From Daphnia pulex (Eukaryota > Arthropoda > Branchiopoda > Diplostraca > Daphniidae), in contig NC_060028.1 in assembly GCF_021134715.1 (NCBI RefSeq), forward strand, positions 8,097,482 through 8,161,481: DNA of 64,000 nucleotides, written 5' to 3'. A program made the translations under genes and the position numbers. Below, piece after piece: positions 1 through 64,000 of the stretch. The stretch's first letter is position 1. Each line of letters begins with the position of its first letter. The notes under the pieces are model-generated. The model saw only the letters and a program-made list of their open reading frames with translations. It did not search any database and was not told the origin of the DNA.

Positions 1-601
1 ATTATTAGGCGGAAGCTGACTCAGCAAGCTGTGAAAATCCGAGCTGACATCGAGGTGGCCTGTTATGGCTACGAAGGAATTGGTGCCGTTAAGAAAGCTT
101 TGAAAGCTGGAATTGCCTGCTCCACTGAAGAGATTCCTATAAAAATTAACTTGATTGCTCCACCACTTTACGTCATGACTACGCAGACGCCTGAACGTCA
201 AGACGGACTCAAAGGACTAGAATTAGCCATAGAAAAAGTGAAAGAGATAATTGTTGCACTTGGTGGCGTTTTCAACATTCAAATGGCTGTAAGTTCATCT
301 CTCGTCTACAGATCAACAACCTAAGTATAACGCAATTTCTATTTTAACAGCCCAAAGTTGTTACTGCTATGGATGAAGCTGAATTGGCTCGCCAGATGGA
401 GAAGGCTGAGTTGGAGAATGCTGAAATCGCAGGTAAGGATGGAGTCGGATGTATAATTACGAAAAGAATCTATATAGCTGGGCATATTTATCAACAGGTG
501 ATGACGATCAATCTGACATGGAAGCTGAGGGAGCAGGAGCCAATGACGCTGGAAGCGGAGAGGAAGGTGGCGAAGAAGGCGAAGCGGAAGAAGAAGAATA
601 A
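1..601 (+). CDS. eIF2alpha: Eukaryotic translation initiation factor 2 subunit alpha (3' end only)
   Basis: This is the C-terminal part of eIF2-alpha, the eIF2 subunit that brings initiator Met-tRNA to the 40S ribosome and is inhibited by phosphorylation of a serine in its N-terminal domain. That domain lies outside the window. Visible exons are 1-288, 351-432 and 498-601, joined by 62- and 65-bp introns with GTAAGT/GTAAGG donors. The reading begins [20 protein letters not shown] and runs through the alpha/beta C-terminal domain ([20 protein letters not shown], then [20 protein letters not shown]). It ends in the acidic Glu/Gly-rich tail usual for the family, with stop TAA at 599-601. The last codon and stop overlap an AATAAA string (597-602), probably by chance. 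The RTN4IP1 homologue converges from the other strand, its stop only 104 bp away. Family assignment is secure. Confidence 0.95.
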
Positions 602-705
602 AGATATACCGCACTCTTATTTTTTACAGACGATGGAAATTACTGCGCTTGGCGCAACTCCGCTCCGATTACACAACTTGAGTGAAGATTCTTTTGTATA
701 TTTTT

Positions 706-2501
706 TTAGCAGTACCTAAATCGTATGATGATTTTCCCGATGTGGTCACCCTGGGCGGCGTATTGTCCGGCTTGTTCAGCTTGATCAATTTCAAACACGC
801 GCTCAATAACTGGTTGAAGATGTCCTTTGTTGACTAGATTTGAGATTTCATCCAAAATTGAGGTGGATATTACGGTCGAACCACAAATAGAACTCTAAGA
901 ACAGGTGGAAGTTAGTCATTTAATGCTTGGAAGCTTTTCAGGAGCTGGGCTGGACTAACCTTGAGAAATACGAGTTTCATTCGAAGCCACATAGAGTAGA
1001 GTGATCCGTAAAACAAGCCATATTTGTCAGACGCAGGTGGGGAGGCGACGGTTGAAACTACCAAACCTCCTTCTCGACAGAGGACACGGCACGAGTCGTG
1101 CAAAATCGAGCCAACGGTATTGAGCACAAGGTCAAACTTAGGAAGAGACGACAGCAAAGAATCAAAATCCAAATCATGGCCATTATGAAGAATAAGTTCA
1201 TCTACACCCAATTGCTGGGCGGTAATCATTGCCCGTGAACTGACAGTAGCAGTAACATGCCCACCCCAGGCTTTCAGCAACTGCACGGCGATACATCCTA
1301 CCGGGTTGTCAACACTGTGTACTAAAACCCTGTTGCAAAGGTTGTTTTTAATAGCTTTTCTATGTTAATAGCTTTGGTGACACTTAAGGAAGTTGTTCAT
1401 ACCGTTTATCCCGTGTCGTAAGCTCGTTGAAGGAAGCCTGATGCACGAGTGCATTCCACACAATCGATGCCGAATACGGCAGTGAAGCGGCAGCTTCATA
1501 GGAGAGTTTTCTGGGCTTTTTAGCCACCCATTGGGCAGGTATTAAAGCGCATTCAGACGCAGTTCCACAAGCGTAATAAGGTACAGCGGCATACACCTCA
1601 TCTCCAACGTCCAAGTCCTGAACTTTTGAGCCTATCTCGACGACTCTTCCAGAACACTCCCTACCTAAAACAAATGGAAAGAGCAAATTCTTCCCATGTG
1701 TCTGAATAATAGTAGTAAATAATAAAATGGTGATAAAAAAATTGTAAAAAATGTTTGAAGTATACTTGATGATAATGATGATATTGGCTCCTAATCACTT
1801 TTCCGTATCCAAAGGTGATCTTGATGTCAATGGGATCAATGGAGGATGCTTTAACTTGGATCATGACATCTTCAGCCCCACAGCTATTTGGAGCTACCAT
1901 GTCATCAATCATAGCAATTGACTCTGGAGCTCCAGCATATGAATTACAAACTAAAGCCCTCATGCGTGTAAGGGGCTTGACATTCTGTTTGATTTGTATC
2001 CCAATGATGAATCCAATAGCAATTCCAGACAAGAGAAAGTAAATATGGCTTTGATCAACTGCTGACAAATACTTCTGAATAATCTGAAAACTCAGCATGG
2101 ATTGCAGATGATAGAGTTTTTGTTGGATATAATCTAAAACACTTTCGAAAAATTGACCCATTCCATTGTACTGAACAGCCAGAGACTGTTTCAAACTATT
2201 GATCCAAGAACGGCAATTCTCAAGAAACCAACTCCATTGCCAATTGGCCCAGGTATGGAACGGAATACCTGAATCGCTTGATCCCACTAAATTAGAGAAA
2301 GCTGAACTGCTTTGATTTGATACATAGTTTAAGGCATTTTTGGCTAACCGTGTGCTGTTTTCAATATAAGGCGAAATCGTATGCTGCGTTTAAAAAAGAA
2401 TTCTTTTAATATTTATCTTCAACAACCAATTCAACAACAAGAGAAAATCTTACCTGCAAATAATCGAACCGCTCGCCTATTTGAAAGGTAAGCCTGTCCA
2501 T
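706..2501 (-). CDS. RTN4IP1-like mitochondrial MDR oxidoreductase with N-terminal membrane segment
   Basis: Medium-chain dehydrogenase/reductase of the reticulon-4-interacting protein 1 family (Drosophila and worm Rad-8 type), a mitochondrial NAD(P)H oxidoreductase linked to coenzyme Q metabolism. Exons on the minus strand: 2501-2454, 2383-1766, 1701-1403, 1329-960, 894-706. They sum to 1524 nt (507 aa) with all phases consistent. The start is MDRLTFQIGERF. Residues 1-155 form an extension with one hydrophobic helix near 131-147 (FLLSGIAIGFIIGIQI). The catalytic GroES-like fold begins near 157 (RMRALVCNSYAGAPESIAMI), followed by LGRECSGRVVEIGSKV and the nucleotide-binding half. The usual glycine-rich loop (G-x-S-G-G-V-G in relatives) reads HSVDNPVG here, so cofactor binding may be altered. 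The 65-bp last intron was chosen because it restores the family-conserved ending, I-x-x-L-V-N-K-G-H-L-Q-P-V-I-E, and removes an early stop. Drosophila Rad-8 orthology is likely but untested. Confidence 0.85.
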
Positions 2502-4246
2502 TCTTACGCAAATTTCTTTTTGGCTTAATACGAAGAATCCACACTTGAAAAGGATAATTTAATTAACATTTTTCGTAAATCTTTTAAAATCAAAACAAAC
2601 GAAGAAAAAAATAACGTGAAATAACGTGATACAAAACATATGATGGCTCTAAATATCGATCATTTGTTTTTTCTTGTAAATCGATAAGATTCCGATATGC
2701 AAATTTTTTTCCAATTTTAACACTAATAAATTAAAGTGAATGCACGTTTACACGATTCGGAAAATACAATTGAATCTCAGGAATAAATATGGGTTGAACT
2801 CACGAAAACGCTAGGTTTAAATTGCGCGCGTTTTATAGAGCGGTTAGAACCCACTTGACATGTACATTTTTGTATCTTTAAAAAATTCTAAAAGATAAAT
2901 ATTATTTTTCCTTTCTTTATTCTCGAAGTAAAAGTCAGAAAGGACGTTACCAATAAACAAGGACCTCCTAGTCCTAGGCATTACATGATATTTCGGCGCT
3001 AAAACTACTAGCGTTACGGCGGACGATAAATGCGCTACCTGTATTGGAAATCGAATAACTTATCCTTTCCCTTTTTTTCTCGGTATCTTTCTTTTCCACG
3101 AACATTTTCTTTGCATTTGGAGAATCTCATTGAAAGGAATACGATGTAAATTATATTGCTTGGGTTACAATCTCCTCTTGGTGCTTAATTTACTCTTTAT
3201 TGACGGAGAAAACGCTGGCTTAGCACAATCTCGAAGGCCAACAAATAAAGAAAGCTATAACAAATGTTTTAGTCTATTAAATTACAACCTATTTTCGTTT
3301 CCTATAGAATTCGTGTAAGTCGGTGCAATAGAGATACATCCGTGGGTGTTATCAGTCTCTCGGAAATAGACAGGTGGATCAATAAATGGATCAATATTTT
3401 AAGATATAGCAACTAGCAAGCAGCTAACTTGCGGTACATGCATGAAAATAGATGCAAGGGAGGGGGGTACGAAGTACGAGAGAGGCGGCCTATATCCGTA
3501 GATGGTTTCAAAAGCGAATTGGCAGCGTCGCACTCGCAGAGTTAACAAAAGTGTACGACGGCTTTTGTGATTCATCGTGTAGACTACTCGCAGGTACGGC
3601 CTCGATTTTAACTTTGGAATTTGTTTAAAAACATTTCGTGAATTAACACTTCGGTTGTGATTTGTCGTAGTGGAAAGGGAAATAAGGTTGTTAGATGAGC
3701 ATTTATAGTTTTCGGTCCAACAGTAAATATATCTCGTGTCTTGCATCCAACGAGGGTTTCACAAGGGGCTTATGGAAACGGGCGCGGGCGATGATTGTTG
3801 CCGGCGTCCCCCCCTTCTTTTTCTTTGAGCAAAGATGGCGTCTCTGAGCCACATGGCCTATCCTTTGTATTGTTCTTGATGTCGAAACTGCGATTTCAGA
3901 ACATTGCTCAACGTCTTGCTGAAGCCTTTTAATTGCAATCCATTTTAATTTTCATTGTGCTTTTTATTATTTGGTGAGGAAGTCGGGTATTCACACCATC
4001 AATTACAACGTTTATAACTCACGTCGTAGTTGATTCTGAATGATTTGTGTCGTTGAATTATTTGAAGTGTAGAACATTTTCGTAACTGGGTAGTAGATAG
4101 GTTCATCAGTTGTGTGGTTTATTGATGTTACCTGTAATTTAATGTAATTTTGTCTTTGCAGAATTTCTGTACATAGTTGTGTGTACATACAAATCGGTAA
4201 TTGGTTTGGGGCACAACAGTACTAAACCAGTGGCAATCTTGTACGA
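2502..4246. other. Intergenic promoter region between the RTN4IP1 homologue and lingerer
   Basis: AT-rich DNA with a short GC-rich stretch around 3775-3860 that contains AAGATGGCG (3832-3840), a match to the YY1/Pho-type promoter element. A probable 5'UTR intron of lingerer ends at TTTGCAG (4155-4161); GTGAGG at 3974 would be a suitable donor, giving a 188-bp intron. I see no coding potential in the short frames around 3130-3746. The two flanking genes are divergent, so both promoters must lie here. Confidence 0.5.
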
Positions 4247-7200
4247 ATGAGAATGAGTTCAACAGCTAAGAAAGGGGATAAAGGCAAGTCCTCCACCAAT
4301 GCTTCTCAGACTTTATCCAAGGACACAGCATCCCATTCTTCCTCAAAGATGGCAAATTCCAAAACTGGAGAGTCAAAAAATGATTCCAGCAAAGCAGTTG
4401 ATCAAATCAATCCTAAGCTCCTGGTAAGTTCGATGCCTACAGTTTTCATTTAAAATCTGTAACTGGTGCAAATAATGATATTTTTTTTTTAATGTTTAGC
4501 CTACTGCTGAGCAACTTCGTATTGCTCAGATGATCAGTGACAGCAGAAAGGATGATCCAGAACTTCCAGAAAAAGTCAACAAGGTGTGCAGTTACATTGA
4601 AGAATGTATTTTGTATTTTCTAACTCAGTTCTTTGTGTATTTTTAGCTGGTGGAGTTGACCAACTGCAGTCCTGATGCAGCAATCATTGCTCTCCATGAT
4701 TCAAATAATGATTTGGAACATGCCATTGCAGTCCTCCTTGATGGAGAAACTGAGGTAGTTACTTTTGTGAAAAATAAATTAGTGAATATGTACCAATTTG
4801 ATCAATTTTAGGGTGACTGGGAAGTGTCAGGGAAGAAGAAGAAACCCAAGCAGTCAGCTCAGCAACCAGTAGGTGGTGATGGAACGGAGGGTGGCAGTGG
4901 AACAGGAGCCGGACGTGGAAGGGATCGCGAGAGGGACAGGCCAAGAAGCAGTCGTGGTGGCCCACCTAGGCTGCGAGGACGCGGCCGTGGTCGAGATAAC
5001 AAGGAAAATGTGGAAGAAGGTGATGGGGAATTTGGCGGATCTCGTGGAAGAGGATCTCGTAGCGGCCCACGTATGTCAAATGGACCTGGAAGAGAAGGAT
5101 CTAGTGGTCGAGGTAGTGGTGGTGGTGGTCGAGGTGGTCGAGGAGGTTTCCGCCGAGGACAACGTGGCCCTGCCCCAGTCGCTGATACATGGGAGGAAGG
5201 TGCCGAGTACTCAGCCATGACAAACGTTGAGCCTTGGGGAGTCGACTTTCCATCGGCAGAAGATTGGGATAACGAAGAATACATCGGTTCATTGGTTGAA
5301 ACAAAGGTGTTTACACCGTCCCAATCGGCTGCAGCAAATGTTCCAGCACCAACACCCGTTATTCCCGAACCTACGCCGCTGACGAACGGTTCAACATCAA
5401 TTTCTAACGGCGGCGGTAGCAGCAGCAGTAGCCATGTCGAACCTGTTGTTCCTGTTCCTGCTCCTCCACCTCAGGTTCAATATTCCACCATCAACAACAG
5501 CGCGCAACAAGGCATCGACTTGAATGCACTGCTCCAAAAGACGTCTGGCGTCACAGTGGCTGGATCGTCGATGCAGCAACAATTCCTACAATATAGCCAA
5601 GCAACTGATGCACTAAAAGCTGCTATGGGTGTTGGCGGAGTTCCTTCATCCAACATGAAATCCGCGAAGCCTTTGCGAGCTAAAATCCCTCCACCTTCTA
5701 AAGTATGTTTAATTCCCATTAAGTAAATTTGTAATTGAACTAACGGCTGCTTTATTGTTCCTTGTGCAGATTCCTCTCTCTGCAGTTGAAATGCCGGACG
5801 ATCCAATTGTTTCCGGACTGGATGTGAAATTTGGAACCCTTGATTTTGGTATCGAACCTTCCGGTTTCGATATGAACATCGACGTTTCGATGATTCCTTC
5901 ATCCACAGCGAACATGAATATGTCGAAGCAGCCAGATCATCATCAGCAACAACAACAACAGCAGCAGCAGCAGCAGCAGCAACATCATCATCATCAACAT
6001 CAACAGCAGCAGCAACAACATCAACAGCAGCAGCAACAACATCAACAGCAGCAACAACAACAACAGCAGCAATCGAAACATGGACTTATGTCGAAGATGG
6101 AACAGCAGTACGCCAGTAATGCTTCTGCTCCACAGCCGCCTGCACCTTCAACATTGCCCAAACCCGATTCTTCTCTAGGTGGTTTTTCCGCGTCGTCAGC
6201 ATCGGCTTCTCAACAATCGATGGCGACGACATCCACTCAAGTAAAATCGACCAATAGTCCAGCGTCGTATCCATACGGCACGTCTTACGCGCCTCCCGGC
6301 GTGAATAGTGCTTCTACTCAGGCAACGACTACGGGTGTCTCTCAGCCGGCTGGTGCTTATCCCTCCAGCAGTCAGACAAGTATGTGCCTACCTGAAAATG
6401 AATTCCTGTATTTGCTTGGCCAACATTATTTTAATCCGCATATCTACTTTCAAGGCGGTGTGTACAGTAACAATTCATCCAACTCGGGATATCAAGGTGC
6501 TAGCAGTCAAACCGCTTACGGTTCTTATGCCCAGCAACAGCCACAACAGCAACCTCAGCAACAACAGCAGCAGCAACAACAACAATCTAGTTACCAGACG
6601 TACAACAACAAATTGAGCGCTGCCAGTAGCTTGAATGATGCATCGAGCTCCGTCTCTTCGCTAAGAGGAGACATGCCCAGTGCTACGGCTGCGTCGGCTT
6701 CTTCTAGGCAACCCAGCGCTGTAACGTCTGCAGCTACTGCGGCAAACAAGCAATCGGGCACGACGCTTGCTGCTAGTGGTTCGGGACTTCCCAACATGCC
6801 TCCTGGTGTGCCAATGCTTGGTCCTGGCAGTTTCATCATGGGCCAGGCTCCCGGTCTGCCCTATTATGCCGCCGCCGCTGCTGCTGGTATCCAGCATCAA
6901 CAAGTGTACAGTCTTGAAGACATGCAGTATCGGTATCCCCACCTAGCTGCAGGGTACTATGATATGGGCTATCAATCGCCTACCAGTTTGGGCGGAGGAC
7001 GCGATGGAACTCTTGCTTCGTTGGCTTATGCCACTGGAACCGACGCTAAGTTCTCGCGCAATGAAAATAACTCTCCAGTTCCTACCTCGCTATCTCAGGT
7101 TAGTTGTTAGTAGTGTATAAATTTTTTTATGAACTTTGATACTTATTCCCATCTTGGTATGAACAGAATGCTGCTCAAAGTCATGGCGGAGCGTTTATTA

Positions 7201-8156
7201 CACCGGCCGCCGCAGCTGCAACTCCACTTACTCCGGCCTATGCTTATTATTACAGTGGTGGCGTAATGCCTGGTGGTTACCAGTTCAGTGCTCCTGCCTT
7301 GTATCCGGTTTCAGCTGCCACATCGGGTCACGCTGCTAGCAACGCAGCTCAATATGGCAAAGGTGGTTTAAGCGGCAGTGGTACTGGTGGTGCCCAGTCT
7401 GGTCAAACGTCTGGGGGAGCCACTGCTGGGGGTCCGTCAAACGCTACTGCATCTGGATACTCTAGCTATGGTTCGACTTATGACGATTTTTCCAAGGCAG
7501 TGTACAATTCAGTAGGCGTTGGTAGCGCTGCTGGACAAGCGGGGAAGATTGGCGGAGTCGGTGCTTCGACTGGCCCCTCCGTAGGTGCCACTGGATCTGC
7601 CGATTTGGGACCTAACGTTTACGGCAAGACCCACAATCAACTCGGCAAGATAAATGTAAGTTGAAGATTGATTTGCTTTTTTCGCTTGCAACTCATGACA
7701 TTGACCTCTCGCTTCTTTCTCCTTTTTTTTTTTTTTTTTTTTGCCAGACGTACGATAAAACGGGGGGATTCCATACGGGTACTCCGCCTCCTTATGGTAT
7801 GGCCGGAAATGCTAGTGCAGCTCCCTTGGGAGTAGGCGTGAGTGTGGGTGTTGGAGGTCCATCTCCGTATGGAGCCCAGCATATGTTCATCCCAACCCTT
7901 GCGCCTCATCAATCTCAGCATTCGCACATGATGCATCAGCAACTCCATCAGGTAGTTATTCTCCTGTCCGATTCGCTCACGTTCCCTTTATACCGCATAT
8001 GGAGTGTTGTGAATATAAGTGGGCTTACTTTTCTTTTTTTGATTCTTTTTGAAGGACTCTACCAGTGGACCCGGACAGCGTTCTCAAAGCGGCGGCCAAC
8101 AGAACAAACAAGGATCGAAACCGAGCTACGGAGGATCATATTGGGGCTCGAACTAA
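4247..8156 (+). CDS. lig: Lingerer / UBAP2-family RNA-associated protein
   Basis: Cytoplasmic RNP protein of the Lingerer/UBAP2/UBAP2L family, which associates with FMRP-, Caprin- and stress-granule-type complexes. Exons 4247-4423, 4500-4583, 4647-4754, 4812-5702, 5770-7098, 7167-7655, 7748-7951 and 8055-8156 sum to 3384 nt (1127 aa) in frame. A UBA domain spans about residues 75-120 ([20 protein letters not shown]). It is followed by an Arg/Gly-rich block (about 140-235), the conserved aromatic [19 protein letters not shown], and the family motif [20 protein letters not shown] (about 424-443). A long Gln/His tract lies at 5942-6075 and a second Gln tract at 6532-6590; the remainder is Ser/Gly/Tyr-rich and probably disordered. 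It ends [10 protein letters not shown], like the Tyr-Gly-rich tail of UBAP2L. Met-3 (4253) is an alternative start. Poly(A) signal at 8727. Confidence 0.93.
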
Positions 8157-8726
8157 AACGCATTTTAAAACCGAGAGAAAATCATGGGAGAAAACAAAGT
8201 ATTATCGACCTTCTAAATGCTTAAGTTTCATGTCGAGATTACAGACTCCCTTCTCTTCTGTCCTTTTTCTTCAAGGGTTACGATTGCACCAGTTGATTTG
8301 GGATGAATTTGAGCCCACTTGGAGGAATACTTTTTTATGTTTTTTTTTTGTTTTAGGTTAGTGAACCAATTTGATGTCGTTTTCTTCCTTTCCCTCCGCT
8401 CGTAAAGTAAATATCGTGCGAAATCCCCACGAAGGAGAAAAAAATAAAAAATGTTCTTTTCCAAATCGAAATCTATTTCTTTTCTTAAGAATTCTTTTTT
8501 TAAGACTGACGTTTATTTCTTGATTCACTTGGAAGGAGCTACTCTTTACGGTGTCCTTCTTGATCATCTTTTCCCGTCGTCTCCAATTTTTCTACTCGAC
8601 AACTGTAGAGCCTGGAAACGTCTTGTCCTCATTTATGTTCCATGTAAGATGGCGGTATATTCAAACTAAAAGATTTTCGATTTCGCTGCTCTCTCATGTT
8701 CTTGTGTAATTCCCTAATATCACACA

Positions 8727-8732
8727 AATAAA
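8727..8732 (+). promoter_or_regulatory. Poly(A) signal of lig
   Basis: Canonical AATAAA 571 nt after the lig stop codon and the first such hexamer on this strand downstream of it. Confidence 0.6.
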
Positions 8733-9344
8733 GAGCCAGGTGGCCACAATCCGTCTGATGGAAATTGTTTCAACGAGGTGTGGTCAGTGAGTGGTGGACG
8801 TATTTGCAGCTCTCTGACACTATTTCTTTCGAAGCATCTTTAAGTGAGAAGAAGCATACAATTTTCATTTGATTTTTATTGTTCCTCTTCAACACTTGTA
8901 TGAGCTCAGGAAGAAAAACGAGGGGAAACGGTGCGAGAAATCTTTTTACACGGGGGTTATCCCACTTTTTCGAAATAGAATGAGAAACAGATGTATTTAC
9001 AATTTTGAATGGTCACACCATGGACTGTGCCCATTTTTTTTTTGCTGTACACTCAATCAGGACGACATTGCTGAAAAAAGAAAAAAAAAAGAACGAATAT
9101 CAAGAGCCACGACTCGGTCAAAGAGGTTGAGAAAGAACAGCCCAAGACTCGGAACGATCACCCAATGGAATAACAAGCCTCCTGGTATGGCAGTCGTCGA
9201 ACGGATCATTCAAAGTCATGGCAGGTCTATGATGAGTGATGTTTGTTTTAAATAAAAAGTCGAATGATTCGAACTTCATTCACAGACTCGGTCACAGGCC
9301 AGTCGATCACACAATTTTGTGCCACTGTTATAGTTTGTAATGTT

Positions 9345-9350
9345 TTTATT
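9345..9350 (-). promoter_or_regulatory. Poly(A) signal of INTS3
   Basis: TTTATT on the plus strand reads AATAAA on the minus strand, 28 nt past the INTS3 stop codon, implying a very short 3'UTR. Confidence 0.6.
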
Positions 9351-9378
9351 TTGTTGTTGTTTTACTCCATCTCTACTC

Positions 9379-12300
9379 TCAGTCAGAGTCCGACCCGACC
9401 GTGGCTTTCCTTCTCTTCTTGGCCGTCCGCTGCTTAATGATGATCTCTTCTTCGCTGCTCTCGTCTTCGCTCTCCTCCTTGTTCGATTGCTTGCTGTTGC
9501 GGTTCGAATTATTGGTCGTCACTCGATTGCCAGTTCGTTTATTTCCTCGTCCGGCGGGTCGCCGACTACCACTACTCACTTCCGGCTCGTCGTTTGTGTC
9601 CAGCAGCGAGAAAAGGTCACTGAACTTTTTCTTTTGCGAGTCGTTACATACTTGTTGCACCTGTTGTAGCGCCTGCTGCATGCTCTCGTGAGCAAAGACT
9701 TTGATCTCTGCCGGCTGCTGTTTGCCATCTAAGTAAAGAGAAAGCAAATGTCAGTACCACCAACCAACATAAATTCAAATCAATTCAGCGTGCTGTGTCT
9801 TACGAAATTCAGGAAAAAAGAAACTTACTTTTCGTCAGCAAATTGGCCGTCAGGCATGTTCTCAGTATTTCCATGTGCGTCATCATCAATTCAATAGAAG
9901 AATCAATGCCAGAACCAGGGGTTGGTGTAACTTTGAAACCAGTTGCAGCAGAAAGCGAGTTCATCGTTGTCCTCTTCCGCTTTCCCGGCGAATTGCTCGA
10001 CGAAAGACCCCCGGGAAGTGAATTCATGTTGAGCGCCGAGTTGAACTGATTGGCCAATATCTGTGCCAGTAGTGTTGACGATTCCATCGACCAATGAGAT
10101 AGCAACGCAGAGATGAAGCTCTCGATTGGACAACTCAGCAGTGCCTTCATAAGGTCGTTATTGGGGCGCTCGTGTTTGATCATCGCCATGAGCGCTGTGA
10201 GTGCTTCGCAATGCTGGTCTTCCTTTAGCTTGGGAAGCAGAGAGAGTAACATTGATAGAGGTATGTTGTGGGCCGCCACCAGCTGCCATAAGGCCATCTG
10301 TTCAAATGTCTCCCACTCAAGGCTAGATACTGTTGATAACAAATACATCCATTTTAAGCAAGACTGTAAAACGTTTCAAATGGAATTCGCTGATTTTCGA
10401 CTTACCCAGCAACTCGATGACGGAAGGATCTTTATCAAAAAGAACCAGGGCACCAAGTAAGCACTGAACCACGAGTTGGTAGAGCTGCGTCCCGTCAATG
10501 TTTGATACGTATAGATGTAAAAGCTCACTATTGTTGCGACTCTCGTCTGGGAACTTTTGAAACACGTCCACTGCCATGTAGCAGAGTAGATTGACGTCAT
10601 CATCAGCACAGATCTTCAAATCTTCCAGCAAACAATGAGCTACTTCCATATCCCGAGCTTGGCAGACTTCTCGATAGGAAGCAAACTTGGATTCGTTGGC
10701 TTTACTGTAAATTCGCAATAATAAAAAGCATTACAAATACAGCACTGGAACATCCATTGAAGAAAACAAAACCAATTGTTTTTACCTTGCTCGTAAAAAG
10801 TATAAGAGAAAATAACCCGTCTTAGGCTGGAGCTTGTACAACTCCACTAGCAACTCCGTTATTGGAGACCGACTCTTTGAATCATCATCAACCATCTCTG
10901 CGAAGCAACGGAGTAGGACGAACATGGGGCGTGATATGCTTTCTTCCATGGCTCTACAAAACACATACAATTAATAACAGTATTATGGAATAAATTGTGA
11001 AAAATAAGCCAAACTCACTCTGAGTTGATCTGAGACCCTGTGAGTAACGGCGTTGTACTCAGGTCATGCAGGAATATGGCATGCAGACATTGAACCAACA
11101 TTTGAGCTTGGTCGCTTTCAAGAGGATCTTGAGAAATCGACTGGACCAGATTCTCCACAGCAGAGCAACTGGAAATGTTTAAGTAAAAGTGATAAATCAA
11201 GCTTGAAATTTCTTGGCACTAGCGTTAGCAAAGTGATTACCGTGCTTCAATATCCGATTCAGAGACGAGCATTTCAACGTAGACCCGTACATCCCCGTCG
11301 AGTTGGGCCACAGTGTTGGAAATTTCAAGTAATTGAGGAGGAATTGTTCGCACAGAATTCGTGGTCATCTTGCCTCTCATCTTTATCTTGGTGGCTAAAC
11401 AGGTATGCAAAGAAACCATTAGAACAGTAATAGGAAGGGAAAAAAAATATGTTGCCATAGTGAAAACATGACACTTACCAATAGGAATGTCATCCTGGTC
11501 CTCTTCCTCGCTGAAGACTGGTTCGTCACTGAGATGCGTATCGGAAGCCGGAATGAGGGAAGGAGGAGCCAGTACAGATTCACTACTGCTACTGACAATC
11601 ATACTGTCGCCGTCCAACTCTTTAAAATCCTCCGTTTTAACCCCGTCAGCTGTTGGCGGACTGCTGTTCTGCGTTGCTCGGCAGAACTCGGGAAACGATT
11701 CTTGAATGAGTAGCTGGAGTTCCTTGTCCAGCTTTGGGTTGTTCATAAGTGGGGAGAGAGAGGGTAACACTCGTTTTTCCAATATCTGGCGCAGCGACGT
11801 CAGAATACCCAACCGGACTTGATTAGCCATTGGCGGGTAGAAATTTGGAATTATCTAAAGAAGAATGGTTTCAATTTTGAGTATTGTTCAACAAACGAAT
11901 TTCGTACTTTCAAGTAAACTTACCCTACAAAGAAAATCCAGCAATGTGGCAGTAATAGCAGGGTGAGGCCTCATCGAATGGTACATGACTAATATGGCGG
12001 GCTCTGTAAATTACAAAGAGGGATTGTTAAAATAAGACATTTCGGTGTTTTCAAGAAAAGCTTTTGTGGTGTTTACCTATATTCATAATGTTATCACGTT
12101 CACCATCGTAAAACAGCCAATCGTAAAACAAAGCCATTTTGGCGTGGGCTGCAGCAACCGGGTGTGTGCAAGTGGTGAGGAGCCAACCGAGGACGGCCCA
12201 TCGGGGTATTATTTCCGAACAGAGGACTTCGTTGGACGGGTGAATAACTCCCACGATGAACCGAATTAGATCGCATCGAAGTGATTGCGACTCGGGTGTC

Positions 12301-13696
12301 GACAGGTACTGGCGTTGAAACCAATCCTGGTAGCGTTTCTGATTACCAAAGCGAACAGATGACGTCAAAAAGATTATCTTTTTCTCCATGTCGGGAGTGA
12401 GGCGGAGATATAGGAAACGACGCGACGTTCGAATCTGCATAAGCTGAGACAGACCAGTAAAAGTTGGTAAAAGGGCTTTAGGGTTGTGCAGAATGTCCCT
12501 CCATAATAGCTCAAACTCGGGGACGCGGGCAACATGCTGAAGAAGTCGGACCAAGTCTCTTCCAATGGCCATACAATCACTAAATTTTTCTCTCAATAAG
12601 GAGATGCAAAAGTTTATTTCCTTTTGCCGGATGAATGCATGGGTTGGGTTAATATGATCTTCAATCAATCTGAGGTAAGTGTAGACCACAGAGGCAATGA
12701 GAAATGGAAACTTGTCAAGCCATACTCTGAAATGAATAAACACAATCAGTAAACATATTTTGAAAATGATTGGTAACAAAACCTTTTACCTCTGGTCAAT
12801 CAATAACTCCATCAAAGTGTCAGCAAGCCAAATGTTTTTTGCTGCCACATCACCACCTGCAATCTGCCTCATTAGATTCCAGATCACCATGTCAGTCCCA
12901 GTGACATTCGCCCTTACTAGCTCCTTGATGAGCCAAATTAATTGACTGCGTACTGAATCCAGTAGTCTGGGAAACCTTTCAACCACTAGTTGAGTCAAAT
13001 GAGTCAAAACAAGGGCTAAACCATCCCTTGAGACAAATGACAGGTCACGGTAGCTCTGTTAAAAAAAGGTGATTGGTTTTGTTTTGTGTACTTACATTTT
13101 ATAGAGACTGATTAATAAACTTACCCTTGCAGCATTTTGTTGGTCAGTGAGAATCACATAAACTAGACCAACACACACATCTTCATGAGTTTTGGCATCC
13201 TTGCACACAGCACTAGTGAGAGCATCATGAGCTTCTTTCTCTGATAAATCATTTATCAGATTTTGCACAACTCCATATGTACGATCGCATTTCTAGAAAA
13301 GAGAAAAACAAAATGAGTTAGTAAAAAAATCCTGGACAAGATAACACAAGACCTTAAGGCCAAATAAAATAGTACCAATCATACAGGGAAAACAGCGCTA
13401 CAAGACTATGATACTAAGCAAGGTTTTACTGGAGTTAAATTAAATAAGGCGATTGTTTTCCGCTGCATCTAAACATGATTCAAATTCAGCGGTTTCGTGA
13501 CAACAGCGCCATCTAGCGGCAGATCAATAAAGCTATGCATGTTTCCGCCCAAGATGGCGGCCACCTAAGTTGGACCAACAAGAGGAGGCGACAAGACGAC
13601 GTCAATTGAATTAATTTTTACCTCATCCCAATCATCTCGGCCTTCGACAGAAGTTATGTTGAAGATTCTCGATGCACTGGACCGAACCTGGTCCAT
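9379..13696 (-). CDS. IntS3: Integrator complex subunit 3 (SOSS-A)
   Basis: Large helical-repeat scaffold of the nuclear Integrator complex, which cleaves snRNA and promoter-proximal transcripts, and of the SOSS single-strand-DNA-binding complex. Minus-strand exons: 13696-13622, 13292-13125, 13055-12790, 12726-12077, 12003-11924, 11854-11479, 11394-11241, 11168-11019, 10953-10786, 10704-10406, 10329-9829, 9728-9379. They total 3237 nt (1078 aa, close to the ~1040 of vertebrates) with every junction in phase. Diagnostic blocks are [59 protein letters not shown] and [20 protein letters not shown]. The C-terminus is Ser/Glu/Lys-rich and ends VGSDSD, as in animal orthologues. The 84-bp intron 11395-11478 stays open in frame but interrupts conserved sequence. 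Intron 1 (329 bp) is the longest and holds a CCAAGATGGCGGCC string at 13550-13563. Start [13 protein letters not shown] has no in-frame competitor upstream. Confidence 0.95.
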
Positions 13697-15218
13697 CACT
13701 ATGGGGTACCCGACAACGGGGCAAAAAAATAAGCGAAATCAGTCTGGAGCCCCCCTTGTGTACTCGTCCACGGCCATAGGCATTATGCGAGTTCTCTCGG
13801 CTTACAAGAGAGTAGGCGACTTTGTCGGTTGGGGGAAAAGAAAAAAGTAGAAACGAGCAGAGAGAGAAGAGGGTGGGCTATAGGGGTTGGGAAGAGCGCT
13901 CGTCGTCTCAAGCTCCGCCCCTTCAATGGCTGCTGCGCCAGTGGTGGGTCTGCGACGGCTCCGAGAACGAACCTACACGGTTGAATACTTATATTAAGGC
14001 CCACTTCGCCACTTCAATAGAGACATCTATAACAAATTATAAAGAAAATTACCATATTTTGATTGTCTTAATTACATATTACGTTTTAGATGTGTTATCT
14101 TTGATTGTGGTAGTAATTTACAAATGACTCTTTTGAGCAATTGAACGAAAGAGAACAGAATGTGTCTGTCCGTTCGTAAATTGGTGGCGCTCGTTGACAC
14201 ACTCTTATTAAAGCAAGCCGATGAAAAGACTTTCTTTGCTTGTTTCAAATATCTTGGTGAAAGAAGACTAAATGCTCTTTCTTCAACAGCAGAGTAAAAG
14301 GCACAAAAGTTAAGAAGTAGGCAGGTAGTACTTGCTGATAGTGGCACGGCTGCACCGTAATAAAAAAAGTGCACGAAAAGAGGAAACTCGCCGAGAGAAC
14401 TTATGACACAAAGAAAACGAAAACCAGATCGCATGAATTTTTAAATGACCCTAAGGCTACCATGATGTGTATGTTGTTGTTTTTTACGCTAGATTGCATA
14501 TTTGCAATTTCTGATTAAAGAATTCGTCAATTATTCCAGAGCTTAGTATTTGTTAATCCAAGTGGTTGAAAAAACCAAGCTCTTTATACGGTCGTTAGCT
14601 TAATGGATTTTTTAAGACAAAGGCAGGAAAAGACTGTCATTAGTTTCGAACTGATAAAAATAAAATAATTATATTTTTTTTCGTTGAAAATATGTGTTGA
14701 CAGTAGCACAGAGGGCCGGATCTAAGCGCTATTGCTTTCACTCAGTGTGAGCATTAGATCTATTAAGGTCGCAGTTGAACCGAGTGAGTAGGTTTGTTAA
14801 CTCGGACATACCTATTTACTGAAAGGTAAGTAACCACATGTATACCAATGACGTGCCACGTAGTGTATTCCTGGACCAATAGAGAGCACGGCTGAGGGTG
14901 CATTTGAGCAGATAGTTTATCATATCTTATTTTTCAATCTAAGAAAATAATATTTAAAAAATACACAAAGAAACTTACCACTAGGATTTATGAAATATTA
15001 TTCAACATTAAAATGATACGCTTGGAATTTATTACCCCTTAATTGCAAATCATTGCGCCACATTTCATCAGCACTTTTAGAGCAACTTTATAAATACAGG
15101 GACTACATACTCCATGTCGTCAGTTTTCCCTTCCTCTTGTCCCGGTCGCACGTTTTTACCAATTCCTATTTAATAAACCCTTTTGAGTTAAACTGCCAAT
15201 ATTCATACTACTACAAGC
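13697..15218. other. Divergent intergenic region between IntS3 and NARS
   Basis: Non-coding, AT-rich. It must hold the promoters of both flanking genes. A gapped inverted repeat occurs at 14719-14760. No tRNA that folds completely was found; an A-box-like match at 14595-14605 lacks a proper partner. The segment 15120-15200 is pyrimidine-rich and close to the NARS start, so the NARS transcription start probably lies there. Confidence 0.45.
14719..14760. repeat. Short imperfect inverted repeat
   Basis: GATCTAA at 14719-14725 is mirrored by TTAGATC at 14754-14760, with additional GC/GC pairing just inside and a 1-nt bulge. A CACT..AGTG pairing sits in the interior. The hairpin would be about 42 nt. 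It lies between two divergent genes and could be chance. Confidence 0.3.
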
Positions 15219-17648
15219 ATGGCTGAAGTTGTCGAAGATATGAAGGGACTTGCTATCGGTACGATAACGTCTAAGAGTGCATGGCGTTCATTTAAAGACT
15301 GACAGCTAGTCGTTGTTGATTCTTCAACTTCTTCATCGTACATTTTTGGCGTAGGTCCTGGAGAAACTTATACTTCCGAGAAGCACGGCAGTGACGAAAA
15401 TGGTGAGGGCACACAGGAAAAACCCTATAAAACGGTCCTTGAAGCTTTACGCCGTGCTGGACAAGAACCTTTCCCAGCAATTTTTGTTGATGGCAAAACA
15501 GAAGATAAGGTATGCATGAATAATGTTACTTGATGGAAATAGATTTTGTTTACTTTCGTAAAAGTTTAAATGGTGATGTATGAACTTAATATTTAATAAT
15601 CATATGTTTTGACAGAAATACGAGCCAGCATCTGCATCATCTATGAAGAAGATGATTAAGGTGTTCAAGATAGAGCAAAAGAAAACCAATGAAAAGGCAA
15701 AGAAGGAGGCTGAAGATGCAGAGAAAAGAGGAAAGAACTTGGAAGAGGCAAAGAAGATTGTAATTAAAGAAGATGCCTCTTTACCACCTGCCCAGTTGGC
15801 CAAGATTTCAAAATTGGAGCCGTTTAGAGGGCAACGCGTCAAAGTATTTGGCTGGGTCCACAGGCTACGACGCCAGGGTATTCATTGTCTTAAAATAATT
15901 TTTTATTTATTAATCTGATCGCTTATTACAATTTTCTATACAGGAAAAGCTTTGATGTTTATTACACTGCGAGACGGAACTGGACTCCTGCAATGCGTTC
16001 TTTCAGATCAGCTCTGCCAGACCTACGATGCGGTTACTCTAAGCACTGGTATATGGTTTTGTTGGTAAATGCAACACCTAGTGCATGTTAATATATACGT
16101 ATGTGATGTTGTGAACAGAGTCGTCCGTGCAGCTATTCGGCACATTGAAACTCGTGCCGGAGGGTAAAAGCGCTCCGGGAGGTCATGAGTTGAATGTTGA
16201 CTACTGGAAGCTTATAGGATCGGCACCCCCTGGAGGAGCTGAAGCTTTACTGAACGAAGATGCCCATCCGGATGTTCAGCTCGATCAGAGACATATGATG
16301 ATTCGCGGTGAAAATGTAACCGCACTTTTTATACCATTAAAAATGCTATTAAATAATATTGCAACATTACTTTATTTTTAGACTTCTAAAGTGTTAAGGC
16401 TTCGTTCTGTAATTACGCAAGCCTTTAGAGACCACTACAGTTCCCGCGGCTACAACGAAGTAGCTCCGCCCACGTTTGTGCAAACTCAAGTTGAAGGTGG
16501 CTCCACTTTGTTCGAGCTAAACTATTTTGGGTATGAAAGAATCAACACTTTATGTGCTATTCCTGCATTGTTCATTCTCATTGTCTTGCATTTCATTAGT
16601 GAGAAGGCGTACTTGACCCAGAGTTCTCAGCTGTACTTGGAGACGGCAATTCCAGCTTTAGGAGATGTTTACTGCATCGCCCAGTCTTATCGTGCGGAGC
16701 AGAGTCGGACACGTCGTCATCTTTCAGAGTAAAAAATTGTGTTTAATCCACACAGCAAGGTCAAATATTAAAATATTTTTATCACTTTTTTAGGTATTCA
16801 CATGTTGAAGCTGAATGTCCCTTTATCTCATTTGACGACCTCCTTGATCGACTTGAAGACTTGGTTGTTGACGTCAGTGAGCGCGTCATGGCATCGCCGT
16901 ATGCCAACCTCGTTCTCGAGTTGAATCCCACATTCGTCGTTCCTAAGAAACCTTTCCGACGCATGAACTACTCGGAAGCTATTGTGTACTTGAAAGAAAA
17001 TGGCATCACCAAGGAAGACGGCTCCTTTTACGAATTTGGAGAGGTATAACAAGTTATTTCTAGACCATAATTTAGCCATGAGAAATTATTGCGAATTTGT
17101 TATTAGGATATTCCTGAAATGCCTGAGCGCAAAATGACGGATAAAATCAACGAGCCAATTATGCTCTGTCGTTTCCCTGCTGGGATAAAAGCTTTTTACA
17201 TGAAACGTTGCCCTGAAGATCGCCAACTTACTGAATCGGTATGACCTAATTTTTTTTAAAATTCGCATCTGAATTAGGGATTTGAAATGAAAATTGTTTA
17301 TTTTTAGGTGGATCTGCTAATGCCAGGAGTGGGTGAAATTATCGGCGGCTCCATGCGTACCGACGACCACGATGAGCTAGTCGAAGCCTTCAAAGCGGCT
17401 GATATTGATCCTACTCCATACTACTGGTACATTGATCAGGTATGTTGACGTTTATTTATATCTTGTAACCCAAGAATGTTTACATTTAATGACTCATTTT
17501 TATTTATTTATTATAGCGGAGATTTGGAACATGCCCCCACGGTGGATACGGACTGGGCTTGGAGCGTTTTCTCTGTTGGATGCTGAACCGTTACCACATC
17601 CGCGAAGTCTGCTTGTATCCTCGTTTCTTGGAGCGCTGCAAGCCCTAA
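15219..17648 (+). CDS. NARS: Cytoplasmic asparaginyl-tRNA synthetase
   Basis: Class IIb aminoacyl-tRNA synthetase that charges tRNA-Asn with asparagine in the cytosol. Exons 15219-15258, 15355-15509, 15616-15877, 15944-16048, 16119-16315, 16382-16530, 16600-16728, 16794-17043, 17107-17238, 17308-17439 and 17517-17648 give 1683 nt (560 aa; human about 548). Residues 1-110 match the metazoan N-terminal extension, with a Lys/Glu-rich coiled segment (about 75-110). The OB-fold anticodon-binding domain starts near [20 protein letters not shown]. The class II catalytic core shows motif 2 ([20 protein letters not shown]) and motif 3 ([15 protein letters not shown]). The Asn-specific [20 protein letters not shown] block is intact. 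All splice phases agree. The 40-nt first coding exon carries [14 protein letters not shown]. No defects are seen. Confidence 0.96.
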
Positions 17649-17852
17649 AGTAATGTTCATCACGCTCTGATAAAAGGAGTTGGGGAGAGGGGACATCAAC
17701 CCAGGCATAAGCTGAATATAAACAATGAGTAAGAAACGACTCATTCTTTATAAATGATCAGGAATGGGGGGAATACATTATTTGGATTTGTTGGTGCGGG
17801 AAATACACACTCGTTCAGCAGAAGCAGCCGCACGACTCTTCAGCTTTATGTC

Positions 17853-18369
17853 TTAAGGGAGTGATGGCGAGACATTGTTGGATTGCTCGGGTGAGTTGTT
17901 GTCCTTAGGAGACGGTTCCGCGCGGTCTTTTGATCTCTTGGCTTTTCTTTCCATCCCTTCACAAACACTTTTTCGCTTCCCCGAACTGTAACAAGCAATT
18001 TATTGTAGTTATTCTCCTAGTTAAGACTTTTAATTAACGAAATTTAATTTACCTTGTTCTTGAACTGACGTCTCTGCCGCTTGTTAGATCGATGCCACAC
18101 TCGACGGATACGTTTTGCTCCTCGGTTGCATTTCGCATTTGAACTAGCCCTTTTAACAGTCCGCTAAAAAATCCTGGTGGGGTCAAGTGCGGATAGTAAA
18201 AATAAAGCGGTGTTGCTAGGAGTAAACTTTGCACGAAGCGGACATCAGTCATCGAAGACGGTATGGCAGTAGGTGCTTCACCTCGTCTGACTAATTTTTT
18301 CGGCGAATTCTCCATCTTTTCGAAAATTGGAACTGGTTGGAAACTTTGTTGAAATGGATGATGTCTCAT
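17853..18369 (-). CDS. Small two-exon protein of unknown function
   Basis: Exons 18369-18053 and 17985-17853, with a 67-bp intron (donor GTAAAT, acceptor TTACAG), encode 149 aa. If the second Met (18315, MENSPKKLV) is used the product is 131 aa. The first half contains a hydrophobic, aromatic stretch, VRFVQSLLLATPLYFYYPHL, then TPPGFFSGLLKGLVQMRNA. The second half is basic and polar (GKRKSVCEGMERKAKRSKDR), looks like a nuclear localisation signal, and ends in a Ser/Asn/Pro tail. I do not recognise the family. The gene is convergent with NARS, 204 bp between stops. The splice joins two open stretches in the same phase and the composition looks protein-like, but a coding role needs transcript or orthologue support. 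Confidence 0.6.
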
Positions 18370-19376
18370 AGGCAACACCAACTTTCAACTGAGCTCAAAT
18401 TGAGTCCGTTCTATAGAGCATATGTCCCTGATGTAGAGCGCGCGCAATCTCTTCTGATAGATCCTTCGTCACTCACTACCCGCCTTGTTCTCCCCTTTCT
18501 TTTGTGGGGCGCAATTAATTGTTCAACTAGGGAGTCGTATAGAATACAGATCTTGAGAAGGAACACGGGTTCGTAACGTAAAGATTCCTTGCTTATATCA
18601 CAATGCTATATTTTCAGTATATTTTTAGTTAAATTTAATGTCTTTTTCTTAGGTAAAATTACGAGAAATACGCATAAGAAAAATTGATATGCCAAGTCTG
18701 TAAATGTGGCGAATCGAAACATTTGTGGATGATTTAACAAAAGTTGGTTGGTTCCATGCGGGCTGGCTCGAATCTCCTTTGTGTGCAATAGAGGCAGTGG
18801 GTTCTTTTCAAATCCCCTTCTCTCAACCCCTTGCGTGAAAGCGGCCGAATGAGGCAATTGAAAATTAATCCGTCATTTTCTAGCTGCAAGGATTTACTCC
18901 CCCCTTTGCTTCTTCCACCAGCAGTACAATAAAGCTCCTTTCTTGTGCGCAACGGATTCATTAGAAATTTTTCTTTGGAGTGATTACACCGACTGTGAGC
19001 ATTCCCTTTAGATTACCACAAGTTAAAATCGATGATGGAAAATCACGAATAACCTGTTTAACGTTTATTTATAACTTGATTAATTTTGCACAGCGTCATA
19101 TACATATTGGCAATGATGAAGCAAAAATGTTTTGCACGAAAATATTATGAGAAGTAAGGTATGGATACAAATCCGATACAAATCACGCTAGGAATTGAGC
19201 ACGTCAAAAAGGTACGTATCACTGTTCAAAACCTTACTATATCGACACAATAGTTCTGCACTTACGGACGAAAAGTCAAGGAGATTAATTGTTGAACGAA
19301 AATGAAAACAAAATTTAACTGGTGACAGCATAGTCGAAATCATTTCATCATCCTAGTGGCAAATATTAAGGAATCG
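18370..19376. other. Intergenic DNA with no recognised feature
   Basis: Contains the promoter of the small unknown gene on its left (minus strand) and the 3'UTR of the RBR ligase on its right (poly(A) signal at 19064). The short open frames around 18600-18960 show no splice or composition support. Confidence 0.5.
19064..19069 (-). promoter_or_regulatory. Poly(A) signal of the RBR ligase gene
   Basis: Minus-strand AATAAA 307 nt past the stop codon at 19377. It is a plausible 3' end, but nearer non-canonical signals cannot be excluded. Confidence 0.4.
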
Positions 19377-21151
19377 TCAAAGATGCTCTTGACTTGATGA
19401 GGGAACAAAGTTGGCAGTGGTTGAATCTACATTACTGCGCACGATTGAAGACTCTTTCTGTTGGGCATGGTGGCGCCAACAGAAGAAACACGGTGAAGCT
19501 AGCAAAAGTAACGGCGATGTCACGAGAAACAATACACCGAGGCCCAAAAACGCGGATACCACCTATCAGAATGAAAAGATTGGCCTTAAAAGATACGTCC
19601 TTCATAAAGTAACTTTGAAAAAACATTTTTTACAACTCCTACCTGTGTTCTATGCCAAACGACTGAAATTCTGGAATGGCCCAAACGACTCCGACACGGA
19701 CCTAAATTGGAAGTAGGTATAAACTTTCTACTGCAAACAGATGGAAGAGTAATAAAGTTTACATACCTGAGTCATAGTGTCGCAACATAAAATCGTCGTC
19801 GAGAGAAGCTAAGCAGAACCAGCAGAAAACGTGTCGGCAATTTTTGCACATCATCTGAGCGCAACCATCGTCTCTTTCGATGGGAACCTATAACGAATAA
19901 TGGTGTCCAAAGGTTAACAAGCTGAACACAAAACAATTTTCGAATAGTTTAACCTGGCAAAATGGGCATCGCTTAATGTGGCCATCACGTTCAAGCAATA
20001 CAATCGGGTCGTCCTGCAATCACAATTAAATTGTCTGTCAAGTCAAGGACATAGCAATTAAATCTTTTGTATATAATTACCGGATCGTGCACGTTTTTGT
20101 TCGGATCTGAGAGTAATCGACTTAGGGACGGACATGGTGAGTCAATGTGCCAAGGAGTTTTGCATTGCGAGCAGAAAGAAAATTGACAGGAGGAGCACAC
20201 CACCGCTTGATTGCGTTGATTGCGGGATATAGGTAACAAGCCGAAAAACTTTCTCTTCGTCTTTTTATGAGAAACTTCTTCTGTTAAAGTACATACAGTT
20301 TCACAACCGGGGCGTGGGCACCACATCAATCTGGGATCGACTGCAACCTCTGAAATTATAAAGGATATTGTTAATGAGTTGAATTCTTCAGGGAACATTT
20401 AGCCAATTTACCTGTGTTGAGTTGCAGTCTCAAGTAAAGGGGAAACACATCACTGGGTACCAATTGTCTCACCTTAGATATAAAAGGTATTGAAAATTTA
20501 GCACCCCTAACAGAGCTTGATCAATTTCCAACACCTACTTCATTGCGAGTGAGTTGACTGGACCCTCCTTGTTTATTTTTTCCTTGTTCGTTTAGAGAAC
20601 AGTGGGCATCTGGGCAACTTATAGGGACATTTCCACTCCTAATACTGCAGTGAGCATACATCTCCATGCACTAAAATATGAACAGTAATAACATTAAGCT
20701 TTCCACTGCAGAACTTAAAATCAATAAAAACCTACCTGCTGACAAAATCTACAACCACAGGATTCTAAGGTAAACCACTCATTAGGGACCTGCAGACAAA
20801 GAAGACAAACCAGATCGTCTTGAAGGATATCTTCCATAGTCTCCATCTGATCCTGACTTTGTTGATTGATGACTAAGCCTGTGTGATAGAAATGGCCCAT
20901 ATTAAGCAAAGCTTACAGTAAGATATCAAAATTGTGTTATTACCTCCTTGTGAATGACTAGGCATGCCTTCTTCATACTCACGAGGCACAACATTGCTTA
21001 CATTTGGTACTAACTGGTTTGAACTTCGAGCTGGCTTCCTTTTTTTTAACCATCCTGGCCAATGCCATTTTTCTGATTTCTCAGTTTTACTGGAATTTAA
21101 GGACTGGTGATGTCCAATGATTTTGTTGAGCCCTGGCATTTTGTTACTCAT
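19377..21151 (-). CDS. RNF144-type RBR E3 ubiquitin ligase, tail-anchored
   Basis: RING-between-RING ubiquitin ligase of the RNF144A/B group. Minus-strand exons: 21151-20944, 20878-20736, 20670-20539, 20472-20412, 20349-20081, 20013-19954, 19887-19767, 19701-19643, 19562-19377, totalling 412 aa. RING1 begins at Cys94/Cys97 ([20 protein letters not shown]). The IBR contains [17 protein letters not shown]. The Rcat domain reads [20 protein letters not shown], with the presumed catalytic cysteine at about 300 in DGCAQM. A conserved linker, [20 protein letters not shown], leads to a C-terminal membrane helix (about 352-378, [20 protein letters not shown]), as in RNF144A. A ~90-residue N-terminal extension, Lys/Trp/Ser-rich, precedes RING1 and is absent from the short vertebrate form. 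The frame stays open about 65 codons upstream of the chosen Met without another Met, so the true 5' end may include a further exon. Confidence 0.9.
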
Positions 21152-22121
21152 GCAGGTTACTTCTTGATGGTTCTGGGCACTCCTACAGTCTCTTATTCTA
21201 TTTGGTTTTATATAAAAGCCAAGGTCAAATAGAACGCAGTAATTTTCCTCGCGTGGTTTCACAGGATTCACAAACACGAGAAAACAATCGCGTGATTGGG
21301 GGATGTTTAACGAATCAGCAAGTCGTCCTTGGGGAGATAAAATGGCTCAGAATCTGTCAATTCTAAGGAAACAGAAAAAATGGGTATGTGCACACTGCAC
21401 AAAAGGTACATCACGTATTAGCAACCAAACAGCAAAATGTTTTTTTTTTTACACGAAAATAAAAAATGTTTAAAATTGCTTACTAGAAATGCTCGTCATT
21501 AGGACGCGTGTGTCAAAAAAATTTAACTTTCCCCTCTAACTACATTCGGTACTGCGACTGGTAACCACCTCTGACTAAGTAAGATTTCGTTTTCCAACTG
21601 AACTGCTAGTGGGTAGTGCTGACTTTATGCGCGGCCAGCTTTACTTCAGGGCAACTCCGCGATACGAGCATCGATTCAAGGAAAGTATCGATTAAAACGC
21701 CCACTGTTTGTCTGTTATGTATTCCCGGTTTTTGAGTCGTACTAGGCTAGCCTGCTTTAACATTTGATATTAGTTTTCTTCATACAGATGATGCGATTCC
21801 AACGATTCCCCTTTCCGGTTATGCAATCAGTGAATAATTTTTATTTTCTCAACTTGACGATCTCAGTTGAACAAAAAGGCATGATTCACGTGATCAATGC
21901 ATGGTAAAGTCGCGGACTTTTGCGGTGTAAATCGTTCAAATTTCAACAACGGCCTCTTGAGGTGCAACAAAAAGTATCCAGTAACAAAGTTTATCATTCT
22001 CTTCTTTCTAATTTTTTTATTTTACGCAATCGAGGTGTGTGACACTTATTAAAAATGGGTGGATCAAAATGAATGAACGTTGAAAATGCGGAAAAAAGTA
22101 ATTCGGAGCGATTCGCAAATT
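21152..22121. other. Gap between the RBR ligase and METTL3 genes
   Basis: Upstream sequence of the RBR ligase (minus strand) followed by the METTL3 3'UTR. The frame upstream of 21151 is open to about 21345. No other gene, RNA or repeat is supported. Confidence 0.45.
22016..22021 (-). promoter_or_regulatory. Poly(A) signal of METTL3
   Basis: Minus-strand AATAAA 100 nt past the METTL3 stop codon, the first canonical hexamer found there. Confidence 0.5.
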
Positions 22122-24627
22122 TCATTTGGCATTGGGGGCACTGGCATCTGGATAGTGTTTCTGGTAGGCTCGGGCAATGTCTGGATCAAGCAGATGGACA
22201 CCATCGAGTTGATTTCCCAGGGTAATCCTAAATATCATGTAACAATGTCATTTACTTGCACGTGATAAAATTCTCATTTCCTTACTAGCGTCCATGAAAA
22301 GCTAACCACAAAATATTAGAAGGAAAAGAGCAAAAATACTACGTCGGGCGTCAAATAGGCAGAACGGAATTGAAGGACAGTGAGTACGTAATGCATGAAG
22401 GTCAAGTAAATGAACACACCAATTTGGCTGTACGTTGTGAGGCCTTCCAAACAACTCGATTTTGCGCGTTCCGGGCGAGAGACGTTCAATAATGCCATAC
22501 ATTTCGTCTGGTTTGTGGCTGGTTGCCCGCACTTCGGCCACGATGACGTCACAATCCAGTCCGCGGTTCAGCATTCTGGGATTACCCTTCATACCTACCT
22601 ATAACCAAACAAAAATCCAGATACGCATGTATTGGAAAGTACGTTCGTAGAATATATACGTAACTACTAACTAGCTTAGTAGAGTGATTAAAACGCAAGG
22701 TGTAGTAGGGTGAGAAAATACGTCAATACCAAGCAGTGTTCTTTCCCATGGTTTAACCAGTGTCCTGTTCGACCTGTTCGAATAATCCTTTGTAGCTGGT
22801 TTGTCTTGACCCAAATAATTTCATCGACCCGTTCGTAGCCCCATAGCTGAAGGCACTAGAGAGAGAGAACACGCGTGAGTCACTTGGTTGATTTTGCTAC
22901 ATGTTGAACAACTATTTTAAAAATGTAATGATACCTCTCGGCCCAATTCCATGGCTCGACCAGTAACCCAGAGGAATATCAATCCTTCATCTTGAAGGAT
23001 AGGAATGCTCAGTTGTCTCATCTCGTCATCAGAAAGGGTTCCATATGGAAGTTCCATGTGAATATCCCACGGTGGATCAGCCATGATAACCGAAAACTTA
23101 CCTGAATCATAAATGTAAAAAAGAGAGTATTAAAAAAAACCATGGGACCTGTACATAAGGTTGCATATACCTAAAATGGCCATATCCAATGACCGTAAAT
23201 CACACTGAATCCACTGAGCTGGGTACAGGACAGTGCTTTCACCTCGCGAGACCACTGCCTGACCGAGCAAGGAGCCGGGTTCAAAATCATCCTTTGTTTT
23301 AATGGCTTGGTCAACCTCGTAATGAACCTAACATTTTCCAGAAAATGAATTTAAATGAGAAGGTCTAGGGGGAATGCACATTGCGCAACAAGCTCACGTA
23401 TTTGCACGTTTCCATATGAAAACAGGTATTCAAGAAAGAACAATCTCCAAGTGACTCGTCTGTGTGTGACTGTATAATTTTACGAAAATGAAGCCGATGG
23501 CAATTCCATTTGCTTTCGAGACCGTCATCTGATTCAGACATCCAAACTTTACGGCATTCATCTTTAGTTCCGTGGGCGCAAAACTCTTTAACCTGAGCCC
23601 CTAAAGAAAATTACTAATAATCAAAGTAACAAAAAAAAATTTGTCGCGTAAGGGTCAACTAACCTCCTTGTGAACGGAATCTTTCTGCTAAGGATTTTTC
23701 TTTGACAGTTGGTTTCGACAAAAGATCCAGAATTTCTTCGCCCATTTTCTTGTTTTCTTTTTCTCGTGTCGACGGAAGCGATAACAAGTTCTAAGGAAAC
23801 AACAAGTTATATAAGTATTAAAACAGTGAACATATGTATTTTACCATGACATCATCATTTTTGGAATCTTTTTTTTCTCTTTTGGACTTAGATAGATCTT
23901 CTTTCACTGTTACAGTTTGTGCTGGTAAAGCCGACTCTTCAGCTTCCACTTCATTTTCTGTTTTGATGCAATGATTAGATTCCAAAGAGTGGAAAGTAGT
24001 ATAAATTTACAGAATATTACGCTTTCGTTTCAAGGATATGGAATTTCCTAACTGATCTTCAGTAACCATAGCAACAAGACGAGCATGCTCAGCATGTGTG
24101 ATGGTAAGTACTGGCTGATTTTCCTGTATGCCATCTACAAGTCTTTGAAATGGAATAATACTTAATATGGATTCTCAATCAAATGTGTACACACAACACA
24201 AACCTAATAAGTTCTTGAGCAGCAAATTTTTGGAGAAGATTACTGACAATTGTGTGTGAAACTAGATATCCAATTTGAGTGGAAACATTATGGCAAATGA
24301 TTCTGGAATCTGAAGGTAAGGAAAGTGTGGCATCGGTTAATATCCTGAGAACACAATTTTCAATATCTTTATTGGCTTCTTTGCTGGAACTTGACAGATT
24401 TATCTCACATGCTTCATCTAGAAAGAAAAGAAATGTTGAAAAATCAGAATCATTGTTCTAGAACCTCATTTACCTGAAAATTTTTGATTGCTATCTGTTT
24501 TAACAGTTGAAGTTGAATCGCCTCCTCCAAGGAGATCTTCTCTTTCTTTTCTTCTCTTTTGTAACCGTTCTCTAAGTTCATTTCTTTTTGATTTGACAGC
24601 TTGAATCTCCTCCCAAGCGTCAGACAT
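22122..24627 (-). CDS. Mettl3: N6-adenosine-methyltransferase catalytic subunit METTL3
   Basis: Catalytic subunit of the nuclear m6A writer, which transfers methyl from S-adenosylmethionine to mRNA adenosines as a METTL3-METTL14 heterodimer. Minus-strand exons: 24627-24474, 24417-24204, 24142-24021, 23957-23845, 23790-23664, 23600-23398, 23327-23171, 23101-22935, 22855-22730, 22598-22420, 22227-22122. They sum to 1668 nt (555 aa; human 580). The N-terminus [20 protein letters not shown] is a helix, as in orthologues. The paired CCCH zinc-finger region follows ([17 protein letters not shown], then [20 protein letters not shown]). The methyltransferase domain has the catalytic DPPW at about 372-375 ([18 protein letters not shown]), then [20 protein letters not shown] and [20 protein letters not shown]. 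All catalytic elements are intact. The start lies 461 bp from the first NDPK ATG, so a shared bidirectional promoter is likely. Confidence 0.97.
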
Positions 24628-25088
24628 TTTGGAACAAATCAAAATAAATGTGAGGGATTATAAGAACAACAAAACTTCACAAACAAACCGGCATATGATA
24701 GAAAATGTCAGACAAGCAGCCAGATTGTTTTCATTCTGCTTTCAGTGTATATTATTTTAGACGGCCGCTAGATGGCCTTTTTCTGGAAATTGGCAAGGGC
24801 AGCAATAAGTACAAAAACGGATTAAAGATCCATGTAATTAAAAAAAATTAACATTACCATTCACTAGGTAACGTAAACCGATCCAATTTGCATATCATAT
24901 TTTTTTTAATAAAAAAAAAGATGGCACTAGTGTTGGTTCGGGAAATGTCGTTCACGTTGGTTAGAAGTCGTCTGCTAGGACGTCCTTCCTCTTGTCGTGT
25001 TGGAACTTTCAAGTCACTAGTCACATCCAGTACGTCAGCCGGTCTTCTCCTTTAATTTCAGTCCCGATCAAAAGTAAGTTTCAATAAA
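24628..25088. promoter_or_regulatory. Bidirectional promoter region, METTL3 / NDPK copy 1
   Basis: 461 bp between two divergent start codons. It contains GTCGTGTTGGAACTTTC and pyrimidine-rich TTCCTCTTGTC near 24988-24997 on the NDPK side. Bases from about 24749 are repeated in front of the second NDPK gene, so the right part of this promoter was copied. Confidence 0.55.
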
Positions 25089-25857
25089 ATGTCTGGAAAC
25101 CAAGAACGTACCTACTTGATGATCAAGCCCGATGGTGTCCAGCGAGGACTCGTCGGTGAAATCATCAAAAGATTCGAACAGAAAGGCTTCAAATTGGTCG
25201 CACTCAAATTTGTCCAGGTATGTGTGAATCACTTCTTAATTATAAGGAATTGGATCTGCCATTAATTCTGATTGTTCTTTAACTTGTTTGTGTCACTAGC
25301 CTACTGAGGAGATGTTGCAGAAACACTATGCTGACCTGTCTGGCCGCCCATTCTTTGCTGGTTTGGTGAAGTACATGGCATCTGGACCAGTTGTTGCAAT
25401 GGTAAAGAAATAATTTCTTTAGCTGCAATTAACTGTTAGTTTAATACATGCAATGTACTTTCAGGTCTGGGAGGGTTTGAACATTGTCAAGACTGGCCGT
25501 CAAATGTTGGGTGAGACCAACCCTGCTGACTCCAAGCCTGGTACCATCAGAGGAGATTTCTGTATTCAAGTTGGCAGGTAAGACTAGTTTTGAATGATAA
25601 CTTTACACCACATGTTAAATTTTTTTAAAATTAGGAACATCATGCATGGATCTGACTCTGTTGAGAGTGCCAACAAGGAAATTGCCTTGTGGTTCAGGGA
25701 TGAAGAACTTGTTTCATGGCAGCCAGCTGATAAAGTTTGGGTTTATGAAGACTAGATCAATTGAAATATTTAAGGGGGGCTGAACATATCAGTGTTTAAT
25801 ATTTTAACTGAGATATAAAAATATCAAACTGAAAATATTGTCCTATTAAATTTCCAT
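24749..25857 (+). repeat. Tandem duplication unit 1 carrying NDPK copy 1
   Basis: Left copy of a direct tandem duplication of about 1107 bp. It begins at ATATTATTTTAGACGG and ends at AATTTCCAT, and includes promoter, all four exons and 3'UTR of the NDPK gene. Alignment to unit 2 was made by eye. Confidence 0.9.
25089..25755 (+). CDS. awd: Nucleoside diphosphate kinase, tandem copy 1
   Basis: Cytosolic group I NDP kinase (Nme1/2, Drosophila abnormal wing discs), a hexameric enzyme that moves the gamma-phosphate of ATP to NDPs through a phosphohistidine. Exons 25089-25217, 25300-25401, 25465-25577 and 25635-25755 encode 154 aa, the family's normal length. The start [20 protein letters not shown] holds the nucleotide-binding Lys. 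The active-site histidine is His119 in [20 protein letters not shown]. It ends WVYED. Residue 136 is Arg (WFRDEE), the only residue at which it differs from copy 2. Nothing suggests inactivation. Which copy is the older gene cannot be told from sequence alone. Confidence 0.97.
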
Positions 25858-26963
25858 ATTATTTTAGACGGTCGCTAGATGGCCTTTTCTGGAAATTGGC
25901 AAGGGCAGCAAAGTACAAAAACGGATCAAGGATCCATGTTATTAAAAAAAATTAACATTACCATTCACTAGGTAACGTAAACCGATCCAATTTGCATATC
26001 ATATTTTTATAAATAAAAAGGTGGCACTAGTGTCGGTTCGGGAACTTTCGTTTCGTTCACGTTGGTTAGAAGTCGTCTGCTAGGACGTCCTTCCTCTTGT
26101 CGTGTTGGAACTTTCAAGTCACTAGTCACATCCAGTACGTCAGCCGGTCTTCTCCTTTAATTTCAGTCCCGATCAAAAGTAAGTTTCAATAAAATGTCTG
26201 GAAACCAAGAACGTACCTACTTGATGATCAAGCCCGATGGTGTCCAGCGAGGACTCGTCGGTGAAATCATCAAAAGATTCGAACAGAAAGGCTTCAAATT
26301 GGTCGCACTCAAATTTGTCCAGGTATGTGTGAATCACTTCTTAATTATAAGGAATTGGATCTGCCATTAATTCTGATTGTTCTTTAACTTGTTTGTGTCA
26401 CTAGCCTACTGAGGAGATGTTGCAGAAACACTATGCTGACCTGTCTGGCCGCCCATTCTTTGCTGGTTTGGTGAAGTACATGGCATCTGGACCAGTTGTT
26501 GCAATGGTAAAGAAATAATTTTTTTAGCTGCAATTAACTGTTAGTTTAATACATGCAATGTACTTTCAGGTCTGGGAGGGTTTGAACATTGTCAAGACTG
26601 GCCGTCAAATGTTGGGTGAGACCAACCCTGCTGACTCCAAGCCTGGTACCATCAGAGGAGATTTCTGTATTCAAGTTGGCAGGTAAGACTAGTTTTGAAT
26701 GATAACTTTACACCACATATTAAATTTTTCTTTTAATTAGGAACATCATGCATGGATCTGACTCTGTTGAGAGTGCCAACAAGGAAATTGCCTTGTGGTT
26801 CAAGGATGAAGAACTTGTTTCATGGCAGCCAGCTGATAAAGTTTGGGTTTATGAAGACTAGATCAATTGAAATATTTAATGGGGGCTGAACATATCAGTG
26901 TTTATTATTTTAACTGAGATATGAAAATATTACACTGGAAATATTGTCCTATTGAATTTCCAT
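25856..26963 (+). repeat. Tandem duplication unit 2 carrying NDPK copy 2
   Basis: Right copy of the ~1107-bp direct duplication. It abuts unit 1 with only a 2-bp overlap (AT) at the junction, and homology stops after AATTTCCAT near 26963. Coding exons 1-3 and intron 1 look identical to unit 1; the promoter and 3'UTR show many small differences. Confidence 0.9.
26194..26861 (+). CDS. awd: Nucleoside diphosphate kinase, tandem copy 2
   Basis: Second NDP kinase gene, exons 26194-26322, 26405-26506, 26570-26682 and 26741-26861, 154 aa. Identical to copy 1 except Lys for Arg at residue 136 (WFKDEE), a conservative surface-type change. Catalytic His119 and the C-terminal WVYED are kept, so it should be active. 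Intron 3 is one base longer than in copy 1. Its promoter is a copy of the METTL3-side promoter with several indels, including a 5-bp insertion near 26050. Expression may therefore differ from copy 1. Confidence 0.97.
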
Positions 26964-28541
26964 CAAGATTGTTATTAAGTTGAATTTATTGCTAAAGTTA
27001 CATTATTAGATATGGGTTCTAGTCCTTCTGGTGTAATGTGATTATCTACGAACACCCATTTATCTTATTTATGTATCGAATTTTAAGACGTCAATTAGAT
27101 TAGATGGGGAAAGTGAGAAAACATTCAAGTAGGCCGATCGTTGATGTACAGAAATGATTCGATTCCTGTGATCCGTGCAAACATATTAACAACCACAAGA
27201 TGGCTGAACTACCCAACTTTTCCCTGTAAATGATTATCTTCGTGCAAAGGGTATTACCTCCTAGGTACTTTTGCTCAGATTCGTACAAGCCGATAGACGC
27301 ACGAAGGGCATAATCTAATTAATTTTCTTGTAATCGATGGTCACAAGAGAAACGAAGGTAGTGCGTCGAGATCAATGCCCTCCCGCTTGTTTACGATAGA
27401 CCCTTCCGAATAGCGTCGATGACACGGATATTATGGTATGACTTGACTTCTAATCGACTTCTCTCACTTCAAGACTACTTTTTCTTTTGAACACGCGTCA
27501 CAAGAATTTTTTAAAGCTGATTTGACGCTGTTTTTCCTTGTAAATTTGACCTCATTTTCAAAATTGGTGTAGTTAGTTACGCGTTCACAGATGGCGTCGA
27601 ACGGGACATTTCTTTTTCGCCACCACCATGACAGTAGTTATTCTAAAAAGAAAATCTACTAGATGAACTTTAGTAGATTAATGAATATGCCTTATACGGG
27701 TGGCGGAGTAGTCGAAAGTCGAGCAATAGAAAACGCCCGTTCACGAAAAGAAAGGGCGATTGTGCGGTCCGCGTCATTCTCCCCTCTCCATAACTGGTTT
27801 TCCCGACTCAACGGTCAAATATTTTTCTAAGCCAAACTAGTTATTATTATTCCGTAGGCCGGTTGTGGTAAAGACTGTTTGACTGTTTAGAAGTAAACAC
27901 AAATGGAAAATGGAAAACAGAAAATCTAAATTAATAATAAAAAAGTAAAGCAACAAAGTTGACTATTAATTGAGCTACTTTAAATCATAGCGTTCACAAG
28001 TCACGCGAGAATGGAAATAGGGAATCGTGTAGTAATCATAATCTATCACCGATAGCAATTCAGAAAAAAATAAAAAGTGCCGAGAGGAAGTGGGTAGAAG
28101 GAGGGTTGATGAAAACGAGGACAAAGGAAAATAACCGGGGAGAGTAACCCGCCATTTTGGAATGAGGGAGGGGACACATCGGAATAGAGAGGAGGTTTAA
28201 ATAAAACAAAGATCGGCCACTATCGAGTTCTGTTAAATTATTCATTCCCAGCGCCACAAGTGTCGGTTCTGCGAACCAACCCGTAGAAAAGAGTAAGCAG
28301 AGCGGTTGGTGGCTAACGGATATTTGCAGTTGCGCTGGTCGGCCGCTAGACATGAGCGTTGGCTTGAGAACGGTCATCTCTATTTTAATCCTCCCATCCC
28401 CGTTGATCTCGCACAGAAAAGCTTTCTTCTACTCCTGTGTCTGGTAGAGAACTGTTGAAGAGTAAAAGAAGAAAACGAAGAAGAGAAAGAGAAAGAAGAG
28501 AGAGAAGGGGAAGAAGAACAGCGTCAAAAGTCAGAGAATCA

Positions 28542-28572
<31 letters not shown>

Positions 28573-29110
28573 CGTGTAAGGTCTTGTTACCCTTACGAAA
28601 TATCCCGGCCGACAGATTCTCACACAAGTCGGATATTTTTCAGTAAAAATAATAAAAATAATAAAAAAAAAACCTTCCGTTCTCTTTGACTGGACACGAT
28701 AAGCGTCGCTTTGCCATTTTGGATTTTTTTGTGTGTTGTTGATCCGTTTTTCCAGCTGCTTTACCTCTCGGTTCGGCGTCGTCCGTTCTGTGTGTGTGTG
28801 TGTGGCCCCAATTTCTGGATAATCCTCCATTTTTTAATTACGGATAACTCGATTGACATAACGAACGAGGTGAACTATTTTCGGGTTCTTTATCATAACT
28901 TTTTTCACCTTTTGGCAGGTGTGTCTGATGTCAAGTGTTGGTTGGGGAGAGGGTAGAATGGAGTGAAAGAAAGAGATGAAGAGGAAGAAGAAGAATGAGA
29001 ATGAGGGGATGGGGATGTTGTGATTTGTACAAAAGATAAAAGTTGATAATTGTGTGTTGTGTCAGTTTCTCCTTTCTTATATGTAAACTCTTGTGTTTTC
29101 CTCTTTGCAG
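26962..29110. other. Upstream region and probable 5'UTR exons of pipsqueak
   Basis: No coding sequence. AT-rich to about 28100. It then holds a GA-rich block (28455-28515), a (GT)n microsatellite at about 28542-28572, and a second short (GT)n at about 28788-28803. CCATTTTGG at 28152 and 28715 and GATGGCG at 27593 are Pho/YY1-like strings. The coding exon at 29111 begins directly after a splice acceptor (TTTGCAG), so one or more 5'UTR exons must lie upstream, probably in 28200-28650. Confidence 0.5.
28542..28572. repeat. (GT)n microsatellite upstream of pipsqueak
   Basis: Alternating GT run followed by GTATATGTGTGCGTGT. It is one of several CA/GT tracts in this gene's flanks. Confidence 0.8.
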
Positions 29111-32100
29111 ATGGCTTTGGGTATAGGGGACCAGTTTTGTTTGAGATGGAACAATTACCACTGCAATATGACGTCAGTGATAAACCAGCTACTGGCTGAA
29201 GAGGCCTTTGTCGATGTCACTTTGGCCTGTGATGGTGCCAGAATCAAAGCTCACAGAGTATATAACCCTCATACATTTCCAATTTATCGCTCAAGGTTTA
29301 CTTATTCGTTGGCTTGTTGCTCAGGTTGTTCTGTCAGCCTGTTCCCCCTATTTTCAGCGTGTGCTGTTGGACAATCCTTGCAAACACCCTGTGCTGATTC
29401 TTCCTGTGGGTGTGGGCCATGCCGATTTGAGAGCCATTGTTGAATTCATCTACAGAGGTGAAACCTACGTAACCAGGGACCAGCTCTCTTCGATAGTTCG
29501 AGTGGCAGAACTATTGAAAATCAAAGGTATGCAACGTGAAATCATTTCATGGCTATTTTCTTAATTAAAACTAAAATGTCATTTATTATTTAGGGTTATG
29601 TGAAGTGTCACAGCAACAGAATGAAACTCAAACAGTGGGTTCTGTGATGTCACACACACTGCCACTCCCACCTGTGGCAGATCACCAGTCTGGCCCAGGC
29701 CCGGGAAACAATGGCAACTATACTAATGTGGTCAACGATTCCTCAATGACTACTGTGGCAGCTTCCCTAGGAGTACCCAACAACACAGTTGTCTCAATGG
29801 CAACAATGACCCAGCCCATCAATCAGTTAATTTCGCCGGGACAGAACAGTGGTCAGGGCCAGAGGCCTTCGTACTCGCCGTCCTACAGGGGTAGGCCTAG
29901 AGGAAGGAGACCTTCCGGTTCTTCTGGTTCCGGTCGTGGAGGATGGACTGGAAATAGTGGAGAAAAAAGGAATGCAGCAGCTGCCGGGCTTAACTCGGGT
30001 GGTGGCGTACGACGTCCAACTCGAGGAACCTATCGAGGCTCCTGGCCCAGTCGATCGCCTTCCAAAACGTCACCCACAGGTTCCAATCAGAGTACTGTAC
30101 AGGGCAGCAGTAGCCAAGGTAACGATCGCATTTGCCTAGCGTAATTTCAGTAGTTAAAATCAAATCATATTTGTGTCATTGTGTTTTTCTAATTGGGTCA
30201 GATTCGGTCGATTTAGTCCAAGACAACGACTCGATGATGGTGCAAACGCCACAATCACTACAGGGTAATCCGGGCGGAGGAGGAGGGGGAGGTGGGGGCG
30301 ATGTGGGCGGCTATCACGCCAATCCTTCAGCATCGAATACCCCCGTACATTCTGCACCCTCATCACTTGATTCACAACCGCAAACGACAAATCTCTACGA
30401 CACGAGAGGTTACAACAGTCCAGTGGCACTTGACCATTTGCCCAGTCCATGGCAGCATCACCTGAGTCAACATGCATCTCACGCTCACAACTTCAGTCCG
30501 GGGAACGCCGGCGGCAATTCATCGGGTCAACAACAGCAGCAACAACAACAACAACAGGACCGTTCGTTTAAAACGGAGCCTGGTGGAGGCCACGGCGGAG
30601 GGGAATTTCCTCACGCATCCGCCGTTCGGAGTGAAGCGTCGGTCAATGACTCTGATAGGGTAAATTCATTAGCTAATTCGATCTAAACTTTCGGTAATCT
30701 AATCGAGTTTCCCGTCCTGTTTAGAACGGCCATGACGATGGAGGAGGGTTGACGGTGACGCCGGAAATTTTGGGCTTAATTCCGTCGCACATTACCATGC
30801 ACGGCCATCACCCACATTCGCATCAGCAGCAACACCAGGGACACCATTCAGGTGGCAGCGGTCAGAACACGACCGACGGGCCCATCGGCAATAACAATGG
30901 AGACGCTGCGAGTGTTGCTGGCGGTGGTAGCGACGGCGGAGCGTCGATGAATGCGGTCAACGATGCTCCGACTAAGAAAATGTACACACCGGAAGCCATG
31001 GAAGCAGCCCTGGACGCTTTACGTAACGGCAGTATGAGTTTGACGCGGGCGGCCGCCGCCTTTGGGATTCCATCCACAACACTATGGCAACGAGCCCACC
31101 GGCTCGGCATTGACACACCCATGAAGAAAGATCCTTCCAGCAGACATTGGTCCGAAGATGATCTCCGGCTAGCGCTGGATGCACTCAGAGCTGGCAGAAT
31201 ATCAGCCAATAGAGCTTCCAAGGAGTACGGAATTCCTAGCTCTACCCTGTACAAAATAGCCCGAAAGGTAATTGAATTCTAATTGCATTTTACTTATCCA
31301 ATATGATATTTTCATTTGCAATCGTCGATCAATAGGAGGGAATTAAATTAGCAGCTCCATTTAATGCCTCGCCGACGACTTGGAGTCCTGATGACTTGGG
31401 TGTGTTCCAGCTGTTTCATCAAAAATTTAGATTCTTACTTTATTCATGGGCTTTTTATTGATTAAAAAGGTCGAGCACTTGAAGCAATTCGAGGTGGCAT
31501 GTCCGTCCAAAGAGCAGCTACACAATTTGGCATTCCGTCCGGGACGCTTTACGGCCGGTGTAAGCGGGAAGGCATCGAACTAGTTCATAAGGTAAAGAGC
31601 TTTTTTTGTCGTTTATTAGCTTTATCGATTTATTTTTCGTGGGAATTCATTTCTTTTTTATTCGATTGCAGCAAAGTTATAGCGGGGATCGACCGTGGTC
31701 CGACACGAACATGACGGACGCTATGGAAGCGGTGCGGCAGGGGGAAATGTCCATTAATCAGGCAGCCATCCACTTTAATGTCCCTTATTCGTCACTGTAC
31801 AATCGCATCAAGAGGATAAAAGCGGCAGAAGAGGCCGGCGAAAGTTACGAAGCAGCTCTGGCCGAAAGTGGGCCGCCTCCTGACGATGGTGATGTGTAAG
31901 TGGCTCCTGAAATTGATTTTTTCCCTCCTTCATTATGATACATGTCCCTTGTTAATTCAACAGGTACGACGACGATTTGGACGAGGACGATCCTATGATG
32001 ATTGCGGCCGGCAGTGGCGGAGGAGCCAGTGGTGGAGTGACTCCTTCGCCGACATCACAGGGTCACGCTCCTCAGCACCAGCAGCAACAGGGAATGGGTG

Positions 32101-32321
32101 GCGAGCCGTCGCCTTCTCCGTCGTCCTACAACCCGGGCGGTCATGTTTCTCATACACCTTACCTGACGAGCCACGTACCTGGTCACGTGACGATGACTTT
32201 GCCCGTCATGTCGACCGGGCCCGTCCCGCTCACAATGGACTATCAAGCCTACGCCCACAGCCAGTCTCACGCCACTAACTCGTCGAGCCAATCGTCCGGT
32301 GCTGTCACCTATCCGCAGTAA
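29111..32321 (+). CDS. psq: Pipsqueak: BTB domain plus four Psq DNA-binding motifs
   Basis: Nuclear BTB transcription/chromatin factor. In Drosophila, Pipsqueak binds GAGA-type sequences and recruits Polycomb or remodelling complexes. Exons 29111-29257, 29325-29526, 29594-30118, 30202-30659, 30725-31267, 31336-31399, 31470-31591, 31672-31895 and 31964-32321 encode 880 aa, all in phase. The BTB domain is residues 1-117 (FCLRWNNYHCNMTSVINQLL, the tramtrack-group signature). The middle is low complexity (Gly, Gln, His, Ser, with an RGRPRGRRPSG AT-hook-like stretch). Four consecutive Psq helix-turn-helix motifs lie at about 530-745: AAAAFGIPSTTLWQRAHRLG, RASKEYGIPSSTLYKIARKE, RAATQFGIPSGTLYGRCKRE and QAAIHFNVPYSSLYNRIKRI. 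Four copies is the hallmark of Pipsqueak itself. The C-terminus is acidic then Pro/Ser/His-rich. Alternative promoters are common in this family but cannot be seen here. Confidence 0.93.
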
Positions 32322-33090
32322 ATTGAAATTCGAGTCTCCCGATCAGGGCGGGGTCACCAACAATTTCTTTATTTTTTATTTTTTACGTTTCTCTACCCCC
32401 CACCTACACACACTATATTTTTTTAATACCAGGTGAATGGTTCCAAACAAATGTTGTGCATGTGTTGCATCTACGTATATCATTTCCGCTCCTTTTTCCC
32501 TTTTTTTAAAAAAACAACCACACACACGACACATTCGCTTCCGAAATTTAAGAAAAATTTATTATTTTTGGAGGGTTACACTGGAACTTGTGTCGATCGA
32601 GTTTATATATAATATAATATATAAATAATCAAGATGTGAGCATGGGTTCAATCACGTCTTGGTCGATTTTTCGCCTCTAATCGATTGATTTAAAAAAGAA
32701 AAAACGAAAACAAAATTATTTATTTTTCCACCATTTTGGACGAGAAAAAAAGCAATTATTTGTTTTCCGTTTTATTTTATCGGAATTTATTCACCTTTTT
32801 TTTACCGCCATGCGGAAAAATGGATTTACTTTAGTTTTCTTTTCAATTGGATCTGAAGAAAAAAAAAGAAAAATATTTGAAGAGTCGAGAAAAAACTTGT
32901 TTTGAGTGTGTGTGTGTGTGTGTGAGTTTGTACATGTGTGTGCGTGTTTGATGAATCTCCTATAAAAGAAAATAAGAAAGCAATCATTTCTACTCCCGGA
33001 CCCAGTTCCCACCCCAATCCCCTCCACATTTTAATTTCAATATTCAAAACACACACACACCTTATCCTCCTTTCTCTTTCCCGTGAACAA

Positions 33091-33102
33091 AATAAAAATA
33101 AA
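33091..33102 (+). promoter_or_regulatory. Tandem poly(A) signals of pipsqueak
   Basis: Two AATAAA hexamers back to back, about 770 nt after the psq stop. Confidence 0.45.
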
Positions 33103-34283
33103 AAACACAAAAAAAATTATGTTTCCGTACAAGAAAAGGATGAAATTTAATAACGCGCGCGATTGATTGATTATAGTGAAAATACACACAACTATTTTTC
33201 TGTTGAAAATGTAGATGGCGTCCAAAGAAAGTCTTTTTATCAAACGGTCAAGGCGAAATAACAAATTTAAATTTAATTCTAATTGGTCCTGGAGGCTTAA
33301 TCGTGGCGGATTTCGTTATTGAAGTAATTATCTGTGGGTTTCATGCAAATTTTTACTTTCATCTTGTCTAAGTAGGTGAGACAAACAATTTGATACTAAA
33401 ATAATTCTGATCCGTTCAGCGGATGTCAAACGCGGACGAGAAAACCGCTTTGATCGTTTTTGCAATTTAGATTAAGGGGGAAGGGTTTGATTTTGAATAG
33501 TTAAAATTGAGAAAAGTGTCGTCTGCATTTATTTACAAAGTTTAAGATAAGGTTCAAAACGGATGATTCAATATTCAGCTAAAGGTAAAATTTAATTTGA
33601 AATGATTAAATGTATTGCTAGTTGTCACAAGCTTTATGTAAGTCAATCTGGAAAGTATTTGTGCTGAAATGTGAAAACATTTTGGTAAACCAAATCGAAG
33701 TTGTGGAACAACATAATGAAAGTTGTTTGTCAGTAAATCATTTCAAGTTTATTAGGAAAACAATCATGTAGATATTAGAAAACATGGTAAACATCATATT
33801 TCATTCATATTTTCACAAGTTTTCTTGGAACTGTACATCATGCTGCAGTATTAATCATTGTTATTTCACGTAAAGTGAAGTCAACAAGTTTCACTTTGCA
33901 AATGCAATTTTAAACATTTTGCATTTCTTGGATGAAGAATGATTTGTCGACAAACAACTTGTGTTTCACAAATTAGATTATCAAATCATTATCAAATCCA
34001 AAAAATGTTTAAACTTTAATTTCTATCAAAGCAAAAGTGCAACTAGAAAATGTTTTATGAGGGACCTACCGCGGCACCTCCTTGTATTAATTTTTCTTCC
34101 CCTTGGAATTCTTTAAGTCTCAAATGACCGGACAAGCTTTCGTCTAAATAACTCAAGGCGTGTAGTACAACCTTGATTTCGACTGACGGTTGAGTGATTC
34201 CTCGTAGGCAGTTTTAATTACAAATGCAGATCGACTTTCATGATCATCCGACCGTCATCTGTCATTTCCGTTGCGTAGTCCGT

Positions 34284-36845
34284 ACAGAGAGAGAGAGAGA
34301 GTGTGTTATTAGATGGTGCATATGGTCGGAGGAAAAGCTTTTTCAGGGGGGGTTTATATATATGTGTGTGTAAAAGGGGGGAGGGTGATGGGGTGTATAA
34401 TATTATATCACCCCTCGACAACCACGAAACCCCGCCCACCAGTTAATAAAGTGTGTGTGTGTGTAATCAAACAGCAGCAGTTTCTAACCGTTTCCGTTTA
34501 ATATATCGGGCGTCTTCTCATATGGTTTCCAGATTCCTCCGACCAGCCTGGTTTGATCCGTCTGCACACACACGCAGCTTTTTTGTCATCATGTGTCAAA
34601 AAATTGATAAAAGAAAGAAGAACAAAAGAGAAGAAATGTATACACATATATAAAGATAAGGCACTTGACAAGCTTCGGATCAATAAGAAAACTTTTCCAC
34701 TATATACGTGGTGTGCGGAGGCTATAGAAATAACAATAAATAAATATCTACTGTATATACACACACACACCCTCCGCCCCCCCCCCTCCAAGTCTGTTCA
34801 CGTAAACACGTCTGGAATATAAAGAAAAAAAAAAAAGTTTCGAATGAATTGCGCATGCGTTTATATCTCCCCCTCTCTCTCGTTTTCTTCTGTCATTGCC
34901 GAGACAACAGCCCATTCTCATTTGAATATCCCAATTCTTTATTCCAACGCGCCAAGCCGGAGCAGAGAGCTTGTTGGCTTGGCCGATCTTCTTTAATGCG
35001 AATGGTGCTGGGCCCTGCCCGTGTGTCAGCTGATGAATCACCTGTCGACTGTAAGAGTCTCAAACATATACACACTAGACGTATATAGCCTATGGCCATA
35101 CGTCTCTCACATGTATAGTGGCTAGCCTCGCACAGTTTTTAATCAACTTGATTACACCAGCTGGATGTGCCATACAGTTTTTGGGGGAAGAAGAAGTTTC
35201 TTTTGTTGTACGCTGCGTTCATAAATCAAACGTCACGCTCGCATGAATTTAAATCCTCTTGGCAGCCTGTGGGACGAGACCCAATGACGCGCTATTTATA
35301 TAATACACCAACGACGAGAGATGTGACAAAAGACGGGCTAAATGTACTACTATAAGACAACATTCGTCTTCTCTTTATGATTGTTATAAGAAGAAGAAGA
35401 TGAATCGCAATCACGCCGCCTAACAAAAAAAGTCTTTGTGCAATGACTGCAATCATTCACGTTGGGGTGTTATCGTCCAACTGGGGGACTGACGCGCTGT
35501 CTACCACCGCAGCGAAACTTTTTCTTTGTCCCAGCAGATCAAAAGAGATGAGGGGAAAATGTTTTTTCGACGTCTATAACTTTTAGACAAAGTATAGAGC
35601 CGATACTGGCTGTCAGCAGAAGAAGTTGCTGGTTCTCCGCCATTTTGAACTACGTGATTTCAAGTTAAAGAAGAAGAAAAAAGCCACAAAAGGAGAGACG
35701 GGAGTTTTTGTTTATTATCGCACTCGATACGAAGGTTTTGACAAAAACAGGTAGCGCTTCTTTCACTCACGTAAATAATAAACAAACGGCAGCAGGGGGG
35801 GGAGAGAGAAATTCATTTTCACTATTTCAAACCGAGCCCCCAATGCTGATGATGGAAATGTTGTACACACACACACATACAGACACAACAGACACACACA
35901 CACACGTACAGACATGAAATTATTATTATTATTACAACGACGCAGATTCGTATACTTATTTTTTTGTCGATTTGTTTTTGCATAATTAATTCATAAGCGC
36001 TATGTAAATATAGAAAATATAAATATCAACAAATGGCGCACACACTTGGACACGGTGAAAATAAAAAATGTTGTTGTTGTTGTTGTCTACCTGGTCCAAA
36101 AATGTTTTCCAAAAAATTTAAAAGAAGAGAGGGGGAATGCGTGACTAGAACTGAGGAGGCAAGAAGAAGAAAATAAAAAAAGATTACAAGGAGCCACAAG
36201 ATAATATTTATAGACAATCAAGTTAAAAAATATTTATATTATGTTATAGTTTAAGTTTACTATGTATATATATATATGTATATAAGGTCGTTGAGTTCAG
36301 CGTTATATTGTCCATCTGTGTGTGTGTGTGTGTTGAGAGAGTTTTGAAGGGGTTGTCCAAAAGTGTTGACATAGCCTGCGCATCCTCACACACACACACA
36401 AACAAAACGCATCTCCGATTTCTTTTCTCTCTCTCTCTAGCTGGCCACCACAAAATATTAACCAGAATTGTATGTGTGTGTGCAGTCGACGAAGAGAGTT
36501 GACTCCCCTGTTGATGACCGGATCATCTTCACCTTTTTTCCACCGAAAAAAATGTTTTTTTTTTTGTTATAAAAGAGGAGAAGCTTTTGAGTTAATCCGT
36601 CATTAATGATTGGACTTGAACTTGAAAAAAGATTAAGGACACAACTTCTTCGATTCTCTTTTTTCTGCTTAAAAAGAAGAAGAGTTGTGGTGGTGGTGTG
36701 GGCTTTATAAGCTTTAGCTTTACGTTTCTCGACGTCCCTTGGCTGACACACAGGGATGGATTGTGAGAGGATGGGGAGGAGGACCGGAGGGGAATCCGCA
36801 CGATCAATACGCGACCCCTACTATACTTCTCTCTCTCTCTCTTGT
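34284..36845. repeat. Cluster of simple-sequence tracts
   Basis: Examples: (GA)n at 34288-34300, (GT)n at 34451-34464, (CA)n at 34760-34770 and 35867-35905, (GTT)n at 36070-36087, (GT)n at 36317-36332, (CT)n at 36426-36439 and 36826-36841. They are scattered, not one array, and lie in the non-coding DNA between psq and frizzled. Confidence 0.75.
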
Positions 36846-37048
36846 TGGTTCAATGGTAGAGGGAGAGAAGGGAAAAAGAGGATGAAAAGAGAGAATAGAG
36901 GGGAGAAAAACTTGGTCCCCTAGCAACGTTAAACTTGATGAGATAATGTTTGAATTCAAGTTATTCAGATTGGAATGGGGAGGGGGGGTTCCTTGCGTGC
37001 ACAGGGCGGAGGCTGTGGCGGATGAAAAAAAATCAAATTTTCATTTTT

Positions 37049-40036
37049 TCAAACGTGACTCAACGGTGGCGCTTTGTACGTGCTGCCTAGATGACTCTGA
37101 ACGCTCTGCATCAATGGCTGTTTGATCAGACTGGACGATTTGTTACTCATCGGGTAGGGGTGGTGATGATGCTGGCCGGGCAAGGGCGGAACGGTGGGAG
37201 CCCCCATCAGTTGGCACTGCTGCTGTTGCTGCTGCTGAAATTGTTGTTGTTGTTGCTGTAGGGACTGCTGTTGTTGATGATGATGATGGTGCAGCTGTTG
37301 CGGCTGTTGTTGTGGATGCTGGACCGACGACTTGGGTCGAGAGTGACACAGACGCCGGTAGAATTTGCGCCAAGAGTCCAGCGTCTTGTGCGACCAGATC
37401 CAAAATCCGGACGTGATGCCCACGACCAAAGTCATGAAATACCTGGAACAAAAAAGGAAAAGAAAACAAATATGACGTTTGGCCCAGTCACAGAAACGAA
37501 CAATTTCACTTACTTGAGCATAAAGATGGAAAAGTCAGGACGTGATTGATAGGATGGCAATGGCGTCGCGTCCGGAGAAGATGGACATCCGGAACAGGTG
37601 AGTGTCCGACCCCATTCGACATGAAAGGCCACTTCGTAGGCGTAACAGCCCAGCAAAATGGCGGCTGGAACCGAGTAGAGAACGCTAAAGATTCCGATGC
37701 GGATCATCAATTTTTCCAGCTTTTCGGCTTTGGGTCGGCCCTGCTCTTTGAGTACGCGCCTGATGCGAGCCAAACCAGCCAATCCGGCCAGCAGGAATCC
37801 ACCGCCTAGGAGCAAGTGGAGGCCTAGAGGGAAGAGGACCAACCAGCGGAGTAACGCCGTCTGCTGGACGCCAACGTGGCAAACGCCGGCCAAAGAATCT
37901 CCATCGACAGCGGCCATCAGGAGTGCAGCGGCCGTCTGGACAGCCGGAATAGTCCAGGCCACTAGGTGGAAGTAGGGAGAGCATCTAGCGATGGCCTCAC
38001 TTCCCCATTTGCGTCCAGCAGCCAAGAACCAGGTCAGAGACAGGATCACCCACCTGGACAAACCGAAAACGTCAATTTGATGGAAAACTTTTTAAATAAA
38101 AAACCAGTTCCGTCACACGTACCACAATCCGGCGGCCTGTCCGAAAAAGTAGACGAGTAAGAAGGTGACGACGCAGGCCGGACTGGAAGTGGAGCTGCTG
38201 ACGCCTATAAAACTGGCTCCGGTTCCAGTGGTGATGAGCGACGGAGCGGCGCCGTAACGGATGGCGTTGCCTTCGCAGGCAACCACGTCCCGGCCACCGA
38301 CGACGATCCTCACCAGATAGCCGAGACTCAGACCGACGTAACAAGCCGACAGAAAGATCAATGGTCTCTCTGGATACCTACACACACACAATGGAAAAGG
38401 AAAATTAATAAATTATTCATTCCAGTTCATTATTATTAATAGCCAAGGGCGGCGACAGACACGCCAACAACCAAACAAAAAAACAGATCCGATTCCGCCG
38501 ACATGGGCGGATTCTCTCCGTGCTGCCACCCGATCACATTTTTTTAAAAATTCATTGTGTAACAAACGCCGGCCTCTCGCGCTCATTTTCACAGTTCTAC
38601 TGTTTCACACAGGCCACCTTCTTTGTCTTCCGTTTACTGATTTGAATAACAAAACAGAAAGGGATTTTTTCGATCCGGTTTCCATTGGCGACCGAATTAT
38701 AACGAGACAGCAGTCTGCGGGTGGGTTACATAACGATCCTGATGACGACGTACCTGAATCGAGGGCGATCGATGAGAAATGTGGCGAAGGTGAGGGCGGA
38801 TGAGAGAGCGGCGATGGCGGCCCAGAGTGCAATCCACAAGGATGCGAACCATTGCTCATCTTCGGAGAAGAATGGACTGGAACAAGGTAGCAGACAGTTG
38901 GGGATGCCTCCGACGCTCAAACTGGAACTGCGGTTGTAGCGGCCGTCGTTGGGTCCCAGCCGGATGAGAGGCGGACGGCATTGGCACTCGCAGGAAGTGG
39001 ATGAACTGCCGGAATTCATCAGCAATTCATCCGGCGAGCAAAGACGTTTGTTGGGTCCCTTGCAGTTGGTTTTGGGATGCGGAATCAATCCTGGCCGCTG
39101 TTTGGGCCTGTCCAACGGCTCCACCGATTCCGGCGGAAGCGGTAAAAGCTGCGACGGAGGAGGGGCGACTGTCGGCGGAGGTAAACTTCCGTTGCGGGCG
39201 TCCATGCAGAGATTCTGCGGGTCGCCAAAGTTTGGGAATTTGTCGCATTGCATCCGGTCTGGCCAGGCGAATCCGTATTTGCGCATTAAGGGAGCACATC
39301 CGGATTCAGCCCGCAGACAAACGGATTTGCATGCCGGGATCGATGTCGGGTAGTCCTGGATGCAAATGGGAGCGTAGATGGAGCACAGGAAGAACCGCAT
39401 GTCGGGCGAGCACTGGATCTCCACCAAAGGCCAGAATTGATGCACTTCCAGTCCTGCCTCTTCTTGGGTTTCTGTTGAACGAACGAAAACGATAAAAATA
39501 TAAAAGAAAAAGAAAAAGAAGAAGCATGTCGTCATCAGATTACATCCACGGCTTTCCAAGGAATTCTCTCTTGTCCCCCCCCCCCCCCCCACCCAAAAGG
39601 ATCAAAGAGATTTCCTTCCAGTCCAAAGATAAAAGACTCTGTCTCGGAAGGGGCCCCAAAAAAAGATTTATAATGAACTTGTCTCGGAACAGAGAGAGAG
39701 AGAGACGTGGTCGTGATTTATTCATTCACGATAGGAGAAGAGAAAAAGTGAACATGTATGTATATATTTACCGTGATGCAGGGAGTTGGGCATGGACGTC
39801 CAGTTGTAGCCGATCCCTCGGCACATGGGGATGGTAATCTCTTCGCAACGGGCGTCTTTCTTGACGGCCAACACTGGACTGCTGCTGCCACTATTCCCGC
39901 TGTTACTTCCACCGCTGATGGCACTGCCCAGTTGGCCGGTCGCAGCACCCGGTCCCGATGTTAATCCATCAACCGACCAAACGGTCCAACAGCACAGCGT
40001 CAACATCGCACCCAACCACAACAGGCCGATGGCCAT
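37049..40036 (-). CDS. fz2: Frizzled receptor, Fz5/8 (Drosophila Fz2) class
   Basis: Seven-pass plasma-membrane Wnt receptor. Minus-strand exons: 40036-39772, 39471-38754, 38377-38123, 38053-37514, 37442-37049 (2172 nt, 723 aa). A signal peptide occupies about residues 1-25 ([17 protein letters not shown]). The cysteine-rich domain starts [15 protein letters not shown] and continues [20 protein letters not shown] and [17 protein letters not shown], closest to vertebrate Fz5/Fz8. A Pro-rich linker precedes TM1 ([20 protein letters not shown]). TM2-TM6 follow, then TM7 and the Dishevelled-binding KTLDSW at about 612-617 in the last exon. The cytoplasmic tail has Gln/His tracts (37200-37330) and ends PPLSHV, a possible PDZ ligand. 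Intron 1 (300 bp) contains a run of about 14 C. The symbol is by class; Fz orthology should be tested with a tree. Confidence 0.93.
39576..39591. repeat. Poly(C) run in frizzled intron 1
   Basis: Uninterrupted run of about 14 C on the plus strand, poly(G) in the transcript, which could form a G-rich structure. Length is likely to be variable and error-prone in sequencing. Confidence 0.8.
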
Positions 40037-43000
40037 GGCTTCGAGTCTTTTGGCCGGGATTATCTCCCGAAAGATGAACGATCCGAAACAAACAAACCAA
40101 CAAAATCGAACGATAATCGAAAGTGTTCGATTTTTTTCCAGCTCACACGGGATTCACTTGGCTCTGCATTGACGTGAATCGTCGACTTCCTTTTTTTGAT
40201 TATTCTAATTCAATTGGCATTTGATACGTTTTTTATTTTCACTCACGCACACTGGACACACACTAACACACACACACACGAAAAACACTTTTGATGTGTG
40301 GAAATTGTTTTGTTAAAATACAAGTGAATGTGTTCAACTAAGGTCTCTGCTGGACCAAGACGTTTCAACGACTGTCGACGATTTGTTATCCTCACACGGC
40401 GTGTGTGTGTGTGTGAGGGGAGTGAAAAGGGGCGGAGCTGTCGAGACGCTAGTGACATCTGGCGGCGAGATTTTTTAGCGCTGGCGCAGTCGACACACGA
40501 GGCGTTCGTGTGTGTGTGTCACACTTTGTGTGTGTTCATTTTTCTTTATTTTTTATTCTCCCTCCCCTTCTGGAAATTTTTTTTCCAAGTGTTCACAGAT
40601 GTGGAAGAGATGAAAATGATATTCCCGTATAATTTAATATGAAAATGGTGTGACAGAGATGGGGGGGGGGGAGACTCCAGCAGCAGCAATTTGTCTGCAG
40701 CAGACGACGTTCTCTCCAATTACCAGACTCATCATCAAGGTATGAAATAAGAAAAAGAAAACAAAAGGTAAAAAGAAACAACACACACACGGAAGGGACT
40801 TTTTTGGAGCTGTTGGGGACTGCATTCATCCGGATTCACTTACTCCGCCCACCTTTTTTTGAAGTAGTTTGACACGTCGAACGAAGGAAAACGAGTCCCC
40901 CTTGGATGGTATACATAAAGGTAAAAAAGCTTTTGTTTTTCTTCTTCTTCTTCTTCTTTGCTATTCCATTTGTGTCACTGTGGTCAATTTAGTCGAGATC
41001 AAAATCGGGGGGTGGGACGACCTCTCCACCTGACCTCTTCCTTGTGATGTTGATGAATCAAAGGTGGAAAAAAGAAAAGAAGTTCAAAAGAGAAATGAGA
41101 ATGAGGGGAGGAAGCTCCTTATATTTCCAAAAAGGGCTTTTTTTTCTCAATGTGCACCTGTGCTGCTATGGATTACGGACAATACCTGTCGAATTTTTGT
41201 TAAGGACACGAAATGATTATTCCCTTCGAGACTCGTCAGTTTTGATTGTCATTTTCTCCTGCAGAGAGATTATTCTCGGCCATTAGTTGCGAGAGTGACT
41301 GGACACTATGAAAAGTGACGAAGGGAAAAAATGTAGAAAAATTTATTTTTATTTTTGAGCTTCTGTGGTTTTGAGTGAAAAAAAAAGAGGCTTGACCTCA
41401 AAAATGGGACTCTCTCTCTCTCGCAACGGGGAAGCTGGGCAGCATTTTTATAAATACCCATGTCCACCCAGAGAGTATGTATGTATGTGTATATATACGT
41501 TGTCTCTCCGAGGGTGAGTAAACAATTTTTCTTTCCTGTGAGAGATGGGCGAGTTATTTGTTTGAGGTGGGCCCCCCCTGTTTACACAATGGGCAAAACA
41601 GACAGACAGCAGGGCCAGCAGCTATAGGTTATAGCTCCACGAAAAAAGTTGGACACAAAAGGTGTCTTGTGGCCAGCAGCTTCCGTTTTGATTTGAATCT
41701 AACCACACAGTTCTCAGTCTCAGCTTTATTTTTAGTTTTTCCTAATGATGAGATGGGGGGAAATATATATTTTTAAGCTGGCTCATGATTATTTGACTGG
41801 GTTTTCTGGAAAGGATCACTCAGAATACAGTCGAGAGAAGATGTATACATAACAAACAGGGGGCCAGAGTCCTCAGACTCGCGCATTATAAACATATACA
41901 ATTCTATATAGGCAGCAACAGCTTGTGGAATGTACTTTATATATTTTTTCGGATGAAATTTTCTTAAGTCTAACGAAACTCGTTTATATGTTTGTGTTGG
42001 GGCCGATCAACAACAACTTGTCCGACATGGAAGCGTCTGTGTATATCAGTGTCGATCGATTTATCTTATCGACTTTGACCGAAAACTTTTTTTTTCTTTC
42101 CTTCTGTATTCTTTTGACCCGATAAAATGTCTGTGTGTAAAGATGTACACACAGACACACACATCGGGTGTGTCGCTTTTTGACAGCTAGCTGCCTGGGA
42201 GCCTTTGATGGGTTGTCATGTTCACGAACTGATATATTTCCTCGGCTCACATGTGTGTGGACATGGGCGCGATGGCGTTGCTCTTAATTCAATCCCAGTG
42301 TGCGCATGTGCCTTATCGCAGAGTTGAAATTGAGTGTTGACAGGTCCGGAACAACGCCCCATAATGTCTAGAGCTGCTAGCTATATACACTATAGCTGAA
42401 TAAAGAAAATGTACATATAAGAAGAACTTGAAATTGAATAAAGAAAAAGAAGATAGGAACGATGTTGGTTTTTCTTTTAAGGAAATAAATCTTGGGTCAT
42501 AGCACAGTGATGTTGTTACTTGTATCAACATTATGGTGGAACCTCCTTATATGCAAAGCTGGGTTGCCTTTAGAAAATGTCTTGTTGGTCTTGTTGAGAG
42601 ACTCAACAGCTCCCAAATTGGGTAGGAAACTCTGGCAACACACATTTCGTTTTTTTAATGCAAAACAGAAGAAAAGAGCTGCTGAGAAGCTTTACGTGTT
42701 TCTAGGCACTAAAGTGAGTCACGTCTTTACACCAACATTTTTCATTCGAGCTCCGATCCCGTCTATTTTTATTTTCAATCCCGATAAATAAAAATAAAAT
42801 CAGAGAATATAAATAATGAAAATGAATTAGTTTTATATTGGCTGTCTAAAAAGTGTGTAAAAAGTCTCTTTCTTTATTTATTGAATGAGAAGGGGGGATT
42901 GAATTTATCTTTTTTATTTATTTGAGTACTCCCGAAATGTTATCAGTCGTATATTGAAGAAACTCATCACCTTGTTTATGGCTTCTATCATTTCCGATTT

Positions 43001-44818
43001 ACGAGACGTAAAAAAAGATTTCTTTATTTTTTAACACACATTTTCGTGTGTTTTACAGTCAATCAACTTCAGCAGAGCAGGCTCTAAAGATTGAGCGTTA
43101 AAAGTTATTGATCGATCTAAACTTAGCCACGGACTCTGTACCCCTCGTCAGCCACCCAAAGCAGGTAGAGAGAGAGGCTTTCAGTTTCGTAATTATTCAA
43201 AGGGAAAATCTAGTCTCTAATGAGCTCTTTATCTTATATATAGCTCCAAGACTGGTTGGGAATAAAATTCACGAGCTCGTGAATTTTTGATTGGCCATCA
43301 TCGGCGACGATCAAAAACACGGAAAAGTCATCACCTCGTTAATGGGATTATTCTTTCAATCGTGTGAATACGACCGAGGGAGAAAAGTCCACATAAAATT
43401 AACTTGTTTCTTTTTTTCTTTTTGAACAGTCGATCAATTCCCGGGATCGCAGACGACAACAACGTTCCTCGTTGACTTTTTCCTCGGACAAGAAATTCGC
43501 GTGACCATCAAGTCTCTTTGAGCAAAAGGACATGAAACCCTCCAAGTTTCATCGCATACAATTTCTTTGGATTTATGTCAAATTCATATTTCGGAGTAGT
43601 TTGGTATGCAAAACTAGAGCTAGCGCATTACCTGTTTGTTGCACGTCAAACTTTCCTAGTCTTTCTTAGCTCATACTCTTTTTTGTGTTCAAAAGTTTTC
43701 GATTGCATTTCCGTAGGGATTCAATGGCGAGTGGCAATTCAGAATTTTATTTTCATTTGATGACTGTCAATCTATTCTACGAACGATTAGAATATTTATC
43801 TGGCGTTGATATCAGCGATAAAATGAGACCATTTCTACTCTCCTGACTATTTAGTTGCATAATAGGTCCATGAAGGTAATTTGAAATCGTTTCATCATCT
43901 TAAACATTAGTTGACAGGCAATTCCTCGAATGGAACCGGGTCGATGGATAAAATAGAACGAGAGAATCGACCAATTCAGGCCGTCCCTCAGTGACTGTTA
44001 TTCAATTGAGGCAATACGGACTCGATGCACTCCCGAATTTCATCACGAACGCGCCTTTTTGGAGCCTACAATTCCAAATAAAATTAGAACTTTGAACGAA
44101 ACGCAGAGACACTTGTGATGGTGACTCACATTATCTCATTTCCACAGCCGATTTAGCCCCTATTCTATTTTTATTAAATGGAATAAGTGAACTATATAAC
44201 AGAAAGGGGGGGGGGATGAAAAATGAATAGTTGTCTGTCCGAAATAAAAGCTCTTTTTGATATTGGATGCGGATTCAGCAGCTAGCTATCCTTTTCTTCT
44301 TCCTTTTCATCCACAACTTCTCTCCCCACCCTTGTTCCTATTTTTCCGTGAGCGTTAATGGTTCCTCCGGGATTTATACCGAGCGGCCGTGCTTCGCTCG
44401 CCCTGCCTTCGGTTTATTTTATCAAAAGATGTATTGCGTGGCAAGAGCAGCATAAGGAGAGAAAAGAGGAGGAGAGAAAAATGGTTCGATCCAATGGTCT
44501 GTATAGTATAGTTTTTTTTCCCCTCTTGTCTAGCCAGGGGGTTTTGTGGTGTCTATAAAGGAATCAATAACCGTTAACACGCGTGAGCTTGGATATATGT
44601 GTGTACAGTGTGTGAGTGAGAAAGATGAAAGAAAAGAAATCGACCGATTGGAAAAAGATCTACGATCAGCGCCATCTAACGGTAGAGTCGCACACCATTG
44701 TGCTTTATTTTTCCCAACTGTCAAAAACGCTTGAAAAGGGCCCCAAGATTCATGGGCCGCTTGTGTTTTGGTTGAGAGTTTGTTTTTTTCGCGGCGCCTA
44801 AAAGAAGAAGAAAACATC
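40037..44818. other. Non-coding region upstream of frizzled and of the BTB-TLDc gene
   Basis: Promoters and probable 5'UTR exons of two divergent genes. (CA)n at 40255-40280 and (GT)n at 40399-40414 and 40508-40535 lie near the frizzled start. The interval 40600-44300 is AT-rich with scattered GA/CT tracts; none of its short open frames has splice or composition support. No transposon or RNA gene is recognised. Confidence 0.5.
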
Positions 44819-46594
44819 ATGTCGTACTCGCCTATGAATGATGCCGTCCTGGCCGGGGTCCCGCGTCTACTGGATGATTTACAGAAACTATTGGAGACTC
44901 ACGATCACGCAGACATTCTCTTTCTAGTAGGTCGCGAGGAGACGGCGTTCTACGCTCACCGCCTGTTGCTCAACGCTCGGTATGTGATTGTGATGGTTTA
45001 TCTGTCATTGATTTCAAACATTAACACTTGATGCATGATTTGTAGGTGCAGGACGGCCACTTTCCTCAAAAGAGCTGTGCTCCCAGGCTCGTCTACGCAG
45101 ACCATAAGGTTGCCCAACCACAAGCCAGACAATTTCAAGACAGCTCTGATCTATCTCTACACAGGCAAAGTCCTGCTGGACGACCAAAATGTTTTTGAGA
45201 TGTGGACCCTGTGCCAGGACTTGAATCTCGAGGAACTCAGACTCTTCTGCGAGGACCACATCACCAGGAGCCTCAATGTGGACAATGCTTGTGCATTGTT
45301 GGCGTCAGCCTTGGTCAAAGAAGACCAGCTCACTCTGAGAAACAATACTTCAGGCCCCAGTTTTGTGGAACGCTGTGTCCATTTCATTGGTGACAATGCC
45401 AGCGAGTGCTTCCAGACTTCTGGTTTTCTGAGACTATCCAAAGACGCTCTGATTCGACTCGTTTCGTCTGACCATTTGGCCTTGGAAGAGGTAGAAATCT
45501 GGCGAGCAGTGTTAAACTGGGCGAGGCATCAGGTATAAAAATCTAATAATACATCTTGAATAGAAGAAGCTGTGGCATGTATCATTAACACTTCTTCGCT
45601 TTTCTTTTTTTCCCCCAGGCTAATGTATCTCAATCTAATACTCAAATGTGGAATGAAGATGAACGTCAACGCGTCTGTCAGTCGTTGGGAGGTGTCATCA
45701 ATCACGTCCGTCTGCTGTTGATCGACAGCCAAGTGTTTGCCGAAGAAGTTGAACCAACCGGAGCTGTCCCAATGGAGGTATCTCTCGAACGGTACCGATT
45801 AGCTGCCTTGCCGGCCAAATTCCGCGAGCAGCAGCAGCAACAACAGCAACATCAACTTCCCCAACAACAACAGCAGCAGCAGCAGCCCATCAGCAACGAA
45901 GACAAACGACTCCAGCCGCGCGTGCCCACCAAAGCCTTTGCTAATTCGCAAATCCTCAACCGGGATCGCGTTTCGTTGCAGAACGTGCTCAATCAATGGT
46001 ACTCGAGCACGGCGTCGACGACCCTATCGAGTGTCACATGGAAACTTGTCTTCCGTGCCTCTCAGTACGATTTCTCGGCTTCGGAATTCCACCGCATCTG
46101 TGACGGATTGGCTCCCTTGTACATCATCATTCTCGGTCCGAAAGGCGAGGTATTATATATAGAGGTGCCACTATTGGTAATTGAAAACCTAAAAGAAATT
46201 GAAATTTTTGTCTATTCCAAAGGTTTGCGGAGGATTTACTGACGTTCCCTGGACGCTCCCGCCGGCCAGCCAACCCGTCGTGAGTAATAAGGGTCGTTAC
46301 ATCGCCTCCGATCGAGCCTTCCTTTTCAATCTGGTGGATGGGCACGGTCAGGTGTCTCCGCGTCGATACGACATCACCAAAAAGACGTTTGGCATCTGTT
46401 ACCATCTCGAATGTGGGCCAATCTTCGGGGCCGGCGCTGATCTCTACATCTCTGATCAGTGTCACGCCAACATGGACTCTTATTCCAACTTGCCTCACTC
46501 GTATGACGGCGAAGACGCTTCACCCGACTCCCTCATGGGCGATTACAATTTCTCCGTTCTCGAATACGAAGTCTACACGCCTTCCATGAAATGA
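44819..46594 (+). CDS. BTB-BACK-TLDc domain protein
   Basis: Exons 44819-44979, 45046-45532, 45619-46149 and 46223-46594 encode 516 aa in frame. The BTB/POZ domain (about 10-125) reads HDHADILFLVGREETAFYAH and LPNHKPDNFKTALIYLYTGK. The BACK-like helical part (about 130-225) ends EEVEIWRAVLNWARHQ, typical of Cullin-3 adaptors. A Gln tract lies at 45826-45889. The C-terminal TLDc domain (about 310-516) begins FANSQILNRDRVSLQNVLNQ, contains WKLVFRASQYDFSASEFHRI and VCGGFTDVPWTLPPASQPVV, and ends SVLEYEVYTP. TLDc domains occur in OXR1/NCOA7/TBC1D24 proteins, where several bind the V-ATPase. BTB plus TLDc suggests a Cul3 adaptor with a TLDc recognition end; this is inference. The domain order is recognised; I know no named single-gene orthologue. 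Confidence 0.88.
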
Positions 46595-49273
46595 TAATTT
46601 TTAAAATTAGGCCTTATACTTAAGCCAAAATTTAATTCCGTCCGAATTTGCGATAATTTGTCCTCCGCGTCTGTTATATTTTGCGACTCTTTTTTTGCTG
46701 GGAAATAAGAAATAATAATATACTGTACCGTTTTTCATTTTTTGGTAAGTTTCTTTTGTGCCCTCTTGACCTGCCGTCTTGTGTTTTCGAGGGGAAAACA
46801 AGCACATCCGTCATCTTCGGCTTGTGGGAAACTGTCGGACATGCTAGGCGGACTGTATTGAATCACGATATGTCCATCTGTTGCCGAGTGATCGATCAGC
46901 TGTTTTATTTTCCTTGTATGTGTCTATCCTGGTGGTGGGGGAGAGAAAATCTTTTTTTCTTCTAAAATTCGAGTCGACGACTGTTATTTATGTGTTGTGT
47001 GTTATGTGCGGGCGCGCGCGTTCGCTCCGGGGGGATGTTGACAAGCCTAGCGTGACGCATAGCGAGGCGGGTTAATGGGCAAAGCAGTCCAGCTGCCTTG
47101 CCTGCCTCTCAGTGTACGCAGCCCTGCTCATTATACACCAACATTTGGTTTCTGTTTCCCTTTTTTTTATTTTTATTTTTTGGGGGGAAATTTGTGTAAG
47201 CCTCAGAAATTATTTCTATGCCAGACGCCCATTTTTATTTTCTGTTTTTGTTTTCACGTCATCACAGTCTCAGGCTAGACGACTCCTTTAGCTCTTGTTG
47301 ACCGAAATAGCTGCTGTTGAACTCGTCGTAAAATACCGATCAGACTCTCACTTCTAGAGTCGTGCTTTACATCCAGCAGTCGGATTACCGACTCGTAATA
47401 ATCACGTACTGGTTATACATAGCACTGCAGTGCGGTATTATTATATATATGCGTATGCAGGGAAGAAATGTCTAAGAAGGAATCTAATATTCCCGGCCTG
47501 TTTGCGGATGACTTGGAACATTTTTTATGACCACTTTGGAGCTCCATGTTTGTTTATTTACGAGCGTGCCGTGGCTTAGGGAGTCGTGTTTATTTTAATG
47601 ATCTCTTTTTATTGGCTTCTCATGGTGATTTACGAGGGCTATTAAGTGGGACACTGATCCTCTAATCAGTGCGCCCGAGAGTTTCCAGCAGGATATCCCC
47701 GTCGAGGATGTGTAAAAGGGATGGATAAAAATATTTCTTTTTTCTTTAATTTTAAAGGAAAGATGAAAGCAGGTTAAAATGTTTTTTTTTTTTTTTTTTT
47801 GAAGGTAATTAATTGTGATTTTGAAAAGGACGATTCGATTTCACGTTCTATTTATTTGTTGAAATTGACAAATTAATTAAACCTTTTTTTAATAAATTAT
47901 TTTTAATTACCAAAATTAATTAAATCTTATATCACTCATTAAAAAATCGAGTGTTTTAGAAATAAATTTGGCAATGCCAAAAGAGGCCTAATTCTGAAAT
48001 GTTGAATTGTTGCAATTTATTCAAATGAGTTCTTTTCAATTTTCTTATTCTGCAAGTCTCCAGAGCGAGGTCGTGAACACATCAAGATAGTGACTTAAAC
48101 TTTAACAGGATAGAAGTGCCCAAATGTGAGCAAACAACGCTGAAAAAGGTAAGGCACACAACAACTTTATTAGTGTGAATCAGACAGGACGATGTAATCT
48201 GTGGATGTAGCCATTTTTATTGCACTTGCAAATGTGGTAGACGTATCTGAAATAACTCTCCCGGGGAATGGGCTCATGAAATTCAGCTCTTTTTGATATT
48301 TTGCTACGTTTTTCCTCCATCAGACCACATGTGAGCATGTAAATTGACTAGGATTTCTATTCCTAGAAGTTTATACTCGTCGAGTTTATCTGTGAGAGAG
48401 CTAAGGAAGATGGTGGGCCCCACACACGTTTTGTTATTTCTGGGAATGGCCGTGCTGGTCGACACGTCGAGTCCATATCGTCTCGCAGCTCAAGTCGTTA
48501 AACGTTGTGTAGATAGTCGTCTTTTTGGGGAAAAAGCTAATGGACCACATGTTTGTTTCTTTTAAGAAAATCTTTCTCTCTAGTCTCTATCCCCCTAGCT
48601 AATAGCCTCAACCGATTTCGATTGCCAGCTGGAACGATCCCAAGCCCATGAGGTCATTACTGTATAGCGAATTCTATCGATCTGCAATGTCATGCATTTT
48701 CTGATTAAAATCTACGATGATTATCTTCTTTTTTTAGTAAAAAAGGCAAGACAGTCCTTTTGTGGTTTTGGTAAAATAAAATGTTGTGTGACCTTGACAG
48801 CGAAATTGCGTTCACTCCCATTTTTACAAGGGCCCACGGTCTTATCTGTTTCTCGTCAATTACAGACAGATGTTGCATAGAAAAAGACGCAACAGCCAAC
48901 AGGATGACTTGTTGATTTGACTGAAGAGATAAGACTCTATATACTTTGGGAAACTATGGCGTCTTGTATAAAATTTTCTAAACTTTAAAACGAGATTGAA
49001 ATCTGTAGAAAACAACTTTTATTGTCGACTGTGTGTGTGTATTTTGATGCCGCATTTCAAACTTTTTAGTGAGGAATTTTTAATTAATCAAGAGAGTTGG
49101 AGGTTGGGAATTGCGACAAACTCGGGTTTAATGACTCATGTAACTGTATAGACTGCAGGAAGAAAGATGAACGTCGAGAAGACATTACCCCAGACTTTGA
49201 TGGATAGCCCTTGACTAGTTGATGGAATTATACAGCAGCTATTTTACTTTGGCAAATTCTTCTTCCTGTTGTG
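46595..49273. other. Non-coding interval right of the BTB-TLDc gene
   Basis: 3'UTR of the BTB-TLDc gene on the left and of the secreted-precursor gene on the right (minus-strand AATAAA at 49018-49023). A poly(T) run lies at about 47780-47800. A 51-codon frame at 48410-48565 with a hydrophobic N-terminus was considered and not accepted. Nothing else is visible. Confidence 0.45.
49018..49023 (-). promoter_or_regulatory. Poly(A) signal of the secreted-precursor gene
   Basis: Minus-strand AATAAA about 250 nt past the stop codon at 49274. Confidence 0.4.
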
Positions 49274-49693
49274 CTATAGCTCTTCAAGTGAATGAGATTT
49301 TTGAACATCATTTGCTTCTCTTATTTTCCTTTCTTTTTGTAAAGTTTTATAATATATCTCCATAAACAATTGGTCGCTCATCTTGGCGTCATCTTGTTGG
49401 TCATAGTCGTCGATGGAATGTTGTTGGTCTTTGGGTGGAGGAACTTCGGGTTCGTTAGTGGGGCTTGTTGGCTGAGTGTCAGGCGCCTTATTGATTGAAC
49501 GATCGGCAGCAGACATCGATGCTCGACCCGTTATCTCTTCCAGTGGTTTCAATTGATTAATTTGCATCTCTTCAGTCAGGTTTTCCTGGTTCCTTTGCAG
49601 CAACGGCCTGGAGTCGATGCTATCGAGCTGCATCAACAAAACAATCGAAATGACACAGATGGTCTTGGGTGACAATGAGTAAGTGATTTTCAT
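49274..49693 (-). CDS. Small secreted precursor protein, family unknown
   Basis: Single-exon frame of 139 aa. The start at 49693 (MKITYSLSPKTICVISIVLL) gives a clear signal peptide, with cleavage likely near DSIDS-RP. The mature part is hydrophilic, acidic, Gln/Pro/Asp-rich and cysteine-free (SPTNEPEVPPPKDQQHSIDD). It ends with a helical, charged segment, MEIYYKTLQKERKIREANDV, then QKSHSLEEL. There are no clear dibasic-flanked repeats, so it is not an obvious neuropeptide precursor, though a single C-terminal peptide is possible. A TATA box sits 84-93 bp upstream of the ATG, supporting a real, regulated gene. Function is not known to me. Confidence 0.65.
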   Translation of the reverse strand: MKITYSLSPKTICVISIVLLMQLDSIDSRPLLQRNQENLTEEMQINQLKPLEEITGRASMSAADRSINKAPDTQPTSPTNEPEVPPPKDQQHSIDDYDQQDDAKMSDQLFMEIYYKTLQKERKIREANDVQKSHSLEEL

Positions 49694-49776
49694 TTTTTTT
49701 TTTTTTTTTGGTTCTATCCAAGGTTTCATTCAGGTTATATTATATTCACCTGCTTGTTGAGAAAGCTAGTTTCATT

Positions 49777-49786
49777 CTTATATATA
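49777..49786 (-). promoter_or_regulatory. TATA box of the secreted-precursor gene
   Basis: Minus-strand TATATATAAG upstream of the ATG at 49693. With transcription starting about 30 bp downstream, the 5'UTR would be about 55 nt. Confidence 0.55.
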
Positions 49787-50100
49787 ACGGAGAGAGCGTT
49801 ACAAATGTGTCTGGCGGTTCGGGGAAAATGTTAATTTGACTACTTTCTTATTGTTTCTTCGACCCACTTCATTTGCACTTGCCATTTGACTCGTTAATAC
49901 GCTTTTTCCACACAATGTACATTTACTTTCGAAACGAAATCAGTGAACTGGAATTTATTTCCAACTAAATTTGCTACCCCCTTTTTTAAAAAAAAATCAG
50001 CTGATTGACCAAGTTTGAAATTCATTGGAATTATTCCAATTGCTCAGGAAACATTTTTTGGAAAATGTCTTTAAATAAGTCGCTAGATTCTTTACCTTGT
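49787..50100. other. Unique sequence left of the tandem array
   Basis: AT-rich single-copy DNA between the secreted-precursor promoter and the array. It ends TCTTTACCTTGT at 50100, where array homology starts abruptly. No terminal repeat or target-site duplication is recognised. Confidence 0.5.
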
Positions 50101-50229
50101 GGCGGTAGCAGCTCAACCCAGGAGCACCGGCGGTCAGTTCACAATGATACACCCATCAGACAGGTCTTTTTTGATACAATTTTTGTTTGCGGCGTCACCG
50201 TCTATCCGTTCCCAAAGTCGGGCTTGGAA

Positions 50230-50300
50230 GACTTGGCCGGGATTCGAACCCGGATCGACCGATTACCAGCTCGGCGCACTGACAACTGTGCTAAGTGACA
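50230..50300 (-). ncRNA. tRNA-derived element with Pol III A and B boxes (unit 1)
   Basis: On the minus strand TAGCACAGTTG (50293-50283) fits the A-box consensus TRGYNNARNNG exactly, and GGTTCGAATCC (50250-50240) fits the B box exactly. The D arm pairs GCAC with GTGC. The T arm is a perfect 5-bp stem CCGGG/CCCGG around TTCGAAT. The anticodon arm has a 5-bp stem but an 8-nt loop (GCTGGTAA). The positions where an acceptor stem should form (TGTCACT and CCAAGTC) do not pair, so this is not a functional tRNA but a tRNA pseudogene or SINE-head-like Pol III unit. No T-run terminator follows closely. Confidence 0.7.
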
Positions 50301-50340
50301 CATCTACCATCAAAACTTTTTGGGACGAATATATTGGATT

Positions 50341-50699
50341 TATTTACAACCCCCTACGGCAGCTAGCAACCATTTTTTCCAGCATCTCCAGGATCTTAAC
50401 GGATTTGCACCAGCACGACCTCTGAAAATTCCAGAGTCATACCAAGGACTTCTCTACCTATTTCTACAACCACCCGCAGCAGTTAGCAACCAAGGAAAAC
50501 GACCTTCAGCAATATCCTCCAGGATCTTCCACGGAACGAGCCACCTCTGCACCTTTAAGGAAAATGCATCATGGCCTTGACTTCTCCACCTCCCGAGACG
50601 TCTTCCCTAATTTTTTAAGATTGTTCTTGAATTCACCAGAAACCGCCCGCAGCAGTTAGCAACCAAGGAAAACGACCTTCAGCAATATCTTCCAGACAC
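50341..50699 (+). repeat. Three diverged ~60-bp subrepeats within the array unit
   Basis: TACAACC...GCAG(C/T)TAGCAACCA occurs at about 50344, 50464 and (without the TACAACC lead) 50641. Copies 2 and 3 share GCAGCAGTTAGCAACCAAGG and the following ACGACCTTCAGCAATATC; copy 1 is more diverged. Spacings are about 120 and 173 bp. Confidence 0.8.
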
Positions 50700-50804
50700 T
50701 TCGAGGCCACCAGGATTAATACGCCCCCCGACGACCTCGAGACGACCCGCCAACTACACAAAGAACGACACACTCTTCTAGACGCCACCGCTGCTCATCT
50801 CGGA

Positions 50805-50840
50805 TATAAAAAGGAACATTTTATTATCCAAAATCAGTCA
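50805..50840 (+). promoter_or_regulatory. Pol II core promoter in each array unit (TATA + Initiator)
   Basis: TATAAAAAGG starts at 50805, and the arthropod Initiator TCAGTC lies at 50834-50839 with its A at 50836, 31 nt downstream, the expected spacing. A partial downstream element, CGTTG, sits at +28. Copies are at 52991, 55177, 57363, 59549, 61735 and 63921. AATACA at 50909-50914, 73 nt past the start, followed by a GT-rich stretch, resembles an LTR R region with its poly(A) signal. Confidence 0.6.
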
Positions 50841-50925
50841 ACGACTACGAGGGCAGACAGCCCGTTGCGCAATCGTTTGAGATGTAACTGTGTTGTGTCC
50901 CGTTCTGAAATACAGTTTGTTAGCA

Positions 50926-51339
50926 CATTTTTCTTGTAAAAAGTCCTTTCATATCTTGTTGAAATTTCACATCGGTCGACCAGGGCCGTGGCTGGCCTCT
51001 CCCCTTAAGACAACCGTCTCACCGGCGCAGCCACCCAGCACAGGAGCAGCAGTAGGAAAGAGCATCGGCTTTTCCTACCTATTCTCAGGATCACCGGACA
51101 TATCCACGACTCAGGATTCCGCTGTTTCCACCACCGAGACACTCTCTTCGCCAAGCAGGACCTTCGAGGGCCACGTCGTCTTCAAGCCACTCTGCACTAA
51201 CAGCAAGGGACCCATCATCTTCATGACACCATTTACCTACGACGTAGATCATCGGCGCTGTTTCTACTCTGCCATCGAGGCCTTCGGGGCTATGCAGCTC
51301 CAAGTCACCATCGCAGCACGAGAGGACTTCGCATCATGA
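50926..51339 (+). other. Open frame without start codon in the array unit
   Basis: A frame is open from 50890 to the stop before 51340 but lacks an ATG near its left end. It reads RPGPWLASPLKTTVSPAQPP and then SRTFEGHVVFKPLCTNSKGP. It is identical in every copy. I do not recognise it. It lies just downstream of the promoter, where a Gag-like product of an LTR element would start, but there is no motif to support that. Confidence 0.2.
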
Positions 51340-51705
51340 TATTCCAGCTCCCCCTCCCACCATTGTCTACATCATCAATCTTTCTTCATCATCAAGCCTC
51401 ATCCAGATTAGTATCCGGACTCAGCCAAAGCTGATTTTAATTTTTTCCTTCACCATCCTCCAAAGTCATCCATCTGGATCGGCGGAGCTGTTTTTATCTT
51501 CGACGGGATCCCCCCGGGAACACGCCCAGCCACTCGGGACGCATTCGTCTGGACCACAATATCCGCCCGCAGAAGGGCCCTGGCAGGCCCCGGATCTTCG
51601 CCCGACTCGTCTTCATGAGACATCGAGGTTTCCACCTCCACCTAACCCGGCCCCTTGTGGGCCTTGCTGAGTCACCATTTTTAACCTTCAACGTCGTCTA
51701 GTCTT

Positions 51706-51858
51706 CTGGATTTGCCATATTTTCTTTGAATTGTTCGTTACCTTCCTGGTCTACCTAACCTAACCTGCTGCCAACGTGTTCTACGCCTGGATTCGCCATT
51801 CTTTCCTGGAATTGTTCGTTACCTTTCTGGTATACCTAACCTAACCTGCTGCCCACGT
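51706..51858. repeat. Two 72-bp direct repeats with CCTAA motifs
   Basis: Copies at 51706-51777 and 51787-51858, period 81 bp, differ at a few positions. Each ends with GTATACCTAACC.. or GTCTACCTAACC.. followed by CTGCTGCC. CCTAACCTAACCT (51754-51766 and 51835-51847) equals the complement of the arthropod telomere repeat TTAGG. Confidence 0.85.
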
Positions 51859-51902
51859 CTGGTCACCACTTCTACATTTCTCTGGATATACATCGCCCGC
51901 GT

Positions 51903-51962
51903 CCGGAGTTGAACCCGACTCCGTCGGGGTGCTGCGTCACCGCCTTGCCGTATTGGCCATTT
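51903..51962 (-). ncRNA. Second, weaker tRNA-like element in the array unit
   Basis: On the minus strand TGGCCAATACGG (51959-51948) fits the A box with one mismatch, and GGTTCAACTCC (51915-51905) fits the B box with one mismatch. A GCC/GGC D stem surrounds a loop with GG, and the T stem pairs at 4 of 5 positions. No acceptor stem forms. It has the same orientation as the stronger element and is repeated every 2186 bp. Confidence 0.4.
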
Positions 51963-52286
51963 GGGATATTATTCACTGAACCAAGACACCTACTAACTGG
52001 AAGACCCACCAACATCGGAATGGACAAAAGAACTAGACTTAGGAGTGCAGATAACCGCAGAACACCACTACGGGTGGCCCCTTGAGCCTGATCTATACAT
52101 GCTACCCCTTGCGGGACATGCTCGGACGGTCCGACGGAGGACTCTCCTACCTTTTAAGCCAGGTCTGGCCCCCTTCCCACCTGAAGCCGTCCAGGGTCTC
52201 CAACACTGTCTGCTACGCCAGTGTCGTCAACTTCCTCTAGGCTCCAGGATCGGTCTCTCAAGGCACACCACAGCGTCCCAACCGTC

Positions 52287-54472
52287 GGCGGTAGCAGCTC
52301 AACCCAGGAGCACCGGCGGTCAGTTCACAATGATACACCCATCAGACAGGTCTTTTTTGATACAATTTTTGTTTGCGGCGTCACCGTCTATCCGTTCCCA
52401 AAGTCGGGCTTGGAAGACTTGGCCGGGATTCGAACCCGGATCGACCGATTACCAGCTCGGCGCACTGACAACTGTGCTAAGTGACACATCTACCATCAAA
52501 ACTTTTTGGGACGAATATATTGGATTTATTTACAACCCCCTACGGCAGCTAGCAACCATTTTTTCCAGCATCTCCAGGATCTTAACGGATTTGCACCAGC
52601 ACGACCTCTGAAAATTCCAGAGTCATACCAAGGACTTCTCTACCTATTTCTACAACCACCCGCAGCAGTTAGCAACCAAGGAAAACGACCTTCAGCAATA
52701 TCCTCCAGGATCTTCCACGGAACGAGCCACCTCTGCACCTTTAAGGAAAATGCATCATGGCCTTGACTTCTCCACCTCCCGAGACGTCTTCCCTAATTTT
52801 TTAAGATTGTTCTTGAATTCACCAGAAACCGCCCGCAGCAGTTAGCAACCAAGGAAAACGACCTTCAGCAATATCTTCCAGACACTTCGAGGCCACCAGG
52901 ATTAATACGCCCCCCGACGACCTCGAGACGACCCGCCAACTACACAAAGAACGACACACTCTTCTAGACGCCACCGCTGCTCATCTCGGATATAAAAAGG
53001 AACATTTTATTATCCAAAATCAGTCAACGACTACGAGGGCAGACAGCCCGTTGCGCAATCGTTTGAGATGTAACTGTGTTGTGTCCCGTTCTGAAATACA
53101 GTTTGTTAGCACATTTTTCTTGTAAAAAGTCCTTTCATATCTTGTTGAAATTTCACATCGGTCGACCAGGGCCGTGGCTGGCCTCTCCCCTTAAGACAAC
53201 CGTCTCACCGGCGCAGCCACCCAGCACAGGAGCAGCAGTAGGAAAGAGCATCGGCTTTTCCTACCTATTCTCAGGATCACCGGACATATCCACGACTCAG
53301 GATTCCGCTGTTTCCACCACCGAGACACTCTCTTCGCCAAGCAGGACCTTCGAGGGCCACGTCGTCTTCAAGCCACTCTGCACTAACAGCAAGGGACCCA
53401 TCATCTTCATGACACCATTTACCTACGACGTAGATCATCGGCGCTGTTTCTACTCTGCCATCGAGGCCTTCGGGGCTATGCAGCTCCAAGTCACCATCGC
53501 AGCACGAGAGGACTTCGCATCATGATATTCCAGCTCCCCCTCCCACCATTGTCTACATCATCAATCTTTCTTCATCATCAAGCCTCATCCAGATTAGTAT
53601 CCGGACTCAGCCAAAGCTGATTTTAATTTTTTCCTTCACCATCCTCCAAAGTCATCCATCTGGATCGGCGGAGCTGTTTTTATCTTCGACGGGATCCCCC
53701 CGGGAACACGCCCAGCCACTCGGGACGCATTCGTCTGGACCACAATATCCGCCCGCAGAAGGGCCCTGGCAGGCCCCGGATCTTCGCCCGACTCGTCTTC
53801 ATGAGACATCGAGGTTTCCACCTCCACCTAACCCGGCCCCTTGTGGGCCTTGCTGAGTCACCATTTTTAACCTTCAACGTCGTCTAGTCTTCTGGATTTG
53901 CCATATTTTCTTTGAATTGTTCGTTACCTTCCTGGTCTACCTAACCTAACCTGCTGCCAACGTGTTCTACGCCTGGATTCGCCATTCTTTCCTGGAATTG
54001 TTCGTTACCTTTCTGGTATACCTAACCTAACCTGCTGCCCACGTCTGGTCACCACTTCTACATTTCTCTGGATATACATCGCCCGCGTCCGGAGTTGAAC
54101 CCGACTCCGTCGGGGTGCTGCGTCACCGCCTTGCCGTATTGGCCATTTGGGATATTATTCACTGAACCAAGACACCTACTAACTGGAAGACCCACCAACA
54201 TCGGAATGGACAAAAGAACTAGACTTAGGAGTGCAGATAACCGCAGAACACCACTACGGGTGGCCCCTTGAGCCTGATCTATACATGCTACCCCTTGCGG
54301 GACATGCTCGGACGGTCCGACGGAGGACTCTCCTACCTTTTAAGCCAGGTCTGGCCCCCTTCCCACCTGAAGCCGTCCAGGGTCTCCAACACTGTCTGCT
54401 ACGCCAGTGTCGTCAACTTCCTCTAGGCTCCAGGATCGGTCTCTCAAGGCACACCACAGCGTCCCAACCGTC
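52287..54472. repeat. Array unit 2
   Basis: Complete copy; no difference from unit 1 noticed. Confidence 0.95.
52416..52486 (-). ncRNA. tRNA-derived element (unit 2)
   Basis: Same A box, B box, D arm and T arm as the copy in unit 1. Confidence 0.7.
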
Positions 54473-56658
54473 GGCGGTAGCAGCTCAACCCAGGAGCACC
54501 GGCGGTCAGTTCACAATGATACACCCATCAGACAGGTCTTTTTTGATACAATTTTTGTTTGCGGCGTCACCGTCTATCCGTTCCCAAAGTCGGGCTTGGA
54601 AGACTTGGCCGGGATTCGAACCCGGATCGACCGATTACCAGCTCGGCGCACTGACAACTGTGCTAAGTGACACATCTACCATCAAAACTTTTTGGGACGA
54701 ATATATTGGATTTATTTACAACCCCCTACGGCAGCTAGCAACCATTTTTTCCAGCATCTCCAGGATCTTAACGGATTTGCACCAGCACGACCTCTGAAAA
54801 TTCCAGAGTCATACCAAGGACTTCTCTACCTATTTCTACAACCACCCGCAGCAGTTAGCAACCAAGGAAAACGACCTTCAGCAATATCCTCCAGGATCTT
54901 CCACGGAACGAGCCACCTCTGCACCTTTAAGGAAAATGCATCATGGCCTTGACTTCTCCACCTCCCGAGACGTCTTCCCTAATTTTTTAAGATTGTTCTT
55001 GAATTCACCAGAAACCGCCCGCAGCAGTTAGCAACCAAGGAAAACGACCTTCAGCAATATCTTCCAGACACTTCGAGGCCACCAGGATTAATACGCCCCC
55101 CGACGACCTCGAGACGACCCGCCAACTACACAAAGAACGACACACTCTTCTAGACGCCACCGCTGCTCATCTCGGATATAAAAAGGAACATTTTATTATC
55201 CAAAATCAGTCAACGACTACGAGGGCAGACAGCCCGTTGCGCAATCGTTTGAGATGTAACTGTGTTGTGTCCCGTTCTGAAATACAGTTTGTTAGCACAT
55301 TTTTCTTGTAAAAAGTCCTTTCATATCTTGTTGAAATTTCACATCGGTCGACCAGGGCCGTGGCTGGCCTCTCCCCTTAAGACAACCGTCTCACCGGCGC
55401 AGCCACCCAGCACAGGAGCAGCAGTAGGAAAGAGCATCGGCTTTTCCTACCTATTCTCAGGATCACCGGACATATCCACGACTCAGGATTCCGCTGTTTC
55501 CACCACCGAGACACTCTCTTCGCCAAGCAGGACCTTCGAGGGCCACGTCGTCTTCAAGCCACTCTGCACTAACAGCAAGGGACCCATCATCTTCATGACA
55601 CCATTTACCTACGACGTAGATCATCGGCGCTGTTTCTACTCTGCCATCGAGGCCTTCGGGGCTATGCAGCTCCAAGTCACCATCGCAGCACGAGAGGACT
55701 TCGCATCATGATATTCCAGCTCCCCCTCCCACCATTGTCTACATCATCAATCTTTCTTCATCATCAAGCCTCATCCAGATTAGTATCCGGACTCAGCCAA
55801 AGCTGATTTTAATTTTTTCCTTCACCATCCTCCAAAGTCATCCATCTGGATCGGCGGAGCTGTTTTTATCTTCGACGGGATCCCCCCGGGAACACGCCCA
55901 GCCACTCGGGACGCATTCGTCTGGACCACAATATCCGCCCGCAGAAGGGCCCTGGCAGGCCCCGGATCTTCGCCCGACTCGTCTTCATGAGACATCGAGG
56001 TTTCCACCTCCACCTAACCCGGCCCCTTGTGGGCCTTGCTGAGTCACCATTTTTAACCTTCAACGTCGTCTAGTCTTCTGGATTTGCCATATTTTCTTTG
56101 AATTGTTCGTTACCTTCCTGGTCTACCTAACCTAACCTGCTGCCAACGTGTTCTACGCCTGGATTCGCCATTCTTTCCTGGAATTGTTCGTTACCTTTCT
56201 GGTATACCTAACCTAACCTGCTGCCCACGTCTGGTCACCACTTCTACATTTCTCTGGATATACATCGCCCGCGTCCGGAGTTGAACCCGACTCCGTCGGG
56301 GTGCTGCGTCACCGCCTTGCCGTATTGGCCATTTGGGATATTATTCACTGAACCAAGACACCTACTAACTGGAAGACCCACCAACATCGGAATGGACAAA
56401 AGAACTAGACTTAGGAGTGCAGATAACCGCAGAACACCACTACGGGTGGCCCCTTGAGCCTGATCTATACATGCTACCCCTTGCGGGACATGCTCGGACG
56501 GTCCGACGGAGGACTCTCCTACCTTTTAAGCCAGGTCTGGCCCCCTTCCCACCTGAAGCCGTCCAGGGTCTCCAACACTGTCTGCTACGCCAGTGTCGTC
56601 AACTTCCTCTAGGCTCCAGGATCGGTCTCTCAAGGCACACCACAGCGTCCCAACCGTC
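54473..56658. repeat. Array unit 3
   Basis: Complete copy; no difference from unit 1 noticed. Confidence 0.95.
54602..54672 (-). ncRNA. tRNA-derived element (unit 3)
   Basis: Same A box, B box, D arm and T arm as the copy in unit 1. Confidence 0.7.
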
Positions 56659-58844
56659 GGCGGTAGCAGCTCAACCCAGGAGCACCGGCGGTCAGTTCAC
56701 AATGATACACCCATCAGACAGGTCTTTTTTGATACAATTTTTGTTTGCGGCGTCACCGTCTATCCGTTCCCAAAGTCGGGCTTGGAAGACTTGGCCGGGA
56801 TTCGAACCCGGATCGACCGATTACCAGCTCGGCGCACTGACAACTGTGCTAAGTGACACATCTACCATCAAAACTTTTTGGGACGAATATATTGGATTTA
56901 TTTACAACCCCCTACGGCAGCTAGCAACCATTTTTTCCAGCATCTCCAGGATCTTAACGGATTTGCACCAGCACGACCTCTGAAAATTCCAGAGTCATAC
57001 CAAGGACTTCTCTACCTATTTCTACAACCACCCGCAGCAGTTAGCAACCAAGGAAAACGACCTTCAGCAATATCCTCCAGGATCTTCCACGGAACGAGCC
57101 ACCTCTGCACCTTTAAGGAAAATGCATCATGGCCTTGACTTCTCCACCTCCCGAGACGTCTTCCCTAATTTTTTAAGATTGTTCTTGAATTCACCAGAAA
57201 CCGCCCGCAGCAGTTAGCAACCAAGGAAAACGACCTTCAGCAATATCTTCCAGACACTTCGAGGCCACCAGGATTAATACGCCCCCCGACGACCTCGAGA
57301 CGACCCGCCAACTACACAAAGAACGACACACTCTTCTAGACGCCACCGCTGCTCATCTCGGATATAAAAAGGAACATTTTATTATCCAAAATCAGTCAAC
57401 GACTACGAGGGCAGACAGCCCGTTGCGCAATCGTTTGAGATGTAACTGTGTTGTGTCCCGTTCTGAAATACAGTTTGTTAGCACATTTTTCTTGTAAAAA
57501 GTCCTTTCATATCTTGTTGAAATTTCACATCGGTCGACCAGGGCCGTGGCTGGCCTCTCCCCTTAAGACAACCGTCTCACCGGCGCAGCCACCCAGCACA
57601 GGAGCAGCAGTAGGAAAGAGCATCGGCTTTTCCTACCTATTCTCAGGATCACCGGACATATCCACGACTCAGGATTCCGCTGTTTCCACCACCGAGACAC
57701 TCTCTTCGCCAAGCAGGACCTTCGAGGGCCACGTCGTCTTCAAGCCACTCTGCACTAACAGCAAGGGACCCATCATCTTCATGACACCATTTACCTACGA
57801 CGTAGATCATCGGCGCTGTTTCTACTCTGCCATCGAGGCCTTCGGGGCTATGCAGCTCCAAGTCACCATCGCAGCACGAGAGGACTTCGCATCATGATAT
57901 TCCAGCTCCCCCTCCCACCATTGTCTACATCATCAATCTTTCTTCATCATCAAGCCTCATCCAGATTAGTATCCGGACTCAGCCAAAGCTGATTTTAATT
58001 TTTTCCTTCACCATCCTCCAAAGTCATCCATCTGGATCGGCGGAGCTGTTTTTATCTTCGACGGGATCCCCCCGGGAACACGCCCAGCCACTCGGGACGC
58101 ATTCGTCTGGACCACAATATCCGCCCGCAGAAGGGCCCTGGCAGGCCCCGGATCTTCGCCCGACTCGTCTTCATGAGACATCGAGGTTTCCACCTCCACC
58201 TAACCCGGCCCCTTGTGGGCCTTGCTGAGTCACCATTTTTAACCTTCAACGTCGTCTAGTCTTCTGGATTTGCCATATTTTCTTTGAATTGTTCGTTACC
58301 TTCCTGGTCTACCTAACCTAACCTGCTGCCAACGTGTTCTACGCCTGGATTCGCCATTCTTTCCTGGAATTGTTCGTTACCTTTCTGGTATACCTAACCT
58401 AACCTGCTGCCCACGTCTGGTCACCACTTCTACATTTCTCTGGATATACATCGCCCGCGTCCGGAGTTGAACCCGACTCCGTCGGGGTGCTGCGTCACCG
58501 CCTTGCCGTATTGGCCATTTGGGATATTATTCACTGAACCAAGACACCTACTAACTGGAAGACCCACCAACATCGGAATGGACAAAAGAACTAGACTTAG
58601 GAGTGCAGATAACCGCAGAACACCACTACGGGTGGCCCCTTGAGCCTGATCTATACATGCTACCCCTTGCGGGACATGCTCGGACGGTCCGACGGAGGAC
58701 TCTCCTACCTTTTAAGCCAGGTCTGGCCCCCTTCCCACCTGAAGCCGTCCAGGGTCTCCAACACTGTCTGCTACGCCAGTGTCGTCAACTTCCTCTAGGC
58801 TCCAGGATCGGTCTCTCAAGGCACACCACAGCGTCCCAACCGTC
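56659..58844. repeat. Array unit 4
   Basis: Complete copy; no difference from unit 1 noticed. Confidence 0.95.
56788..56858 (-). ncRNA. tRNA-derived element (unit 4)
   Basis: Same A box, B box, D arm and T arm as the copy in unit 1. Confidence 0.7.
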
Positions 58845-61030
58845 GGCGGTAGCAGCTCAACCCAGGAGCACCGGCGGTCAGTTCACAATGATACACCCAT
58901 CAGACAGGTCTTTTTTGATACAATTTTTGTTTGCGGCGTCACCGTCTATCCGTTCCCAAAGTCGGGCTTGGAAGACTTGGCCGGGATTCGAACCCGGATC
59001 GACCGATTACCAGCTCGGCGCACTGACAACTGTGCTAAGTGACACATCTACCATCAAAACTTTTTGGGACGAATATATTGGATTTATTTACAACCCCCTA
59101 CGGCAGCTAGCAACCATTTTTTCCAGCATCTCCAGGATCTTAACGGATTTGCACCAGCACGACCTCTGAAAATTCCAGAGTCATACCAAGGACTTCTCTA
59201 CCTATTTCTACAACCACCCGCAGCAGTTAGCAACCAAGGAAAACGACCTTCAGCAATATCCTCCAGGATCTTCCACGGAACGAGCCACCTCTGCACCTTT
59301 AAGGAAAATGCATCATGGCCTTGACTTCTCCACCTCCCGAGACGTCTTCCCTAATTTTTTAAGATTGTTCTTGAATTCACCAGAAACCGCCCGCAGCAGT
59401 TAGCAACCAAGGAAAACGACCTTCAGCAATATCTTCCAGACACTTCGAGGCCACCAGGATTAATACGCCCCCCGACGACCTCGAGACGACCCGCCAACTA
59501 CACAAAGAACGACACACTCTTCTAGACGCCACCGCTGCTCATCTCGGATATAAAAAGGAACATTTTATTATCCAAAATCAGTCAACGACTACGAGGGCAG
59601 ACAGCCCGTTGCGCAATCGTTTGAGATGTAACTGTGTTGTGTCCCGTTCTGAAATACAGTTTGTTAGCACATTTTTCTTGTAAAAAGTCCTTTCATATCT
59701 TGTTGAAATTTCACATCGGTCGACCAGGGCCGTGGCTGGCCTCTCCCCTTAAGACAACCGTCTCACCGGCGCAGCCACCCAGCACAGGAGCAGCAGTAGG
59801 AAAGAGCATCGGCTTTTCCTACCTATTCTCAGGATCACCGGACATATCCACGACTCAGGATTCCGCTGTTTCCACCACCGAGACACTCTCTTCGCCAAGC
59901 AGGACCTTCGAGGGCCACGTCGTCTTCAAGCCACTCTGCACTAACAGCAAGGGACCCATCATCTTCATGACACCATTTACCTACGACGTAGATCATCGGC
60001 GCTGTTTCTACTCTGCCATCGAGGCCTTCGGGGCTATGCAGCTCCAAGTCACCATCGCAGCACGAGAGGACTTCGCATCATGATATTCCAGCTCCCCCTC
60101 CCACCATTGTCTACATCATCAATCTTTCTTCATCATCAAGCCTCATCCAGATTAGTATCCGGACTCAGCCAAAGCTGATTTTAATTTTTTCCTTCACCAT
60201 CCTCCAAAGTCATCCATCTGGATCGGCGGAGCTGTTTTTATCTTCGACGGGATCCCCCCGGGAACACGCCCAGCCACTCGGGACGCATTCGTCTGGACCA
60301 CAATATCCGCCCGCAGAAGGGCCCTGGCAGGCCCCGGATCTTCGCCCGACTCGTCTTCATGAGACATCGAGGTTTCCACCTCCACCTAACCCGGCCCCTT
60401 GTGGGCCTTGCTGAGTCACCATTTTTAACCTTCAACGTCGTCTAGTCTTCTGGATTTGCCATATTTTCTTTGAATTGTTCGTTACCTTCCTGGTCTACCT
60501 AACCTAACCTGCTGCCAACGTGTTCTACGCCTGGATTCGCCATTCTTTCCTGGAATTGTTCGTTACCTTTCTGGTATACCTAACCTAACCTGCTGCCCAC
60601 GTCTGGTCACCACTTCTACATTTCTCTGGATATACATCGCCCGCGTCCGGAGTTGAACCCGACTCCGTCGGGGTGCTGCGTCACCGCCTTGCCGTATTGG
60701 CCATTTGGGATATTATTCACTGAACCAAGACACCTACTAACTGGAAGACCCACCAACATCGGAATGGACAAAAGAACTAGACTTAGGAGTGCAGATAACC
60801 GCAGAACACCACTACGGGTGGCCCCTTGAGCCTGATCTATACATGCTACCCCTTGCGGGACATGCTCGGACGGTCCGACGGAGGACTCTCCTACCTTTTA
60901 AGCCAGGTCTGGCCCCCTTCCCACCTGAAGCCGTCCAGGGTCTCCAACACTGTCTGCTACGCCAGTGTCGTCAACTTCCTCTAGGCTCCAGGATCGGTCT
61001 CTCAAGGCACACCACAGCGTCCCAACCGTC
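58845..61030. repeat. Array unit 5
   Basis: Complete copy; no difference from unit 1 noticed. Confidence 0.95.
58974..59044 (-). ncRNA. tRNA-derived element (unit 5)
   Basis: Same A box, B box, D arm and T arm as the copy in unit 1. Confidence 0.7.
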
Positions 61031-63216
61031 GGCGGTAGCAGCTCAACCCAGGAGCACCGGCGGTCAGTTCACAATGATACACCCATCAGACAGGTCTTTT
61101 TTGATACAATTTTTGTTTGCGGCGTCACCGTCTATCCGTTCCCAAAGTCGGGCTTGGAAGACTTGGCCGGGATTCGAACCCGGATCGACCGATTACCAGC
61201 TCGGCGCACTGACAACTGTGCTAAGTGACACATCTACCATCAAAACTTTTTGGGACGAATATATTGGATTTATTTACAACCCCCTACGGCAGCTAGCAAC
61301 CATTTTTTCCAGCATCTCCAGGATCTTAACGGATTTGCACCAGCACGACCTCTGAAAATTCCAGAGTCATACCAAGGACTTCTCTACCTATTTCTACAAC
61401 CACCCGCAGCAGTTAGCAACCAAGGAAAACGACCTTCAGCAATATCCTCCAGGATCTTCCACGGAACGAGCCACCTCTGCACCTTTAAGGAAAATGCATC
61501 ATGGCCTTGACTTCTCCACCTCCCGAGACGTCTTCCCTAATTTTTTAAGATTGTTCTTGAATTCACCAGAAACCGCCCGCAGCAGTTAGCAACCAAGGAA
61601 AACGACCTTCAGCAATATCTTCCAGACACTTCGAGGCCACCAGGATTAATACGCCCCCCGACGACCTCGAGACGACCCGCCAACTACACAAAGAACGACA
61701 CACTCTTCTAGACGCCACCGCTGCTCATCTCGGATATAAAAAGGAACATTTTATTATCCAAAATCAGTCAACGACTACGAGGGCAGACAGCCCGTTGCGC
61801 AATCGTTTGAGATGTAACTGTGTTGTGTCCCGTTCTGAAATACAGTTTGTTAGCACATTTTTCTTGTAAAAAGTCCTTTCATATCTTGTTGAAATTTCAC
61901 ATCGGTCGACCAGGGCCGTGGCTGGCCTCTCCCCTTAAGACAACCGTCTCACCGGCGCAGCCACCCAGCACAGGAGCAGCAGTAGGAAAGAGCATCGGCT
62001 TTTCCTACCTATTCTCAGGATCACCGGACATATCCACGACTCAGGATTCCGCTGTTTCCACCACCGAGACACTCTCTTCGCCAAGCAGGACCTTCGAGGG
62101 CCACGTCGTCTTCAAGCCACTCTGCACTAACAGCAAGGGACCCATCATCTTCATGACACCATTTACCTACGACGTAGATCATCGGCGCTGTTTCTACTCT
62201 GCCATCGAGGCCTTCGGGGCTATGCAGCTCCAAGTCACCATCGCAGCACGAGAGGACTTCGCATCATGATATTCCAGCTCCCCCTCCCACCATTGTCTAC
62301 ATCATCAATCTTTCTTCATCATCAAGCCTCATCCAGATTAGTATCCGGACTCAGCCAAAGCTGATTTTAATTTTTTCCTTCACCATCCTCCAAAGTCATC
62401 CATCTGGATCGGCGGAGCTGTTTTTATCTTCGACGGGATCCCCCCGGGAACACGCCCAGCCACTCGGGACGCATTCGTCTGGACCACAATATCCGCCCGC
62501 AGAAGGGCCCTGGCAGGCCCCGGATCTTCGCCCGACTCGTCTTCATGAGACATCGAGGTTTCCACCTCCACCTAACCCGGCCCCTTGTGGGCCTTGCTGA
62601 GTCACCATTTTTAACCTTCAACGTCGTCTAGTCTTCTGGATTTGCCATATTTTCTTTGAATTGTTCGTTACCTTCCTGGTCTACCTAACCTAACCTGCTG
62701 CCAACGTGTTCTACGCCTGGATTCGCCATTCTTTCCTGGAATTGTTCGTTACCTTTCTGGTATACCTAACCTAACCTGCTGCCCACGTCTGGTCACCACT
62801 TCTACATTTCTCTGGATATACATCGCCCGCGTCCGGAGTTGAACCCGACTCCGTCGGGGTGCTGCGTCACCGCCTTGCCGTATTGGCCATTTGGGATATT
62901 ATTCACTGAACCAAGACACCTACTAACTGGAAGACCCACCAACATCGGAATGGACAAAAGAACTAGACTTAGGAGTGCAGATAACCGCAGAACACCACTA
63001 CGGGTGGCCCCTTGAGCCTGATCTATACATGCTACCCCTTGCGGGACATGCTCGGACGGTCCGACGGAGGACTCTCCTACCTTTTAAGCCAGGTCTGGCC
63101 CCCTTCCCACCTGAAGCCGTCCAGGGTCTCCAACACTGTCTGCTACGCCAGTGTCGTCAACTTCCTCTAGGCTCCAGGATCGGTCTCTCAAGGCACACCA
63201 CAGCGTCCCAACCGTC
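61031..63216. repeat. Array unit 6
   Basis: Complete copy; no difference from unit 1 noticed. Confidence 0.95.
61160..61230 (-). ncRNA. tRNA-derived element (unit 6)
   Basis: Same A box, B box, D arm and T arm as the copy in unit 1. Confidence 0.7.
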
Positions 63217-64000
63217 GGCGGTAGCAGCTCAACCCAGGAGCACCGGCGGTCAGTTCACAATGATACACCCATCAGACAGGTCTTTTTTGATACAATTTTT
63301 GTTTGCGGCGTCACCGTCTATCCGTTCCCAAAGTCGGGCTTGGAAGACTTGGCCGGGATTCGAACCCGGATCGACCGATTACCAGCTCGGCGCACTGACA
63401 ACTGTGCTAAGTGACACATCTACCATCAAAACTTTTTGGGACGAATATATTGGATTTATTTACAACCCCCTACGGCAGCTAGCAACCATTTTTTCCAGCA
63501 TCTCCAGGATCTTAACGGATTTGCACCAGCACGACCTCTGAAAATTCCAGAGTCATACCAAGGACTTCTCTACCTATTTCTACAACCACCCGCAGCAGTT
63601 AGCAACCAAGGAAAACGACCTTCAGCAATATCCTCCAGGATCTTCCACGGAACGAGCCACCTCTGCACCTTTAAGGAAAATGCATCATGGCCTTGACTTC
63701 TCCACCTCCCGAGACGTCTTCCCTAATTTTTTAAGATTGTTCTTGAATTCACCAGAAACCGCCCGCAGCAGTTAGCAACCAAGGAAAACGACCTTCAGCA
63801 ATATCTTCCAGACACTTCGAGGCCACCAGGATTAATACGCCCCCCGACGACCTCGAGACGACCCGCCAACTACACAAAGAACGACACACTCTTCTAGACG
63901 CCACCGCTGCTCATCTCGGATATAAAAAGGAACATTTTATTATCCAAAATCAGTCAACGACTACGAGGGCAGACAGCCCGTTGCGCAATCGTTTGAGATG
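63217..64000. repeat. Array unit 7 (cut by the window end)
   Basis: First 784 bp of a further copy, including its tRNA-like element and TATA/Initiator promoter, so the array goes on beyond the window. Confidence 0.95.
63346..63416 (-). ncRNA. tRNA-derived element (unit 7)
   Basis: Same A box, B box, D arm and T arm as the copy in unit 1. Confidence 0.7.

Follow-up and report, generated by a model that had tools for sequence, protein, structure and literature searches.

A homogeneous 2186-bp tandem array in Daphnia pulex and its relatives at chromosome ends

The window analyzed here, a 64,000-nucleotide stretch of Daphnia pulex contig C12, ends in a tandem array of a 2186-bp repeat unit (u), which probably is related to a telomere-attached retroelement as a non-autonomous member and was amplified to form a macrosatellite within a buried subtelomere-type block of C12. 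By sequence comparison, u and a 3104-bp neighboring repeat (v) were shown to be relatives of s, a chromosome-end repeat whose long form carries an endonuclease-less reverse transcriptase (RT). The retroelement origin of u is moderately supported and we infer that u is a non-autonomous member of the s-related family, while a chromatin function of the tRNA-like module (TLE) in each unit can only be conjectured. The initial annotation regarded the array as isolated and unexplained. That view was not supported: the array belongs to a 57.6-kb subtelomere-type block, and relatives of the unit occur at three chromosome ends, including one form that encodes the RT. None of the titles among the literature matches listed concerns this array. 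The locus joins telomere-attached retroelements, macrosatellites, and TFIIIC-type tRNA-like modules, which are usually separate fields, in an animal with ordinary TTAGG telomeres as well. If our reading is true, the locus is a record of a chromosome end turned interior, and the u/s pair offers a test of whether tRNA-like modules help elements to reach or mark chromosome ends.

The array and its unit

The array starts at window base 50101 (C12:8147582) and continues beyond the right end of the window. The exact 2186-bp period, with six complete units and a partial seventh, was confirmed, with no mismatches between copies; the uniformity reported earlier was understated, as the array runs outside the window to 13.42 identical copies. 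In the window self-comparison, lags of 2186, 4372, and 6558 gave 99% matches versus 31% at the best non-multiple lag, and the last mismatch at lag 2186 was base 50100. Self-comparison in the genome found no mismatch across all 13.416 copies. In this one assembly, the locus is a homogeneous tandem array of kilobase-scale units, as in a macrosatellite. The 80 kb inspected, including the junction, contained no N bases. The 10 kb to the left of the array held no TTAGG/CCTAA tract, only isolated words (2 and 4), and neither array edge carried a telomere-repeat tract, the only such sequences being dimers inside the unit. The features are as follows.

50100..50101, no strand: gapless boundary between ordinary DNA and the left side of the array
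50101..64000, plus strand: part of the u array in the window, six full units and 784 bp
C12:8147582-8176909: whole u array, 13.42 copies, 29.3 kb
50101..52286, plus strand: first unit (u1-u2186), with u1 placed where the array begins on the left
50230..50304, minus strand: TLE with D, anticodon, and T arms, A-box and B-box, recurring every 2186 bp
50468..50522, plus strand: 55-bp direct repeat upstream of the promoter, copy 1
50641..50695, plus strand: 55-bp direct repeat, copy 2, 96%
50805..50813 (u705-713), plus strand: TATA box TATAAAAAG, in a promoter segment common to s
50834..50838, plus strand: initiator TCAGT, with the predicted start site at 50836 (u736)
50836..51010, plus strand: 175-bp pLTR/R-like segment, from the predicted start site to the recurrent 3' junction at u910
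51706..51858, plus strand: pair of 81-bp repeats, with CCTAACCTAAC (two telomere-type repeats) in each
51899..51966 (limits approximate), minus strand: second, weak B-box-like sequence GGTTCAACTCC

The inferred element boundary, u910/u911, differs from u1. Fragments of u on contigs C2 and C8 have termini within 2 bp of u910, which is also an edge of the array. The C2 copy, the only inverted copy of the promoter segment, consists of two head-to-head arms starting at u736 and u738, and u736 is the predicted start site. A pLTR-like promoter segment, a constant 3' end, and an inverted copy are therefore all present in u, in a geometry that we compared with PMC3846280.

The six reading frames of u that were tested gave no Pfam match and thus no RT of its own, and the earlier statement that it lacks a mobile-element enzyme stands. 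The missing RT and the missing TTAGG tract at the array edges both speak against a retroelement reading. In the block shared by u and v, 12 of the 13 indels are 1 to 2 bp long, which indicates that u is not coding; on this count and the empty Pfam search, we rejected a coding unit. A spliced-leader or small structured RNA was also rejected, with the 175-nt segment folding no better than shuffles (z of 0.98). An LTR retrotransposon, with the unit as LTR plus internal part, was discarded because TG..CA ends, a primer site, and a polypurine tract were not seen by eye at u1 and u910. The array edges and the strong-stop-like C2 copy do fit that model. The telomerase-RNA gene suggested by CCTAACCTAAC was dropped, since the dimers are repeated and no other supporting feature was found. 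The GGTTCAACTCC region matched neither Rfam (E up to 5) nor model R1, described below (E up to 0.1).

Relatives at chromosome ends

The 4704-bp repeat s lies at three chromosome ends. Comparison of u670-910 with s1400-1666 gave a local score of 66, which none of 1000 shuffles reached (best, 38). The 175-bp segment alone scored 34, a weak kinship that 9 of 1000 shuffles reached. In both families, the promoter lies 205 to 225 bp ahead of the recurrent 3' junction. The 3' end of s (s1658-1667) forms nine junctions, to s989, s526, s3340, s235, s618, s538, (CCTAA)n twice, and satellite, and these may be non-independent because the ends of C3, C5, and C9 share DNA. The s1666|(CCTAA)n junction occurs on C3 and C5 at TTAGG-type tracts, and on C5 a truncated 5' side is capped by telomere repeats, (CCTAA)n|s3939. 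On C9, the s block meets satellite, not telomere repeats. Further s breakpoints at s1893, s3555, and s3939 argue against a constant 3' end, as does the v array, which stops at v723 with its 3' point near v1118.

The long form of s has an open frame of 649 amino acids, identical at all 649 positions at C3 and C9, in which RVT_1 barely passes its cutoff (E of 6.7e-7; 29.7 bits versus 29.6) and no other domain exceeded its cutoff. No GIY-YIG domain was found in the whole frame at an E value of up to 1, and a search of the last 254 amino acids at up to 10 also gave none. The PDB search with the RT gave no match at an E value of up to 0.1, with three unrelated chains at 0.74 to 1.2, and NCBIfam gave only Drt3a (E of 0.0021), far below its cutoff. 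The motifs PKIHK, ADVVGLYPSIP, YIDD, and SIPYSQ are of Penelope type, and the tentative Penelope label for this RT is based on motifs and structure. The short-form frames of s (107 and 235 amino acids) had no Pfam match; the 235-amino-acid frame had one PDB match at an E value of 0.43, and no viral relative of it was found. Penelope-like elements often carry a hammerhead motif; a pattern search of both strands of u, v, s, and the long form found none, nor did Rfam on u (E up to 5), and this counts against the retroelement reading.

Athena and its relatives are endonuclease-deficient, telomere-attached Penelope-like elements with pLTRs that have inverted copies (PMC3846280). Like them, s has an RT without GIY-YIG, its 3' end abuts telomere repeats (C3 and C5), and telomere repeats cap a truncated 5' side (C5). 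The TATA box, 20-bp spacing, initiator, and inverted promoter-segment copies of u likewise resemble the pLTRs described there. In contrast, u has no RT, is not on telomere repeats, and shows no hammerhead; its exact kilobase-scale tandem arrays and antisense TLEs go unmentioned for Athena-type elements in the passages of PMC3846280 considered. In the Drosophila elements HeT-A and TAHRE, each unit carries close to its 3' end a promoter that serves the next, with units head to tail and 3' ends centromere-ward (PMC5537684). The u/s repeats share this arrangement. However, the Drosophila elements are non-LTR with a poly(A) end, whereas here there are TTAGG repeats and no poly(A) at the 3' point.

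Under a retroelement origin, Pol II would start at u736 and continue past the 3' terminus u910 into the unit that follows, and the RNA would thus begin and end with the same 175-nt segment. This RNA would be reverse-transcribed in trans onto open chromosome ends, and repeated terminal addition, together with unequal exchange or conversion between identical units, would build and homogenize the array. The exact period and identity need recombination, beyond retrotransposition alone.

The tRNA-like module

The TLE matched the Rfam tRNA model over positions 8-63 of 71 (30.5 bits) and model R1, whose seed contains the TLE sequence, at 86.5 bits, and its fold shows covariation. Seven TLEs and nothing else in the window reached the Rfam gathering score. 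With TATAAAAAG, TCAGT, and this minus-strand module in each unit, the combination of Pol II and Pol III-type signals in the initial annotation was borne out. Its exclusion of rDNA, snRNA, and histone clusters also agreed with our searches as far as they went, the gathering-score matches being tRNA-like only and Pfam empty in six frames.

A tandem tRNA gene cluster of the kind common in this genome would account for the Rfam match in each window unit, and C10 and C12 do contain real multi-tRNA arrays, but we consider it very improbable. ARAGORN found no tRNAs in the window or in stretches L015 and L019 versus 5, 5, and 11 in three control stretches. The modules have a 6-nt anticodon loop, and in the normal register the acceptor stem forms 1 to 4 of 7 pairs in seven modules (2 of 7 at 50230..50304). 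A tRNA gene array was therefore rejected. When the acceptor strands slide freely, the modules reach 5 to 6 of 7 pairs, so a shifted stem is possible; of ten control tRNAs, nine reach 7 pairs and one reaches 6. Entamoeba tRNA gene arrays are similarly of kilobase scale with tRNA-type sequence (PMC2652664), but they consist of real tRNA genes, to which the C10 and C12 tRNA arrays of this genome are a closer match. Model-based tRNA counts for this genome may take in non-tRNA structures.

The TLE, without a normal acceptor stem, is common to u and s. Matches to TLE patterns fell only in s arrays in one case (68 of 68; reversed control, 1) and only in u/v in the other (19 of 19; control, 0). These restricted matches, the covariation, the relatedness of the promoter to that of s (score reached by 0 of 1000 shuffles), and the recurrent 3' point all count against an ordinary macrosatellite, in which random 2.2-kb DNA was amplified by unequal exchange and acquired its TATA box and B-box by chance. 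We regard that origin as unlikely, even though unequal exchange predicts an exact period, identical copies, and an absence of coding capacity, and the short u-v indels fit it. Under the retroelement origin, the antisense TLE may bind the Pol III factor TFIIIC and act as a chromatin boundary or antisense promoter, a weaker part of the proposal.

A subtelomere-type block inside C12

The u array is followed by the v array, a 1575-bp subtelomeric repeat, and a 13.4-kb satellite.

Right of the u array: v array, a 3104-bp relative of u, 4.31 identical copies
C12:8147582-8205231: whole block, 57.6 kb

The genome search scored at least 32 places for the 1575-bp piece, of which at least 29 are no more than about 63 kb from a contig end (C3, C5, C7, C8, and C10). 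The rest consists of the query and two fragments of less than 200 bp. Apart from the query, every long copy among the listed matches (23, of at least 1.19 kb) is about 63 kb or less from an end of C3, C5, C7, or C8. The satellite occurs close to the ends of C1, C3, C8, and C9 with matching polarity, and the orientations of the u/s promoter, the 1575-bp piece, and the satellite all place the telomere side left of u. Because these relatives lie near chromosome ends with matching polarity, it is well supported that C12:8147582-8205231 is subtelomere-type DNA inside the chromosome, with its telomere side left. Its interior position would be due to fusion of chromosome ends, an inversion, an insertion, or a join made in assembly.

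The last of these, in which a wrong join or inverted segment has put a true chromosome end inside C12 and the copy number is uncertain, has perhaps one chance in four. The block has the polarity of a chromosome end with the telomere to the left, and the last 3 kb of C12 has no TTAGG tract, only three single words, and lacks all seven of the repeats tested there, so the C12 end may not be a real terminus. However, the junction and the 80 kb inspected are free of N, and the tandem structure is the same at each internal join across 29 kb. The C5 s arrays of the same assembly retain three single-base differences; therefore, assembly did not impose a single consensus on every copy.

A tentative extension of the favored reading is that a telomere-attached retroelement family gives rise to homogeneous macrosatellites whose conserved antisense TLE recruits TFIIIC at chromosome ends, with a copy persisting in C12 as a buried end. 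It is about equally doubtful that u/v and the satellite form a boundary array, selected as TFIIIC (tRNA-like) and CTCF-like insulators, a role suggested in human for the 1q23.3 tRNA array and DXZ4. The covarying TLE structure and the 86 same-strand CCACCAGGTGGCGC motifs in the adjoining C12 satellite would suit such an array. Against it, CCACCAGGTGGCGC, a putative CTCF-like motif, is a single repeated satellite monomer, a 13-bp near-palindrome by eye, with 1813 exact copies genome-wide. Those located, among 100 listed, sit in satellite blocks and are a minority of the 1813. The idea of the satellite as a centromere was dropped because the blocks that were located lie close to chromosome ends. 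Binding of CTCF by a tandemly repeated tRNA array has been reported (PMC4041453). Compared with this human 1q23.3 macrosatellite and DXZ4, the C12 TLEs are not tRNA genes and the candidate CTCF-like motif sits in the neighboring satellite, but C12 likewise brings together identical kilobase-scale units, tRNA-type sequence, and a CTCF-type motif in one locus.

Layout and orientation of the array block

The exact 2186-bp tandem array reported in the initial annotation was borne out, window positions 50101-64000 being filled by six complete units and a 784-bp part of the seventh, with 0 mismatches. This array (u; unit positions u1-u2186 are counted from its left edge) extends past the window to position 8176909 of contig NC_060028.1 (C12), giving 13.416 copies, every one of them exact. 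It is directly followed by a second array (v) with a period of 3104 bp and 4.31 exact copies, which ends at 8190291 and is 84% identical to u over u1-255, 93.5% over u535-1870, and 79% over u1997-2186. Two further components belong to the block.

Components of the C12 block following the v array
C12:8190292-8191866, 1575-bp piece, between the v array and the satellite
C12:8191867-8205231, plus-strand motifs, satellite, 13.4 kb, period of about 127-136 bp

In the genome searched (one assembly of 13 contigs totalling 133.19 Mb), no other locus with u or v was found, save for matches at the level of their tRNA-like module and two fragments on C2 and C8. To the left of u lies ordinary genic DNA, where 5 of the 10 frames tested (from 24) matched families (UBAP2/lingerer, Ints3, Psq, Frizzled, and BTB-BACK). 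The UBAP2/lingerer-like frame contains CAG/CAA-rich repeats (window 5936-6585).

The 1575-bp piece was scored at at least 32 places genome-wide, 29 of them no more than about 63 kb from a contig end (among the places scored, nine on C8, eight on C3, seven on C7, four on C5, and one on C10); 23 of these 29 copies measure at least 1.19 kb, with 96-98% identity. The other three places comprise the piece itself and two fragments, one of 121 bp (C12:3701933) and one of 180 bp (C7:6787363). Telomere tracts directly flank copies on C3 and C5. The satellite motif CCACCAGGTGGCGC occurs 1813 times genome-wide (836+977; reversed control, 0+0), and the first 100 places listed are all minus-strand copies within the final 14 kb of C1. 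The satellite is also present on C3 at the right end, on C8 at a distance of about 68-76 kb from the right end (27 of 27 matches), and on C9, immediately proximal to a block of the chromosome-end repeat s. Its strand is minus at the right ends located and plus for all 86 motifs on C12. Because the same orientation rule holds for both the 1575-bp piece and the promoter of u/s, the telomere side is on the left in the C12 block. An assembly join could account for the position of the block inside C12, although the sequence there has no gap.

Promoter, recurrent 3' point, and reverse transcriptase

The 4704-bp repeat s forms exact or near-exact arrays at three chromosome ends (C3, C5, and C9), its units being exact on C3, with three single-base differences on C5. 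Such near-identity of s units from one end to another shows that chromosome ends in this genome undergo homogenisation or have exchanged sequence very recently. Proximal to the C5 array, interstitial TTAGG tracts of 422 bp and 1575 bp were observed (C5:11930585-11937116); the terminal tract measures 5.7 kb.

Two parts are common to u and s, namely the core promoter and, at 72-73%, the tRNA-like module. Alignment of u670-910 with s1400-1666 scored 66 (best of 1,000 shuffles, 38); the promoter alone scored 44 (best shuffle, 30), and the segment that follows the start site scored 34 when aligned separately, a value reached by 9 of 1,000 shuffles. Each unit of u and v contains TACCTAACCTAAC twice and each s unit once; the count in 117 kb of other sequence was 0. 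In u, the TATA starts at u705 and the initiator A is u736 (spacing, 31 bp); in s, they lie at 1441 and about 1473-1475. The u array ends at u910, the C8 fragment is an exact copy of u865-911, and the C2 fragment, spanning u738-912 (95%), faces another arm from u736 (87%) in head-to-head orientation. In s, the interval s1658-1667 contains nine junctions, some of them perhaps duplicates of others; their partners are of eight kinds, (CCTAA)n on C3 and C5 among them. Thus, both repeats have a recurrent 3' point that follows the promoter by about 205-225 bp and the start by about 175-190 bp. The v array differs, stopping at v723, and s has further breakpoints at s1893, s3555, and s3939. The sequence beside the C2 copy (C2:10392590-10392760) resembles, by eye, a RecQ-type helicase motif (IDEAHCVVTWGLDFR) and has relatives elsewhere on C2.

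The REVERSE TRANSCRIPTASE of the long s form, found on C3 and C9, lies in a 4184-bp segment between s1893 and s3555 (4183 positions identical between the two contigs) that has two frames, one of 568 aa and one of 649 aa. The 649-aa frame matched RVT_1 at 6.7e-7 (29.7 bits; cut-off, 29.6), and no GIY-YIG domain was found in it. Genome-wide it has two intact copies (C3 and C9) and at least 17 further matches at 30-47% identity; among the matches listed, 13 of 17 carry stops and four short ones do not. A PDB search returned nothing at E ≤0.1 and three unrelated chains at 0.74-1.2. We class the enzyme as putatively Penelope-like on the basis of motifs and structure. The short s unit has frames of 107 and 235 aa (6282-6605 and 6816-7523 of stretch L019), neither matching a known family.

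According to PMC3846280, Penelope-like elements that lack an endonuclease apparently use chromosome ends for priming, their truncated 5' end then receiving telomere repeats; the pLTR carries TATA and Inr 20 bp apart, inverted pLTR copies exist, and pLTR-flanked unrelated DNA can move in trans. The 107-aa s frame begins before the 3' point and crosses it, as described for pLTRs. For HeT-A, PMC5537684 describes a 3' promoter that serves the next element in head-to-tail arrays. Features of these systems are matched by u, s, and the C2 copy; u is without reverse transcriptase and telomere tracts. On these grounds, we read u as a non-autonomous relative of a chromosome-end element, which would have been amplified by recombination.

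The tRNA-like module and real tRNA arrays

The module, on the minus strand of u (first copy, 50230-50304), aligns with positions 8-63 of the 71-position Rfam tRNA model, and that of v with 6-65; in the first 5 kb of C3, five of six Rfam tRNA matches align with 8-63 and the sixth with 1-71. ARAGORN found 0 tRNAs in the window and in stretches L015 and L019 (three control stretches taken from real tRNA arrays yielded 5, 5, and 11). In normal register (seven modules), the two acceptor strands form 1-4 of 7 pairs and 5-6 when each is free to slide by 3 (best of 49 placements; eight modules), with 7 pairs in nine and 6 in one of 10 control tRNAs so treated; given the 5-6 pairs after sliding, the modules may have a shifted acceptor stem. 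The anticodon arm is 16 nt, which means a 6-nt loop. Among seven related module sequences, a small sample for covariation, pairing holds in 99% of cells, and in four pairs both partners are changed (reached by 8 of 500 shuffles); the covariation score was reached by 0 of 500 and fell when the structure was slid, and the count of further pair types was reached by 423 of 500. Structurally, the minus strand fits better, by one pair only, a G-U in two modules that the opposite strand would read as C-A.

Searches with exact module patterns that included the leader GATATGTCA or GATGTGTCA placed 68 of 68 hits in the s arrays (reversed control, 1) and 19 of 19 in u/v (reversed control, 0). A model (R1) seeded with the u, v, and six s modules found seven per unit in s, two in v, and one in u; a second B-box in u (about 51899-51966) was without model support. 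In addition, the model recovered tRNA-like sequences from a 496-bp tandem array of C3 (L022 1094-3655, 31.1-33.7 kb), which sits between two CCTAA tracts. A boundary function via TFIIIC or CTCF is hypothesized, the human 1q23.3 tRNA array (PMC4041453) serving as its model.

Real multi-tRNA arrays also occur in this genome.

Stretches with real multi-tRNA arrays
C10:9842650-9844150
C12:1-5000
C12:4981950-4983460

The C10 stretch has five complete tRNAs (Arg, Pro twice, Gln, and Leu) per unit of roughly 1423 bp, and a C12 array has five (Lys, Ser, Gln, Met, and Arg) in 1511 bp, a layout resembling that of Entamoeba.
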